This document shows, piece by piece, positions 1 through 64,000 of a stretch of 64,000 nt of DNA (positions within the stretch are counted from its first letter, which is position 1; the number at the start of each line of letters is the position of its first letter). The stretch spans positions 55,960 to 119,959 of the forward strand of contig JADHYV010000056.1 in the NCBI GenBank assembly GCA_027604705.1. Reading direction: 5' to 3'. Origin of the DNA: Allomyces arbusculus. Taxonomy: Eukaryota > Blastocladiomycota > Blastocladiomycetes > Blastocladiales > Blastocladiaceae. A program made the translations under genes and the position numbers. The notes beneath the pieces were generated by a model. That model made no database searches and was not told the origin of the DNA. It worked only from the letters and a program-made list of their open reading frames with translations.

Positions 1-1
1 G

Positions 2-2152
2 CCAAGCGATTCGAGCTCGATACTTGCAACCTTGCCCAATGACATCATGCATCTGATTGCTGAGCGGATTCTCGAAAGCGAAATTGAACAGATCCGTAAC
101 GACGGCAGCATGGACCTGGACTGCATTGCAGCGCGTTCGCTGGTCGCACTGCGGCATACTTCGCGGGATTGGAGGCGCGCCGTCGATCAGGTGCTGCGAG
201 GATCTCTGTCGCTGCATGTGTCCGTGCGAGGAAATGAGAGAAATGCCTCGATTCTCGCAAGTACAGCCCAGCTGCCACTGCTGGTTGACACTGCCAACCC
301 CAACATGCGTTTTGTGGCCAATCTTGCAACTGGTGCCGCGTTGATCTTGAGCTTGAATGGAGTGCAAGAGGACCTGCCAGGTGGAAAACCCGTCATTTAC
401 GTGCCTGATTTCCGCCCGAATGCGGTCCTGTCTGTGGCTACGCATTTGATCTCCTCGCTCGTCATCAGTGGACCTGAGGTGCCACTACCGACTCTACACG
501 GCGAGCAGTCTGGATATGGCGCGTTGTGCCGGTTGCTATTCACTCATCTCGCGCATTACTTTGTGCCTCTCACATCGCTCGACTTGACGCTGGTGCTGCC
601 CATGACTGCCATTGACCACGCGCTGCAATTGTGGTCCAATACACTGACACATGTCCGGATCGTCGTCCCCTTCCCTTGGGTCGAAGGCGCTCAGCACGTG
701 CAGTTGCCGTACTTGCGCTCGCTTGATGTCGAAGTCCGCTGGCTTGATTCGCACGAACAAAATGGAATGGAGGCGCCGTTCCCGTTTGTGACGCCGGTGC
801 TCAATCAATTGCGCGTAGCTGCACCCTGTGTTCACGCGCATTTCTTTGAACAATACCTCAATCGATTGACGCCCACCCTGAACTCGCTCATTGTTGACAC
901 GGTGCAAATTTCCAGACCACCGACCGCAAAGCCGCCTGTGTGGCCGGTTCTGCAAGTGCTCGATATTCCGGCTGTTGCAGTTGGGTCACTCATTGATCCT
1001 GCCCATCATCTATTGCCGCAGCTCCGCACCCTGAAGGTCCGGCCGGATAGTAATTTCCTGGTCCCGGTGCCTCTTCATTTCCCGCCCGATCTCCACATTG
1101 CGAATGTCGAGTTGTATTTCCACATGGCGGACTTGCATTGCCTGGGCAGCCTGTCTGCAGCTGCGCCGCAGCTTGCCACCTTGACGCTGGCTTGGAGCAA
1201 CATTGACGTGCACGGAATCCCTGAGCATCCAGTTGTCTTCCCAGTGTTGAAAAAGTTGGTCTTGCAGAGTCGTACCGGCCGCCGTATTGCGGACGTTATT
1301 TCGACCTTTGACTTGCCACAAGTGGAGCAATTTGCGATTCATTTCTACCACCAGCCAATGCCTATGCTCCCATTTACGGTCGAGCTGTGGCCGTCCGTCA
1401 CGTCGATTATGCTAACTGCGTTGAGCCCTTTGCGAATGCACGCCAGTCTCCTTGATTCGTTGCCACGCCTGGCCACGCTGGATCTGCAAGCACGCATCAG
1501 CTGGGCCAAAGACGTCGTGCCCCGGCTTGCAACCGTGACCAAGTTGACGGCGTCGGACGTGGCCCTCCGCGGGAAGCTGGGCCAAGCGCCAGAGACCTTG
1601 CACAATCTTGTCGAGCTGGCAACGCCGGATGTGCTCGAAATTGTGCCCGTGGGCGCCGTGTCGTCGCTTCGACGTGTGATTGCGCCAGCAGTGCACGCAA
1701 TTGCTATCAGGTTTCTATCGCGTCTGCCCGCCCTCGTTGCCATCAGGACACAGCGCGTGCAGGTGGGCGTGCCCTTGCCTTTCTGGTCGCTTGTGTATCG
1801 CCAGGGGCATCCGGTCTGGCGCATCCTTCCACGCATTCCGTGCCTCAGCGCGCTCGCCCGTCGGATTGACATTGAGGTTGCGGCTGTGATCGATGTGGAA
1901 CAGGCCGTGCAGCAAATCCGCAAGGTCCTTGTTTGGGCCGTCAAGAACGCGCTTGCACAGCAAGTGCCGGTGCATGTGCGCGTTGCGAAGAGCATCAAGG
2001 ATTCAAGTCTGGTGCCGCGGATTCAGGCGATGTTGGATGGATTGGCAGCGGATGGGGTGCTTGGAAGTGTTGATGACGGCTGTGTCGGTGAGGTGGGGCA
2101 TGTGCTGGCCGCGACGGGCATTTGTCGTGAGAGCTGGTCAGCGTTGAGATGA
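2..2152 (+). CDS. F-box-like/LRR family protein, 5' end outside the window
   Basis: The reading frame is open from the first bases of the window, so the true start lies upstream; no ATG precedes the F-box-like block. Visible N-terminus: LPNDIMHLIAERIL, then ARSLVALRHTSRDWRRAVD, a helix pair of the kind seen in F-box domains. The middle ~500 residues are leucine-rich with irregular 25-30 residue repeats (for example LPRLATLDLQARISW). Near the C-terminus is the block YRQGHPVWRILPRI, which recurs in every member of this family in the window, followed by an alpha/beta segment. By analogy with F-box/LRR proteins it may be an SCF substrate receptor; that role is inferred. No introns are needed. Paralogues lie at 3567-5561, 6075-8033, 24320-26443, 27865-30096, 30961-33132 and 59342-61594. 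Confidence 0.75.
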   Translation, partial: PSDSSSILATLPNDIMHLIAERILESEIEQIRNDGSMDLDCIAARSLVALRHTSRDWRRAVDQVLRGSLSLHVSVRGNERNASILASTAQLPLLVDTANPNMRFVANLATGAALILSLNGVQEDLPGGKPVIYVPDFRPNAVLSVATHLISSLVISGPEVPLPTLHGEQSGYGALCRLLFTHLAHYFVPLTSLDLTLVLPMTAIDHALQLWSNTLTHVRIVVPFPWVEGAQHVQLPYLRSLDVEVRWLDSHEQNGMEAPFPFVTPVLNQLRVAAPCVHAHFFEQYLNRLTPTLNSLIVDTVQISRPPTAKPPVWPVLQVLDIPAVAVGSLIDPAHHLLPQLRTLKVRPDSNFLVPVPLHFPPDLHIANVELYFHMADLHCLGSLSAAAPQLATLTLAWSNIDVHGIPEHPVVFPVLKKLVLQSRTGRRIADVISTFDLPQVEQFAIHFYHQPMPMLPFTVELWPSVTSIMLTALSPLRMHASLLDSLPRLATLDLQARISWAKDVVPRLATVTKLTASDVALRGKLGQAPETLHNLVELATPDVLEIVPVGAVSSLRRVIAPAVHAIAIRFLSRLPALVAIRTQRVQVGVPLPFWSLVYRQGHPVWRILPRIPCLSALARRIDIEVAAVIDVEQAVQQIRKVLVWAVKNALAQQVPVHVRVAKSIKDSSLVPRIQAMLDGLAADGVLGSVDDGCVGEVGHVLAATGICRESWSALR

Positions 2153-2483
2153 CCATGAACCTTTTTCGATGCATTCTTGTCATTGATTCATGGTTTTTAT
2201 ACTTGTCGCGACCAGAATCAGGTCCTCTCTTGTGTTTTCTTGTTGTCATGGCGCTGCCAAAGCGCGCTGTTCGCTCCGACGCTCTCACGGCCCCAAACAG
2301 GAAGGGAAGCGATGCACTCACTTCGTTGCCTTGTGTTCCTCTTCAAGCAGCGGGCCCCTCTCTCCTAGCTTGGTATGCGTGCCGGCAAGAACCCCCACTC
2401 AAGGCGACAACAACCACGAGGGACCTGGCGCAAATCAGTGCCAGCAGCCCTTCCAGATTGGCCCTGAGCCATTCATCGCTTCC
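2153..2483. other. Intergenic, no gene seen
   Basis: Stretch between the first family gene and the decayed copy downstream. I see only short overlapping frames without family similarity. Confidence 0.6.
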
Positions 2484-3043
2484 ATGGATATGGACTGTGA
2501 ACAATCCACGCAGCTGCTCCCCGGTCATGATCACGCAAGCACCGCTTGTCTGAGACTGGTCGATATGCCGGCCGAAGTGCTGTTCATGATTGCTGCATCC
2601 ATTCGCGCCCACTTGAATTGTTGTGACGACCATGACGATCGTCACGACCGCTGTGTTCATTTCGTGCGTGATGACCCTGAGGCGGTGGCCTGCCATTCGT
2701 GTCCGTCTCGATTGCGGCGCGTTCGCTCGCGGCTCTGCGTTTGGCCTGTCGCGTCTGGATGCATATTGTCGACAAGATATTGCAGGCTTATGTGAAGCTC
2801 GTGCTTTCTGCGGAACTTGTCTTGGACCGCGCTCGGCGCGTGCTGCGTTCATCAATCGAACGTTTGGACAACGATGTGGCCTGGACGCCAGCGTGCCAAG
2901 TCGAGGCGATGCTCCCGTCTGCCAACAACAACAACAGCATTGTAACGCTTCCTTTGATGACTTGGTCGATCGGCCATGGTCCCACCACGTCCTCAAGTGC
3001 TACAGTATTGCTGGTGCCTGGCTTTGGACAGCCACAGACGTAA
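2484..3043 (+). pseudogene. Decayed F-box-like/LRR family copy (N-terminal part)
   Basis: An ATG at 2484 opens a frame containing LRLVDMPAEVLFMIAASIRA, the F-box-like start of the family. After about 70 codons the frame changes. The matching continuation IAARSLAALRLACRVWMHIV appears in another frame from about 2700, as expected after a frameshift. Homology fades by ~3040, and no leucine-rich middle or PVW block follows. It lies in the same orientation directly behind the intact gene at 2-2152 and so looks like a tandem duplicate that decayed. An expressed truncated protein cannot be excluded. Confidence 0.65.
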
Positions 3044-3566
3044 CGCCTTGCCATTCCTGCACGACTTGTCCAGTCGGTATGGGTTTGTGAATGCGTGAAC
3101 ATATATGAGGCTTTCCGCATGTTCTCTTAAGGTGACGACCGTGTGGCTTGTGAAGCGCTTGCATCCTTGGAGGACGGAGTCCTATAGCTGTTTCCAGGCA
3201 TCACATCGTCCATGCATTAGCGATGCATACAGTCAACAGTCTCTGTGCACGTCCTGTATCACAGCGCGCATAGGAGCAATAACGGTGCTCACGAACGCTG
3301 AGACCCTTCCCACTTTGTCGCACTGGAAGGGAAGCTGATGAGAAGGGCGTGACGAGTGACCTGGTGATGATAATTGTCCAAATTCGCAAGATCTGCGCTG
3401 CACACTCCAACAATACGGGGTTGTGGGAAATGGGGGAGCTTTCGTTAATGAAAAGGTCTTCTTCTTCGAGACAACTCGCACTGAATTCAACTTCCAAACA
3501 AAAATCCATCATCCAGGGCTGATCCATCCTCACACAAAATTCATGGCCACGGCGAAGACACACAAA
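3044..3566. other. Intergenic with a short tandem duplication
   Basis: Convergent gap between the decayed copy and the minus-strand gene ending at 3567. A unit of about 27 bases starting catggccacggcgaag is present twice in tandem at about 3542-3595, overlapping the 3' end of the downstream gene. No other gene is seen. Confidence 0.55.
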
Positions 3567-5561
3567 TCATGGCCACGGCGAAGGCACACTCATGCCCACG
3601 ACTCGCGCAACAATCCCGTCCGACTGCAAGTCCACGACCAGCTCCTCTACTCGCTGGCGCACCAGCACACTCGCCTCTCTCTTGACGTGCACGTTCACCA
3701 AAAAATGGCCCTCTTCGTCCCCACCATACAGCAGAGCCGTCATGGCTCCATTGGCCGGTAAAGATCCATTCGCGCACCATCGCGCCATATTCCCAATCTC
3801 TGTTACCAAGCGCTCAACGTCCTTGGCCGCGCCCACCTCGATCACAAGCTTGTCCACAACCCTGGTCCCAAGCGCCATTGCTGGCACGGTGGACCAGACC
3901 GGGTTGCCCTGCAGGTATGCGAGCCGCCACTCGAGGGGTACCGTCCTGAATCTGTCATTCTGAAACATCAAGTAGAGGCACTCGAGCCTCGGCATGCGCG
4001 ACAGCATTTCAACGAGTCGCGGGTGAGTGACCGGTGCACTGATTCGGCGGAGCGTGTGCATGCAAGCTGCAGGAAGGATACACAGCGGCGATGTGTGTAC
4101 GTTGGTGGTGACCTCCTCGAGTGCTGGAAGAGCGTGGTTTGGGAAGCTTGCAAACATGGCCGGAGATGCGGTGAGAGATTTGACATGCCGCAAAGTCGGT
4201 GAAGCTCCACCTATCCACGTCACAAATTCTGGGAGCCGCAACTTTCTGAGGTTGGGCAATGCATCGAGTGTCGAACTGTGAAGCTTTAACACAGTCCGGG
4301 GCGTCCTCAATGCGTTCGAAATCCCCACGGTCGTTAGGGACAGCCATGGTACATCTGGGACCGCAGTTTCGCTGTCAATTCTCAGATTGAGGGAGGTGAG
4401 CTGTGGCATGACCAGCCAACGCTTAAGATTCGGAATCAAGGTAACGCCCGCAGAAAATTTGGTCAATTTTGGCAACACGAGGCGCGGCCGGCCGGATGGG
4501 ACAACGGTAAAATGTGCAGGTGAAGTCAAAAAGGGTGGGGGCCACAGTGAGAGGTCCAATAGTGCCGGGAGCTCAGACCGGCCAACGATGATCTGGAAGA
4601 AGAGATGCGGGTCACCCGAGTAACTTCGCAGCACGGGCCAGTGCGGCATTGGCAAAGGATCGCCCTCCATAATCCCTGCAGCTGCGACTGTTAGAGCACG
4701 CAAAGTGTCAGCATACTGTGCAATCGCCGTGGGCAGCACTGCGCCGCACAAACCAATCTTCAGTAACTGCAGGCGGGGCGCGATCGGCAGCACTTTCAAG
4801 TCTGTGTCGACAGTGCCCCTCGACGTGGATGCTTCTATCGAAATGTCGAGCGAATGCAAGAACGGGAGCTCAAACCCCGCAGCCACTCGATTCCAGTCCG
4901 GCGTCACGGTCAATGTGAGACTGGTCAACGTCGCGCCCCATGCCATGAGCATTGGCATGACCACAATTGATTCCCAGACGAGTAGTGCTCGAAGAGAGAG
5001 CTTTGCAAGTCTGGGCTGCCATGCCGTGACGCGAGAAACGTCCACGTTGGGTGCACGCAAGCTCACAAAACTGTTACTCGGATATGCTTGATTCAATTTC
5101 GCCAGCAGGGCTCGGTTTGCAATGAATTCGAGCGACATGACCCAATCAGCTGGAATATATGGCAATTGCGCCAACTTGAAGATGTCGCGTTTCTTGCTCC
5201 CATCACTCTCGGGGAGCGGCGCGTCGGTGGTGCACACTTGCAGCTCAACAGTGACGTGCCAACCAGGGAACCTGGCATCTACTGCACCTTGCCACGGGCG
5301 GGACACGCGCCGAAGCGCCATGAGAATTGATGCAGTTGGCGAGCGCGCGCACACAAATGGGCCGAAAAAGTCTCCTATGGGTCTGCTCGCGAGAATCTGG
5401 TCGACGACGATCAATTGCACGTCGGCAGGGAGTGTTGCAAATGTGGTCGGGCGAGCCACAACGCTGGCCCCGGGGTGAGAGGTGACTGTCGCCTCTGCAC
5501 TGGCGTGTCTCCCTGCTGTTGGCTCTTCATCGCGCGCGTTTTGTGCAGCAGGTCGTTCCAT
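3567..5561 (-). CDS. F-box-like/LRR family protein, 664 aa
   Basis: Single-exon gene from an ATG at 5559-5561. About 45 low-complexity residues precede the F-box-like block TFATLPADVQLIVVDQILAS and the second helix LMALRRVSRPWQGAVDARFP. A leucine-rich middle follows (for example LDALPNLRKLRLPEFVTWI), then LAYLQGNPVWSTVPAM and a C-terminal alpha/beta tail (VDKLVIEVGAAKDVERLV). It is a close paralogue of the next gene at 6075-8033; both share TFATLP or NFATVP, the SRPWQ motif and the FPGWH region. A substrate-receptor role in ubiquitin ligation is a guess from F-box analogy; no Skp1-contact test was possible. Confidence 0.8.
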   Translation of the reverse strand: MERPAAQNARDEEPTAGRHASAEATVTSHPGASVVARPTTFATLPADVQLIVVDQILASRPIGDFFGPFVCARSPTASILMALRRVSRPWQGAVDARFPGWHVTVELQVCTTDAPLPESDGSKKRDIFKLAQLPYIPADWVMSLEFIANRALLAKLNQAYPSNSFVSLRAPNVDVSRVTAWQPRLAKLSLRALLVWESIVVMPMLMAWGATLTSLTLTVTPDWNRVAAGFELPFLHSLDISIEASTSRGTVDTDLKVLPIAPRLQLLKIGLCGAVLPTAIAQYADTLRALTVAAAGIMEGDPLPMPHWPVLRSYSGDPHLFFQIIVGRSELPALLDLSLWPPPFLTSPAHFTVVPSGRPRLVLPKLTKFSAGVTLIPNLKRWLVMPQLTSLNLRIDSETAVPDVPWLSLTTVGISNALRTPRTVLKLHSSTLDALPNLRKLRLPEFVTWIGGASPTLRHVKSLTASPAMFASFPNHALPALEEVTTNVHTSPLCILPAACMHTLRRISAPVTHPRLVEMLSRMPRLECLYLMFQNDRFRTVPLEWRLAYLQGNPVWSTVPAMALGTRVVDKLVIEVGAAKDVERLVTEIGNMARWCANGSLPANGAMTALLYGGDEEGHFLVNVHVKREASVLVRQRVEELVVDLQSDGIVARVVGMSVPSPWP

Positions 5562-6074
5562 GGCGTGAGCGCCTCTGAATTCGAATTGGAATGGTTGATC
5601 GAAAAGGCAGCAATTGTTGATGCTGCCGTTGTAGCAAGCTGCAAAACGTGCTGGCCTCTGCTGACGTGGCCAGAAGAGGGGCGTCGATGCCTTGAACCAT
5701 GCGACACGAAGAACAAGAGCCTCACCTCATCACCGTCATGTCCGTCACACATGTCACCTTTCTGACCGCCAGCAGTTCGTCCGACAAAACCACGAATCAG
5801 GGCCCATCTAAGCAGGATTCGAAGCCGACAACTGTTCCTCCCGCGATGCAGTGGTAGGTGTGCGTTTTCGTTAGATGCGTGAATCTGGTAGCATCGTCTG
5901 TGGGCACGGCTGAGGTGCGTTTGATGCAGGGCATCAATCACTGCTTCTCGTTCCGAAAATCTGACCAAAACTCTCAACAAGCGTCGAGAACTCGTATCCA
6001 ATAGCGGGCCATTCTTTTTTGCCTTTGGGTAGATGTAAATAACCAATTTCCACAGCACGCACACACTCCCAAGG
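5562..6074. other. Intergenic between two tandem paralogues
   Basis: Upstream region of the 3567-5561 gene and 3' flank of its paralogue. AT-richer than the coding flanks; no gene recognised. Confidence 0.55.
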
Positions 6075-8033
6075 TCATGGTAGCGGCGCGCTCACATACA
6101 TGACCCGTGCAGCAATCTCGTATTGCTCCCTCAGCTCTTCGACCAACTGTTCCACCCGCTGCTGCACCTGTGATCCTGCTTCTGGCACGACGTGCACCTC
6201 GACTGGGAACCAGTCCTCCTCGCCCACACCGTTCTGGTGGACCAGGATCCCATCGACCAGCAGCGAGGACTCGGCGCACCAATACGCCATGTTCTTGATC
6301 TCCGCGGCCATCCGCTCAACATCATTGACCACACTCACTCCAACCACAAGCTTTTCGGCAATCTGGTTCTTGGCCTGCGTCATTGGCACTACAGACCAGA
6401 TCGGGTTGCCCTCCACGTAAGCAAGCCGCCACTCGACAAGTCGCTGCGGTTCCTGAATGCGCGCCATGCGAAACGTCTCGAGCGCTGGCATGCATGCGAG
6501 TAATTCGACAAGCCGTGGATGGACCATCATCGCATCGAGTCGGCGAAGCGTGCGTCCACAATCGGCGGGTAACGCAATGAGTGGTGACGGAAGCATATCA
6601 GCAGCAGCGTGCATAAGTGATGGCAGGGCGTGATCTGGGAAACTTGCAAACGTGTCCGGCGGTGCTTTCAAGTCCGTAACATGTGGCAAAATAGGTGGAA
6701 CGCCGTCGATCCACGTCACGATTGGAGGCAACTGCAGTGTGATGAGATTGGGAAGCGCGTCCAGCATGGAACCATGGATTGCGACGGGAGACAACGGTGC
6801 TCCAAACTTCCTCAAGATTTTCATGGTTGTAATAGACGGCCATGGCAGGTCTGGGACCGCCGATTCAGTGCCAATGCTCATGTGGAGAAACGCGAGGCGT
6901 GGCACGTAAAGCCGGCACGTGAGATCGGCGACCAAAGCGACACTCGCAGATAAAGTGGACAGGTTGGGCAGCGCGAGATGCAGCAGGGTGTCCGGAACAG
7001 CCGTAATCTTTGCTGGTTTGGCGGGGTCGGCTACAAATAGCAGCGAGAGGTGCACCAAAGCCGGCAGCTCAGACTGGCCTTCAATAAGCTGGAAGAAGAC
7101 TTGTGGCGAGCCCGTGAAGTTGCGCAGCGCTGGCCAATGGGGCATCCTCGATTCAACTCTAACTTGACCGTCCGCCAAGACAGTCATGGAGCGGAGCGTG
7201 CTAGCATATTGAGCAATGGCCTCGGGTAAGATCGAGCCCTTCAAACTGACCTGCAGTGCTTCCAGCAGCGGCGCGATGGGTAGGGCGTCCACATCGGTGC
7301 CATCATCCCTGGTACGCATGGTCACATTGTTGGAAATGATGAGAGTGCGCAGCACCGGCAGCTCTAGCGTGGCCGCTGCTCGATTCCATCCAGGGCCCAC
7401 AGTCAGCGAAAGCGCAGTCAGGGTCGCGCTCCACGAGGTAAGAGTGGGCATAATCGTGGCCGGATCCCAAACGAGTGAATTGAGAAGCAAGTGCATAATA
7501 TTGGGTGCCCACGCCGCAATCCGCGCCAGGTCCACGTTTGGCGCCCGCAGAGTATCAAAACGCGCCTCTGGCTCGCTCTCGTCCAAGTACTGCTTCATCA
7601 AGACTCCGTCGGCCCTCAGCGCAAGGGACAAGAGAAACTTGGTCGGAATTTGCGGCAATGGAGCCTGAATGATCACCTTGCGTGTCGCGTGCGTGGTGAG
7701 TGGTTCGGTCCGTTTTGCGAGCAGGTCAAGTGTGAGATGCCACCCAGGAAATTTGGCGTCCACTGCAGATTGCCACGGGCGGGACACTCGTCGGAGCGCC
7801 AAGAGCGTCGTCGCGGTTGACGTTCGCGGGATCACAAAACGACGTCTGAAAAGGTCCTTGGTGGGATTGCTGGCGAGGATATGATCGATGATCAAGTATT
7901 GCACGTCGTCGGGTACTGTTGCAAAGTTGGCCAGCGGAGTATTGGTCGCGGTCTCTCGGTTCGCCGTTACGCTGGGGCCTTCGAAAGCCGTCCGGGCGTC
8001 GCCGTGAGAGATTTGTGCAACAAGTTGGTCCAT
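6075..8033 (-). CDS. F-box-like/LRR family protein, 652 aa
   Basis: Single exon starting at the ATG at 8031-8033 (MDQLVAQISHGDARTAF). F-box-like block: NFATVPDDVQYLIIDHILAS, then LLALRRVSRPWQSAVDAKFP. The leucine-rich centre is followed by LAYVEGNPIWSVVPMT and a tail with VEKLV- and VEELREQ-like helices. Tandem paralogue of 3567-5561 in the same orientation. A third, broken copy with the same MDQ start lies upstream at about 9048-9621, so the three form a local tandem array. Function is unknown beyond the domain analogy. Confidence 0.8.
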   Translation of the reverse strand: MDQLVAQISHGDARTAFEGPSVTANRETATNTPLANFATVPDDVQYLIIDHILASNPTKDLFRRRFVIPRTSTATTLLALRRVSRPWQSAVDAKFPGWHLTLDLLAKRTEPLTTHATRKVIIQAPLPQIPTKFLLSLALRADGVLMKQYLDESEPEARFDTLRAPNVDLARIAAWAPNIMHLLLNSLVWDPATIMPTLTSWSATLTALSLTVGPGWNRAAATLELPVLRTLIISNNVTMRTRDDGTDVDALPIAPLLEALQVSLKGSILPEAIAQYASTLRSMTVLADGQVRVESRMPHWPALRNFTGSPQVFFQLIEGQSELPALVHLSLLFVADPAKPAKITAVPDTLLHLALPNLSTLSASVALVADLTCRLYVPRLAFLHMSIGTESAVPDLPWPSITTMKILRKFGAPLSPVAIHGSMLDALPNLITLQLPPIVTWIDGVPPILPHVTDLKAPPDTFASFPDHALPSLMHAAADMLPSPLIALPADCGRTLRRLDAMMVHPRLVELLACMPALETFRMARIQEPQRLVEWRLAYVEGNPIWSVVPMTQAKNQIAEKLVVGVSVVNDVERMAAEIKNMAYWCAESSLLVDGILVHQNGVGEEDWFPVEVHVVPEAGSQVQQRVEQLVEELREQYEIAARVMYVSAPLP

Positions 8034-9047
8034 GGTGTGAGGAGTCGTTGGTTAGCGAGCGGTCGGTGAAGCAGATGTCGATGCTTGAGGAAGAAGTGGC
8101 AAGCACGATCGCAGTTCGCTGCATCCTTCTCTGATCCGCCTCAACGTGATTAATCCTCTCTACCTCTTCTCATCCGTCGCCTTTCAATCTCTTATGTACA
8201 GTGACGGCCAATGATGGCAACAGAGGCTAAGATTATGCCGAAAGTCAGGTCGCTCTGCCACATGGCTCACAGCGCAGCAGTGCTGCTACTGTGCCAACAC
8301 GCGAGCGCAAATGTGAAGACTGAACAGAGAGAAATGAGGCTGAAGCCTGTGGTTCCAGATGTGGCCGCGTCAGGCAATACACAACTTCATCTTGACTCAT
8401 TGATGGCCACGCTGACCATCATGTTAGTATCCAACAAAGCGGTACGCGTCCACAACACCGGCCCTGTTTGGAACGGCACCGGAGAGCCGGAACAAACCCA
8501 CTGTGAAGTGTTCATTTTCGCGTTCAACGGCGTGAAGGGAACTGGTGGCAGAATATGAGAGATCGCTTCCACTCAAGAGCCTCTGGGATGTATCCAAGCC
8601 AGGTCGTCATTTTGACGAGACACGGACGCCGCTTGGATCATCGCTGTTCAACTCCATAATTATCTCATGTATTGGACGCGAATGCCATAGTCTCAAGCCT
8701 GGAGTGCCTGGACGGTGCTTTGCCGCCGATGAACTTCGGCGCGTACTTAATGCACAAAAATGCACGTCAACCGAGAAGGAACTCAACAGGAGAACCACGC
8801 TTTCTGGACTTCGTCTTTCAGCTCACTTTTCACAACATTGAGCAGCCGCTCCCTCAACACGACTCGAATATCTACGACAAAAAAGAAATGGTCTCCACTC
8901 TCCGTCATATGCTGCCCCGCCAAGTCGTGGTCGTTCATGGTGGATAGTTGGTCCATGAACGAATGCAGCAGGAGCTGAGAACGGCTTTTCGCATCCCTTG
9001 TGCGTGACTCGTGTCAGCCAAACATCAAGGATCCGCTGACTATCCAA
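8034..9047. other. Intergenic, no gene seen
   Basis: About 1 kb with only short frames (none over ~115 codons) and no similarity to the neighbouring family that I can see. It separates the intact 6075-8033 gene from its decayed upstream paralogue. Confidence 0.55.
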
Positions 9048-9621
9048 TCAGGTTACAAACAAGATATGCTTCATGCATCCAGCGTTGTTGGGCGCCTCTT
9101 CACCCAGGAATCGTGAGCGGAAGAGAGTCTCAAGTATGCCTCGAATCGATTCTGTCGGCAGACCGTCCATCCGTACCATCTGAAAAGTTGTGAGCGTCAG
9201 CGACACGATGCGATTGGTCGGGACCGACGGCAATTGCACGGGCAAATGTGTATTGCTGTACGTGAGCAGCATATCGAGACCAATTTCCTTCAGCAGGTCA
9301 AGTTCGAAGTGCCTACTGGCGCACATACAGCAGCATGCCACGCGCAGCAAACACAGCGCGCCAGGAGCATTGACGCAGTCGGCGAGGACGCGCGCACAAA
9401 CCGGCCGGCAATGTCCCCTTTGGAGCGCTCGCGAGAAGCTGGTCGACAATCATCATTTGCACGTCGGAAGAGAGCGTGGCAAAAGTGACAGCGGCGCCAG
9501 CTCTGGTTAAGCTTTGGAGAATCGGCGTTGTCGCGCCAGGCTGACGCTGGCACGACTCCTGCAGGTCCAGACGCGCGCTATGCGCGAAAGTGTGCTCGTT
9601 TGTGGCAGCCGGTTGGTCCAT
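9048..9621 (-). pseudogene. Decayed third copy of the tandem F-box-like/LRR array
   Basis: The ATG at 9619-9621 opens MDQPAATNEHTFAHSARLDL, followed by VTFATLSSDVQMMIVDQLLA, clearly related to the two downstream paralogues. The frame then breaks: SSPTASMLLARCVCCAWHAA continues the F-box-like region in a second frame. A third frame (about 9048-9300) carries LPSVPTNRIVSLTLTTFQMV, resembling leucine-rich family sequence. Most of the body and all of the PVW block are gone. Frameshifts plus a large deletion make a functional product unlikely. Confidence 0.7.
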
Positions 9622-10552
9622 AATTGAAATGCTCGGATCAGTGCAGGAGAATCTGGATTTCGCCAGCTGAGACTGGTTTCGCTCAACCCGTCTCGAGTGA
9701 CGTGCCGCAGCCGTTCCTTGCAATGGTTCCTTGGAGTCACCGCATTTCGCGAGCCCATCGCACGTCCTTGACCGCGCCAAAGACGACGATCCGATATTTG
9801 GTCGCCTCACGGTGTATCAGCGAACGTTTAAGTTGAAAGTTGTGTGAGTTTGGCGCTGAGATCATGTCCATGCGTCGTAGGTGAGATCATGAAGCGTCAA
9901 TACCATTCTGTTTCTTGATGGCTGCCTGTCGGCCATCGATGCGTGTGTCCCACTGTCCATTTTATGCTCGAGCTCCCAGCTGGGTTTCTGGTGCGTTCGT
10001 GCCTGATTCCAACTCCTCGCCCGACGCTTTCAACAATGGTGATGACACAGCACGGCGCACGAACGAGCGCAGCCAACTTGTCGGCTGCGTGCCAACACCA
10101 ACCAGAGCAGTACGCCAAGTCCATACGCCCCAACCCCATTGGTGACGCGGGCGCAACCGCAAGCAGCACCGCGATGCTCGAGACCTCTACAAATCATCAG
10201 CAACACGAATATCAAGTGACGACAGTTTTGATCCCTCTGTGAGGACTTCTTTGATGTGAAGGCAGGAACGATGGAGGCCGACACGATGGAAGCGGGACAT
10301 GATGTGAAGGGTCATCAACAAAGACCTTCGCCAGCACAACTTTCAGAAACTGCCAGAGCGACAAGGCACACACCAACGATTCCAAAGACCAGCCCGTGTT
10401 TTTTGCACAAAATCAAATCACAATTTGAGAACGAAACGCTGCGGCGCCCGAGAGCGCCAAAAAGGAAAATTCAAAAGCGAAAGAAAGATAAAATGCCGAC
10501 AAACGAAAGGGTAGAGATGAAGGGGAGAAAAACACCACACCAGCAGCACCAT
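9622..10552. other. Intergenic, no gene seen
   Basis: Boundary between the F-box-like array and the GC-rich housekeeping island. Open frames here are short and overlap on both strands. The part just past 10400 is the 3' flank of the minus-strand CPA1 gene. Confidence 0.55.
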
Positions 10553-12148
10553 CTACTGCATTGCACGCGCCGACGACACCGCGCCCGCGTTCCGCGCCGC
10601 CATGTAGGCGACAAACGGATCCACCACGGCCTCGGGGGCCGACTTCTCGACGACCTTCTGCTGCGACTGCGACACGGCCATCTGCTTGCGCACCTGGTGG
10701 AACGCGCTGACCTGGGCCGCAAACTCGTCAAACAGGTACATCGTATCGACGGGCCCGCCGCGCGCCTCCGGGTGGAACTGCACCGACCGCCAGACGCCGC
10801 CGCCGCCGAGAATGCCCTCGTTCGACCCGTCGTTGGCGTTGCGGAAATACGCGGCCCAACCCTGCGGCATAACGCGGTCGTCGATCGCGTACCCGTGGTT
10901 CTGCGACGTAATCACGCACTTGGGCACTTTCGACGTCAGGTCGAGGCACGGCTGGTTATGCCCGCGGTTGCCAAACTGCAGCTTGTAGGTCTTGAGGCCG
11001 GCGGCCAGACCGAGCACGTGGTTGCCCATGCAAATCCCGAAGATCGGCGTCTTGGTATGGACCGGGCGCGCGGCCTGCGACTGGAGCACCTGGCGCAGCG
11101 ACGCGACGGCAGCGCCGAGCTGCATCGGGTCGCCGGGCCCGTTCGACAGGAACACGCCGTCGTACTGGTCGACGACCGTGTGCACGGGGAAGTCGTAGGG
11201 CAGGACCGTGACCTCGAGCCCCTGCGCGAGCAAGTGCCGCAGGATGTTGTACTTGAGCCCGAAATCCATGACGGCCACCTTCTTGGCGGCGCCGCGGTTA
11301 TACACGACGGGTGCGCGCACCGACACTTCCGCGACCAAGTTGGTCGCGTTCGGGTCCTCATACGCCAACGGCGCCGACCCGTTGACCGCGACGTGCCCGA
11401 GCTTGGCGCCGCCGTCGCGCAAATGCTGCACGAGCGCGCGCGTATCGACGCCCGAAATCAGCGGCACGCCCTGGGCCTTGCACCAGGCGCCGAGCGACAT
11501 GGCGGCCTCGCGGTGACTGTGCTGCCACGTGTAGGCCTGCACGACCACGGCACGCGCATGGATCCGGTCCGACTCGAACCGCGTCGGCAGGCCGTGCATG
11601 TCGTACTCGGGTTCAGGGACACCGTAGTTGCCCGCGAGCGGTTGCGTGAGGACGAGAATCTGGCCTGCGTACGACGGGTCCGTCAGCGACTCGGGGTACC
11701 CGACCATGCCCGTCGTGAAGACGACTTCGCCGCCGAGCGCGCGCGGCGCGCCGTAGCATTCGCCGTGGAACGTGACGCCATTTTGCAGGTGCAGCGCCGC
11801 AGGGACCGATGTTTCGGGGATCGGGCGCGCGCGAATGACCGGGGGAGCGGGCGCAAAGGCCGCGGCGAGCGGCGTGTTGGCCGAGAGCGTGCCGATCTTG
11901 GGCGCGGCGGCGGGAGCGGGCGGAGCAGGTGCCGAGAGGCGCGTGGTCGTGGTCGCGTTGGGGACGACGGTCGCGAGCGGGCGCACGAAGCGCGGGACGG
12001 TCAGGGCCTTGGTGGCGGCCGACGTGAGGACTGGGAAGCGCGGGGCAGGGAATCAGTGAGCAAGCGAGGCTAATCGGAAAAAGTGAACAGAAAAACGGTA
12101 TAAATACGTACGGCTATTCGCCTTGGTCTTGAGCGTGGAAGCGAACAT
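10553..12148 (-). CDS. CPA1: Carbamoyl-phosphate synthase, arginine-specific, small (glutaminase) chain
   Basis: Glutamine amidotransferase subunit that supplies ammonia to the large chain for carbamoyl phosphate in arginine synthesis. Two exons: 12112-12148 (12 codons plus one base) and 10553-12030, joined over an intron with a gtacgt donor; phase is kept, giving 504 residues. Residues 1-75 are rich in Ala/Ser/Thr/Arg and acid-free at the start (MFASTLKTKANS), a typical mitochondrial presequence. The CPSase small-chain N-domain follows (GECYGAPRALGGEVVFTTGM). The class I amidotransferase domain has the catalytic Cys at about 346 in FGICMGNHVLGLAAG, GNRGHNQP, and His432/Glu434 in QFHPEA. The separate subunit, presequence and GICMGN form match fungal arginine-pathway enzymes rather than the CAD fusion. 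A uORF at 12352-12441 probably controls its translation. Confidence 0.95.
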
Positions 12149-12351
12149 GGTGGTGATGGTGGTGGTTGGTGGTGGTGTGGGGTGGATGGATGAGAGCGGA
12201 GAGAGATGAAAGATGATCACAGTCCGGGCACAATCAGGAAAATCGGCGCGGCGAGATCGTCAAGGAGAAAGATGGAAAGAGATGGAGCGGAGGGGACAAA
12301 AAATGTCAACGAAATCGATGGATGGGCTGGACTTGGGTTGGGGCGAGCTGC

Positions 12352-12441
12352 TTAGCAGGTCTGCGCGGCAGTCTTCCAGACTTGGTCGCACAGGTAGTCG
12401 GCGGAGACGGTCTCTTGGTCGTGCACGTAAGAGAACGACAT
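12352..12441 (-). CDS. Upstream ORF encoding an arginine attenuator peptide (29 aa) for CPA1
   Basis: ATG at 12439-12441, stop TAA at 12352-12354, in the leader of the minus-strand CPA1 gene; 203 bases separate its stop from the CPA1 ATG. The peptide contains SADYLCDQVWK, matching the core of the known fungal arginine attenuator peptides (QDYLSDHLWR in Neurospora arg-2, QDYISDHIWK in yeast CPA1). In those species the nascent peptide stalls the ribosome at its own stop codon when arginine is high and lowers CPA1 translation. No other ATG occurs on this strand between 12149 and 12870, so a scanning ribosome would meet this start first and CPA1 second. Oddities: the tail after Trp-Lys is TAAQTC, so seven residues follow the Trp against five in the two model peptides, and the whole is 29 residues against 24-25. 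Confidence 0.85.
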   Translation of the reverse strand: MSFSYVHDQETVSADYLCDQVWKTAAQTC

Positions 12442-13211
12442 CCACAGCGCGGGTAAAGGCGAGGTGGAAGCGCGGCGAGGCGAGGGGTGTTGGACGACGG
12501 GGAGCGCGGGCGAGGTGGTGTGTCGGTCGCGGGCGCGGCGAGGTCCGAAGGAGCGGATTGGTTGGGTGGTGGGCGGGCTCGAGGGTGGACGAGCTGGCTT
12601 GCAGGCAGGCACTGCGGTGCTTGGAAGGTTGGCTGGCCGGACGACGGTGGTCGGGTCGGGTTGGGTGGGGAGAAGAAGAGACCGGCTGCAGGGGCCGGGC
12701 CGGCTTTTGAAGGACGGACGACGAACAAGGACGAGGCGGGGTTGGGTCGCGGTGCGTGCGGAGGGCGCGGTGGTGCCCCGACGAAAGGCCGTCCCAGCGC
12801 AGAAGCTGCACAGGTGGGAGTCGCGCAATGGCTGATTCGGCCTGATTTGGAAGCGCAGCGTGAATCACCGCATCACATGCGCCGGCACGACCGCGTCTCG
12901 CACCTGTCTCGCACGCTCGCCCACCGCGCGGCAAGCCCTGTCTGCGCCCGCTCGCACCCGCTCGCCTCATGCCGCTCATCGTTGTCGCTGTCGTCGCCCT
13001 GGCTTGCAGGCCCTCCAACTGACCTGTGACGCGGCTCAGGCCGCTCCATCACGGCAAGGACGTGCACGGCGCCTCCTCAGGCGGCATGCCGAACGCTCGA
13101 ATCCCAACACGAAATCCGCATCCGATTGCGCAAAGTCGACACTCCCGCCCTCCAGGATCCTCAATCCCCTCATCAGTTCCCAAGTGCCGCCAGTACACGT
13201 CGTCCCGGCCC
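12442..13211. other. CPA1 upstream region and 3' flank of the chitin deacetylase
   Basis: Very GC-rich, purine-skewed DNA. Long frames exist on both strands (one of about 250 codons on the minus strand), but they are proline/arginine/serine-rich, overlap each other and have no recognisable domain. I treat them as composition artefacts. The CPA1 transcript start should lie here. Confidence 0.55.
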
Positions 13212-14915
13212 CTACCACCCGACGAGCCCCACCGCGACCGCCGCGCCCAGTCCCATTAGCGTCCACCGCGGCGGCGCGGCCCCGAGGACGACCCCACTCA
13301 CATCTGCTGCGCCCGGCGGGTTCACCAACTTCTGCACGGGCGCCGGCTCGAGCGACCGCACGGCGCCGTACACGTCCACGCCCGTGCGCCCATACAGGCA
13401 GTTATCGAGCGTCGTCAGCTGGAACCCTTTGGTCGTAAAGAAATCCATGACCGTCGGCACCATTTCCACGGTCCCGGCCACGAGATCGTGCCCGAGGTGA
13501 ATCAGGTGCGGGCGGCCCGGGTTCTCTTGCATGTATTCCTGCAGCCAGTGCAACACCGAGCTCGGGTCGTTCGGGTAGTCGTAGTCGAACGTGTCGATGT
13601 TCCACATGACAGCTACCAATGGATTGAGGGTGAGTCCGGTGAGACACGGTGTGGAACGCGTGAGAAAGTAAGAGGGCAGGAGAGAGCGGGAGGCCGCACC
13701 TTCTTGGCTGTAGTTGCGCATCGTGTCGAGAATGTCGGCCGTGACCGACCCATACGGCGGCCGCATGAACCGCGGCTTGAACCCGAGTGCTACCACGGTG
13801 TCGGCAAGAGGTGAGTTCCACTCGCCGCTGATTCAAATCGAGACTGCTAGTCTCAAGTGTACCCAAGTAAAACGACTGATCCACTGTCGCAATATCATCG
13901 AGAATCGCCGCCATCGGCTGCCGTGACATGTTGAAGTGCGCGTACCTAGGCACCGCTCCGTCTGTCAATCTCCGAGCCCTCCTACCCACCCAACGCGATA
14001 CACAGCGATAAAGTACGTGTGGCTCGCCAAAATATGGCCCTGCCGCACCTGCGCCAGGGCAATCGACGGGTACAGGTCGACGTTACTGCCGACGACGAAA
14101 AAGGACGCCGTCGCGTTGCGCGCGCGCAGCAGGTCGAGCAATCGCGGGGTCGCCTTGCTCGGGCCGTCGTCGAACGTTAGGACATAGTACCGTTGCAGCG
14201 GGCTCAGCGCCGGGCACGTCGACCGCAGCTGCGTTTCGGCCATGCGCACGCCGTCGGACGCGTAGGCGCAGTCGTAAGGGCAGTTCCAGAGCTCGCCAAC
14301 TAAATTGGGTGGGCGTGGGAGGAGAAAAGGTTCGAGCGAGGTACGTGGAGAGAAGGTGCGGGCGCGGGCGAAGAGGTGGAGTACCTTCACTACACGATCG
14401 GAAGCGCGGGGATGGTGAGAGATCGCAACAACCAGGATCACGACAGCGAGGCCATTCCGTACCAGAACCCGTTCCCGCACATCGGCTGAATCGTCGTCTG
14501 GATCGAGCACGGCGAATTCGAGGAGATCGTGCATGGCACATTCACGTGGCCCGTCGTGCACCCGCGCGCCGCCGCATTTGGGGTCGACTCGCAATACAGC
14601 AGCTTGTGGTAGTTGCACACATTGGGATCTACATTCACCAGCTCCACGGCGTCAGGGTGCACCGATCAGCGACGGCGCGGGAGCGGGCAGTCTCAACGGA
14701 CCATTCGACGGGTAGCACAGCTCCGACTTCCACGTCGACACTTGGCACACTTGCGTGCAGTCAACTGGCGTCGATGACGGGGCCGGGGCCGACGTGGTCG
14801 TTTGTGCGGCGACGCCGCGTGTCAGCAGGCAAACCGATACGGCCGCGACGACAAGAACGCGCGCGAGTAGCCTGGCTGGCAGGCCGCGCGGGCGGGGTGG
14901 CGGCGCAGAGGTCAT
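13212..14915 (-). CDS. GPI-anchored polysaccharide (chitin) deacetylase, about six exons
   Basis: Carbohydrate esterase family 4 enzyme that removes acetyl groups from chitin in the cell wall. Start ATG at 14913-14915, with signal peptide (LLARVLVVAAVSVCLLTRGV then VAAQ). A Cys-rich N-terminal part leads to the NodB-like domain with all five motifs: TFDDGPS, SHTYAH (metal-binding His pair), RPPYGS, DTFDYDY and LIHLGHD. Exons inferred: 14018-14301, 13863-13945, 13700-13789 and 13212-13612 have clean donor/acceptor sites with matching phase. The two upstream exons are less certain: the join near 14640-14705 needs either a small intron or a one-base correction. The C-terminus ends in a hydrophobic stretch (LMGLGAAVAVGLVGW) after a small-residue region, the usual GPI signal. 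Divergent from the CENP-A gene. Chitin is the likeliest substrate but is not proven. Confidence 0.88.
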
Positions 14916-15543
14916 GGTGGAGAGGGTCCGGCGGCCGATCCACGATGGACGAGAAGGGTGCGAGTCGAGGACGGTGCCGGTGAAGGGACGGATCGGCGGT
15001 CTATGTCGTTCGTCTGCTTGGAAGAACGGTTGTTGCTTGATGAAAGACGGTGGCAGGTCGGTAGAAGATGCCCTGCGGGCAGTTGCAGCAGCGGGATCTA
15101 GATCGGGGTTGGCGGGGGATGCGGGGAGGTCGCGCAGGCGCGGCACAAGAGCAAACGGGGGTCTGAGACGGTTGGAAAATCACCAACCGTCTCGCAGTGT
15201 CTCCCGCCTTGACACGTGCAGCCACCAGGAATGCACGTCCTTGGTCTAGCTCCACCTCCAGGCAGGCGAGGTCGTCTCGGAGCGGCTCCAGTCTCGTTGC
15301 CGATGACAGCAGCAGCGGCACGACGCAATTACACTTTGCGACCGTCTTGCTCAACGTTGCACCTTGGATCAAGCTGCACGACCCTCGCAAGCTGCACGCC
15401 CGACTTGTGTCCCCCATCAGGACTCTCGTCACGTTCGAACCGCCTCGACGCCCGACGCTTTCGAGCATTGCTGCCCCAGCCCAGCTCGCTGCAAGCCGCC
15501 TACGACCGCACTGTTCTCTTGACCCTGGATCACGACATTGGCT
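14916..15543. promoter_or_regulatory. Shared divergent upstream region of chitin deacetylase and CENP-A
   Basis: A 628-base gap between two divergently transcribed genes, so it must hold both promoters. Open frames in it are short and overlap. No TATA box or factor site could be assigned with confidence. Confidence 0.5.
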
Positions 15544-16356
15544 ATGGCGCGCACGACCAAGCCTAAGGGCATGGCCCCACGCATTCGGCCCACCGGTGCC
15601 GCTGCCGCCGCGGCCTCGCAGCCGTCAACGCAGCCATCGACGGCGGCGTCGACCCCGTCTAAGACGGTGCCGGCAGCCAAGCGGTCGCTCGACACGACTG
15701 CGAAAAAGAAGAAGACAAGCGGTGAGTAGAGTTCCCCGTCCTCGATTGATGCCACCACGCAATTTGGCAACTGACGCTGGTCGTGTGTTGGGACAGAGGA
15801 GGCGCCGCCGACGCCCAAGAGGAAACGGTACCGGCCCGGGACCGTGGCGCTGCGCGAGATTCGCCGGTACCAGAAGACGTACGACGTCTTGCTGCGCAAG
15901 GCGCCGTTTGCGCGTGTGGTACGGTTCGAAATGCATTGTGGGGGTGGAGTCGGGGTGAGGGACTGACGGGAGTGTGTTGGTAGGTGCGCGATATCGCCCA
16001 GAACTACACGTACCTCGACGAGGACGGCAGCGAAGTGTCGTTCCGGTGGCAGTCATCGGCGCTCATGGCGCTGCAGGTGCGTCAATATGTGTGTTTTCAT
16101 GCGAGGACCGCAATGCTCACGATGCACGCGCGCATACGTAGGAAGCATCCGAGGCGTACCTGGTGGGACTGTTCGAGGACACGTACGTTGATGTCGACCT
16201 CCTCGTGTAGTCTCCGCCGCTATCGACTCACTGCTCGCGCTGGTCTCACCCGCATTCAGGAACCTGCTTGCGATCCATGCCAAGCGTGTCACAATCATGG
16301 CCAAGGACATGCAGCTCGCGCGACGCATTCGCGGGTTGCGGGACAACTTCAATTAG
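15544..16356 (+). CDS. CSE4: Centromeric histone H3 variant (CENP-A/Cse4/CenH3)
   Basis: Replaces H3 in centromeric nucleosomes and marks the kinetochore site. Five exons: 15544-15721, 15797-15918, 15984-16076, 16142-16182 and 16260-16356; all junctions are GT-AG and in phase, giving 176 residues. The tail of ~75 residues starts ARTTKPKG and is Pro/Ala/Ser-rich; it lacks the H3 K9/K14/K27 contexts. The fold begins at [20 protein letters not shown] (alpha N), then PFARVVRDIAQ (alpha 1), [20 protein letters not shown] (alpha 2) and [20 protein letters not shown] (alpha 3). The RWQS tryptophan and [10 protein letters not shown] are CENP-A/Cse4-like; H3 has FQS there. Loop 1 has about 15 residues between AQ and WQS against 7 in H3, with an acidic run LDEDGSE. 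Only one H3-type gene is seen here. Confidence 0.93.
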
Positions 16357-16575
16357 ATCCCTTCTCTCTTGCCCGGTCTCTGTTGGTTTCGGTATTGGTT
16401 TTGGTTCCACCGGTTTCAGTTTCGTTTTCCTTCGCACCCCGTCGTTCCATCCCCTCTGTCTCTATTTATTTGGTCCGCCCGTCTCTCCCGCCCTTGTGTC
16501 CCTCTCCTCCCCTCCTTCCCCACCCCACTGCGCGTCCAAGCAGCAACAGCATTACATTTCGTCTCCCCTACTCCC

Positions 16576-17118
16576 CTACGCATCCACAAACCGCGCGACT
16601 CCATCCACGACGCGATGCACCGCGCGCGCCCCGACCCGCGTCCACGCACGCGTGCGTGCCGTACCCCAAAGAAGTATCACCACCAGGATCCGGCGTACTC
16701 GCGCGAGCCAAATGAAGCGCGCGAGCGCCATCGCCTGCGCGCCCAGCACGCGCGAGACGGTCTTGGCCAGCCATGCGCGCCAGTGCGCCCACGACGTGTG
16801 CCGCTTGACGAGCGCCTTGAGCTGCGCCTTGGGCGTCGCGTTTATCGCAGGGGGTGCAGGTGGGGACGTGGCGGCCTCGACGGCCGCGAGTCGGTCGGAG
16901 AGCGCGGCGACGGCGGCTTCGAGCGAGCAGAGTTGACGCTGGACGTCGGTCAGGGCGGTGGTGACGGCGTCGGCGTCGCACGTGGGGGTCGCGGGCGAGC
17001 CCGTGAACGCGTCGCTGGCGGGGATAACATCGAACGGCGCGTCGGGCGGGGATGGTGACCGCGGCCGGGCCGGCAGACAGCAGGGACTGGTGGTTGCTGG
17101 GTCGGATTCGTGCGCCAT
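16576..17118 (-). CDS. Small coiled-coil protein with a C-terminal membrane segment, 180 aa
   Basis: ATG at 17116-17118. Residues 1-45 are Pro/Ser-rich. Residues ~48-68 form a heptad-like helix (VTTALTDVQRQLCSLEAAVA), continuing as ALSDRLAAVEAA. After a proline linker the C-terminal half is basic and Trp/Ala/Val-rich, with the hydrophobic stretch IWLARVRRILVVILLWGTA. This layout, a coiled coil plus a C-proximal membrane or amphipathic helix, would fit a tail-anchored or organelle-surface protein, but I recognise no family. It converges on the CENP-A 3' end (219 bases apart). High GC makes accidental long frames common here, so it could be spurious. Confidence 0.4.
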   Translation of the reverse strand: MAHESDPATTSPCCLPARPRSPSPPDAPFDVIPASDAFTGSPATPTCDADAVTTALTDVQRQLCSLEAAVAALSDRLAAVEAATSPPAPPAINATPKAQLKALVKRHTSWAHWRAWLAKTVSRVLGAQAMALARFIWLARVRRILVVILLWGTARTRAWTRVGARAVHRVVDGVARFVDA

Positions 17119-18448
17119 GATCGGATCAGTTCGAGCTCAGGCGCGATCGTCGCTTGCGAACTCGGAGAACAGTTGCACGGCAGATCATCGCGCCCGTTGG
17201 TGCAGCGATAATGCTGATGCTGTTGCCCATTCAACCGTGAGCTCGGGAGTCGGGAAGTCGCGCGGTCAGGCAGGTTCGGCCCGGTCAAGACGAGCCGCGA
17301 CAGAACGATGTGAACGATGCAAGTGCCACGTGCTCAAGGTGAGTGAGCGTCGCTGTCGCTCGACGGCGTGTGGGCCATGGCCCACGCGACAGGGCGGTGC
17401 TAACTTGCGGCAGTCACCGCGGCACGACGCGGCAGGATGGTGAGCAGCATGCTGGCGCGGTCTCGGCTCGCCATGGCGCCTGGCTCGCGCTCATCGTCAG
17501 CGCTGACGTGAACGACCCTCGATTTGGCGACGACGACGACGACGACGGTGATCCACGCGCTTCACGCTTCACGTCGCAACCCAAAGCCAAGAGCGAGCCT
17601 CGAGCATGAGCGCGCTGCACGTGTGAACGCGCTCAACCAACGTGCGGAAAACAGACTGGTGGGAAGCCCGGAGCGGCGGGAGTGGCGCGCACGGCTGGAA
17701 GGGGACGATGGTGTGCGGGCCGAAAAATGCGCAATCCCACGGTCGTTTCGAGCTCGTCCAACAAGGCGCGCGCGCCCAAGCAACAAGCAACAATCCCATT
17801 TCCGCGTGGCGAAACGCGGGTGCGGGGTTGGCATGGGAACGGCCTTCGAGCAACGGCGTTGCTGGGCGACGGGGGTGACGTGAAGTGGCCGTGATCGCGA
17901 TCTCCCTTCTGCCCGCTCGCGCTCAAGCTGTCGCCCGGGTCCGCCCATCCAACGACGACGCCCTTCCTCTTCGCGCGCATTGTGTCGACTGCTCGACGAT
18001 CTCGCCGACGCCAGGCCGTTCACAAGCAAGGCACGACGCGTCTCGCGGTTCAGTGCGTGCATGCCGCTTCTTCCTCTCTCGCGCGCGCCCCGCTCGCCCT
18101 CCTGGCCTCTCCTGACCCGCTTCTCGCTCTTCCGTGTCTCCAGGAACGGACCATCCAACACCGACCAACGACGCTCGCAAGCAACGCCACGCGCATCGGT
18201 CCCCGTCCAGCTCGTGTGTGCTCCACGGGCCCGACGATCCACAACCCGCCGAACCCGTTCTCGCTTTCGTGCCGGCCTCGTACCAATTCGTCGCGTGCGC
18301 CGGGACCACGATTCGTGTCGTGGACGGACGCTGTTCAACGGCACCAACGCAAACCAAGCTGGTCGTTATTTCGACCGCGTTCCCACCGTCCCCGCAAGCT
18401 TTCCACCACCTTACCGTCATCACCTCCCTCTCCGGCGTCGCTCGCACC
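17119..18448. other. Intergenic GC-rich region, no gene seen
   Basis: About 1.3 kb upstream of both the coiled-coil ORF (-) and the RRM gene (+). Frames of up to ~260 codons on both strands are Arg/Ser/Ala-rich shadows. A (gac)n run at about 17528-17548 is a microsatellite. Confidence 0.5.
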
Positions 18449-20627
18449 ATGATGCGCTCCCCGTCCCGCACGCGCCCGTCGCGATGGGACGACCCGCACC
18501 CAGCTTCGCACCCGACATCGCCGCGGCCAGCGACCAGCGACCACCCGCTTCACCGCGAAGACCGCGACTGGCCTGTGCCCTCGATAAAGCCCCTCGGGAG
18601 CCCGGACGACTCGGTCCACGCACGCGTGCGCGCTCCGCGCGACCGGGATCGTGATCGCGACCGTGAACGGGACCACGAGCGCGACCGAAACCGCGAACGT
18701 GAACGTGATGATCGGGACCGGGATCGCCGCGACCGCGCGCGCGACCGCGAGCAGGAACGGCACGCACATCATGTCGCACCGATCGCGGCCGCACCGGGCC
18801 CGCTCCTGAAACGCATGCTCGACGAGACGCGCGGGCCGGCAGGGGCGCCCGGGTCGAGGCGGTCGTCGCGGTCGCGGTCCCCGCGGCAGCGGTACCACCA
18901 CGAGCGCAGGGAAAGTCACCCGTCATCGGTGCGGAGTAGTGATGGCGGGAGCGACCGCCGCCCGATCCGGCTCTTTGCGACGGATTCGCTCGAGCAAGTC
19001 CCGCCGCCACCTCCGCCGCCGCCATTGCCGTCCGTGCACCGCGACGTCCCACCGCCTGTGACAATGGGCGCGCTCGAGACGCCCGTGTCCCCGAAAGCTG
19101 ATACCCTCGCGCGCGTCGATTCGGGCTTACCGGGCATGACGCCGTCCGGATCCTCGATGCCGTTGCCCCCCGCCGACGCATCGTGCGGGTTTCCGACGAG
19201 CCCCGCCATCGAGCCCGCCGCGATCCGCGCGGTGCCGATGCCTGCAGCGCACTCGGCCCTGCGCGAACTCATGGCCCTGCTCGCCGACGAAGTTCAGCTC
19301 GCCGGCCCGTTACTCGAGATCGCACGCGAAAGCCGCCGCGCGCTCGACGGCGGAGCCCCTCGGTCGCCAACGCGGTGCGCGCTCGCATCTGGGCGTGCGG
19401 CATCGCTGTCGGCCGCGGGCGCTGCGGCCATGTTCGCATCGGCCGCGTCCGCTGCCGCGGTCTCGACGGCCGTCGCGCCCTCGAAGCCCACGCCGCGGTC
19501 CCCGCCATCGGGTCCCGGCGTGCCGAACCTGACATCCGAATCGGGCCGCGTCACAGTCGTGCCGATCGAACACGTCTACCTCTCGCGGCTGCCGCCGTAC
19601 ATGCCGCTGCGCATCCTGCGCGACCGGTGCGGTCGATTCGGGCCAATTGATGCGATCAAGCGCGGTTTCGATCGAGCCCGCGGCACCGAGGCCGATCACT
19701 GTTATGTCAAGTTCAAGACGCACGCGGCCGCGGCCGCGGCGCTGGATTTGGGCACCTGGCATGTCGCCGGGCAGGCAATTCGCGTGAGCGCGTGTGCGGC
19801 AATCCCGTTGAATGCAAATGGCACGCCGCCCGCGAGTTTGTTCTTGGCAAATGTGCCGGAGGTGAACCGCGACGAGATCAAGGCCTACATGGAGCGGTTT
19901 GGTGAGGTCACGATGACCGATTTCTTGCTGGATCGCGGGTACGCACGCATTTGCTTTCGTGGTTCCCACACCCCGCGTCCCTGTCCCTGACCTCCCGTTT
20001 CTTGCACCTCACAGCATGGTCTTCATCCACTTCGCCCGCGCCGAAGACGCCGTCCGCGCACACTCGCTCCTGCAAGGCCTGACGATCCACGGCCACTACG
20101 TGCGCGTAGAACTCGCCAACCCACCGAGCGACCGCGGATTCGACGGCCCGTCCTCTGCCACCGCCGCGGGCGGCGGCGTGTTTAGATCTGGATTTGGCCC
20201 GGCCGGATTCGGCGCACGCCGGATGCAGTTCCAGATCGGCGCGTACCCGGGCGCTCCGGCGGCGATGTCGACGCGCGCGCACATCAACCCAGCGCGGTTC
20301 GCCGACTTGCAGACGCCGCAGGCGCAGTCGCAGTCGCGGTTCGCGGATATTGTCCCGCTCGGTCAGTCTCCGCCGCCCTCGGCCGCACAGCAGTTCTTTG
20401 CGGGAATGGGTGGCGCGGGCGCTGGTGCTGGCAGTGCAGGGCTCTGGGACGAGTTTTACGGTGCCGGGATGGGGATGGGGATGGGGATGGGGATGGATCC
20501 GTACGGCGCGGCCGCGTACCAAGGTGTGGCGGCGGGGAACGGCGGTGCCGGAAAGGGGTGGATGGGAGGCGCAAGTCAAGGCGGCGACGACATGATGGTC
20601 GAGGTCGACTACTACGACTATGAGTGA
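18449..20627 (+). CDS. Two-RRM RNA-binding protein with an Arg/Asp-Arg/Glu-rich N-terminus, 700 aa
   Basis: Probable pre-mRNA binding or splicing-related protein. Two exons, 18449-19938 and 20015-20627 (gtacgc donor, cacctcacag acceptor, phase kept). Residues ~1-180 contain long RD/RE/RS runs (for example DRDRDRERDHERDRNRERE), like SR-type and spliceosome-associated proteins. A central Pro/Ala-rich part follows. RRM 1 is at about residues 374-450 with RNP2 HVYLSRLPPY and RNP1-like ADHCYVKFKT. RRM 2 begins SLFLANVPEV and, across the intron, has MVFIHFARAEDAVRAHSLLQ as its RNP1 region, then GHYVRVELANPP. The C-terminus is Gly/Met/Gln-rich with a (GM)n repeat. The intron falls inside RRM 2, which supports the splice call. 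Exact orthology is unknown. The ATG follows a long upstream open frame, so the start could lie further 5'. Confidence 0.82.
20466..20499 (+). repeat. ggggat hexamer microsatellite within the RRM gene
   Basis: About five copies of the unit gggatg/ggggat encode alternating Gly-Met near the C-terminus. Hexamer length keeps the frame if copies are gained or lost. Confidence 0.8.
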
Positions 20628-20928
20628 CCGCGGTGACCGGCCGGTGCAACGGCGACAACGACAGATTCCCCTCCTTCATCTCATTTTCATTTCACGCTCT
20701 CGAAAATCGTTTGATCCTCTGTTCTTCTTTTCCGTTCTTCGTTTGGCATTGGCTCGGCTCGCAGCACCCATCGAACGACCTGGCTCGCGCAGCGCTCGAT
20801 TACTGACACGAATACCGTTTTTCAATTTTCAGTCATCTCTTTTCCGCTGGTTGTTGATGGCATTTGCTCCTGGGTTGGCTCATTGATTGTTCAATACACG
20901 TTGCATTTCCATTCCCTCCGAACCACAA
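20628..20928. other. Convergent 3' flanks, no gene seen
   Basis: Gap of 301 bases between the stops of the RRM gene (+) and the TAPT1 homologue (-). It contains T-rich stretches compatible with 3' ends; nothing else is seen. Confidence 0.6.
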
Positions 20929-23821
20929 TCACGGAATGCGCGACTTGACGAGCATGTACCGGTCGATCCGCGCAAGCCGGTCCTCAGCCGCGGCTTCCGC
21001 AGCGGCGGCCGCATCCTTAGGGTCGTCAGCGTGCAGGATCGCCGGCAGCTGAGTGCGGAGACACACGTCGAGCAAAGTCACGCCAAGCAGGACTTTGAGC
21101 GAGAACAGGCTGTCAACGCAGGTAGAAATTGTCAGTACAGGATCTCCGATCAAGTTATCGAGCCGGGGCGTCACGTACACGGCGTACATGACCACCGCAA
21201 CCACGACCACGAGCAAGTACCGCTCGAGCCCCGCGACCACCGCGCCACCGACCCACGCCGCGGCCCGCGTTGCCACGTCCATCACGCGCGGCGGAATCCA
21301 CCCGATCGCGTGCCCAAGCAACTCACCCATTCCCTGCCTATGCGCGGCAACCCGCACCACCTCCCCCCACACGACCAGTGTCGGCATGATCGGGACGACC
21401 ATCGCCTCGCGAATGCCCCACAACGCGTCCATCGCCGCCACCACGTCCGCGCCCATCCGCAGCATCAGGGCCGCCAGCGCGAGCGCGCCGAACCCAAGCC
21501 GCCGCGAAACGAGCGGGACGTAGTCATTGGTCATGGACCACCGCGGCACGCGCGGCGCATGCCGTGCTGGCGTCGGAGTCGGTGCGGTCGCAGCGGGGAA
21601 TGGGGTCGGGATCGGGGTGGCCGAGGGCGTGCGCGACCGCGACCGCGACCGCGCGCGCGGCGTGCTCGCGGCCGACCGTTGTCGGGAAAGCGAGCGCGCA
21701 GTGCGGGATGGGACCGATGGGGTGCGCCGCGGGAGCGAGACGGACGAGGATCTCCCGCGTGGGCGAGGGGTGGGGGTCGCGGAGGAGGCGCGATCGGGCG
21801 AAGTGGAGTGGGTGGGGGTTTCGTGCGGCGCGTCGTGATCGGGTGGAGAAACGCCGATGCGCGGCTCAAGGGCAGGAGCGGGGACGATCGAGTCGGTCGA
21901 CGACGTGGTGAGGGGCTCTGAGCTCGTGGAGTCGGTCGTGGTCACGGACCGCGCGACTTCAGCGCAAAGGACGTGCCGGTACCGCCGGTAGAGCTCTTCG
22001 GGCTTGAGGTTGTTGAACTTGGTGATGAACGAGGCCTGCCGAAAACCGTGTAAGCGACACATCTGCAGATCCGACACACCACCAAACCGAGCAACGCCGT
22101 ACCTTAAGCCAATCCACCATCACCTCACTCGCCATCATCAACAACGCCGGCTGCACGACCTGCGCGACGAGCCCGACCCACGTCGGCGCCGTCCACGCGA
22201 CTGTTTCCCAATGGAACCCGAACGACGTGACGGGCGCACCCACACGTAGCTTCCCAATCAGCGCCCACCATGCGCGCGCCAGTCGACGGCCTGGATCGGC
22301 AGCGACACTCGCTGCGTCCAGGTGTGCCGCCTCGATCCAAACGGCATCGGCCGCGTGCGCGACCCACTGCGCGCCGCCCGTCCACCAAACGTACGGCACA
22401 GGCACGGTCCATGCCGGGCCCGAGTCGGTGTTATTGGCGAGCTCGAGGTAGTTGCGCAGTACGTTGAGGCCCAGGAAGACGGTCAGGTTCATGCGCTCGA
22501 CCATGTCTGGGCATGAAGATGAGTGGGTGAGCAAGTGGGTCGCGCAAGAGGATGGGTGAAGGAGAAAAGATAACGAACCGGAGCAAGTCAGCTGGTAGAA
22601 GTTCTCGGGCTCGAAACGCTTGAAGACGGCCTGCTTGACCTCGCCAAACTGGTTGGAAATGAGCAGTGACAGGAGCGCGTTGTTGTGCGAGTTGATCGAC
22701 GCGTTGAGCGTCACCTAGAAACGATTCAGAATCAGCGTCAGAGAGTGCACCCGAGCGATAATTAGCGTGAGCAGGAAAGCTGGAGCCGATTCGGGAGCAG
22801 ATGACGGCCGTGCTCACCATTTGGTACAGGAACACCACCGCGTGAACAACTAGGGAGAAGCGCATCAAAGGTCAATTTACCAAGTGATGGCGAACAATCC
22901 GGGGTGCGGGGAACTCACCGACATAGACCGCTGCCAAGAGGAAATGTACAAGAAACGGAATTCGGCGAACGTCTTCGCTCGTATCGAGCGATCGCGCAAA
23001 GAGCGAGTCCAAAATGTCGAGCCCAAAGCTGCAGCACAGCTTGTCAAACACCTCGAGAAGGTTGAAAATGACATAGAATTTCATCATTGCTACGAGCAAA
23101 ATGCGCTTGAGTGACGCAGAAATGAGCCGACAGCCGACAGGTCGAGCCGGAAACAAAATTAGCAACGTAGAGATACACACATTGCCCGCGAATGCCGTGG
23201 TACATGACGTTGATGTCGATTCGGTAGAGCGTCAGGCACGCCAACCCGAGAATCAGCACGCGCCAGAGATCCATGCGATGGTTCGGGTGGACCTCCCATC
23301 GGCCAGTCCAAGGAGCGCGGAGGAAAGATCGAACGGCGAGAAAGGCACGAAACGGGAGAATCGTAAAGATGCAGAGAAACGAGTCTAGGCAAATCAAGTA
23401 GCCGAGCCATATCGTCTGTTCTTGATGCCTCGGGGTCAATCATCGGTCGCTGACGCGTTTTGACCACAACAACTAGTCTGCGTGCCTTTTCGAGTTCAAA
23501 CGGTACGTGGAAAAAGTTGGAGATGCGCTGGCTCTTTTGCGCGGCGCCCTGTGGTACATCTGCGCCATAGAGCAACGCGTGCAAATAGGCTGTGACCGAC
23601 ACGCGCGGGACGGTGGACAAGTTTGCTAATCCATGGTCCGTATCAGCGCTTGCGAGATCGGCACGTTGGGGTAATGAGCTGCGGAGCAGTGGCGAGTGCC
23701 ACACTTGGGTGTTTTCGGTTGGGCTGTATTTGTTGATGCGCGGCGGGATCGCAAACGGGTCCGCGCGATCGGACTGCCTGGTTGGTGCGATTGCGGCGGG
23801 TATTGGTGTCGGTCCGCTCAT
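20929..23821 (-). CDS. TAPT1: TAPT1/Emp65 family polytopic membrane protein
   Basis: ER/nuclear-envelope membrane protein family; yeast Emp65 acts with the SUN protein Slp1, and human TAPT1 is linked to centrosome and ciliary function. Chosen start ATG at 23819-23821. Clear exons: 23474-23821 (to FELEKARRL), 23181-23415 (TIWLGYLICLDSFLCIFTIL to YHGIRGQ), then 22919-23089. The last of these holds the family signature FYVIFNLLEVFDKLCCSFG, followed by LDILDSLFARS. Further short exons carry VVHAVVFLYQM, VTLNASINSHNNALLSLLIS and NQFGEVKQAVFKRFEPENFY, then ERMNLTVFLGLNVLRNYLEL, SEVMVDWLK and FITKFNNLKPEELY. The 3' exon inserts an Arg/Ser/Pro-rich stretch (about 21600-21900) before the last membrane helices. 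At least six introns, all short. Confidence 0.88.
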
Positions 23822-24319
23822 TTTCTTTGCGGGTGTTCGTGTCCTTCGGTGTTTGAGGCATTTCGCGTCTGCTTGCGGCAGAAAAGGTGAGCAACCACAA
23901 AATGAAGGTACGAGTGAGTCACAAGCGCGTGCTCGCTTGCAAAGTGGAACACCATGGGGCTGCTCTGGTGCGGCATCGCTGGCTCTGAACGATGCTCTCC
24001 GCTCCAAGCAAGGGCGTCGCTGGTGGCCAGCAATGGAGACCTTTGGCCAGCTGTGTTAATTCTCATTGTACAGCTCAGGCAGGCCGATCGGAAACGGCTT
24101 GCGACGAGACAAGCATTTCTGGACGACCTTCAGAGGTCAGGCTTCACTGGCGACCTTTTGCCCCATAATTCTATTGCCTCGTTGCCCTGAATGCGTACCA
24201 GTGGAAACTGGGGAAATATATGTACCAAAGCAGCAAATGGATGTGGAAACGCCAATGAACGAGGAACACAATAGAAAAGCCAACCCACAACCTACTGGCG
24301 TTCTTGTGGCTGCGCCCAG
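23822..24319. other. Intergenic, no gene seen
   Basis: Upstream of the TAPT1 homologue and downstream of the next F-box-like/LRR gene. If the TAPT1 start lies further 5', some of this is coding; an open frame continues to 24007. Confidence 0.5.
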
Positions 24320-26443
24320 TCACGACTGCCCACCATGAAAGTCCTCGGATGCTCCACGCACGGCAATGCGTCCCGTCACGCACTCGGCCGGAAGCCCCTC
24401 GATTCTTGCTCTGATCTGCGAGACCACATTCTCATCCATGTCCGCCATCACTACTACGTCTAAAGGCATCGGTCGCTTCACGGCATACTTGGCCACCGAA
24501 AGAGCAACCGTGGTAATCTGGCGCGCCGCCTTATCGGCATCAACAATGTGTTTCAATTCCACCACGAACCGATGCGTGATGATCGTGGAACGATGCAATA
24601 CACGCCAGACGGGACTCCCCTGATGGTACACGAGCTTCCACTCGTGTACGAACCCGCCCGCACCGAAGATGCCGTCCACAGAGACCATGGTCAAGTTAGG
24701 CATGCGCGACAAAGTGTCCAACATGTGCACGCTCACTACTGGCGCGCGGAACCGCTTCAGCGTGTGGAACAAAGCCTTGGGAATGAAGGTCACCGCGTCG
24801 ATCACATGGAGTTCGACAAGGCGACGCAATACACGTGGGCGGCGCGCCACCAGTTGGCGTAGAAAGCGTGTATTGGCGGTGAGCGCGGTCAAGGACTTGA
24901 GGTCCGGCCAAACACCCCGGTTCCAATCGACATCGATCATGTAGAGGCTCAACGTCTGCAGTCGAGGCAGTGCATCGAGGACGGCAGCGTCGAATCGCAG
25001 AGTGGACCACGACGTGAGCGTAACAGTCAAGACAGATGGCCATAGATGCGATAAAGTCCATGGCGCCACTGGCTCACGAAAGTTGATATACACGCAGTTG
25101 ATTTCTGGCCCCTGCAGCACCCGGGCCAGATCGACGAAGTGGGTCTTGTTGCTGTCACTTACAATTTCCTTCAGCCTCGGAAATGGCACGGGCTTAGCGT
25201 GCTTGTCAAACGCAAAATAACAGCACACCAGGCTCAGTGTGGCGAGACTTGGTGCAGCAGCCGCCAAATTTTGAAGTACTCGGTCTGTGACAAGAATCTG
25301 GTTCAAGTCGACGCGCGTGAGCTGTGGAAGCAACGGTAACTGGATCATGGGACGATGAATTGACGCGACATTGTTCGGGTACACTGCGAGTGCGCGGAGC
25401 GGTGGGAGCGCAACGCCGGTGGAAGTACCGGATGTAAGCATGTCGGCCACCACTGCTACTGATGCAGACAACTCGCGGAGAGCCCTAAACGATGGCGACG
25501 TCGGCCCAAGTATCTGGATCGCTGAATCCTCGTCCATTGAGCTCAAAACAATGGTGAGCTTGCGCAGCGTCGGTGCAAAGTGGGCGAGATGAGCACGAAC
25601 ACAATCAACCGAGACTGGGAGCAACTGCATGTTGGGGTGTAGCATCATGACAGGGCCCTCCGGCTGGACAGACACGACAATCAAATGAAGCTCTGTCAGT
25701 GTGCTGGCCCAGTGCTGACGAGCGCTTTCCAGGACACGGGGAGGGCTCTTCAAGCCATAGCCAAAGTCAAACGACGACAGTCGCGGGAAGTATCGAGCAA
25801 GCCAGTCAAGTACAGCGAGGAAATGATCCTGGAGATCAGTCGCCCCAAATCCTTCAAGAGTGAGCGCATGGATCAAGCAGGCTGGGACAGGCTGCAACAT
25901 CCGAGCACGATCGAAGTCGGGCACGCAAACGACAGCTCTATTTGCTTCAACGTCGCCGCTCCTGTTACGTTGCGCCAGCTTGGGCGTGGCCCCGACTGCA
26001 AGCACACCGCGTGCCCAAGTTGTATGACTACCCGCTTCGAGTTTTGGCGCAGGCCGAACAGGCATCCCAGGTGCGACAAAGACGCACAACGTCGGATCCT
26101 CTGTCCTGGTGTCAATCACGCCACCTCGAATTGCCAGCGAGCATCGCATTGTCTCCTTGACAAGTGGAAGAAACATATGGCACGAGCGGCACAGAGCAAC
26201 GAGGGACCGGGCGGCAAACGACTCGATCGCGATGAGCCCCTTGCTGCACCGGGGTTCGCCATCAAGAACACGCTCAATGATCAGAATCAAAACTTCGTCC
26301 GGGAGTCCCGTGAGCGACAGCGAGATCGAATGCGAGGGCGGTTCGGATGGGCCATCGTGTGCTGGGCCAGCAATGATATCGTTGATGGTTGGGTTATTGT
26401 TGACTTGGGATGCGCCGCCCTTGAAAACGAGGAGCGGCGGCAT
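24320..26443 (-). CDS. F-box-like/LRR family protein, 707 aa
   Basis: First of three tandem long paralogues on this strand. I take the ATG at 26441-26443, because the distance from it to the F-box-like block (about 46 residues) matches the paralogues. An in-frame ATG at 26594-26596 would add 51 residues. F-box-like block: LTGLPDEVLILIIERVLDGE, then AARSLVALCRSCHMFLPLV. Leucine-rich centre, then LVYHQGSPVWRVLHRS, a VELKHIVDADKAARQITTVA helix, and the tail RIEGLPAECVTGRIAVRG. The family tail is conserved to the last residues (…GGQS here, NGQS and SVQS in the neighbours), suggesting recent tandem duplication. Confidence 0.78.
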   Translation of the reverse strand: MPPLLVFKGGASQVNNNPTINDIIAGPAHDGPSEPPSHSISLSLTGLPDEVLILIIERVLDGEPRCSKGLIAIESFAARSLVALCRSCHMFLPLVKETMRCSLAIRGGVIDTRTEDPTLCVFVAPGMPVRPAPKLEAGSHTTWARGVLAVGATPKLAQRNRSGDVEANRAVVCVPDFDRARMLQPVPACLIHALTLEGFGATDLQDHFLAVLDWLARYFPRLSSFDFGYGLKSPPRVLESARQHWASTLTELHLIVVSVQPEGPVMMLHPNMQLLPVSVDCVRAHLAHFAPTLRKLTIVLSSMDEDSAIQILGPTSPSFRALRELSASVAVVADMLTSGTSTGVALPPLRALAVYPNNVASIHRPMIQLPLLPQLTRVDLNQILVTDRVLQNLAAAAPSLATLSLVCCYFAFDKHAKPVPFPRLKEIVSDSNKTHFVDLARVLQGPEINCVYINFREPVAPWTLSHLWPSVLTVTLTSWSTLRFDAAVLDALPRLQTLSLYMIDVDWNRGVWPDLKSLTALTANTRFLRQLVARRPRVLRRLVELHVIDAVTFIPKALFHTLKRFRAPVVSVHMLDTLSRMPNLTMVSVDGIFGAGGFVHEWKLVYHQGSPVWRVLHRSTIITHRFVVELKHIVDADKAARQITTVALSVAKYAVKRPMPLDVVVMADMDENVVSQIRARIEGLPAECVTGRIAVRGASEDFHGGQS

Positions 26444-26867
26444 TCTTGCAGCAAGTCTTGGTGGTATGGGAAACGGCTTCCAGCAGGCCGATGTCGCGCG
26501 GCACAAATTCGTGCGTGCAGCTTGTTTTGGAATAGAGCGGCGTGTGTGCATGACTTCACAAGAAGTCAGGAATGATCCTTGTGCAGCATCTTCCATCCAA
26601 ACGCTCGGTCATCTCCGCAAACATCGCCAGCGAGGTGATAGTGGAGCACCGCGCTGGGAACCGAGACGTTACCCCTTGCGCCAAATAGCAGGAGCTTCAG
26701 GTGAGATAGAGGCGACACTATTGGCGAAACAGCTTGTATATTCGCGGGGGAGAGTGGAAAGACGTACGCGATTGTGAATGCTATCGCTGTGCGATGGTTG
26801 TCAGTGGCGCCGAAATGTTCTTCCAAACAATATGTTCAAGACTTGCCCTCCCCAGCAACCCAGACCA
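26444..26867. other. Intergenic, no certain gene
   Basis: Upstream of the 24320-26443 gene. The alternative in-frame ATG at 26596 falls here. No other gene is seen. Confidence 0.5.
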
Positions 26868-27275
26868 TCACTCTTCATTTCCTTGAGAATGCTGCTCACG
26901 CCGCTGCTTATTCACCCAAAAATGAATTTCTGCGCCACGATCCCGATACGTGGCCCAACCATTGGCCAGGCGACGCCTCATGGCGTGGTATCTGTTGGGC
27001 GCAGTGAAAACGTCCACAATCTTGACGTTCGCGAACACGGCCATCTTTAAACTGGCGCAGCTAAGTTTCGGTCTATTCACGTTGACATTTCCAAGGTGCA
27101 CGACATGCAGATCAGCGGGTGTCTTCTGCGTTACACCTGCCCGCAGCTTCAAATGGACATCACCAAGGTTCGCATTGCGGACTGCAGCCCAAATGGCAGC
27201 ACGGCCGGCATGGTACTCGAATTCAAGGCCGTTCGCGGGACCCTGTCCATAATGAATCCAACATGACTCGAGCAC
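26868..27275 (-). pseudogene. Fragment resembling the C-terminus of the second F-box-like family
   Basis: A 135-codon frame contains LEFEYHAGRAAIWAAVRNAN, which resembles the second family's C-terminal block LEYHADRVAIWSAIPTL (in the gene at 38927-41354) and its relative LEYDPRKFLWSLIP (at about 62170). There is no upstream F-box-like part in frame. Probably a 3' relic of a member inserted or left between the tandem genes. Confidence 0.45.
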
Positions 27276-27619
27276 TGGCGCACGCGAGAGCTGCGCAATC
27301 AGGGGTCACTGGGCACAATTGATTTCAACGTGATGAAAACAAGTCATAGCAGCAACTGGCATCGACGCAATCTTGGGGTACATTCGACTGTCTGGCGCGC
27401 CATATTCCCAAAATGTAACAAGTTTCGGAAGAGCCTCTGCGAAAATGTGACGAGTGTCCGCGAGCCAGTCGTGAGTCGTTTCACGGTGGACAACGTTGGC
27501 TCAGACACGCGCTCGCTGCTCCACCTGGTGGTGATTGGCAGCGAAAAGTCGGTCAAGCATGCGAGAGTGTGGAGAGACAGGAGAGAATCTCTGTTTCCCA
27601 AAACCTAACCTACCAAATC

Positions 27620-27878
27620 GCCACATTGCTAAACCTAACCTATCAGAGGGCCGTTCCAACGCAGCCGGGCGTCTCTGACAAATCCGCGGTGATCGTGTCA
27701 GTTCGTTGTCAAGAACACATTTGATGATCATGAGAAGAATCTCGTTCGGGAGGCCAGTGAGCGACGGATGTGAAGCGTGCAAGCGTGGGCAGGAAGGGCT
27801 GGTGCAAGAGCCAGAAAAACGACAGTAAACGCAAACAGGTATTTCACTCTCATTCGGCGCTCCATCACGACTGTCCAT
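27620..27878 (-). pseudogene. N-terminal relic of an F-box-like/LRR copy
   Basis: An ATG at 27876-27878 overlaps the 3' end of the next intact gene and opens MDSRDGAPNESEIP. It reaches HPSLTGLPNEILLMIIKCVL, the F-box-like block, within 50 codons. The family's second helix and leucine-rich region are missing in frame; past ~27640 the frame turns into unrelated sequence. It sits exactly where another tandem copy would be expected. Confidence 0.65.
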
Positions 27879-30096
27879 TTGGTAGCACTTCGTGGTCCCC
27901 ACCAACAACAATGCGTCCGGCCACACTTTTCGCCGGCAACCCCTCAATCATCGCTCCAATCCGCGACACTACATGCACATTTAAGTCCGGCGCCACCACC
28001 ACGTCCAGCGGCATTGGCAGTGCCTCGGCGTACTTAGCCGTCGACTGCGCGACGGCAGCAATCTGGCGGGCGGCCTTGTCGGCATCAACAACACGTTCCA
28101 CTCGCACGACGAGCCGGTTCGTGATGGCGGGAACAGTCGACCGGCGCTCTACCTGCGGAAACACGCGCCAAATGGGATTCCCCTGGCGGTACACGAGCGT
28201 TAACCCGTTCATGGCCCAGTCTGCGGTGATACAGTCCACCGAGACTGTAGCCAACTTGGGCATACGTGCCAACGTTACAAACACGCGCACGTTCATAGTT
28301 GTCGCGCGGAACCGCTGCAGGGTGGCAAACGCTGGGTCGGGAACTGCGTCAAGAATGCCCGTCACGTTGAGCTCGATGAGACCGGCCAATGTGGCAGGAT
28401 TTTGTGCCAGACGGCGCAAGCATACGGTATTGGTCGTGAGCGTTGTCAGCGACTTGAGCTCGGGCACAATTCCCCCGGCCCAATCGACATCCATCGTATC
28501 GAGGTTGAGTGTTTCTAGTCGCGGCAGTGCATCGAGAACGGCCGCATCAAGTGGCACCTTGTGGCGCGACGTGAGCATGACAGTCGAGACAGATGGCCAG
28601 AGCCGTGGCAACGTGGACGGTGCGCCACTGCGATGGAAAACGACGTTCATTTGCTTGATTTGCGGCACCCGCAGCGCCCGAACAAGATCGTTGAGGTCGA
28701 TAGCGTTACTGTCGATCACCAGTTCGGATAGCACGGAGAATACTACCGGCGCGGCGCGCTCATCGCACGTGAGGTGGCAAAAGGCAAGTTTCAACACAGC
28801 GAGACTGGGCGCCGCGGCCGCCAAGTTGCCAAGTACCCGTTCGGTCACAAGAACCTTGTTCAATTCGAGGTTCGTGACATGCGAAAGCAAAGGGAACTGG
28901 ACCGTTGAGCGGTGGATCGACATAAAGCTGTTTGGATACACGGCGAGCGAGCGGAGTGGTGGGAGAGCAACGCCAGCGGTAGCACCGGCCGAAAGTATGT
29001 CTAGCACGGCCACTGGCGCCGACAACTTGCGTAGCGACAAGAATGATGGTGGCAGGACAAGTGGTTGAGCTGTATCCTCTGCCGTCATTTCCAAACCAAT
29101 GGTGAGCTCATACAGTGTTCGTGCAAAATCAGCGAGATGAGCACGAACAAAGACCGGGTGCATTTTCGGTGAAAAGACATTGAGCAACTGAAGCGCAGGT
29201 GCAAGAAATGGAAGCCGGGTCTTGACGCCAGTGATGGGGTTGGCAGAGCCGATCGAAACGTCAAGCACGCGTAAGTTCGGGAAAAGGATCAGATCGGTGT
29301 TCTCGTTCCATGCATATGCGACAACAAGACGAAGATTCGTCAGCGTATCGGCCCAGTACGGCAATGCGCTTGCCAGGGTGCTTGGAAGAACTTCCAGGCT
29401 CAGGTTGAGCGATACGAGGTCTGCAAAGTATCGAGAGAGCCAATCGAGCACAGTTGGAAAATGAGCCTGGAAATTGTCGTCCTCGTTGTCACTCCGGTCA
29501 ATATCAAGCGGGTCCTCAATGATAAGAGCGCGAATCAGCTTGGCAGGTATCGGCAGTGTTTGAGTGCGAACGAGGTCTGGCACACGAATGACAGCTCGAT
29601 CCGGATCCACATCACAATCCTCGTTGCTCTCTACCAGTTCGGGCGTGGCTGCGACTGCAAGCACGCCTCGTGCCCATGTTGTTCGTCCGCCTTCTGCTGC
29701 CGGCCGGACGTGCAAGCCAGGAGCAATCAACGCGGTCAACGCTGGGTCCTCGGAAATGGCACTGATATCGCCAACGTGCAGTTTCAACGAGCACTGCAAC
29801 GCTTGCTCGACAAGCGAAAGAAATGTGTGGCATGACCGGCGCAGAGCAATGAGCGACCGTGCAGCGACCGACTCGACCACAATGCACCCATTGCTGAGGC
29901 GATCGTCGTCGATAATATGCTCAACAATCAGGTACAAAATCTCGTCGGGGAGCGCCGTGAGAGTCGTAGGCGCAAGTTGCAAGTGTGCGTTGGATGTCGA
30001 GCTGTTATTAGCTTCGCACATGTCGGGTGCATTGAAGGCGACCGAGGCATTTCTTGCTGGCGATGCGTCAGCGTCGAAGGTGAGTCTTTGCGACAT
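27865..30096 (-). CDS. F-box-like/LRR family protein, 743 aa
   Basis: Single exon from the ATG at 30094-30096 (MSQRLTFDADASPARN), the same MSQ start as the neighbouring paralogue. F-box-like block: LTALPDEILYLIVEHIIDDD, then AARSLIALRRSCHTFLSLV. Central leucine-rich repeats (LDALPRLETLNLDTMDVDW), then LVYRQGNPIWRVFPQV, a VERVVDADKAARQIAAVAQS helix and the tail MIEGLPAKSVAGRIVVGG. The best-preserved type of the tandem array. The recurring phrase ALPPLRSLAVYPN is shared with the 24320-26443 gene. Function is inferred only from the F-box/LRR layout. Confidence 0.8.
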   Translation of the reverse strand: MSQRLTFDADASPARNASVAFNAPDMCEANNSSTSNAHLQLAPTTLTALPDEILYLIVEHIIDDDRLSNGCIVVESVAARSLIALRRSCHTFLSLVEQALQCSLKLHVGDISAISEDPALTALIAPGLHVRPAAEGGRTTWARGVLAVAATPELVESNEDCDVDPDRAVIRVPDLVRTQTLPIPAKLIRALIIEDPLDIDRSDNEDDNFQAHFPTVLDWLSRYFADLVSLNLSLEVLPSTLASALPYWADTLTNLRLVVAYAWNENTDLILFPNLRVLDVSIGSANPITGVKTRLPFLAPALQLLNVFSPKMHPVFVRAHLADFARTLYELTIGLEMTAEDTAQPLVLPPSFLSLRKLSAPVAVLDILSAGATAGVALPPLRSLAVYPNSFMSIHRSTVQFPLLSHVTNLELNKVLVTERVLGNLAAAAPSLAVLKLAFCHLTCDERAAPVVFSVLSELVIDSNAIDLNDLVRALRVPQIKQMNVVFHRSGAPSTLPRLWPSVSTVMLTSRHKVPLDAAVLDALPRLETLNLDTMDVDWAGGIVPELKSLTTLTTNTVCLRRLAQNPATLAGLIELNVTGILDAVPDPAFATLQRFRATTMNVRVFVTLARMPKLATVSVDCITADWAMNGLTLVYRQGNPIWRVFPQVERRSTVPAITNRLVVRVERVVDADKAARQIAAVAQSTAKYAEALPMPLDVVVAPDLNVHVVSRIGAMIEGLPAKSVAGRIVVGGDHEVLPNGQS

Positions 30097-30760
30097 TATT
30101 GCAGCAAGTGTTGATACTGGCGGTGGACAGACTCCGTTTGTTCGACGACGGTGAAATCGTCGTCTGGCACAGCTCACATTTTGGACAACAAAGCGAACAA
30201 AGCGAACAGAGCGAGCGCGTCACGCAGCGTCGTCATCAACGTCATTCAGAAGTCTGGTCGACACCTGGTCGACACTAGACAGGCCGGCAGCCGCATCGTT
30301 GCTCGGAACAGGTTCATAGCTCGATACGGAATATCCTCAATCATTTGCCGAATGATCCGCGGGCTGACACCACACGGGACATGGGGCGGAAGGATGTCGA
30401 TCGCGACGTTCTTTCGGTTTGGAAATGCTTCCACCTTGTTGGCAAGATTGTGTTGTGCATTTTTTGCATCAAGTACTGGAGGCAATTGGACAATCATGAG
30501 TGTCTGGAGGCAGGTTGAAGCAAATTAACCCAGTGCAGTCAAGGCATCATTTCGCGGATCTTGTCGTCCGTGTTCGTATCACGGTTTTGCTGGATGGGAC
30601 TTCACGTCTTGACCCACTGACCAAGTTATGATCAATCTTTTTTGTCGCTTTTCCGGAAGTGCCTGCCATTGGAGGTGGAAATAATCGATGATGACGTTAT
30701 TCCGTGGAGCGACATTGCCGCCAACAAACATGGAAATGCCAGCGAGCTCGCAAGCCTTAA
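30097..30760. other. Intergenic with one short ATG ORF
   Basis: The minus strand has an 83-codon frame at 30246-30497 starting MIVQLPPVLDAKNAQHNLAN, without recognisable similarity. Nothing else is supported. Confidence 0.45.
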
Positions 30761-30865
30761 CGATTGCACGTTTCGTGGGTCATCTGGCCCCCCACCAACG
30801 ACGACCCGCCCCGTCACACTCTCCACCGGAAATCCCTCCACCATCGCGACGATTTGTGACACCAC
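30761..30865 (-). pseudogene. Detached duplicate of a family C-terminal tail
   Basis: Thirty-five codons, VVSQIVAMVEGFPVESVTGR followed by VVVGGGPDDPRNVQS, nearly repeat the last residues of the adjacent intact gene (VVRQIGAMVEGLPVESVTGH and on). The segment sits just beyond that gene's 3' end in the same orientation, with no body upstream. It is a leftover of unequal exchange or deletion of one tandem unit. Confidence 0.75.
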
Positions 30866-30960
30866 GTTTGCGGCTTGGCGACACGAGCTCAAACATGTTG
30901 CGAGGCCTCTCAAGCAATACCGATGGGTATCAAATGACGCTCTTGCATCCATGTTGATCG

Positions 30961-33132
30961 CTACGATTGCACGCTCGATGCCGCTCCTTGCCCTCCACCA
31001 ACGACAACATGCCCCGTCACACTCTCCACTGGTAACCCCTCGACCATCGCACCGATCTGCCTCACCACACCCTCATCCATGTCCACCGGCACAACCACAT
31101 CCAGCGGCATCGGCCGCTTTACGGCATACCTGGCCGTCCACTGCGCAACCGCAGCAATTTGCCGCGCCGCCTTCTCCACATCCACGACCCTCTCCACTAC
31201 CACCACCAGGCGGTGCGTAACCGTGATCGCGCCCGACAACCGTCTGATCCGAGGCACCGCGCGCCAAACGGGACTCCCCTGGCGGTACATGAGTTTCCAC
31301 TCGCGGAGGGCCGCATCGCAGTTAATATGCTGAAAGTGAACCACGGTCAGATTGGGCATTCGCGCCAACGTTTCCACGACGCGGGCGCGCACGGCCGGCG
31401 CGTGGAACCGCTGCAAAGTATCGAACACGGCCCCAGGGACTTCGGTCAGCACGTTCGACAACGTGAGCTCGACGAGCCCACGTAACGTGACGGGCCGGTG
31501 CGCAAGACTGCGCAGGCACGCGGTGTTAGTGGTGAGCGAAGTCAAGGATGGGAGGGCCGGCACAATCCGGTCGGTCCAAACGACGTCGTCTGCAGCGAGA
31601 GTCAGCGCCGTGAGCTGAGGAAGCGTGGTGAGGAGCGGCGCAGGGAGCTGCAGCACCTTGTACTCCACCACCAACGTGAGATGCGAGATCGATGACCACA
31701 CGCGCTGCAGGATGGCGGGGAAGGTCGAGGTGTCGCCGCGTTCCAAAGTCATGCGTACGTGCGTCAGGTGCGGTCCGTCCAGCGCCAAGACGAGGTTGTT
31801 GAGATCAGCAGGGGTGCTATTCACAATGAGTTCCAACAGGGCGGGGAAGTGGATGGGTGCAACATGCTCTTCGCGCGGCACAGGACAAGATCCAAGTTTC
31901 AGCATCGTCAGCGCGGGCACGGCCGCAGCGAGGCAGCCGAGAAGATGGCGGGTGATCAAGTGTTTGTTCAGCTCAACCCTCGTGACGTGCAGAAGTGAAG
32001 GGAATGGAACTGGGTCGGAGTGGAACGACGCGCCGCTGTTTGGGTGCACAACGAGCGAGCGAAGCTGCGGCACGGCGACTCCGAGAATGTCCAGGACAGC
32101 CACTGGAGCCGTCAGTTCGTGGAGCACCTGGAAGCATGGCATCGGACCAAAATGCGTCCCCATCTCGGCCACCATCTCCAAACAGACCGTGAGCTTGCGC
32201 AGTGTCGTTGCAAAACGGGCAAGATCGCCGTAAATTAACTCCGGGTGGATCGTTGGGGCATTCACATTGAGAACCTGCAGCGCAGGAGCGACAAACGGAA
32301 CCCTGCACATTGCGACGCCCAAACCGGGAATTTCAACGTCAGCTCCTCTTGAGAAACAAAGCTCACGTAGATTCGGGAGCAGCATCGGTTCAGCATCTTT
32401 GAGGCACGAGAATGGGCGAGCGGCAAGTCGAAGAGTTGTCAGTGTGTTGGCCCAAAGCGACAACGCGTTCCCAATAGTGCTCGGATAAGCACATAAGCCC
32501 AAGTCCAGCGATACGAGATGCGGAAAGTGTCGTGCAAGCTGGGCGAGCAAGGCTGGGAAATGTCGTTGGGCCTCGTTGGGCTCCTTCAGGTCAAGACTCG
32601 CTACGCTTCGAATCATAAGAGCCCCGATCAGGCGGGAAGGCACATGCAGCGTCCGAGAGGACACGAAATCTGGAACGCAAATGACAAGTTGAATCGCCTC
32701 GCCCGCGTCTCGATCCAGACTCGAGGATAGCTCCGTGCCAGCTATTGGTCCCCACGTCGTCTTGGCATCACCTGGCCGGGCGCGCATCCCGTTGGTGCCC
32801 ATCTCCTCAACGTAAACCACGAGCAAGAACTGCATCATCTGCTCGACAATGGGACGTAAAACACAGCACGAGTGGCGCAGAGCAATGAGAGAGCGTGCGG
32901 CAACCGACTCGACGGTAAGACACCGATTGATGCGGCGCTTGTCCCCGACGATAATCTCAATGATTAGAAAAATAATATCTTCGGGCATGTCTGCGAGCGA
33001 CAGGGACGCGTGATGATGCGGCGGGACCGGCGGAGCGGCGGCATTTCGCTGCACGGGCCGCAACTCGCTCGCGACAGTCGGGTTGTTGCTGGTTGGCGAC
33101 ACAATGGCTTCGTCAATGTTGTTTTGCGACAT
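30961..33132 (-). CDS. F-box-like/LRR family protein, 723 aa
   Basis: Single exon from the ATG at 33130-33132 (MSQNNIDEAIVSPTSNNP). F-box-like block: LADMPEDIIFLIIEIIVGDK, then AARSLIALRHSCCVLRPIV. Leucine-rich middle (LTTLPQLTALTLAADDVVW), then LMYRQGSPVWRAVPRI, VERVVDVEKAARQIAAVAQW and the tail MVEGLPVESVTGHVVVGG. Third of the three tandem minus-strand paralogues. About 11 kb of tandem structure ends upstream of it at the GTR2 gene. Confidence 0.8.
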   Translation of the reverse strand: MSQNNIDEAIVSPTSNNPTVASELRPVQRNAAAPPVPPHHHASLSLADMPEDIIFLIIEIIVGDKRRINRCLTVESVAARSLIALRHSCCVLRPIVEQMMQFLLVVYVEEMGTNGMRARPGDAKTTWGPIAGTELSSSLDRDAGEAIQLVICVPDFVSSRTLHVPSRLIGALMIRSVASLDLKEPNEAQRHFPALLAQLARHFPHLVSLDLGLCAYPSTIGNALSLWANTLTTLRLAARPFSCLKDAEPMLLPNLRELCFSRGADVEIPGLGVAMCRVPFVAPALQVLNVNAPTIHPELIYGDLARFATTLRKLTVCLEMVAEMGTHFGPMPCFQVLHELTAPVAVLDILGVAVPQLRSLVVHPNSGASFHSDPVPFPSLLHVTRVELNKHLITRHLLGCLAAAVPALTMLKLGSCPVPREEHVAPIHFPALLELIVNSTPADLNNLVLALDGPHLTHVRMTLERGDTSTFPAILQRVWSSISHLTLVVEYKVLQLPAPLLTTLPQLTALTLAADDVVWTDRIVPALPSLTSLTTNTACLRSLAHRPVTLRGLVELTLSNVLTEVPGAVFDTLQRFHAPAVRARVVETLARMPNLTVVHFQHINCDAALREWKLMYRQGSPVWRAVPRIRRLSGAITVTHRLVVVVERVVDVEKAARQIAAVAQWTARYAVKRPMPLDVVVPVDMDEGVVRQIGAMVEGLPVESVTGHVVVGGGQGAASSVQS

Positions 33133-33468
33133 CTCTTGCGCCAAGTAAATCCTGATTTTGGTGACGGTTCGCGACGATCGACAGACTCGACGGCATCATG
33201 CGTTCCCTGGCAACGTCAGAGTGGTTGGGAATGCGAGATACGGTTGCTGGTTGCTGGGCGTTGCTGGACACCTTTCGAAAAAACGGCTGCGCTGGTCGCC
33301 AAACTGAGTCTGTGAGAACCAAAGAATAATGGAAACCTCCGTTTCGCCAACGCGTTTTGGTGGTCAAAACTGAATGCATATCTCACTCTTCGCATCCCTC
33401 CACAAGGACGTGACACACTCTACCCACCCGTGCGGCAACCCATGCACCCGACCCGACCCGGTCTCGGC
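33133..33468. other. Intergenic, no gene seen
   Basis: Upstream of the third tandem paralogue and 3' flank of GTR2. Confidence 0.6.
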
Positions 33469-34782
33469 CTACAACGAAAACACACTCCAAATCGCGTCGC
33501 GGAACTTTTGGAAATTGAAGTCCAGCAAGCCCGCCTTATCATCGTAATTCTCGGCGCGCAAAAGGCACACGAGCGAGAGCTTATCCATTTGCACGAGCGC
33601 AAGCACAATGCCCGAATTGAGCCGAATGACACTTCCCTGCTTGCGGTCGTGCGGGACGGGCGGTGGCGGTAATGCCGGCGGCGTATAAATCGACTCGAGG
33701 TCCATCATCACATCGAGCATGTCGGAACACAGCTCGTAGGACTGAATGTCGACGGGCGACGAGTCGGTGGCCAGGTAGATTTTCGTAAATGAGTCGAAGA
33801 GGAAGGCTTTTTCGATGCTGGAGCTCTGTAGTGGCGAGGGGGTGGATGGTCAGTGACATGCGCCTGCAAGAAAAACGTTGGGGACGCAGGAGAGGCGCAC
33901 CGAGCACAGCGTGTTGAGCAGGTTCTCGAGCGTCGGCATCTGGTTGATGAGCTTTTGAATGACTTTGCTGAACGCCTCGTAGATCGAGTGGTCGTAGATC
34001 GACGTCAGGTAGAAGGTGAGGTGCACGCGGTCGAGCAGGCCGATATCAAGCAGCTCGTCGGTCACGCGCTGGTGGATGTCGCGCTGCGTTTCTGAAGATA
34101 AACCAAGAACCAACTGATCAGCGTGCTGCGGACCAAGGAGCGGCAATTGCACGAGCTACACACCAATCTTGGCATCCTCGCTCAGGCCGTCGACCTTGTG
34201 AATGAATACCTCGAAATAGAGCTTGGGGTTGATACTGGACGCTACGTCGACCGTCTCGCGCAACCGCCGCAGCGCGTCGTAGTAATCGTCCTACGACACG
34301 TCACGGAGCAGCATGAGCAGCGTAGGCAACCGACCACGGACGACCACAAGCGTCTCGCGTACCTGCGCATCGATCACAAAGATAATCGCTCCACACGACG
34401 ACGTAACATCCGCGGCCGCCTCCCCAAAAATGGCCTCAACGTCGTACGTTTGGTCGTCTGTGAAATCGATTTGCCCCGGGAAATCGGCAATCGAAAAGTG
34501 GATAAACGAATGCACGCGCTCCACGCCCATCTTGGTCGTCGACTCGAGGAAAATCGTCTCGTTGGGTGCCATCTTGTGGAAGACCACTTTCTGGATGGAC
34601 GTTTTGCCCGACCGGCGCAGACCCATGAGCAAGACGCGTGGCAGCTGCAGGCGAATGTCGTTGGCGTCGGCGTCGGCAGGGGCCGTAGCGGTCGCGTCCA
34701 CGACACCAGCAGGGACCAGCGCATCGAGGTCGGCGTGCGCGCCGCCGAGCAGGTGCGCTGGCGCGGTTGGCGCGGGGATCAT
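33469..34782 (-). CDS. GTR2: Rag-family GTPase, RagC/D (Gtr2) orthologue
   Basis: Small GTPase that pairs with RagA/Gtr1 on the vacuole or lysosome and signals amino-acid supply to TORC1. Four exons: 34363-34782, 34164-34290, 33901-34091 and 33469-33825. All are GT-AG and in phase, giving 364 residues (yeast Gtr2 341, human RagC 399). After a 48-residue Ala/Pro/Asp-rich start comes G1 in [20 protein letters not shown], then [12 protein letters not shown] and G3 DFPGQ. Across intron 1 it reads [16 protein letters not shown]4 is [14 protein letters not shown]. The roadblock-like C-terminal half has [20 protein letters not shown] and [20 protein letters not shown], very close to RagC. Intron 1 (34291-34362, 72 bases) is a multiple of three but ends in an in-frame TAG, so retention would truncate the protein. 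Divergent from RRP5. Confidence 0.94.
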
Positions 34783-35178
34783 GGCGGAAGTGGTCCCGAC
34801 TTGGTTGGTGCAAAGGGCGGGTGGGTTCGTTGGCGTTCGAAACTGGCGCAGCTGCAGCTTGGGTCGGTGGGCACGACGGGACGCGATGGGATTGCCACAA
34901 GTTGGAGGACGACGCGGTGTTCGCGAGCAATGGTTATATAATTCGCAGCAGGCAGCGCGCCAGAGACGAGGTCGTCGCCAAGGCCAAGTCGCCAGAAAGG
35001 ATGGCAGTTCACAGCGGGCAGCACCTCGACACAGAGCCGCAACCGTGCATGTGCGGCCACCTGACCCAGGTCAACAACCGCCGTCCCTCCCTCGTCGTTT
35101 GCAAACGACCCATTCCAAATCGGCATTGACGCGCGGCAAGCCGCGACACGCCCACTAGCAATCCTATCAACTCATCGC
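34783..35178. promoter_or_regulatory. Divergent promoter region of GTR2 and RRP5
   Basis: 396 bases separate the two starts and must hold both promoters unless they overlap the genes. The octamer ctcatcgc (reverse complement of the yeast PAC core gcgatgag) lies at 35171-35178, directly against the RRP5 ATG. That position is too close to be convincing as a promoter element. Confidence 0.5.
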
Positions 35179-38100
35179 ATGATGGTCGCCCCCAAGCGCA
35201 AGGAGGCCGGCGACTTTCCGCGTGGCGGCGCCAAGAAGCCGCGCACCTCCCCAGCCACGGCTATTCCCACTGTCGCCGTCAAGAAAAAGAAGGCCGCAGG
35301 AAAGAAACCCGGCAGGAAGTCCGCCACAAAGTCTGCTGCCGCCGCTGCTGACGCCAACGCCGAGACGATTCTCGTCCATGACGACAAGCACCACGACAAG
35401 ACGTTCAAGCTCGCCAAGGTTTGCCGATTCCACGACGATTCATCGCCACATTGGAGAAATGAGTGCATCAATGCTCATTGTGCGCGCGACGGCGTTACTT
35501 AGATCTACGCCGAGGGCAAGGTCGTGCTGGGCCTCGTCAAGTCGATCCAGGAGCTCGACCTCGTCGTGTCGCTGCCCGCCAAGCAGTTTGGCTTTGTCTC
35601 CATCACCGAAATCTCGCCGGCCATTTCCAAGATTATTCAGGAGTACGCGGCGGGCGGCGAGGACAGCGACGACGACGACAGCGACGAAGACGACGCTGAG
35701 AAAAATGAGGAGGAAAATAAGGTGGGTCTTCCCTCGCTGCTTTCCCATCCGGCCGCACGAACCGCCCTGACCCTCCCCATTCCCGATTCCGCGCTTCTCC
35801 AGGAACTGCCCAACCTGAAACGCTACTTCAAGCTCGGCCAGCTCGTCGCCGTCAAGGTCAACCAAATGGCCGTGAACGAGAAGACGGGCAAGAAGCGCAC
35901 GGAACTGACGATGCAGCCCGGCCAGCTCTACGCATCGCTCGCCGCGACCGAAATCAAACCCGGCATGGTCCTACAGGGCGCCATCAAGTCCGAGGAGGAC
36001 CACGGTTTCCTCGTCGAGTTCGGCATCGACGGTCTCTCCGGTTTCTTGCCCGCGCACGCCGACCTGACCTACCGCGTCGGCCAGCTCGGCTTCTTTGAGC
36101 TGAAAAAGGCGGAGGCCGGGCACGTGTTCCGACTCGCAGCGATCCCGTCCCCCGCGTCGTTTGATTCCGTCGCGAAATGCACGTTTGCGCCCGGCACCGT
36201 CGTCGTGCCATTCGATCCGGCGACCGACGCGGCCGACGGGCGGCCACCACTGCCGCTCGCCGTTGGCGACGTGGTCAAGGGCGAGATCGAGTCGCACACG
36301 GCGCACGGGATGATGGTGCAGCTGGTTGCGCCGCACGACGCCTACCGCGGTCTCGTTCCTTCGCTGCACGTGTCAGACATCACGCTGTCGAACCCGGCGA
36401 AACGGTTCCCCGTCGGGTCGAAGCACAAGTTCCGCGTGCTCGCCAAGGACGGACCCAAGTTTACGCTGACGGCCAAGAAGACGCTGGTCAACTCGGACGC
36501 GGGCGTGATCGACAGCTATAAGCGCGACCACGTGGGCGATTTCGGGCACGGCACGATCGTAAATGTCTTGGACTCGGGCGTGGTCGTGCAGTTTTACCAG
36601 CACGTGCGCGCATTTGTGCCGATTTCTGAAATGTCCTACGAATTCTTGACGTCGACGGGCGAGTACAAAAAGGGACAGCCCGTCAAGTGCCGTATCCTGT
36701 ATGCGAACGAGGACGAGAAGAAGATGCGCGCGTCGTTTTTGGCCGAGCCCAAGAGCAAGAAGGGCGACAAGAAGGCGGCGGCCGAGCCCGAGTCGGTCGA
36801 TCCGGCATCAGCGTCGACCTCCGACGAGTCCAAGGGCAAGAAGAAGCGCGAACTCAAGTCGGAGAAGCTGCTCAAGTCGTTCGACTACGATGCGCTCGCG
36901 ACCAAGCCTGTCTCGGCGATCGACGACCTGCGCGTCGACATGGACTTGGAAGGGTACGTCTACAACGTCAAGGACAAGGCTGGCGTGTTTGTCGCGCTGT
37001 CGCCGACGGTCACGGGCCGTGTCAAGATTGCCGAGCTCTCGGCCGAGTTCGTCAAGGACTGGCAGAAACTCGTCAAGGTCGGCGACAAGGTGCAGTGCCG
37101 CGTGCTCTCGCTCGACAACAACCGCATCGAGCTCACGCGCAAACCGCGCGCGAAAGTCGAGGTGTCGAGTTCCGAGGACGAGGATTCGGACGACGACGAG
37201 GATGCGCTCGCTGGCATGGACGTGGATTCCGACGAGGATGAGGTCGCGAGTGACGACGACGAGGCGACGGCCGGCGTCAAGTCGCTGCGGTTGAAGTCGG
37301 GGACCGACGGCGAGGATTCTGACGACGAGGATTCCGACGACGAGGTCGCCGGCAAGACGTCGGCGTCCGGCAAGTCAGTGCTCGGCGGTCTGAAGGGGTT
37401 CAGCTGGTCGACGTCCTTGTCCGACGACGAGCAGGATGGCGACAGTTCCGACGACGAGGATGGTGCCGGTGCGAGCGCCGACGCCATGGACGTGGATGGT
37501 GACGGCAAGGCCACGGGTGCCAGTTCCAAGAACAAGGCCAAGCGCGACAAGAAAAAGGAAAAGGAGGAGCATGAGAAGAAGATTGCCGAGCGGCAAGCGA
37601 CGCTGCTCAACGAGCCGCAACTGGCGACCGACTACGAGCGGTTACTGGTCGGGTCGCCCAACTCGTCGTTCCTGTGGATCAAGTACATGGCGTTCCAGCT
37701 CAAGCTCGCCGACGTGAACAAAGCGCGCTCCGTGGCCGAGCGCGCGATCCAGACAATCCACTACCGCGAAGAGCAGGAGAAGCTCAACGTGTGGGTCGCG
37801 TGGCTCAATCTCGAGAACCAGTACGGCGACAAAGCCTCGCTCGATGCGCTCTTCCAGCGCGCCGTGCAGTACAATGACCCGCAGACCGTGCACCAGCACC
37901 TGGTCGATATCTTCACGCGGTCGGGCCAGCACGACCGTGCGCGCGACCTGTACGAGGACATGACGGCCAAGTTCAAGGACGTGCCGGCCGTGTGGATCCG
38001 GTACGCGCAATTCCAGTTTGAGCGCGACCAGGCCGACCAGGCGCGCACACTGCTACCGCGCGCGCTCAAGCACTTGCCCAAGGCGCACCATATCCACACG

Positions 38101-38424
38101 ATTACGCAAATGGCGCTGCTCGAGTTCAAGGTGGGCGACGTGGAGCGCGGGCGCACCATTCTCGAGGGTGTCTTGGCCAACTACCCGAAGCGCGTCGACT
38201 TGTGGTCGGTCTACCTCGACATGGAGATCAAGGCGCGCGAGTTTGATGCAGCGCGGCGGCTGTTTGACCGCATCATCACGCTCAAGTTCTCGGCCAAGAA
38301 GATCAAGTTCTTTTTCAAGAAGTACCTCGAGTTTGAAAAGAAGTTTGGTAACGAGCAGCGCGTCGCCTACGTCAAGCAGCGCGCGGTCCAGTATGTTGAG
38401 ATGCTCAACAAGCAGGCGGCATGA
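35179..38424 (+). CDS. RRP5: rRNA biogenesis protein Rrp5, short form with five S1 domains and HAT repeats
   Basis: Nucleolar pre-rRNA binding protein needed for both 18S and 5.8S/25S processing. Exons 35179-35418, 35503-35721 and 35803-38424 give 1026 residues. N-terminus MMVAPKRKEAGDFPRGG is the usual FPRGG start, then a Lys/Ala-rich tail. S1 domains: 1 at ~81-190 (LGLVKSIQELDLVVSLPA, with an acidic insert), 2 at ~203-285, 3 at ~306-390 ending LTAKKTLVNS, 4 at ~396-465, 5 at ~532-600 ending IELTRKP. An acidic Asp/Ser/Glu linker spans ~608-720. The HAT/TPR block at ~756-1026 is very well conserved (NSSFLWIKYMAFQLKLADVN; FFFKKYLEFEKKFG). Yeast Rrp5 has twelve S1 domains in about 1730 residues, so roughly seven are missing or unrecognisable here. 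Intron 2 (81 bases) is open and in frame. Confidence 0.93.
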
Positions 38425-38926
38425 CCGGGTCGCCGTTGTGGTTGCGGTCGGTGGTGAGGTAGTGGGTGGCGTTGGGCGTGCATGCCGCTTGGTTTCCCAT
38501 GCGCAGCGCGTGCGTTCTTGCGCGCGTGCATGCGTACGCGGGGTTCGCGGTAGACTTTGGTGGTTTCTTGCGTGTTTCGATTCTCTTTTTGGTTCCGTTG
38601 TTGGCCAGCTGTTGCTCGTTTATCTTTGTGCATAGGCATGGATTGGACCGTGTTTCTGGTGTGTGCTTGATCATGTCGTCTTGATACGGCACCCACTCGT
38701 TTCGATAGTGGATGCTTCGGTGTTCACGGTTGCGGTGTTGTTGCGAAAGGAAGAATGTGGTCGCGAAAGGAAGGCTTCCATCACGACATCCCTTCAGGAT
38801 GCCTTGCATCACGCATGTCACGAAACCGGTCCATCTTCAAGAGGCGCAGCTACACATACATCCACCACCAGCGCATCCGCCGCGATCCGCCGTGACAAAA
38901 ACGAGAAGAGGGCGGAAACGACCATC
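38425..38926. other. RRP5 3' flank and upstream region of the next gene
   Basis: T/G-rich 3' flank. An open frame runs into the following gene from 38663, but the first ATG with family similarity is at 38927. Confidence 0.55.
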
Positions 38927-41354
38927 ATGAGCAGCAACTTGCCGCATTCCGGCGGCCAAGCGGCCGCGAGCGCGATGACCGTTGCCGGCATCAAGTTTCC
39001 CGAGCTGCCTCCAGAGGTCTTGGTCCTGATTGTCAAGCAGATCGCGCAGCGTCCCAAGCTCACGATCCGCGACCCGCCTGCACTTCCCGTGCGCTCGCCC
39101 AACGCCGACAATGTTCTGGCCCTGCGACGCACGTGCAAGGCGCTCAAGACGGCCGTCGACACGGCCGTGCGTTGGGCCATTGACGTGAGGGTTGCTTTCT
39201 TGGAGCCGCGCACGACCGGCAGCCCCAACAACAATGCCGCGGTCCTGGCGCTTCCGTGGCGCCTTGCTCTGGTGCCCGATTTTGCCGCTGACGACTTTTG
39301 CCGCGTCGCACCCAAGGCCATGATACATCCGCCAGTCGCGGTACCGATCCCGCTGTCCGAGCAGGCTGGTGTCGCCGACGCGTGGCAACGCGTGCGCCGG
39401 TCGCGCGCTCTGCCCAAGCGCGCTGCTCTCAGCAACGCAATTTCCGTGCCAGCTGGCGCGTTTATGCCACCGTATCGCCGCTGTCGTGGTCTTCCTTCCA
39501 TTTCTCTTGGCTCGCGCCAAGTGTCCTCGGTGACGCTCAAGCTGCCTCATCTCGATTGGATCTCTGCCGTCGCGGCGGGTCACTTAGCGCGCGAACTGCT
39601 CCCCGTTCTCATTCGTCAATTGACCGACCGTCTGCCGCACTTGCGGCACATCTGCATCTCGTTGCCGATTGACGCTGGCGCGCTTGCTCCCATAATAGAG
39701 GTGCTCGCACCCATTCTCGAGTCGCTTTCGGTACGCGTGCTCCGCGGTTGGAATGAGTTGTTTCAACCCACGTTGATTTTCCCGCAGCTGCGCGACCTCG
39801 ATCTGGAATTGATCTCGTTTGACTGGCAGAGCTTTGGTGGGGATGTAGAAGAGCTTGCGGAGTTACGTTATGAGCATTCCAGATCTTGATGAGGGTATTT
39901 CAGACTTTAATGAGACAGACGTGCCCCCGTTGGAGGATTTTTCGGGCGTGCTGGACTGTCACGATGATGGCCCTCCGATGCTCACAGAGGATGCCATGAT
40001 GATGCTGGTGGTCGAGCAAAGCATGTCGACGCTTCCCACTGTGCCCAATTTGCGCTCCCTCTCCGTCAAGGCGCGCGTCGTGCACCGTATGTCTTGTTGG
40101 GACTGGAACAACTCATTCATTTGCGCAAGCTGACGCTGAATGTGGGCACAACTCCCGAGCTGACGGCACACGACCAGAATCCGATCATTTTGCCAAGTCT
40201 GCTCTCTCTGACGGCGTCAACAGCAGCGCTGCATCTGCTGTTGGGCACTCATTGAACTGGCGCCCGTCTCGTGCTGGCCGTCCTTGCAGCATCTCACCAT
40301 CTACACATCTGTGCCCAGTGGAACCACCTGTCCGGTTCCGTGCCTCCCCGCCCTCCCTCAGCTCGTGTCAGTCGATATCGTTGAGCGGCTTGCCGCGACT
40401 GCACCTCACTTGTCGTCGCTTTCCCTGAGAGACTGCACCCGCTACCCCAAATTCATTGCGGGCGCGACTTTCGAATTTCCTGCTCTCTGTCACGTCTCGC
40501 TTCGTGGCCAATATTCAGCCACACGCGCACTTCTCGCGACCATGGTCACTCCCCTGGTGACTCGGGTGGCAATTGAACTTGATCTTGGGAGCCCAGACCA
40601 TCTCGCCGATACTTGGACCATTTCCACTCGCTCCTCGCAAACGCAGCCCACGATTTCGGGACGCCAATGGATCGTGCACGCCATGTGTACAGCTTACGAT
40701 GGCGTCATGGCTGAGCTCGACGCGCGGGGCCTGTTCTTGAGCTCAAACGAAGTGGAAATGCCTCCCATTTCGGCCATGACGGTCCTAGACGCGGGTGTTG
40801 CCATGCTCGCTTTGGTTTCGCCGTCTCTGGCCTCGCAGCTCTGTCGCGACCATTTTGTCCCAGCGGGCTGGCCGCGCCCTGACTTTGCCGGTCTCTTGGA
40901 CGACATGCCCACGCGATTGATGCGCGTCGCTAGCCCCGTCTCCCCGATCCCTGTTGCTCTACTGGCGCCGCTGCCACGCGCGCCGGCGCTGCAACAGTTC
41001 CTCGTCAAGTCGTGCGAGAGCAACGACGACGAAGTGCTCGATTTGGAGTACCACGCTGACCGGGTCGCGATTTGGAGCGCGATCCCGACTCTCACGATGC
41101 GAAATAGCTCGCCGGCACGGATCACGGTCCGTGTCGTATCCGTTGACAATGTGGCCTGTGCAGTCCGCCAAATCTCCACGGCCATGAAAACGTTTGCGCC
41201 ACACAATTTTCAAGTGGCACGGACCTTGCCGGTGCAGGTGCGAATCGCGACGAACGTGGAACAGAAGACGGGGCTCATCGTGGCGCTTTATGATGCACTT
41301 GGCCAGGTAGGCAAGGTCGAGGCGGTGGTGACAATTGGCGAGGGCGAGGAGTGA
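38927..41354 (+). pseudogene. Second F-box-like family, founding copy with frameshifts
   Basis: The ATG at 38927 gives MSSNLPHSGGQAAASAM, then KFPELPPEVLVLIVKQIAQ and VLALRRTCKALKTAVDTAV, an F-box-like block related to the main family. Frame 1 stops at 39889. Conserved family sequence continues in other frames: VPNLRSLSVKARVVH at about 40050, GLEQLIHLRKLTLNVGTTPE after a shift near 40090, and frame 40284-41354 to the end (LEYHADRVAIWSAIPTL, VRVVSVDNVACAVRQISTAM). I found no GT-AG introns that restore the phase at these points. The copies downstream conserve the same intervening residues, so this is either a recent pseudogene or a gene with sequencing indels. Introns are a weaker alternative. 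Confidence 0.6.
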
Positions 41355-41959
41355 TGCGAGTTGATGGGTTCTGGCTGAGGATGGGGCGAGTCGAAGTCAA
41401 GAGGCTGCTGGGACAACAACGGCTCAAGCAAAACTCATGGTCCCTCAAGATAATCCAAATCGCATTCACTGCCCACATCCAAAGCAATCGTGACGTGATG
41501 CGGAGCGGGCTGCAGGGCCCTTAGTCGAAAGGCGACTGCAGACCACGACGGGCGTGGCTGCTTTGTGTTTATAGACAAGACAAATGACGCGGGCAAACCC
41601 CACCACAGCGAGAGAGACGCAAGCCCGACGGTCCGCGAAGGACCGCGCGCCGCTGGTGCGGCCCAGGCGCACTGTCGCGTCACTCATGACGACCATCAGC
41701 GGGAAGTCCAACCAGGTCGCCAAGAACGCGGTTGCGACCTGAGTCGGACGCCATGGATGCGGGCGCTGTCGCGAGGGCGCCTGCTCGCCCGCGTACATGC
41801 GAATCATGTCAAACCAGATGCGTTAACGCAGCAAATTGTTCCATTTGATTGAGGACATCAAGATGCTCAGTTGGTCGGAGCCTGGCGTGTGCGGGGTGCC
41901 ATTCGACTTGGTCGATTGCCTGCGACCTGACGCTCAAACCATTGTCACGACCACAACGC
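41355..41959. other. Intergenic, no gene seen
   Basis: Between family-2 copies 1 and 2; only short frames. The 5' part of copy 2 (F-box-like region) is absent here, so copy 2 is 5' truncated. Confidence 0.55.
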
Positions 41960-43979
41960 GTAGTTGACGATTTTTGCCGTGCCGCACCCGATGCCATGAT
42001 CTATCCGCCAGTCGCTGTGACGATTCCGCTGTCTGGACAACCGGGAGTCGCCGAGGGGTGGCGACGCGTTCGCCTAATGGGTGCTCTGCCCAAACAGTCG
42101 GCTCCAAGCGACACGGTTGTTGTGTTTGATGGCGCGGTTATGCGTATTCCGCCGTACCGCTGCCACGGTCCCGCCTCCATATCTCTCAGCTCGTGCCAAG
42201 TGTCCTCGGTGTCAAGTTCTCCCGTTTCGACCAAATTTCGGCAGTTGCGGCGGAGCAAATCTGCAAACGATCTGTCCCCGACCCTAATGCGTCAGTTAAA
42301 CGGCCGTTTGCCATACTTACAGCATGTCTGTATCCTGTCGCCGATCGACGCTGACGCGCTTGCTCCCATGATGGGGGTGCTTGTTCCCATTCTCGAGTCG
42401 CATTCAGTGCACGTGTTGTAATGAGCTACTCCTGCCCACAAAGGTTCTCCCGCAGCTTCGCGACCTCGAGTGGAATTGATCCAGGTCATTGTGAGCGATC
42501 TTGTCGAGCAGGCAATTTTTCCCGCGTCGGAAGAAGACTCCGATGACGATGATGGTTCGTTGCTTAGCCAGGACCTTGTGACCATGTCGGCCCAAGGCAA
42601 CGTCGTTGCGCAGGGCATTTCGACGCTGCCTATGACGCCCAACTTGCGCTCCCTGTCTGTCAAGGCGCGTATCGTGGACCGGAGCGTCGTGTCGGGACTT
42701 GCACAGCTCGGGATGCTGCGGAATCTGGCATTGGACCTGGCTGCCATGCCCCAGCTCACAACAAACGACCAGAACCCGATCATGTTGTCCAGTCTGTTCT
42801 CTCTGACGGTGTCCACTGCGGCGCTGCATTTGCTCTTGGGCCCTGCACATTTTGAACCGTCGCCCGTATCTTGATGGCCGTCTCTGCGTCACCTCACCAT
42901 TCGCATGTCTTTGCCCGGCGCAGAAACGCGTCTGAGCCTTCCTGCGATGCTGCAACTCGTATCGGCCGATATCGCTTTTGATGGGCGTCACGTCGATTAA
43001 CTTGCTGCGGGCGTGCCGCATCTGTCATCGCTTTACCTCAAAGACTGCACGGGCAACCCAGCTACGATTGCGGGTGGATGGATCGCTCACATTCCCTACG
43101 CTCCGGCAGGTCGTGATTCACGGCCAGTACGCGTTCATGCGTGCTATGCTCACTACCATGGCCATGCCCGTGCTTCCGCGCGTGGTGATTGAGCTCGATC
43201 TCGACAGCCCGGACCATTTCGTCGACACCTGGAGCATCTCAGCGCGGTCATCACGGACGCGCCCCACGATTTCGGGGCGCCAGTGGATTGTGCACAAAAT
43301 ATCGACAGCGTACGACGGATTAATGGCCGCGCTCGACGCGCAAGAGTTGGTCTCGACTCCCAGCTTGCAGGAAGCGGTGATGCATGACGGTCTTGGACAC
43401 GGGCATCGCCATGCTCGCCTCAATCTCTCCAATCCTGGCGTCGCAGCTGTCGCAACCCCAATGCACCTACGTCTGACCCATGGTCAGTCGTTGCTGGGCT
43501 CTCGGATACTCCGGCCACGTGGCTTGTGCGTGTCGTCAGCCAGACATACCCAGCCCCAATCGCGCTGCTTGCTCCACTGTTGCGTGCGCCAGGGCTAAGC
43601 AACTCCCGGGTCGAGTCGTTTGAAGGCAGCGACGGGGACACGCTTGATTTGGAGTATCACCGCGACCGGATCGGGATTTGGAATGCGATCTCACGTCTGG
43701 ACATGGAAAAGAGCTCGCCGGTGCGGGTCACCGTCCGCGTCGTGGCCGTCGACGATGTGGCCGGTGCGGTTCGCCGGATTGCCGTGGTCATAAAGACTTT
43801 TGCGCCGCGACAGTATCAAGCGGCGTGGGCTTTGCCGGTGCTGGTGCGCATCGCGACGGGCGTGGATCGGAAGACGGCACTTGCTGAGGGGCTTCGATGT
43901 GCGCTGAAGAAGGTAGACATGGTCGAGGCGGTGGGTTGGCGAGGGCGAGGAGCGATGCGAGTTCATGAGTTTGGTTGAA
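41960..43979 (+). pseudogene. Second F-box-like family, decayed copy 2
   Basis: Family similarity starts abruptly at VVDDFCRAAPDAMIYPPVAV (compare DDFCRVAPKAMIHPPVAV in copy 1). It runs in at least four frames: ~41960-42421, 42470-42874, 42978-43400 and 43526-43978. Matching landmarks include PNLRSLSVKARIVD, NDQNPIMLSSLFSLTVSTAA, ISGRQWIVHKISTAYDG and LEYHRDRIGIWNAISRL. There is no F-box-like N-terminus, and stops and frameshifts interrupt it throughout, so a product is very unlikely. Tandem with copy 1 in the same orientation. Confidence 0.8.
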
Positions 43980-44318
43980 GAAGGAGCGATTCGTTGGGCG
44001 AAAGTTTGGCGTGACGTCAGGTTGGAGGAGGAAACAAATCCATCCGATCTTTATGCACAAGGCCTCCAACCTCAACAAAATCGCCCATCAAGACAATCGA
44101 TGATCGGCTCGTCGTGCAAGATGGTGGATTAGGCCGGGCTTCCATGGTGATGGGCTGTGTGTTGTGTGCTGTCGATGCCATGGTCTCGTTGTGAATGATG
44201 TGTCGCCATGTCAGGTTGTGAATCTCTCACTTCAAGTCTGTGCGAATCGGGAGCGCAGATGAGCTAACCGGCGCGCTGCACCGTTGTACCCGCGATCGAC
44301 AACCGAACAGCAACCACT
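43980..44318. other. Intergenic, no gene seen
   Basis: Spacer between family-2 copies 2 and 3. Confidence 0.6.
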
Positions 44319-45355
44319 ATGAGCAGCAACATGCTGCATTATGGCGGCCAATCGGCGACGAGCGCGACGAGCGCGTCTGCCAGCATCAATTTCACGAAAC
44401 TACCGCCCGAAAGTTTGGTCCTGTTCCCCAAGCAGCTTGTGCAGCCGCCCAAGGACATGTTCCGCGACCCGCACGGCCTGCTACGCGCTCGGACAATGCC
44501 GACGACGTTCTTGCCCTGCGACGCACCTGTAAAACTCTCATGAAGGCTGTCGACGTGGTTTTTTGCGCTGCACCATCCACTTGAAAGTCGCGTTCCTGGA
44601 GCAGCTAACCACGGGCATTGCATTCGACAGCACTACGGTCCCAGTGCACCCGTGGCGTCTTGCCTTGGCCCCAGAATTTTATCTGAACGAGGATAGCCGC
44701 AATGCGCCAGAGGCCATGATCGACCCGCCAGTGGCTGTGCCGGTCCCTTGGGAAGCGCATCTTGTTGAAAAGTGGGGGGGGGGGGGGGGCATTCGAGAGT
44801 CGCGCGTTTTGCCAAAGCACACCTCTACCCCCACCAAGGTTTCCACACCAGATGGAGAGTTAATGCGGATTACACAGTATAAAAACCCTGAAGGCCCACC
44901 ATGCANNNNNNNNNNCAATTTTTTTTTTCGTTCTCTGGTTGGCTGCGGCGCCCCTCGGCTCTCGGCCCGCGCCGGGTGGGGGGGGGGTTGGCGGTGTGTG
45001 GTTTTTTTTTTTTTGGGGGGGGGGGGGGGGGGGCCCCCATTCGAGAGTCGCGCGTTTTGCCAATGCACACGTCTTCCAGCACCATGGTTGCCACACCAGC
45101 TGGAGCGTTCATGCGGATTCCACTGTATCAACACCGTGAAGGCCCTCGATGCATCTCTGTTGGTTCGCAGCGAGTGTCGTCGGTGACGCTCAAGTTGCCC
45201 CGGTTTGACCACATGTCAAAATTGATGTGACGGTGCTGGTGCACATTTCAGCCATCGTGGATCAGAAGACGGCGCTTGTCTCGCTGCTTCGAGACGCTCT
45301 GGGCAAGGTGGTGAACATGGTGGCACAGGTGATGATTGGCGAGGACGACATGTGA
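44319..45355 (+). pseudogene. Second F-box-like family, copy 3, broken and crossing an assembly gap
   Basis: The ATG at 44319 gives MSSNMLHYGGQSATSAT, then NFTKLPPESLVLFPKQLVQP. The frame shifts, and LRCTIHLKVAFLEQLTTG continues from ~44563 to a run of ten N at 44906-44915. After the gap the same protein segment (ESRVLP, then tyrosine/histidine-rich sequence) appears a second time. It jumps from SSVTLKLPRFDHMSKL straight to the C-terminal HISAIVDQKTALVSLLRDAL and a stop at 45353-45355. The central ~350 residues are therefore deleted. Part of the apparent structure is an assembly artefact (see findings). Confidence 0.7.
44906..44915. other. Assembly gap (10 N)
   Basis: Ten unknown bases between two low-quality contig ends with G and T homopolymers. 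Confidence 1.
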
Positions 45356-45812
45356 TGCAAGCTTGCCATTGGAACTTGTTGATATGGGCTTTAGCGGTTC
45401 GACACGACGGTGCATTGGTGGAGAATATCATTCCGTTTTCCCAGAAATCCATGGCCCTCGACAAGCTCACAGCATGTAAGCATGTGCGCACATACAACTG
45501 CCTGAATTCCGCTCATTAGCGTCACGCAGCCCGTCGTTGAAGAGCATCAAGATGCTCCATCGCCGTTCTTCGTAACGTCAATGTGCATCCATAGCGATTT
45601 GGCTCTTGTGTGGGAGTTCCGACTGTTTTCACGTGGTGTGGTCGCTACAGGTTGACCGAATCTAACGTTGCAGAGACACAGACCGGCAAAATATTTGTGA
45701 GAGCCATATGACTCCACTGCATGCCATGCTTCGCGCACCCTCGCGCCAACCAGACTGAACACCACGGCGACGAGCGCGGGATCAGCACAAATTGAACAAG
45801 ACCACGACCACC
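45356..45812. other. Intergenic, no gene seen
   Basis: Spacer between family-2 copies 3 and 4. Confidence 0.6.
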
Positions 45813-45929
45813 ATGAGCAGTACTCTCCGCATTTCGACCTCCAAGTCGCAGCGAGTGCAACGACCACGTCTGCCAACGTCAACTTCATCGAGATCCCACC
45901 CGAAGTACTGGCTTTGATTGTCAAGCACA
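45813..45929 (+). pseudogene. Second F-box-like family, copy 4, truncated after ~40 codons
   Basis: An ATG at 45813 and DNA closely matching the first ~120 bases of copy 1 (MSS start; the region encoding EIPPEVLALIVKHT after a small shift). Similarity stops dead at about 45929, where sequence of different composition begins. Probably cut by an insertion or rearrangement. Confidence 0.65.
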
Positions 45930-46390
45930 CTAGGCATCAACATTCATGGCAGGGGAACCCACATTGCCAGCATCACCAGGGCCCGTGACAGGCCCCACAG
46001 TGGCAGTAGGCATGGGGGGGGGGGGGTTGACAGAAGGATCTCTGTGACCATTGCCCCCAGCATTGGCAGGAGCAGTCAAGTTGGTGCAACAGTGGGGCAT
46101 GTTGAAGTTTTGAGTTGTGCACAGGGGGACAGCGTGACAGCAAGCAGAAAGAGATGAAGTGGTGCAGCTTGCTGGGACAATTCGTCGACAAAAGAGAGTG
46201 TGGGTCCATTCCTGCGGTTGTAACCCTTGCAAGGGCCATGGGGGAGGGGTGCAGGGCCATGTGTTGAGGTTTTTTCACCTGACCTTCCTGTCAGGGTTTT
46301 CCTCACACAGGCAGCAGGTTTTCCTGACCTGGTTTGTCGACGATTTGTCATCAATAGGCGAGATAGGCACATGAACGCTGTAGTATTGTG
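45930..46390. mobile_element. CpG-poor insert, possible mobile-element fragment
   Basis: About 450 bases with only some eight CpG sites, far fewer than in the surrounding DNA, starting exactly where copy 4 loses homology. It contains a C/A-rich stretch with gggcccgtgacaggccccac and a G run at 46017-46028. On the minus strand a Pro/Gly/Asn-rich 100-codon frame ends GDAGNVGSPAMNVDA. There are no terminal repeats or transposase motifs that I can see, so the mobile-element label is inference. The right border is uncertain. Confidence 0.3.
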
Positions 46391-46450
46391 AAGTGTGATG
46401 TACAACAGTCTGTTTGCCAGGACGGCATCCAACAACTTGCAATCTTTATA

Positions 46451-47836
46451 ATGTCCGACGGAAAATTTAGCGGCGTTCCAGCTGCGACCAACGGGGCGAT
46501 AGGCCTGCCTGCCGACCGACTCCATTCAACTCCTGCAACTTGGTCTGAGCGGCCACCGAATTCGTTTTCAGCAAACCCCCACGACCATTTGCCGACTTCT
46601 CCCTCGAATCCCATGTCTTCATCAGCCCTGCTGTCCCTCGGCAGCAAGGAACTCGGCGAGCCCGTTGTTGTCATTCACCACCTTTCCAAGCGTCGGTTCC
46701 CATTGCAATCTGAGGTATCGTGAAGGCTCGGCCACGTCCCTCACAATCAAGATACGGTCCCGGTTTCCACAGAGTACACGGTGCCCGGCAGCGACGAGGT
46801 GGTGCGCGCTCTGAATGATATCCATCTCGCGCCCGATTCGGAGATTTATCCCATTCTGCGGTACGGCAGCGTCTCCCTCCGCCCTTTTCGCGTCACTCAT
46901 CCGGCTTCGTGTCACCGACAGCGGCGAGTTCGTCATTCTCCGAGGTCCGTCAGGTGGCGGCAAGACGAGCCTTCTCAACATTCTTGGCACTATTGACAAT
47001 GCCACGTCTGGCACCATTGGTTCGCTCGCCCGCTTTTTTAATTTCGTCACCGACCGAGCGGTACTGACGCTTGCGCGGTAGAAATTCTTGGCGAGCGCAT
47101 CACCGAGCACTCGAGCGACACTTACCTGTCGGACTTGCGGCTGCGGCGCATCGGGTTCGTCTTCCAGTCGTTCAACCTGCTCGCGACCATGTCGGCGCTC
47201 GAGAACGTGGAGTTGCCCATGACGATTCGCGGCAAGCTGCCGGCTAAAGCTCGGCGTGCACGCGCCCTTGAGCTGCTCACGCTCGTGGGACTGCAAGATC
47301 GGGTTGCGCACTTGCCGTCAGAGCTTTCGGGCGGTGAACAGCAGCGTGTGTACGTTGCTGTTGCGGCTAATGGTTGCCTGGGTGTGAACGCGGCCGAGGA
47401 AAGTTGACCATATGCCGCTTGGGAATAGGACAATTGCCCGGGCGCTCGCCAACGACCCAGTACGCTCGTTTTATCGCATCGATTTCCACGATGGAATCAT
47501 TCTATTCACCAGCACGTCCTCCTTTAGGAATTGCTCCTCCTCGATGAGCCGACAGGCGACCTCGACACCAAGAACACGGTCGACATCATGGACTTGCTTT
47601 TGCGCATCAACCACGAGCGCCGCACGACCTGTGTCATGGTCACGCACAACCCGGACGTCGAGTGCTACGCGGACCGGCTGCTCTACTTGCAGGACGGCCG
47701 GTTTGTCAAGCAGGCTATCAACGAGGTGCAAGTGCCACTCGTGCTTGAGGACTACCAGGCGTATCTCAAGCTGCGCGACCAGGCGCCGCCGGTTGCCGTG
47801 GAGGGAGAGACGGCCGAGGGCAGAGCGGCGCGCTGA
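46451..47836 (+). CDS. LolD/MacB-like ABC ATPase subunit with five introns
   Basis: Soluble ABC nucleotide-binding protein of the bacterial lipoprotein-release/macrolide-export type; a few protists carry similar proteins. Start ATG 46451 ([15 protein letters not shown]). After a ~70-residue Ser/Pro-rich start, splicing gives [15 protein letters not shown], then LNDIHLAP, Walker [11 protein letters not shown]-loop [20 protein letters not shown], signature [18 protein letters not shown], Walker [16 protein letters not shown] and the H-loop in [16 protein letters not shown]. Five short introns (starting near 46692, 46859, 47027, 47355 and 47460) are all GT-AG with matching phase. The two splices that join …EQQRV to TIARAL and …NDP to ELLLLDEP restore textbook motifs. 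There is no membrane domain, and no permease gene is seen in the window. The substrate is unknown. Confidence 0.85.
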
Positions 47837-48047
47837 GCTTGTGTGGACTGGTGGTGACGACTTGGGTTTAGCGCTTGCAGAGCGCTCTGAAATACTATCT
47901 CGTATCACATCATTTGTTATTCTCCTGCTCAACTTTATCGCAACCCGCGGCCATGAACGGCATCTGCCAAACGCTTCTGCCGCGGAACTGTTCAAAAGCT
48001 CGGCCGACTGCAGAAACGAAGGCATACATGCATCATCATCATCGACA

Positions 48048-49261
48048 ATGACTGCGGTCAACCACTTCCTCGAGCTCAAAAGTCTCCCAAGCTGCCGCAT
48101 TCTACGCACGAGCTCATCAAAATGGCAATTTCAAGGACGCCATCCGTGGACCGGACATCGAATGAAATCGACTCTGCCTTCCACAACGATTGGATCAGCA
48201 AGAAGTGTCGGCGAGCCCAAATCGCCATCAGCACCCCTGCAGGGACTATTTGAACGGCTTACCTCTGATTCGGTCGTTGACCAAGCGACTGCGGGCGATG
48301 CGGATTGTACAATTCCGACGCAAACTCGTGTCTCGTCATTCTCACGTCGCTTCTTGGACAACTTGGTCGACATGACGTGGGGTGTCCAGTTGGATCCGCC
48401 GCCGGGTGATGGCGGCAAGCTCGTGTTCGTTGGCGAGACGATCGTGGTCACGACGTTCGCAATTTATGTTTGGAGTGGGTCTCGGCGGCAGTGGACCAAA
48501 CGTACACTTCCGGCGTCGATGAGTGGACAAGTTTTGTGCGCTCACGCAACCATGAGCGGCTACGTTTGCGTTCTGTTGGGTACGCGATCGCAAACCATGA
48601 TGCGCTCTCCATGCCGTCGGCTGACAATTTCTACGCGGGATAGAGAGTGGCGCATTGCACACGAGGTGGGTCGACAAGGAAGTGGAGCGCAATTCATGGT
48701 CGGAGCTCGTACTTCCGCCACGTATCCGGGTTGTTCACCTGACGGGAGGCGTTGCGCATCTGTGCGCGCTCACGGCCACGGGCCAGGTCCTCGCTTGGGG
48801 GTCCAACTCGGTCGGCCAGCTCGGCAACGGCACCATTACATTCGATTGGGTCGACACGCCGACGGTCGTGGACGCGCTCGACGGTCTTTGCGTCACCAAA
48901 ATCTCGTGTGGGCATTGGCACTCGGCGGCCCTCCTTGGTATTTGTCGAAAACTTTGCTTGTTTCGCGCTTGGTACTTGCTGACGTGAATTGTGCACGAGA
49001 GTAGACGCATGTGTCATGACATGGGGCGGCACATCTTCCCCTGTCTTGGGCCACGGTTGCGATCCGGCCGTACCGTCGATGGTCGAGTTTGGCTCGACCC
49101 ACGGAAATTTGACGGGTGGAGAACTCGATGGCGACGATGTGGAAGCTTGCGATGTATTTTGTGGCCCCGACGTGACGCTCGTTCTTGATGTGTGGGGGCG
49201 GGTGCATTGTTTTGGGTCCGACAAAGCTGTTGCTTGTGTGCTGTTGCCTGGGTGCTTATAA
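48048..49261 (+). CDS. RCC1-repeat protein, short form
   Basis: ATG at 48048 (MTAVNHFLELKSLPS). Exons ~48048-48585, then from ~48650 (donor gtacgc, acceptor gggatag), then from ~49003 after a donor near 48937. RCC1-type repeats: AHLCALTATGQVLAWGSNSV followed by GQLGNG, then ISCGHWHSAALL joined to DACVMTWGGTSSPVLGHG, and VTLVLDVWGRVHCFGSD near the end. Two or three blades are recognisable against seven in RCC1 itself; the N-terminal ~150 residues may hold degenerate blades. Such proteins are often scaffolds or GTPase regulators; no specific role is assigned. The ABC ATPase gene ends 211 bases upstream on the same strand. Confidence 0.6.
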
Positions 49262-49673
49262 ATGCGTGTCATTACGCGCTCCGTACTGCTAGGTTGGGCA
49301 AAACAATGCTTCTGGACATGAGCAACGTGCGGCGGTTGCTTGCAGATGCTGGTCGAGAATATTCTTGGGTCTTCAATAGTCCTCACCATCGTGATTCATC
49401 GTTCAAAAAGCGTGATCCAACGCATATCCGTTCCGAGAACCATGCACACAACCACTCGCCAGAGCCGTCATTTCTGGCATATCCGCTTTGTCGTCTGCAG
49501 TCTGGCTGCCCGACTCGGTGCCTGTGTTAGCTTGCGCTGCAAGTTCGTTCTGACCTCCCTCCCACCGATATGTCACCATGCCACATCGTATGTCACATCG
49601 CGGTGGAGCGATCTGCTGCTCTGCATTGGAAAAGCTTGCGGATATATTCCGGGCCAAAATCGAATCACTTTGT
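49262..49673. other. Intergenic, no gene seen
   Basis: Convergent gap between the RCC1-type gene and the minus-strand LRR gene. Confidence 0.6.
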
Positions 49674-51407
49674 TCACAGCAACAAAAAGAACGCTGCCTT
49701 GAGCTTCACCAAAACGTCCCTAGAAATCTCCCTGCCACGGACACCCAAGGTAATCCGTTCGTGCGGGCTACGCGGCGGCATATGAGCGAGCAAATGTGGC
49801 GCCAACTCCTCAACCACATTGGTCAATCCCAGGTCGAGCGACCGTAACGTTGGCGGCAACGCGGCAATCCACGTGGGCGCCATGTCGACATCCAGGTCGT
49901 TACACGACAGATTCAATGCGCGCAGCCGCGGCGGGAACGGGATTGGCAGTGTATCAAAATCGCCGAGATTCAGGTCGAGGTGCACGAGCGACTTTGGCCA
50001 ATGATCTACGAGGTCGGCCAGGTCGCTGGCAGCCACTTCGCACCGCTGCAGGTGCAGCGACTGCAGTCGCGGTGGCATGTGCTGCGCAAGGTGCGCAAGG
50101 ACACCTGTGTTGTGGAGATGCCAGGCGGACAGAATGAGCGTTGTGAGCGTCCAAGGGAGCCGAGCAATCACGTCAAAGAGGACGTCAGTGCCTTGAGATT
50201 GGGTCGAGAGCGAGAGCCGGGTCAGGGTCGGTGAAAGTAGCAAGGTTCGACCCATTTCAAGGTGCCAGTCTGGGATTGTCACGGCGAGATCCAACTGGGC
50301 GAGTGGCAGCACAAACTTCATCGGTCTGGCTAGAGCGTCTTGGTCGTGGCGGTCGCTCAGATTCACATCAAACTGCAAACGATCGAGTCCCACGGGTAGT
50401 GTTTGGGCTAGCTGCACGCACTCGGCATAATCGGCCTCGTCAAACACCGACACACATAGGGCTAGGTGGCGAAGACGTGGGCAGCAATGCAGCGCACGCA
50501 CGACATCCATGAGACTCGCTGGGCTACTCGACGCCAGGAACGTGCAGGACTCGAGATGGGCAAAGTTTGGCAGAGCCTTGACCAGCCATGGGACACATGG
50601 CGCCCATGCAAGGTCAAATCCGTGGAGATGAATCTTGAGCTTGCGAAGTGAGATGGGCATATGTTGGAGTAGCGGCACGAGTGCAGAACAGTGGTCCGGA
50701 TAATGACCCACGACTTCGATCGACAAGGACCGGAGTGAGCGCGGTAAAGTGCCAAAGAAGTTCTTGTTTTCCGAGAGCATGGGGAGCGAGCAGACGTCGA
50801 GCGCCAAAGACGAAACGGTATCAGGAATCGACGCTTGAACGCGAGCAGCGTTGACAGCATGCCCGATAATTCGTAGGGAGCGACACAATGGTGGAATCCG
50901 CCAGCAGGATGGGTCTGTTATCCAAAGTTGCGTCGTGTAGTGCAACAACGAGTGGCCGCGAATCGGAACCAGCGACCATGTCACTGATGCAGCTGGTGAA
51001 GGCTGCGCATTGATATCGCGGGGCAATAATATGCGATTCGTGTCACGCTGGGGCAGAAGCAAGAAATATTGAAAGTGGTTTGTCGAGTCGACCACAGCGG
51101 TCCCGTCCAAGTTGGCTTTAGTTGCAAACGAACCAACTTGGTATCTGCCAGACGGCCGAGCAAACGCAAACGAGTCTCCCGCCTGTGAGCAAACTATCTC
51201 AACCCCGAATTCACTTGAATCACGCACAGGCAGCTCCGAAACTGCAGGAGCGCGGAGCGACGCAAGGATAGCGGGAGCAAAAATGGACGGTGCAGCCAAA
51301 GCGAGGTGAACGAGCGCCTCACGGTCCTTGACGTTGACCCATGCGCAGACGACGTCCAAAACGTAGGTCGGCAACTCGTGCAGTGTCAATGTCGGCGTGA
51401 TCATCAT
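49674..51407 (-). CDS. LRR protein with divergent F-box-like N-terminus, 577 aa
   Basis: Single exon, ATG at 51405-51407. N-terminus: LTLHELPTYVLDVVCAWVNV, then ALVHLALAAPSIFAPAILAS, an F-box-like helix pair different from the main family. The rest is a regular leucine-rich repeat array of 24-28 residues, for example LPRSLRSLSIEVVGHYPDHC and HMPPRLQSLHLQRCEVAASD. Late repeats have the form FPPRLRALNLSCNDLDVDMA and LPPTLRSLDLGLTNVVEEL. It lacks the Y-x-x-G-x-P-V-W block of the main family. A decayed relative with a similar N-terminus may be at 61883-63240. A substrate-adaptor role is possible but unproven. Confidence 0.75.
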   Translation of the reverse strand: MMITPTLTLHELPTYVLDVVCAWVNVKDREALVHLALAAPSIFAPAILASLRAPAVSELPVRDSSEFGVEIVCSQAGDSFAFARPSGRYQVGSFATKANLDGTAVVDSTNHFQYFLLLPQRDTNRILLPRDINAQPSPAASVTWSLVPIRGHSLLHYTTQLWITDPSCWRIPPLCRSLRIIGHAVNAARVQASIPDTVSSLALDVCSLPMLSENKNFFGTLPRSLRSLSIEVVGHYPDHCSALVPLLQHMPISLRKLKIHLHGFDLAWAPCVPWLVKALPNFAHLESCTFLASSSPASLMDVVRALHCCPRLRHLALCVSVFDEADYAECVQLAQTLPVGLDRLQFDVNLSDRHDQDALARPMKFVLPLAQLDLAVTIPDWHLEMGRTLLLSPTLTRLSLSTQSQGTDVLFDVIARLPWTLTTLILSAWHLHNTGVLAHLAQHMPPRLQSLHLQRCEVAASDLADLVDHWPKSLVHLDLNLGDFDTLPIPFPPRLRALNLSCNDLDVDMAPTWIAALPPTLRSLDLGLTNVVEELAPHLLAHMPPRSPHERITLGVRGREISRDVLVKLKAAFFLLL

Positions 51408-52009
51408 TGACGGATGGGTGCGCTGACTGCGGCTTGGGGATTTTGATCTTGCGACGTCACAATTTGTGTTGACGAGACAGCGATGACAACGGGCCGTTCG
51501 GCTGTTGATATTGCAGGAGGTCCTGTGGAAGATGGTACGTCTACGTAGCTTGTGGGCGACTTGGGGCCGACGGTCGTTAAAACTGTATCACGACAGCGCT
51601 CTAATGTATCATGACGAACGCCGGCTTCCTAATCTGCATTCACAGGTTCGACACTCGCTGTGTTTTGGCTGAGGCCCAAAAGCGTCGATTCTGACTCTTT
51701 GCAACGATTCATTTTGCGACTCTCTGCCACCATAGTTAACGATTATTTTGCAGCAGCGACAGCGACGATTTGCCTGCTTGGCATCGCTCCTTGGCGGCCA
51801 CGAGGTGGTCGTGCGGCCCGACTAGCTGTCACAACTAAGTCATGATCGTGGGCCTCTGCGCTCTTGCGTTTCACTAATGCTCGATCATCATGTCTACTCC
51901 TGCTGGAAGATGTGTGGGGACTGCGCGACAAGTTCCGTCTAGGAATTTGTATTTTGATGATCCACAAACACAAACCCGAGCAAATTCCGGCAACGAAGAA
52001 AACAAACGC
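51408..52009. other. Intergenic, no gene seen
   Basis: Upstream of the LRR gene and 3' flank of the surface-protein gene. AT-richer than its surroundings. Confidence 0.6.
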
Positions 52010-52996
52010 CTACAAGCCCATGACCACTGCGACAAACCCAACCACGACCGCGCCGGCCACTGAGTTGGGCACCACATACGCCGCCACTGCGGCCCCACCC
52101 GTTGCCGTAGCCGTTGCCGCTGCCGACTTATCCGTGGCCGTCGCGGACCCTGCACTCGTCGTCGTCGCGCTCGCGGCCTTGGCCGAATACGTGACATTCG
52201 CCGCGGCCATGGCGTCCTTGGCGCACCACGTCGGGAACGCGTCGCCCGCACTCGGGATCGCGCCGCACATGGACCGCCACATGGCGCAATCCTTCATCTT
52301 GGGCATATCCGAGCACATCATCCCGTAGGTTGCAAACGAGTCGCAGACAGCGAGTTTGGCCGGATCCGTCGTATCGCCCATGGCGGGCTTGGTCGCGCCC
52401 GTCGGCAAACTGCACTTGTCGCACCCCATCATCGAGTGCACGCCGCACATGCCGAAAATCCCGGCCTGGAAACCAGCCGAGGTAGCGAACCCGGGCCACC
52501 CGAGCGCCTTGCACTTGTCGCCCGTGCACGTCGCCGCGTACTCGTCGCAGAGCGCGCCGGCCGCGAGCTTGTCGGTCGCACAAATTGCGCCGGCGATCGC
52601 GGTCGTGCCGCAAATGTTGGCCGGGGCCGACGGGGACGACTGGCACACGGCATAGAGCGAGCACGGGGCCGACGCCTTGGGCGCTGACGCACAGTACGAG
52701 GTGAGCTTGTCCTTGGCGACCGTATTGGCGAGCGGGTCGGCGGATGTAGGCGATGCGGCTGCGGCAGGTGCACTGGTCGATGTGGCAGCGGCAGGCGGAG
52801 CAGAAGAAGACGGCGACGAGCCCATGGTCATGCCCGGCATGTTCATACCCAAGCTCGACGCGGCCGTGGCGGCGGCTGCGGGCGCGCTCGATGCCACGGA
52901 CGAGGCCATTGTGCCCATGTCGTGGCCCTCGTGCGCAGCGGCGAGGACGACGACGGTTGCGAGCAGGAGCACAATACGGCGGACAGAGACGGACAT
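52010..52996 (-). CDS. Secreted Met/His- and Cys-rich GPI-type protein, possible copper-binding
   Basis: ATG at 52994-52996; 328 residues. Signal peptide RRIVLLLATVVVLAA cleaved before HEGHDMGTM. Residues ~20-60 hold HEGHDM and LGMNMPGMTMGSS, the His/Met motifs seen in the extracellular N-terminus of Ctr copper transporters. After a Pro/Ala/Ser linker comes a ~150-residue domain with about fourteen cysteines (YCASAPKASAPCSLYAVC; GMCGVHSMMGCDKCSLP; YGMMCSDMPKMKDC). An Ala/Thr/Ser-rich stalk and a final hydrophobic segment (VAGAVVVGFVAVVMGL) suggest a GPI anchor or a membrane tail. No Ctr membrane helices are present, so it is not a transporter by itself. Copper capture at the cell surface is inference from the motifs. 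Confidence 0.78.
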   Translation of the reverse strand: MSVSVRRIVLLLATVVVLAAAHEGHDMGTMASSVASSAPAAAATAASSLGMNMPGMTMGSSPSSSAPPAAATSTSAPAAAASPTSADPLANTVAKDKLTSYCASAPKASAPCSLYAVCQSSPSAPANICGTTAIAGAICATDKLAAGALCDEYAATCTGDKCKALGWPGFATSAGFQAGIFGMCGVHSMMGCDKCSLPTGATKPAMGDTTDPAKLAVCDSFATYGMMCSDMPKMKDCAMWRSMCGAIPSAGDAFPTWCAKDAMAAANVTYSAKAASATTTSAGSATATDKSAAATATATGGAAVAAYVVPNSVAGAVVVGFVAVVMGL

Positions 52997-54323
52997 GATC
53001 GCGGTCAAAATGCAAGTACCGTGGGGCGGGTTAAGGTGTCGACGAAGAGCAGAGAGAGCAAGTCGGTCGGAGGAGGCCGGTATATATACTCGCGGTTGGA
53101 GCGTGGAGCACGAATGCCCTTGTCGGTCCCGTCGGGGCGCTGCAGAGGCGGTTGGTCGCGAAAAACACACGGAGCACGAGGCGAGGCCGCAGAGGCGAGC
53201 ACAGCGAGCAGGATTCATGGTCCACACAAAGACGACGCCAGAGGGGAGAAAGTGTTGACAACAACTGCTCGACAAACAAACATCGCTTCTTTGTAGTTTC
53301 GTTCGAAATCAACAATCGAGACTCGTCGAGTTCGCCTCTTTCCCTTCTGTCCACCAACTTCTCCACCGCACCCGTTCGCCGAGTTCCGTCGCAACAAAGA
53401 GGACCTTCCCGGCCATCGCCAAGTCCGTTGTTTCCCGCTCTCCATGCAGATTTGCATGCAGTCGAGCAAGAGCGGTTCGGCGCCGGTCGGCACTGCAGGG
53501 CGGGAAAAGTCGATTGAGGTCCATGTCACACCCATCACCATCACGCCAACGTGCAGCAGCAGAGGCACTCGCAGATGACGGCACAAAGGCGTTCGTCGCC
53601 GTGGCGGCGAGGGAGCCACGACAGCGAACAAACGAGGATGGCGTGCATTGCTGTCGTCGACCCCGACAGGCAAACCGACTCGTCCCATCGTCGACGACGG
53701 GTTCGATGCATGCGAGCTCGCGAGAAGGCTCAAGCAGGAATGCGACCAACTGTCGCGGCGTCTTGAGTCGAAACTGCTATCATGTTGTCGACGAGAAAAC
53801 GATCGCAAGCGCTTAGAGTTGGTGGACGGGCGGCGCTGAGAAAGAGCGTGCGGTCATGGTCCATACGCGGGACAAGGGCGAGCGGTGGATTGCGGGCAGT
53901 GAAGTTGGTCCATGACGGCGGCCACGGGTCCTTTCGCGATGCTGAAGCTGAGAGAGTGAGAGTTGTGAGCGTGAGAGAGAAGAGGACGAAGAGGGAGGGG
54001 AGGAGGGGAGGGAGGGAGTGGGGGGAGTGGGGGAGTTGGAGGTGCGCGATTTTTTTTCTGAACTTCGGCCGCCTTTGATGATTACTTTGGCAGGGTCGGC
54101 ATCCCTTTTCTCACTTCTCCGTCATGATCCAGATCTCGTAAACGCGATCGCAAACACGATCATAATTTAAAACGGATGAGGATAAATCACAATCACATTT
54201 ATTCAGGGCCTGAACGCGTAGTCATAATGATATATGTCAGCCAAAAATGTGATGCGGCCCGCGCAAATCATGCGTCGCGCTCTTGGCCTTGCCCGCGATG
54301 GCTTGCTCGACCAGCACCGCCAA
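52997..54323. other. Intergenic, no gene seen
   Basis: About 1.3 kb with overlapping short frames on both strands and no recognisable domain. Contains TATATATA at about 53090, roughly 95 bases upstream of the surface-protein ATG on the minus strand, a plausible TATA element. A purine tract (ggga/gagg repeats) lies at about 53985-54035. Confidence 0.5.
53089..53096 (-). promoter_or_regulatory. Possible TATA box of the Met/Cys-rich surface-protein gene
   Basis: A tatatata run in otherwise GC-rich DNA, about 95 bases upstream of the ATG at 52996. Position and composition fit a TATA element; no transcript start is known. Confidence 0.35.
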
Positions 54324-55049
54324 TTACTCGTCCGCGGCACTCGAACCGGCCACGAAGGCCCCAAGAGGTTGCCAGCGCGACGCCGCCACGGTTGCGTCGT
54401 GCTCCACCTCGGCATACCCCATCGAGACAGCTTGGTTGTTGACAGGCTCCCTTGCCTGATGACGGCGCGCGCGACGGCGGCGAAGAACTTCAAGCCGCGC
54501 TTCCAAAATCGCCAGCTCCTCGTCGTCGTCCGCATCGCTGTCGCGAGCGGTCATAGTATCGTGTTGAGAGTGTGAAGCGGCGGACATCGAGGTCGATCCG
54601 GCATGGCGAGCGTTTCCAGCAGCAGGTGGACTAGCTTGGTCAGGTTTTGGCTCTTGCAGGTCGTCAAGATACACCTGGAACGCGGCCTCGAGCTCGTCGT
54701 CAAAGTCACGACCGCCAGGCGCAGCAGGTGAGCGAGGGTGTGGGGGTGCGGGCGGGAATGCTGCTGATGGCATGGCCTTGGGACGCGATCTCGCTTGCTG
54801 TTGCGGCAACGAGTTTTGGAGGAGGGGCACGAGCTGCGGCAACGAGCCGGCCGGCATGAGGTACCCGAAGACAGCATTGCGAATCTTGGCCATGAGCTGC
54901 TGATACTTTGAGCGCGCCCAGTCGATGGCGCCAAGGTAATCGAGCCAGTAGTATGCCTCGAGCACCGCGCCCATCACGGCCAAGATACTAACCGTCGCGC
55001 CCAACAACCGTGCGGCGCCAGCGGCGAGCTGATTGCGCGGGAATGACAT
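54324..55049 (-). CDS. Unknown protein with N-terminal membrane segment and C-terminal coiled coil, 241 aa
   Basis: ATG at 55047-55049. Residues ~8-37 are hydrophobic (GAARLLGATVSILAVMGAVL then EAYYWLDYLG), a probable membrane anchor. A helix follows (WARSKYQQLMAKIRNAVFGY). The middle is Pro/Ala/Ser-rich with an acidic motif DDELEAAFQVYLDDL. The C-terminal part has a charged helix DDEELAILEARLEVLRRRRA. No family is recognised. The ordered composition and clean ATG argue for a real gene. The outward coiled coil could be an organelle-surface tether. It is distinct from the 16576-17118 protein but of similar design. Confidence 0.5.
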   Translation of the reverse strand: MSFPRNQLAAGAARLLGATVSILAVMGAVLEAYYWLDYLGAIDWARSKYQQLMAKIRNAVFGYLMPAGSLPQLVPLLQNSLPQQQARSRPKAMPSAAFPPAPPHPRSPAAPGGRDFDDELEAAFQVYLDDLQEPKPDQASPPAAGNARHAGSTSMSAASHSQHDTMTARDSDADDDEELAILEARLEVLRRRRARRHQAREPVNNQAVSMGYAEVEHDATVAASRWQPLGAFVAGSSAADE

Positions 55050-55709
55050 GTGGCCTGCTCGCGGGATTGGTCGGTTTGCACTTGTGCTGCAGAACGCGTA
55101 GCGGCGCGAATTGCGACAGGCCAGAGGTTGGTGTTCGCGAGCGGCGAGAAAGCGTTCAACAGTGGCACAATTTGGTTGAGAGCAGGAGTTGGAGGAGCGA
55201 GATGAGAAGGAGGCGATGCTTCTTTGCTGTGAGCCCGGTTGTGAATGTACAAGTCTGAAGCCCATGCAAGCCGAGTCCCAGACTCTCGTGACATGACTGC
55301 TGATGGCTCACCTTGGTCACAATTCGGACACATTGGTGTTGCTGAGAGCCGTCCCACAAACGCAAGCAAGCACAAGTCGCCGCAATTTGCATTTGATACC
55401 TCATAGGTCAACATAAACGTCGGAGTGCTCTGTGCAGTGGACTATGGGGCCTGGATCTGCGTTCGTTTTGGAGGACTTCACAGTTCACAGCCTATTCACG
55501 GCTTGGATGCAGGATGTTGAATCTCCGAAGCAAGTGTTTGGCGGTGAAATTATCGGCTGAAGAACGCGGATTAGATGGGGGAAGTGGGGGAACAATGATG
55601 GATTGAAGACTCTGGAGCGCGAATCCGTAACCATGTGCGCCCAACAACAGTGCGAATCACATCTCATCCTTCTGCCCCAGTCACGCTCACCTTCACGAAC
55701 CCTCCGCGC
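55050..55709. other. Intergenic, no gene seen
   Basis: Spacer upstream of the membrane/coiled-coil gene; short frames only. Confidence 0.6.
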
Positions 55710-56212
55710 TCAAACCCATCCAGCATCGCACACAGGCCACACGACATGGGGGCGAACGGCTTTGGACATGATCACATCCACACACATCACATTCCGATTC
55801 CTCGTGTCGGGCACAGGGACCACAGCAGTCGCCTGCATCCCCGTCGCAATCTCCTTGGCCGCCCAGTCTGGTTGTTTCAAGAGCCGGTCCTCACAAACAT
55901 CTGCGTTCAATCGGGTCAGCGTCGAACGGGTGGGTATCATCCAAGTACGTCCTCTGCATGGCGAGCTGGACATGACACTGCAGCACCTCGTCGAATGCTA
56001 ACATGCACATGCGGCAGGTTTTTGCGCAGCGCGGCGAGCAATCGTGCGGCCAACGAGTCGCCTTCGACGATTGAGCGGGATACATTGCTCTTCCTGTCGT
56101 CGTTAATAATCTCATCGTCCTGGACCTTGTTGACAGCGCACAGGTCGCGCAAGCGTTCGGCAATCAACGAGAACACATCAATGGGCAGATTCGACAGTTG
56201 CAAGGCGTCCAT
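55710..56212 (-). pseudogene. N-terminal relic of an F-box-like/LRR family copy
   Basis: An ATG at 56210-56212 opens MDALQLSNLPIDVFSLIAER, then LAARLLAALRKNLPHVHVSI, the family's F-box-like pair. The frame breaks after ~90 codons; LTRLNADVCEDRLLKQPDWA in a second frame may continue it. There is no leucine-rich body or PVW block nearby in this orientation. Confidence 0.6.
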
Positions 56213-56659
56213 GACTTCACAGTGGCAACCGAGCGGGTGGTTGGGCTATACACGATTACGGCTGCTGTCGGGAGCACCAACTTGGAGGATAAAGAGGAGA
56301 GTTTGAAGTTGTTCAAATACCTGCAACGCTGGACCTGACACCCTCGTGCAACCACGTCATTCGTTTCGCTTCTGTGATTCGTCCCCACCAGCGGCCTAAG
56401 CTTGGACGAAGTAATCGAGATCATGCCCGCGCAAAACAGCAGTCTGACACCGACGCGACCGTCAATATGAACTTGATGCAACAAGGCGCTTGCAATGAAA
56501 TTTCCTCCGCCAGTCACTCGAAAGCGGCCGAGCGGCTCACACTTGTCAGTTAAGAGGCGCATTACAGTCCGCCCCCACCCTGCTGTCTTGTCCAAAAAGT
56601 CGACGGAATTGCATGGATTGCCAGTCCAGTCAGTGAAGACGTTTCACTCGAGCTCTTTT
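56213..56659. other. Intergenic between two opposed decayed copies
   Basis: A minus-strand frame at 56164-56595 starts with an ATG but shows no convincing family similarity. Confidence 0.45.
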
Positions 56660-58428
56660 TCAATTCATGATCGAAATCCCCACCCTCGTCAAGCTCCTTT
56701 CCGGCTCTGCTGCAGTCACTCTGGCGCGGGTTCTTGACGTGGACAACCTGCCCATCGATTGCCCCTTGATCGGGTGCGGTCGCTCACTATCACGATGCGC
56801 GAGGACAACGCGCTGCTCAGCAATTCTCGGTTCGAGCATGCAAGCTTGACAACGCTCTTGACAACTCGATGACGCGTGTATTTCGAGACAGCACCTCTCT
56901 CAGTGCCCCTCTGCTACTTCCTGGCTCGGACCTTGGCCCGGCGCTCGCTGCACCCGGCCCGCGCTCTTTGATGCATCTCCACCTCCATGTCGAGGGGCCA
57001 GTTTGAGAACACGTTCCTGCGGCAGCAGTACTTTCCAGCACCCGGCTTCAGATCGAATGTGCTGCTTCGCCCGCAGATTCGGTCGTTGAACCTCGAGACC
57101 TCAGTGCATCCTTCAATCGTTGCCGCAGCGCTCTCCCCATATGGTAATTTGCTGAGGAGCCTGAAAATCCGGTTTCGCGCGACTTTGGACGTAAAAGAAG
57201 CTGATGGATCTCGCCAGAGGCGTCGGCCGATGGATTGGCGTGTCTTGAACATTTCGATGGTCCTGTTGAGTCTTCGCCACCATGTTTGACGGTCTAGCTC
57301 AAGCGGCACGACTTCGCACTTTGAAGGTCGTGTCTTCAGGTCGTGACGTTGGACTGGCACCGTTTCGTGACCTGAACGTGCTTCCACCATTGCCCTCCCT
57401 GACAATGGCTGACCTAGCAGATATGTTGATTAGACATCCTCTCCTCTCTCATCTTGCATTGATGGCGCCGCACCTTGTGAATTTCGTCCTCACTCGCTGT
57501 TCACTCGTGAACATGAATGCCTCCCTGCCGTGTATCATGTTCCTCAACCATGATTCTCTGAAAGTCACTTTGGGGGCCGAGCAGCTGTAGGCATTCCTCG
57601 CCGCTATGATCTTGGCGCCAGAGCTCCGCGATGTTGATCTGCACGCTCCCAACTTCGCGGGCGTCATCTCCATCCCGTGACCGAACGTGGAGGGCTTGAG
57701 AATTGTCGTGAAGAATCACTGGACAACGCAGGTGCAACTGAACGACGCCTTGTTTGCTGCGCTGCACCATCTGACGTGGCTCACGCTGAGCGGGTGGTTT
57801 ACTTGGTTCAACGAACTCGCCCCACGAGTCTTCCCGGCGTCAAGGTCATGCCTGTTGCCACCTGCCTCATCAAGGGCTGTTGAATCGGCTCCTCAATGCG
57901 ATAAATATCACTTTGGCTCCTGATGTCGGCTTCGCTCATCGGGTTCCACATCAGCCCGCCGTGTTTCCATGACCTTCGTTCATCCTGTCCTTCTCTCGTG
58001 GCTCACGCGCATGCCGAGCCTTCAAGAGGTCGAGATGCGAGCTGTTGCTCGTGGCGCGTCTCCAGGGTCCGGGCTGGATCTCGTTTATGTGTCAGGACAC
58101 CCAGTCTGGTCCAAGTTGCCGTTCCTGCCCTGGATGCTCCCTACACATCGGCCCGTCGATACTCTGCGAATTAACGAACACGAACCCCCGAATCAATGCC
58201 CATCAAGTCGTCCAGGACATTCTTGACGTCGTGCGGTGGGCTGCCAGAGTCGCTCCAGGTATAGAGCCCAGAACCAGCCAGAACCGGTTGGACGTCGAAG
58301 TGATGATTGATGCCGCGTTGAGTTTCATGCTTGAGCGGACACTGACGCAGACTTTAACACTCGAGGCCAAGCATCATGGCAAAGAGTCCAACTTGGCCGA
58401 GCCCATGAATCCTGCTATGGAGGGCTGA
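56660..58428 (+). pseudogene. Decayed F-box-like/LRR family copy, nearly full length
   Basis: Fragments in several frames are collinear with the family. They are IPTLVKLLSGSAAVTLARVL at 56667; a leucine-rich piece around 57060-57180 (IRSLNLETSVHPSIVAAALS); 57282-57590 (LLSHLALMAPHLVNFVLTRC); 57687-57880 (NDALFAALHHLTWLTLSGWF); and 57969-58226. The last has WLTRMPSLQEVEMRAVARG and the family block LVYVSGHPVWSKLPF. Several stops and frameshifts separate them, so no intact protein is possible. The block order shows it was once a complete member. Confidence 0.7.
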
Positions 58429-58717
58429 CAAACAAGCTGCCCCTGGTACCTATTTCTGACTGAGCAACTATGGGCATGAAATCGCCGGCGCATTGGACTT
58501 CAAATGATGTATCAATGCAAAAGCGAATGATTCTCGTAAGAACAGGGTGATCTTGTGTTCTTCCTCGATTTGCACCAAAGTTCTGAGGCTATCGTTCAGT
58601 CCACCAGAAGGCGCAAGACCACGACCACCGCAAGACCAACATCCACAAGGTCGTGCTGGACAGAACGAACACACTGTGACTCGACACCCTTGCTCCCAAC
58701 CACCCGCAAAAGCACCA

Positions 58718-59182
58718 TCAACGTGTCCTCTTGTCCAGCTGCAGTGCGATCCACTGCACAGTGTGCATAATGCGACGTTCAATGTCATTGTCAAACTGCA
58801 CGACACGCACGCAGTTCGTGTCCGTTGGTCGCACAGTCAATTTGAGGGATGACATCGTGTCCCACATGGCCGTCCCGTAGTACTTGGGCTCAATATCCGT
58901 GTCGAGCGTCGTATTTGCGGCTGTCGGCACGTCGAGAAACGTCATTTGTGGGAGACGAGTAAGAAGCGCCAGAAGGGTCGGTGTCACGGACTCAGCAGAG
59001 ATCGTGTGCACGAGGAGAACTTGTAAGAGCACGAGGTTTGTGACCAACGACTCGCATTCTTTGATGGTGAGCACATTCAGCCGCGGTAGTGCCCTTGGCG
59101 AGAGCGTCGTGAGCGTGGTCAAATGCATTTCCAGGTCCATGACCGTCTCAAGCTGCGGAACGTAAGAGCCAAACCAATGCAC
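58718..59182 (-). pseudogene. Family-like C-terminal fragment
   Basis: A 155-codon frame without ATG (GTG at its head) reads LSPRALPRLNVLTIKECESL and TLLALLTRLPQMTFLDVPTA, and ends in a helix ERRIMHTVQWIALQLDKRT. This resembles the leucine-rich and C-terminal parts of the family, but the Y-x-x-G-x-P-V-W block is only weakly recognisable (YYGTAMWDTMSSL). Directly downstream of the intact 59342-61594 gene in the same orientation, so probably an old tandem relic. Confidence 0.5.
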
Positions 59183-59341
59183 TGGGGCGGCGAGCTCTCG
59201 TCAAGTGAGGAAGGGCATCTGGCGATGATGCATACCACAAGAACAGAGGAATGCAACTTCAAAAGGGACGGCTGGGTGTTAAACATGAGGCAAGCCCCGC
59301 GTCTACTCCGCAAGATGAAAACAAAACCGCCGCCACAAATA

Positions 59342-61594
59342 TCAGCTCACTTGTGACGCAAAGCACAGGCGCATTCGGTCCGAATCTGACGACTCCAGAG
59401 ACGCATTACCAACTAAAGAGCGGTCACACATCTCACACTCGTCGATACCAGCCAGCATTGCAAGCACTCGCTTCCCAAGCACCCAATCGACAGCATCAGT
59501 GAGATGCACCTCCACCGGAATTGGCTCAACATCCTCGCCTGTCCGACCGCCCATGACAATCCACTCGAGCATTCGCTCGATATCCGAAACGGCCTTGGCC
59601 GCGTCTTCCACGGACACGGCACGAACCACCAACCGGTCCGTGAACCGCCCAGTCAACTCCATGCGCGGCACAGACGTCCAGACGACATGGCCCTGCGAGT
59701 ACTCTAGGGTCCATTCGGGCAACGGTGCGTCACCGGCGACATCAACCCGATATCGACCATCAATCGATTTGAGCTGTGGCATGCGTGCGAGTTGCTCAAT
59801 CAACGTTGGATGTAAATTGCCCGTAATGCGGCGGAGGGAGAGGGCAGCCGCGGTGGGTAAAGCACGGAACGGCGGGTCCTTGGACCCCATGGATTCCAAA
59901 TGAACTAAGTTCGGCAGAGCATGCGGTAGGAAGGCAGCCAGGTGCGCTGGCGAGGCCCGCAAGTGCGTGACCGTTGGAAAGGTGGGGGCCGCATCGGTCC
60001 ACTCGAGGTCGCGACCCGGCAGGTACAGCGTCTTGAGATGCGGAAGCGCACTGAGAGTCGCACCACTGATTCGAACGTCATCTTTCCCAAATGCATGACT
60101 CTCAATGGAGACCAACGTGACCGTGTGCCATGGAATGGGCAGGACGGGGGAGCCAGTCGCATCCCAAGTGACTTTGGCAAGGTGAGGCGCGTCAATACAA
60201 TCCGAAGTGCCCATGGCGTTCTCCACGCCCGTCACAGACAACTTGGTGAGCGAAGCAAATGTAATGCGTGACGGCATCAAATCCGATGAGGGCGGCGCAA
60301 ATTGGCCCTCAAACACCGAGAGCGTTCTTAGGCCCGGTGCAGCGGTATTCAAACCAGCAAGGGCCATCGGGCTCATGGCCATGCAGAAAAAAGATGCAGT
60401 GACGAGTCGCGGCATGGGCGGGAACAGTGGCACAGGTTGGTAAACCCGGTACTCTGCGCTCTGCAGCCAGAAAGTTCGAAGTACGGGGAGATTAACCATG
60501 CCGGTAGCAGACAAGGCGCTGCTGCCAAACAGGTAATCGAACATGTCGAGCGGACCGTGAAAATAGCGCAGCTGCGGCCACTGCTGCACTTCCTGCGGCA
60601 CACCGACGCTTGTGTCAGCCAGGATACGGCATCGAGTGGCCGTGAGCTTGCGCAACGTTCGGGCATACCTGGGCAGGCAATCTACGAAAAGACGGGGATC
60701 GATGCGCTGCACCATCAAGAACAGCGATTGCAGTCGTGGAGCAATAGGTAACGTTCGAATGGCCGGCGGCCTGAGCACGCTGTTCACGCGCAAGTCGAGC
60801 AAGGCTGGGAGCGTGACCGAGGCAACCACATCGTTCCAGTCTTGAGAAATGCTGACATGCAGCGTCGTCAGCGTTGATCCCCATTTCGTATTCGACATGA
60901 CGTGTGTCCAGGGTCTGGCGGACGGCCCCACGCCACGCTGGTGGAAGGCAACAATGTTCGGGAACCATTCGACGAGAGACTTCAACAAGGCCAGGAGCGC
61001 ACTGGTATGGTCAAAATTTGTATCGGCAAAGTTGCAAACATTGGTGGCAGCCAACAAGAGTGCGCGGATCCGATCACTCGGAATGACAAGCCGCTGGTCG
61101 CCAAATTGAGCGTGAATGAACGGAAAATCGCTAGACTGTTGGCGGAGAACGGTGGTTGGAAGCGATGCGTTGGGGGCAGGCCCCACAGAGCCATTGTTCA
61201 GACACCATCCAGGTGCAAACGAATCAATCTCCATCATGGGTGCGCTGCCTTCAGCATTATTGACCAGGCAAACCTTGTACGTGACCGCCGCCAGAGGATG
61301 GTCCCGGACACTCGTAGCATTGGGACGCTGCTCATGCCCGTGAGTTGTGGGAATCGGGTACAGGTCAAGGCTGAGGTCTAGAGGCAGTTGCCAGAAGACC
61401 ACGCTGTCAACGAGGTGCATCCACCCACGACAAGTGCGGCGGAGCGCAATGATCGTGTTTGCAACCCTGCCCGAAGGCGACAGAACCGGCAAGCGATTGG
61501 AGTACTGGATGGAAATGTTATCGTCGCAGAGAATGTACTTGACAATCAAGCGCAAAATGTCGTCGGGCAAGTCGGGCAGGCATATATCCACCAT
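59342..61594 (-). CDS. F-box-like/LRR family protein, 750 aa
   Basis: Single exon, ATG at 61592-61594. The F-box-like block is almost at the N-terminus: CLPDLPDDILRLIVKYILCD, then IIALRRTCRGWMHLVDSVV. A long leucine-rich centre follows (LSALPHLKTLYLPGRDLEWT; HALPNLVHLESMGSKDPPFR). Next come LEYSQGHVVWTSVPRM and the C-terminal alpha/beta segment (RLVVRAVSVEDAAKAVSDIE; MLEWIVMGG). The tail after the last conserved helix is longer than in the tandem paralogues and ends RMRLCFASQVS. The only intact main-family member in the right third of the window. Confidence 0.8.
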   Translation of the reverse strand: MVDICLPDLPDDILRLIVKYILCDDNISIQYSNRLPVLSPSGRVANTIIALRRTCRGWMHLVDSVVFWQLPLDLSLDLYPIPTTHGHEQRPNATSVRDHPLAAVTYKVCLVNNAEGSAPMMEIDSFAPGWCLNNGSVGPAPNASLPTTVLRQQSSDFPFIHAQFGDQRLVIPSDRIRALLLAATNVCNFADTNFDHTSALLALLKSLVEWFPNIVAFHQRGVGPSARPWTHVMSNTKWGSTLTTLHVSISQDWNDVVASVTLPALLDLRVNSVLRPPAIRTLPIAPRLQSLFLMVQRIDPRLFVDCLPRYARTLRKLTATRCRILADTSVGVPQEVQQWPQLRYFHGPLDMFDYLFGSSALSATGMVNLPVLRTFWLQSAEYRVYQPVPLFPPMPRLVTASFFCMAMSPMALAGLNTAAPGLRTLSVFEGQFAPPSSDLMPSRITFASLTKLSVTGVENAMGTSDCIDAPHLAKVTWDATGSPVLPIPWHTVTLVSIESHAFGKDDVRISGATLSALPHLKTLYLPGRDLEWTDAAPTFPTVTHLRASPAHLAAFLPHALPNLVHLESMGSKDPPFRALPTAAALSLRRITGNLHPTLIEQLARMPQLKSIDGRYRVDVAGDAPLPEWTLEYSQGHVVWTSVPRMELTGRFTDRLVVRAVSVEDAAKAVSDIERMLEWIVMGGRTGEDVEPIPVEVHLTDAVDWVLGKRVLAMLAGIDECEMCDRSLVGNASLESSDSDRMRLCFASQVS

Positions 61595-61882
61595 GATGGT
61601 GTATGAGTGCAGCTGGTTGTCAGCGGTTCAAGGCGTGAGAAGGGACTGTCGGAAAGTTATCAGCTTCTTCAATTCTGTTGACATGGTGCTGCAAAAGTCG
61701 CCACAACCAAGTCTCAGTGTAGTGATGTGGCGACAGGTGGACGGTGGCTGGGATTGCAGGAGCAACAACCTACGAGGCACAACGTCGCTGGTGGAAAATG
61801 GGACATGTTGCGCTTGCGGCATTTGGTAAGTAAATGGGTCAGCTTGCCAAAACTACGACTCTTGAAATGAAAAATTGCTTGG
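61595..61882. other. Intergenic, no gene seen
   Basis: Upstream of the 59342-61594 gene. Confidence 0.55.
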
Positions 61883-63240
61883 CTACACTTCCTCCACCAT
61901 CAAACTTGTCTTGACATGCCCGCCAGCATTGAAACCGGCGAACATTGGGCGCAAGAACCGCAAGGAATCTGGCTGGATGATGCCACTCTTCTTGACAATC
62001 ACGTCGACGGCATCACCTTGCGGTTCGGCTTCCCGCGCAGAGGGATCACCACAATCACGCACATCACCAGGCCAATGAGCTGAGCACCAACATGCGAAGT
62101 CGCGCACTGGACCTTGACAACTAGCCGTCGAGTCAAGAGCTGGTCGGTAGGAAAGTTGGTTGGAATCAGCGACCACAAAAACTTGCGCGGGTCGTATTCG
62201 AGCGTCAACACATCCAGCGGGTCCCCATAATGCTTGACCAAGGCATTTTCGATCACTTTGTCACGTCCCGCCATGCGCAGGATCTGTTCCAACACCCGAG
62301 GATGCACAAGACGCGAGCAAAGACGACACAATGTATGCGGCCCCGGCAGTGTGGTCAGAGTGTGATCGCAGCAGGTGCACACACACACCGCTTCGAGATC
62401 GCAGTGCTGTGGGGTCTTGCACGATGAGATTGACTGTAGTCATGGGCGCAACCAACATCGTGTCGTCCTTGAGCTTGGGGATCACATTGTCCACCCAAAC
62501 GACAGACCTGAGAAGCCACAAGGTCGCAAGATGCGTGAACCTGTCAAGCAACGCAGCACGCACATGAAGCAGGGGCTCCAAGCTCAAGTAGGACAACGAG
62601 AGCGCCGTGATGGAATTCCAAACTGTCAAATTCTTGACCTCGTCCGGGTCCTCGACATGCAAGCGAACATCCATCAGGCGGGCGCGTGGGTCACCGCGAA
62701 AAGTGCAGGAGTGAGATGCATATCGTCCATCAAAAGATCTCAAGCGCTGGGAACGTGATGGGCTCGACCTCCCCGTTGGGACCACAATGCAGCATCTATT
62801 GAGATTCAAACGATTGAGCCGAGGCGCTGCACGTATGATGGCACCTGTGAATTCGCGGTTGTGGTCGCGCGGAGGCAAAATCAAGAAGAGACGTGGGGGG
62901 CCACCATGGCACCAGGTAAGCCGGCCCAATGCGGCTGCCGACGAGGGTAACTATGCCCTTTCTTGTTGCCCTGCCCTGTACAACATACTGTTCTGTATGC
63001 TCTCATCGTCATTTCCCCATCGCTCATGCCGACCGGAATCGCAACTTGGAGGCATGGAGAAAAAAGAGTTGGTGCTACAAGCGCAATGTACGCCAAGGCA
63101 ATGCGGTGGAGGCGAAGGTGGGCACGGGCGTCATTGCTTGAACCGACAAACGACGCAATACGGTGAAAAATGCCGAAAGGGAGCTGGTCAAGTCTCTTTG
63201 GGTGATTTGCAATTGGTTGCAGCAAGTTGGTCGTCGCCAT
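61883..63240 (-). pseudogene. Decayed F-box-like/LRR copy (or unresolved multi-exon gene)
   Basis: An ATG at 63238-63240 starts MATTNLLQPIANHPKRLDQL, then LPFGIFHRIASFVGSSNDAR and HRIALAYIALVAPTLFSPCL. This F-box-like block is closest in feel to the gene at 49674-51407. Leucine-rich sequence follows in another frame at 62261-62800 (LNRLNLNRCCIVVPTGRSS; LLDRFTHLATLWLLRSVVWV). A third frame at about 61999-62300 carries RLVHPRVLEQILRMAGRDKV and LEYDPRKFLWSLIPTNF, a PVW-type block. The order is right for a complete member, but three frames are used. I could not find convincing introns at each change, so decay is likelier. Confidence 0.55.
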
Positions 63241-64000
63241 GGTGTCGTTGGGTGCGCGTTGGGTGTCTTTAATGATGTTGGCTTATCATTGAGTCGGTCG
63301 GACCGCGACGAGCCGGTTATTAGCAACATGCTACAGTTTCCAGCCGTTCTCGGGCTGAGGACTCCATCCGCTACGTCCAAACAGTTCATGACAAGGACGT
63401 GCTATACAACACAAGTGTCTCAGAATGGGGTTGCGCGATGAACTGGTGGAGGTCGACAGGAAGCAAATTCACTGTCACTTCAATGACACGAAAACATGCG
63501 CCACAAACGTTGTTCCGAGCAGCGCAACGGCCGAGTCGGTCATCCCCTAGGGCCGCCCGTAGTTCTTTCTCGGCATGCGTGGGTGTTTGGTTGCGAAAAC
63601 GAACGCGATGTTGTCTCCGCCGATGCTGATGCTGGAGGCATGTTCATGGTTACTGAGCACCCACAGTCGTGTCGAACACGAAGCAAACAAGGCAAACCAT
63701 CGCCCATCAACGAAAACAAAAAACGGCTACTGGCGCACGCTACATTCTTAGTTGATTATCCATCTGAAACATGAGGGTCGTGGGGTGTGGATGGTCGGGG
63801 GTCAAGGATTTCATTCATTGGCTCTGAAAGTTGCTCACAGAAATCAGTCCCTTGTCCAGCAGATCAGGTAAGGGGGGGGGGGGGGGGGGGAACCCACAAA
63901 AAACGGTGCCCCGGAAAAAACCGGTGGGCCGGGGTTACGAAACTTACCCTGAAAAAAAAATAATAATTGAGCCCCCGGGATTGGGGCCCGGGGGGGCCGG
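63241..64000. other. Intergenic, ending in low-quality contig-end sequence
   Basis: No gene is recognised. From about 63870 the sequence is dominated by G runs, doubled C/G/A blocks and poly-A, typical of unreliable read ends and not of genomic biology. Confidence 0.7.

Follow-up and report, generated by a model that had tools for sequence, protein, structure and literature searches.

A putative arginine attenuator peptide with a longer tail in the CPA1 leader of Allomyces arbusculus

The CPA1 leader of Allomyces arbusculus contains a short upstream open reading frame (uORF) whose product joins the conserved core of the arginine attenuator peptides (AAPs) to a longer tail. Read from its sequence, this uORF very probably encodes a functional arginine attenuator peptide, here in a zoosporic fungus. 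We prefer this reading because the peptide stands out in a profile test from which the window (the whole analysed stretch of 64,000 nucleotides) was left out, because the composition in its frame is coding-like, and because its first half appears to have homologues in two other zoosporic fungi. The AAP as a kind is known; the Allomyces case is a variant, characterized by the longer tail, another N-terminal half, and a position outside the Pfam model.

The uORF comprises 29 codons plus TAA and is supported by the ORF list, profile score, and codon-position composition. It maps to 12352..12441 on the minus strand, with the A of its ATG at 12441 and the final TAA base at 12352, and its product is MSFSYVHDQETVSADYLCDQVWKTAAQTC. 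Residues 14-23 form the core ADYLCDQVWK (12373..12402, minus strand), assigned by alignments and a genome-wide core pattern; the presence of a 29-codon ORF with this core in the CPA1 leader, as put forward in the original prediction, is thereby confirmed. The remainder of the tail past the core Lys, TAAQTC, lies together with the TAA stop at 12352..12372 (minus strand) and is part of a stretch of seven residues following the Trp. A spacer of 203 nt without any ATG (12149..12351, minus strand) leads from the uORF stop to the CPA1 ATG, and the interval 12149-12441 given in the original prediction comprises the uORF and this spacer. Minus-strand ATGs in the area are located at 12148 (CPA1), 12441 (uORF), 12873, and 12878, which upholds the earlier statement that no ATG besides that of the uORF lies on the coding strand between 12149 and 12870. 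If the CPA1 transcript started above 12979, the leader would hold extra upstream ATGs, including that of a 239-codon ORF at 12979.

This 239-codon ORF (12260-12979, minus strand) overlaps the uORF in another frame. Neither this ORF nor the plus-strand ORFs 12213-12710 and 10271-12073 contain a Pfam domain at E<=0.1, so that nothing points to a further gene in the leader. The last of these is an open frame of 600 codons antisense to CPA1, probably a shadow of the high third-position G+C of the CPA1 codons. Splice donor patterns, as far as scanned, have zero matches in the 203-nt spacer and a single one in the leader, a weak GTGCGA at 12391 within the uORF. There is no convincing leader intron. 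Further upstream of CPA1, an open frame with a polysaccharide deacetylase domain (PF01522) is located on the same strand at 13965-14534 (minus strand).

CPA1 itself is composed of two minus-strand exons. Exon 1 (12112..12148) contains the ATG, with A at position -3, and the start of the presequence; it is followed by an intron of 81 nt (12031..12111, GTACGT...CAG) and by exon 2 (10553..12030), which carries the domains PF00988 and PF00117. The resulting model is a carbamoyl-phosphate synthase (CPSase) small subunit of 504 aa, whose basic, acid-free N-terminus reads as mitochondrial. The CPA1 of A. javanicus (P0001) reveals a matching start and splice and a near-identical N-terminus (MFASALKSKANSLLTSAATKALTVP vs. 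MFASTLKTKANSLLTSAATKALTVP). The small subunit encoded in the window stands alone; all other small-subunit matches in the genome fall within one gene on contig C15, in which small- and large-subunit domains share one long frame, i.e., the fused pyrimidine type. A second large-subunit locus is present on contig C14, as expected with separate pyrimidine and arginine enzymes. Because it stands alone beside the fused pyrimidine-type gene, and because of its homologues, we assign CPA1 to the arginine type. On the strand of the fused CPSase gene, approximately 3 kb ahead of its first matched exon, C15 also carries an open frame for beta-tubulin (L010, 3-1178, plus strand). When viral contigs were scanned using the CPA1 of A. 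javanicus, six pattern matches and no relative came up.

At the protein level, CPA1 is 95% identical to that of A. javanicus over the whole length, 66% to that of Blastocladiella over 85%, and 58% to that of Catenaria over 74%. A tree of 32 chosen rows (the window CPA1 plus 31 proteins from the 129 retrieved) groups it with A. javanicus (100/100), within a clade of Blastocladiella, Catenaria, and Allomyces (100/100). The organism probably builds a flagellum, since the genome has matches to the radial-spoke (E 1.2e-86) and RIB43A (E 6.8e-34) families; the radial-spoke family PF04712 is matched at two separate loci (C24:55274-57116 and C20:330316-331404). CPA1, with its 95% identity to A. javanicus, and the flagellar families are the basis on which we place the host in the Blastocladiomycota, and the host is thus an early-diverging fungus, the case that the original prediction had supposed.

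The core ADYLCDQVWK aligns to QDYLSDHLWR of the N. crassa AAP and to QDYISDHIWK of the yeast AAP. It keeps Asp15-Tyr16, the second Asp (Asp19), Trp22, and a following Lys, i.e., the conserved AAP core. The AAPs of N. crassa arg-2 and S. cerevisiae CPA1 (PF08252) are likewise encoded by short uORFs in the leader of an arginine-type CPSase small-subunit gene, and they share the core D-Y-hydrophobic-(C/S)-D-(Q/H)-hydrophobic-W-(K/R). In yeast this core is closed by WKT, as in Allomyces. The predicted likeness of the core to both peptides is well founded, resting on the alignments and on the window-free ascomycete profile. In contrast, the known uORFs have 24-25 codons instead of 29, and they carry T-(S/C)-Q before the core, where the Allomyces peptide shows H..E.V. 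A further difference is given by the tail, which has seven residues past the Trp versus five in N. crassa and yeast, as in all seven ascomycete AAPs retrieved (P0121-P0127); the Allomyces tail KTAAQTC resembles the yeast KTSSH with two residues added. We know of no requirement for five post-Trp residues in AAPs. The original prediction was right about the longer tail, but the shifted placement of the stalling residues that it deduced need not matter much, as AAP function is described to need conserved residues whatever their place along the peptide (PMC11550727).

Whereas known ascomycete AAPs match the Pfam model Leader_CPA1 (PF08252), with 53.5-58.8 bits for the four that we scanned, the Allomyces peptide does not: with HMMER filters on, the model found no match to the uORF at E<=10, and none genome-wide. 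PDB and Pfam searches with the uORF peptide gave no match. A profile search was started from an alignment of two known AAPs and the in-frame translation of 12477-12355 (41 aa). It returned seven ascomycete AAPs, two of which were the query rows themselves, and no AAP from phyla beyond the ascomycetes. Since all seven are ascomycete, the PF08252 model may be too narrow. We therefore call the uORF product an AAP-type peptide rather than a member of PF08252.

For an estimate of chance similarity we used a profile of the seven ascomycete AAPs only, with the window left out. Against this profile, the uORF reaches 14.1 bits. Its stop-to-stop segment scores 10.5 bits and ranks first among the 2005 six-frame segments of the window, the next one reaching 7.7. 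Not one of 3000 dinucleotide-shuffled leaders (2993 of which gave any score) attained the 10.5 bits of the uORF segment, and the best shuffled score was 8.7. Along the 4.2 kb that precede the fused pyrimidine-type gene on its own strand, the score is at most 0.9 bits. The codon pattern D-Y-(F/L/I/M/V)-x-D-(H/Q)-(F/L/I/M/V)-W has one match in 25.9 Mb, the uORF itself, with 0.046 expected from the base composition of the window and zero matches for the reversed control; this narrow pattern was fitted after the uORF had been seen, in contrast to the seven-AAP profile, which was not fitted to it. The looser pattern DYxxDxxW has a single match in the window, that of the uORF, and none of the 3000 shuffled leaders contains it; the expectation is 0.00026 matches for the leader of 722 nt and approximately 19 per genome.

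Codon-position composition points in the same direction. G+C contents at the three positions are 0.52/0.41/0.86 in the uORF, similar to CPA1 (0.68/0.48/0.90) and unlike the uORF flanks (0.69/0.69/0.79 and 0.52/0.62/0.45). When 635 leader windows of 87 nt were scored for CPA1-like composition, the top ten all overlapped the uORF in its own frame, the uORF itself being fourth.

Two proteins carry what appear to be relatives of the uORF. Among the best 120 of 8000 scored CPA1 homologues, the motifs D-[YFW]-x-[SCAT] or D-x-x-W-[KR] occur within the first 90 residues in two cases, at residues 15 and 16, while 50 further motif matches (within 140 residues) lie inside the enzyme proper. One of the two is the CPA1 of Paraphysoderma sedebokerense (P0004), with the N-terminus MYSAYTHACEKVQLDYVS...; the other, P0116, is a chytrid-like ENA protein that falls together with Boothiomyces and Globomyces in a clade of four rows (100/100). 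In a start-anchored, ungapped comparison with the uORF (shifts of up to 3 residues), P0116 scores 40 and P0004 32, the next of these best 120 homologues reaching 21; shuffled N-termini attain these scores in 2 of 20000 (P0116) and 30 of 20000 (P0004) cases. The signature H..E[KT]V..DY.[CS] is common to the uORF, P0004, and P0116, from which it was derived, and is absent from the rest of the 129 retrieved proteins. The likeness concerns the first half of the uORF; both proteins as annotated are devoid of the Trp, and at the second Asp position P0116 has Glu and P0004 Arg. When applied to the best 120 of 8000, the seven-AAP profile ranks P0116 first (9.7, the next reaching 3.0), and P0004 stays outside the top eight of the 120, with or without the uORF added.

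We read P0004 and P0116 as gene models that probably start at a uORF and splice over its end. P0128 and P0129 (Pseudogymnoascus) are precedents for this reading, as these gene models fuse an AAP to CPA1, both with the Pfam domain Leader_CPA1. Since P0128 and P0129 have an AAP-like start from which the model continues into CPA1, annotated CPA1 N-termini could be searched for AAP uORFs. Of 135 candidates from a search with five AAP-like peptides joined into one query, four passed, P0004 and P0116 (both in the query), P0128, and P0129, and no third zoosporic case was revealed. The other 118 of the best 120 homologues have no such N-terminal extension; little can be read from this, as a uORF has no place in a correct CPA1 model.

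Alternatively, the likeness may have arisen by chance in a GC-rich leader, or by convergence without common descent. The shortness of the core speaks for this, as does the fact that the exact genome-wide pattern and the three-way signature were drawn up after the sequences had been seen. However, 0 of 3000 shuffled leaders match the uORF score with a profile that is devoid of the uORF, the composition around the uORF is coding-like, and apparent homologues sit in the matching place in two other lineages; we therefore regard such an origin as very improbable. Equally improbable is that the uORF is spliced in frame to CPA1 in some transcripts and the peptide is conserved as part of an N-terminally extended isoform. 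P0004 and P0116 are indeed annotated with an extension joined to CPA1, and the weak GTGCGA could serve as a donor. That donor is poor, though, the annotated A. javanicus CPA1 begins at the CPA1 ATG, and the fusion is likely an annotation artefact, because AAP-CPA1 fused models also occur in Pseudogymnoascus (P0129).

Less remote, but still unlikely, is the view of a translated uORF of AAP descent in which arginine sensing was lost through changes in the tail or elsewhere, leaving a constitutive repressor or a trigger of nonsense-mediated decay (NMD). Both the two additional tail residues and the lack of a match to PF08252 would fit such a loss. On the other hand, Asp-Tyr, the second Asp, and Trp are all retained, and AAP function is reported as independent of position (PMC11550727). 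In addition, Asp15 is present as the counterpart of the Asp whose D13N exchange in a reporter AAP abolishes arginine regulation (PMC7969011); P0121, the yeast peptide, has its core Asp at residue 13.

Under the preferred reading, that of a functional attenuator, the start contexts would bear on the flow of ribosomes. The uORF ATG has T at -3 and T at +4, the CPA1 ATG has A at -3. Start-context strength follows a general rule, not one derived from the Allomyces genome, and by this rule the uORF AUG looks weak and the CPA1 AUG better, which would fit leaky scanning. At low arginine, CPA1 is expressed via leaky scanning past the uORF, according to the review PMC11550727. The original prediction called translation of the uORF unavoidable; this is overstated, because the context looks weak and leaky scanning is described for CPA1 in that review.

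Along this line, part of the scanning ribosomes would bypass the weak-looking uORF AUG and reach CPA1. In those that translate the uORF, the nascent core with Asp15-Tyr16, Asp19, and Trp22 would be placed in the exit tunnel. With abundant arginine, such a ribosome would stall at or near the end of the uORF, block the scanning ribosomes behind it, and lower CPA1 synthesis; stalling may also reduce mRNA stability through NMD. This is modeled on known AAPs: at high arginine, the nascent peptide stalls ribosomes at the uORF stop and translation of the main ORF falls (PMC7969011). For Allomyces we infer translation of the uORF, stalling, its dependence on arginine, and NMD. As the tail is two residues longer, either of two arrangements would follow. 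If termination is decisive, the core would be shifted two residues deeper into the tunnel; if the spacing from the core is decisive, arrest would occur during elongation while the P site holds Gln27, whose position corresponds to the last residue of the yeast AAP. Moving the stop codon forward leads to earlier arrest in N. crassa (PMC13183943), which bears on shorter rather than longer tails.

To our knowledge, eukaryotes have few nascent peptides that are known to act as sensors of a small metabolite within the ribosome, and the AAP is one of them. Another case of arginine-linked control is reportedly given by the TgApiAT1 uORF of Toxoplasma, which acts on an arginine transporter gene; it concerns another gene in another phylum than the Allomyces uORF and is likened to it by description only. 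In Cryptococcus, a conserved uORF is present on the same gene, CPA1; it is strongly occupied by ribosomes and NMD-sensitive, the main ORF is repressed, and a fivefold rise is seen without Upf1 (PMC7049704). Cryptococcus belongs to the Basidiomycota within Dikarya, whereas the Allomyces lineage lies outside Dikarya, and the two are compared here by the description of the uORF, not by peptide sequence.

The AAP cases that we met in PMC7969011, PMC4505036, PMC7049704, PMC11550727, PMC5487733, PMC5640933, PMC13183943, and PMC10501990 are ascomycete or basidiomycete. Our literature searches, whose scope did not extend to the Hood 2007 survey, returned no attenuator-peptide report for Blastocladiomycota, chytrids, Rhizopus, or Allomyces. 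A uORF search for Blastocladiella led to papers on other subjects. In PMC4505036 the mention of Blastocladiomycota concerns antizyme, and in PMC7049704 that of Rhizopus concerns tRNA synthetases.

Our findings suggest that the sensor goes back further than yeast and bread mould, the fungi on which it has been worked out. More tentatively, arginine sensing by a CPA1 leader peptide may predate the split of Blastocladiomycota, Chytridiomycota, and Dikarya, with a zoosporic subfamily marked by H..E[KT]V..DY.[CS] and with a longer tail in Allomyces that turns termination arrest into elongation arrest; we hold this wider view to be possible rather than probable. If true, a member from the Blastocladiomycota together with the chytrid-like hints would date the sensor to the early fungi, and the residues that survived would be Asp-Tyr, plus the second Asp and Trp in Allomyces. 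The longer tail would then be a natural test of the C-terminal spacing tolerated by arrest, and the current Pfam model would miss a non-ascomycete member.
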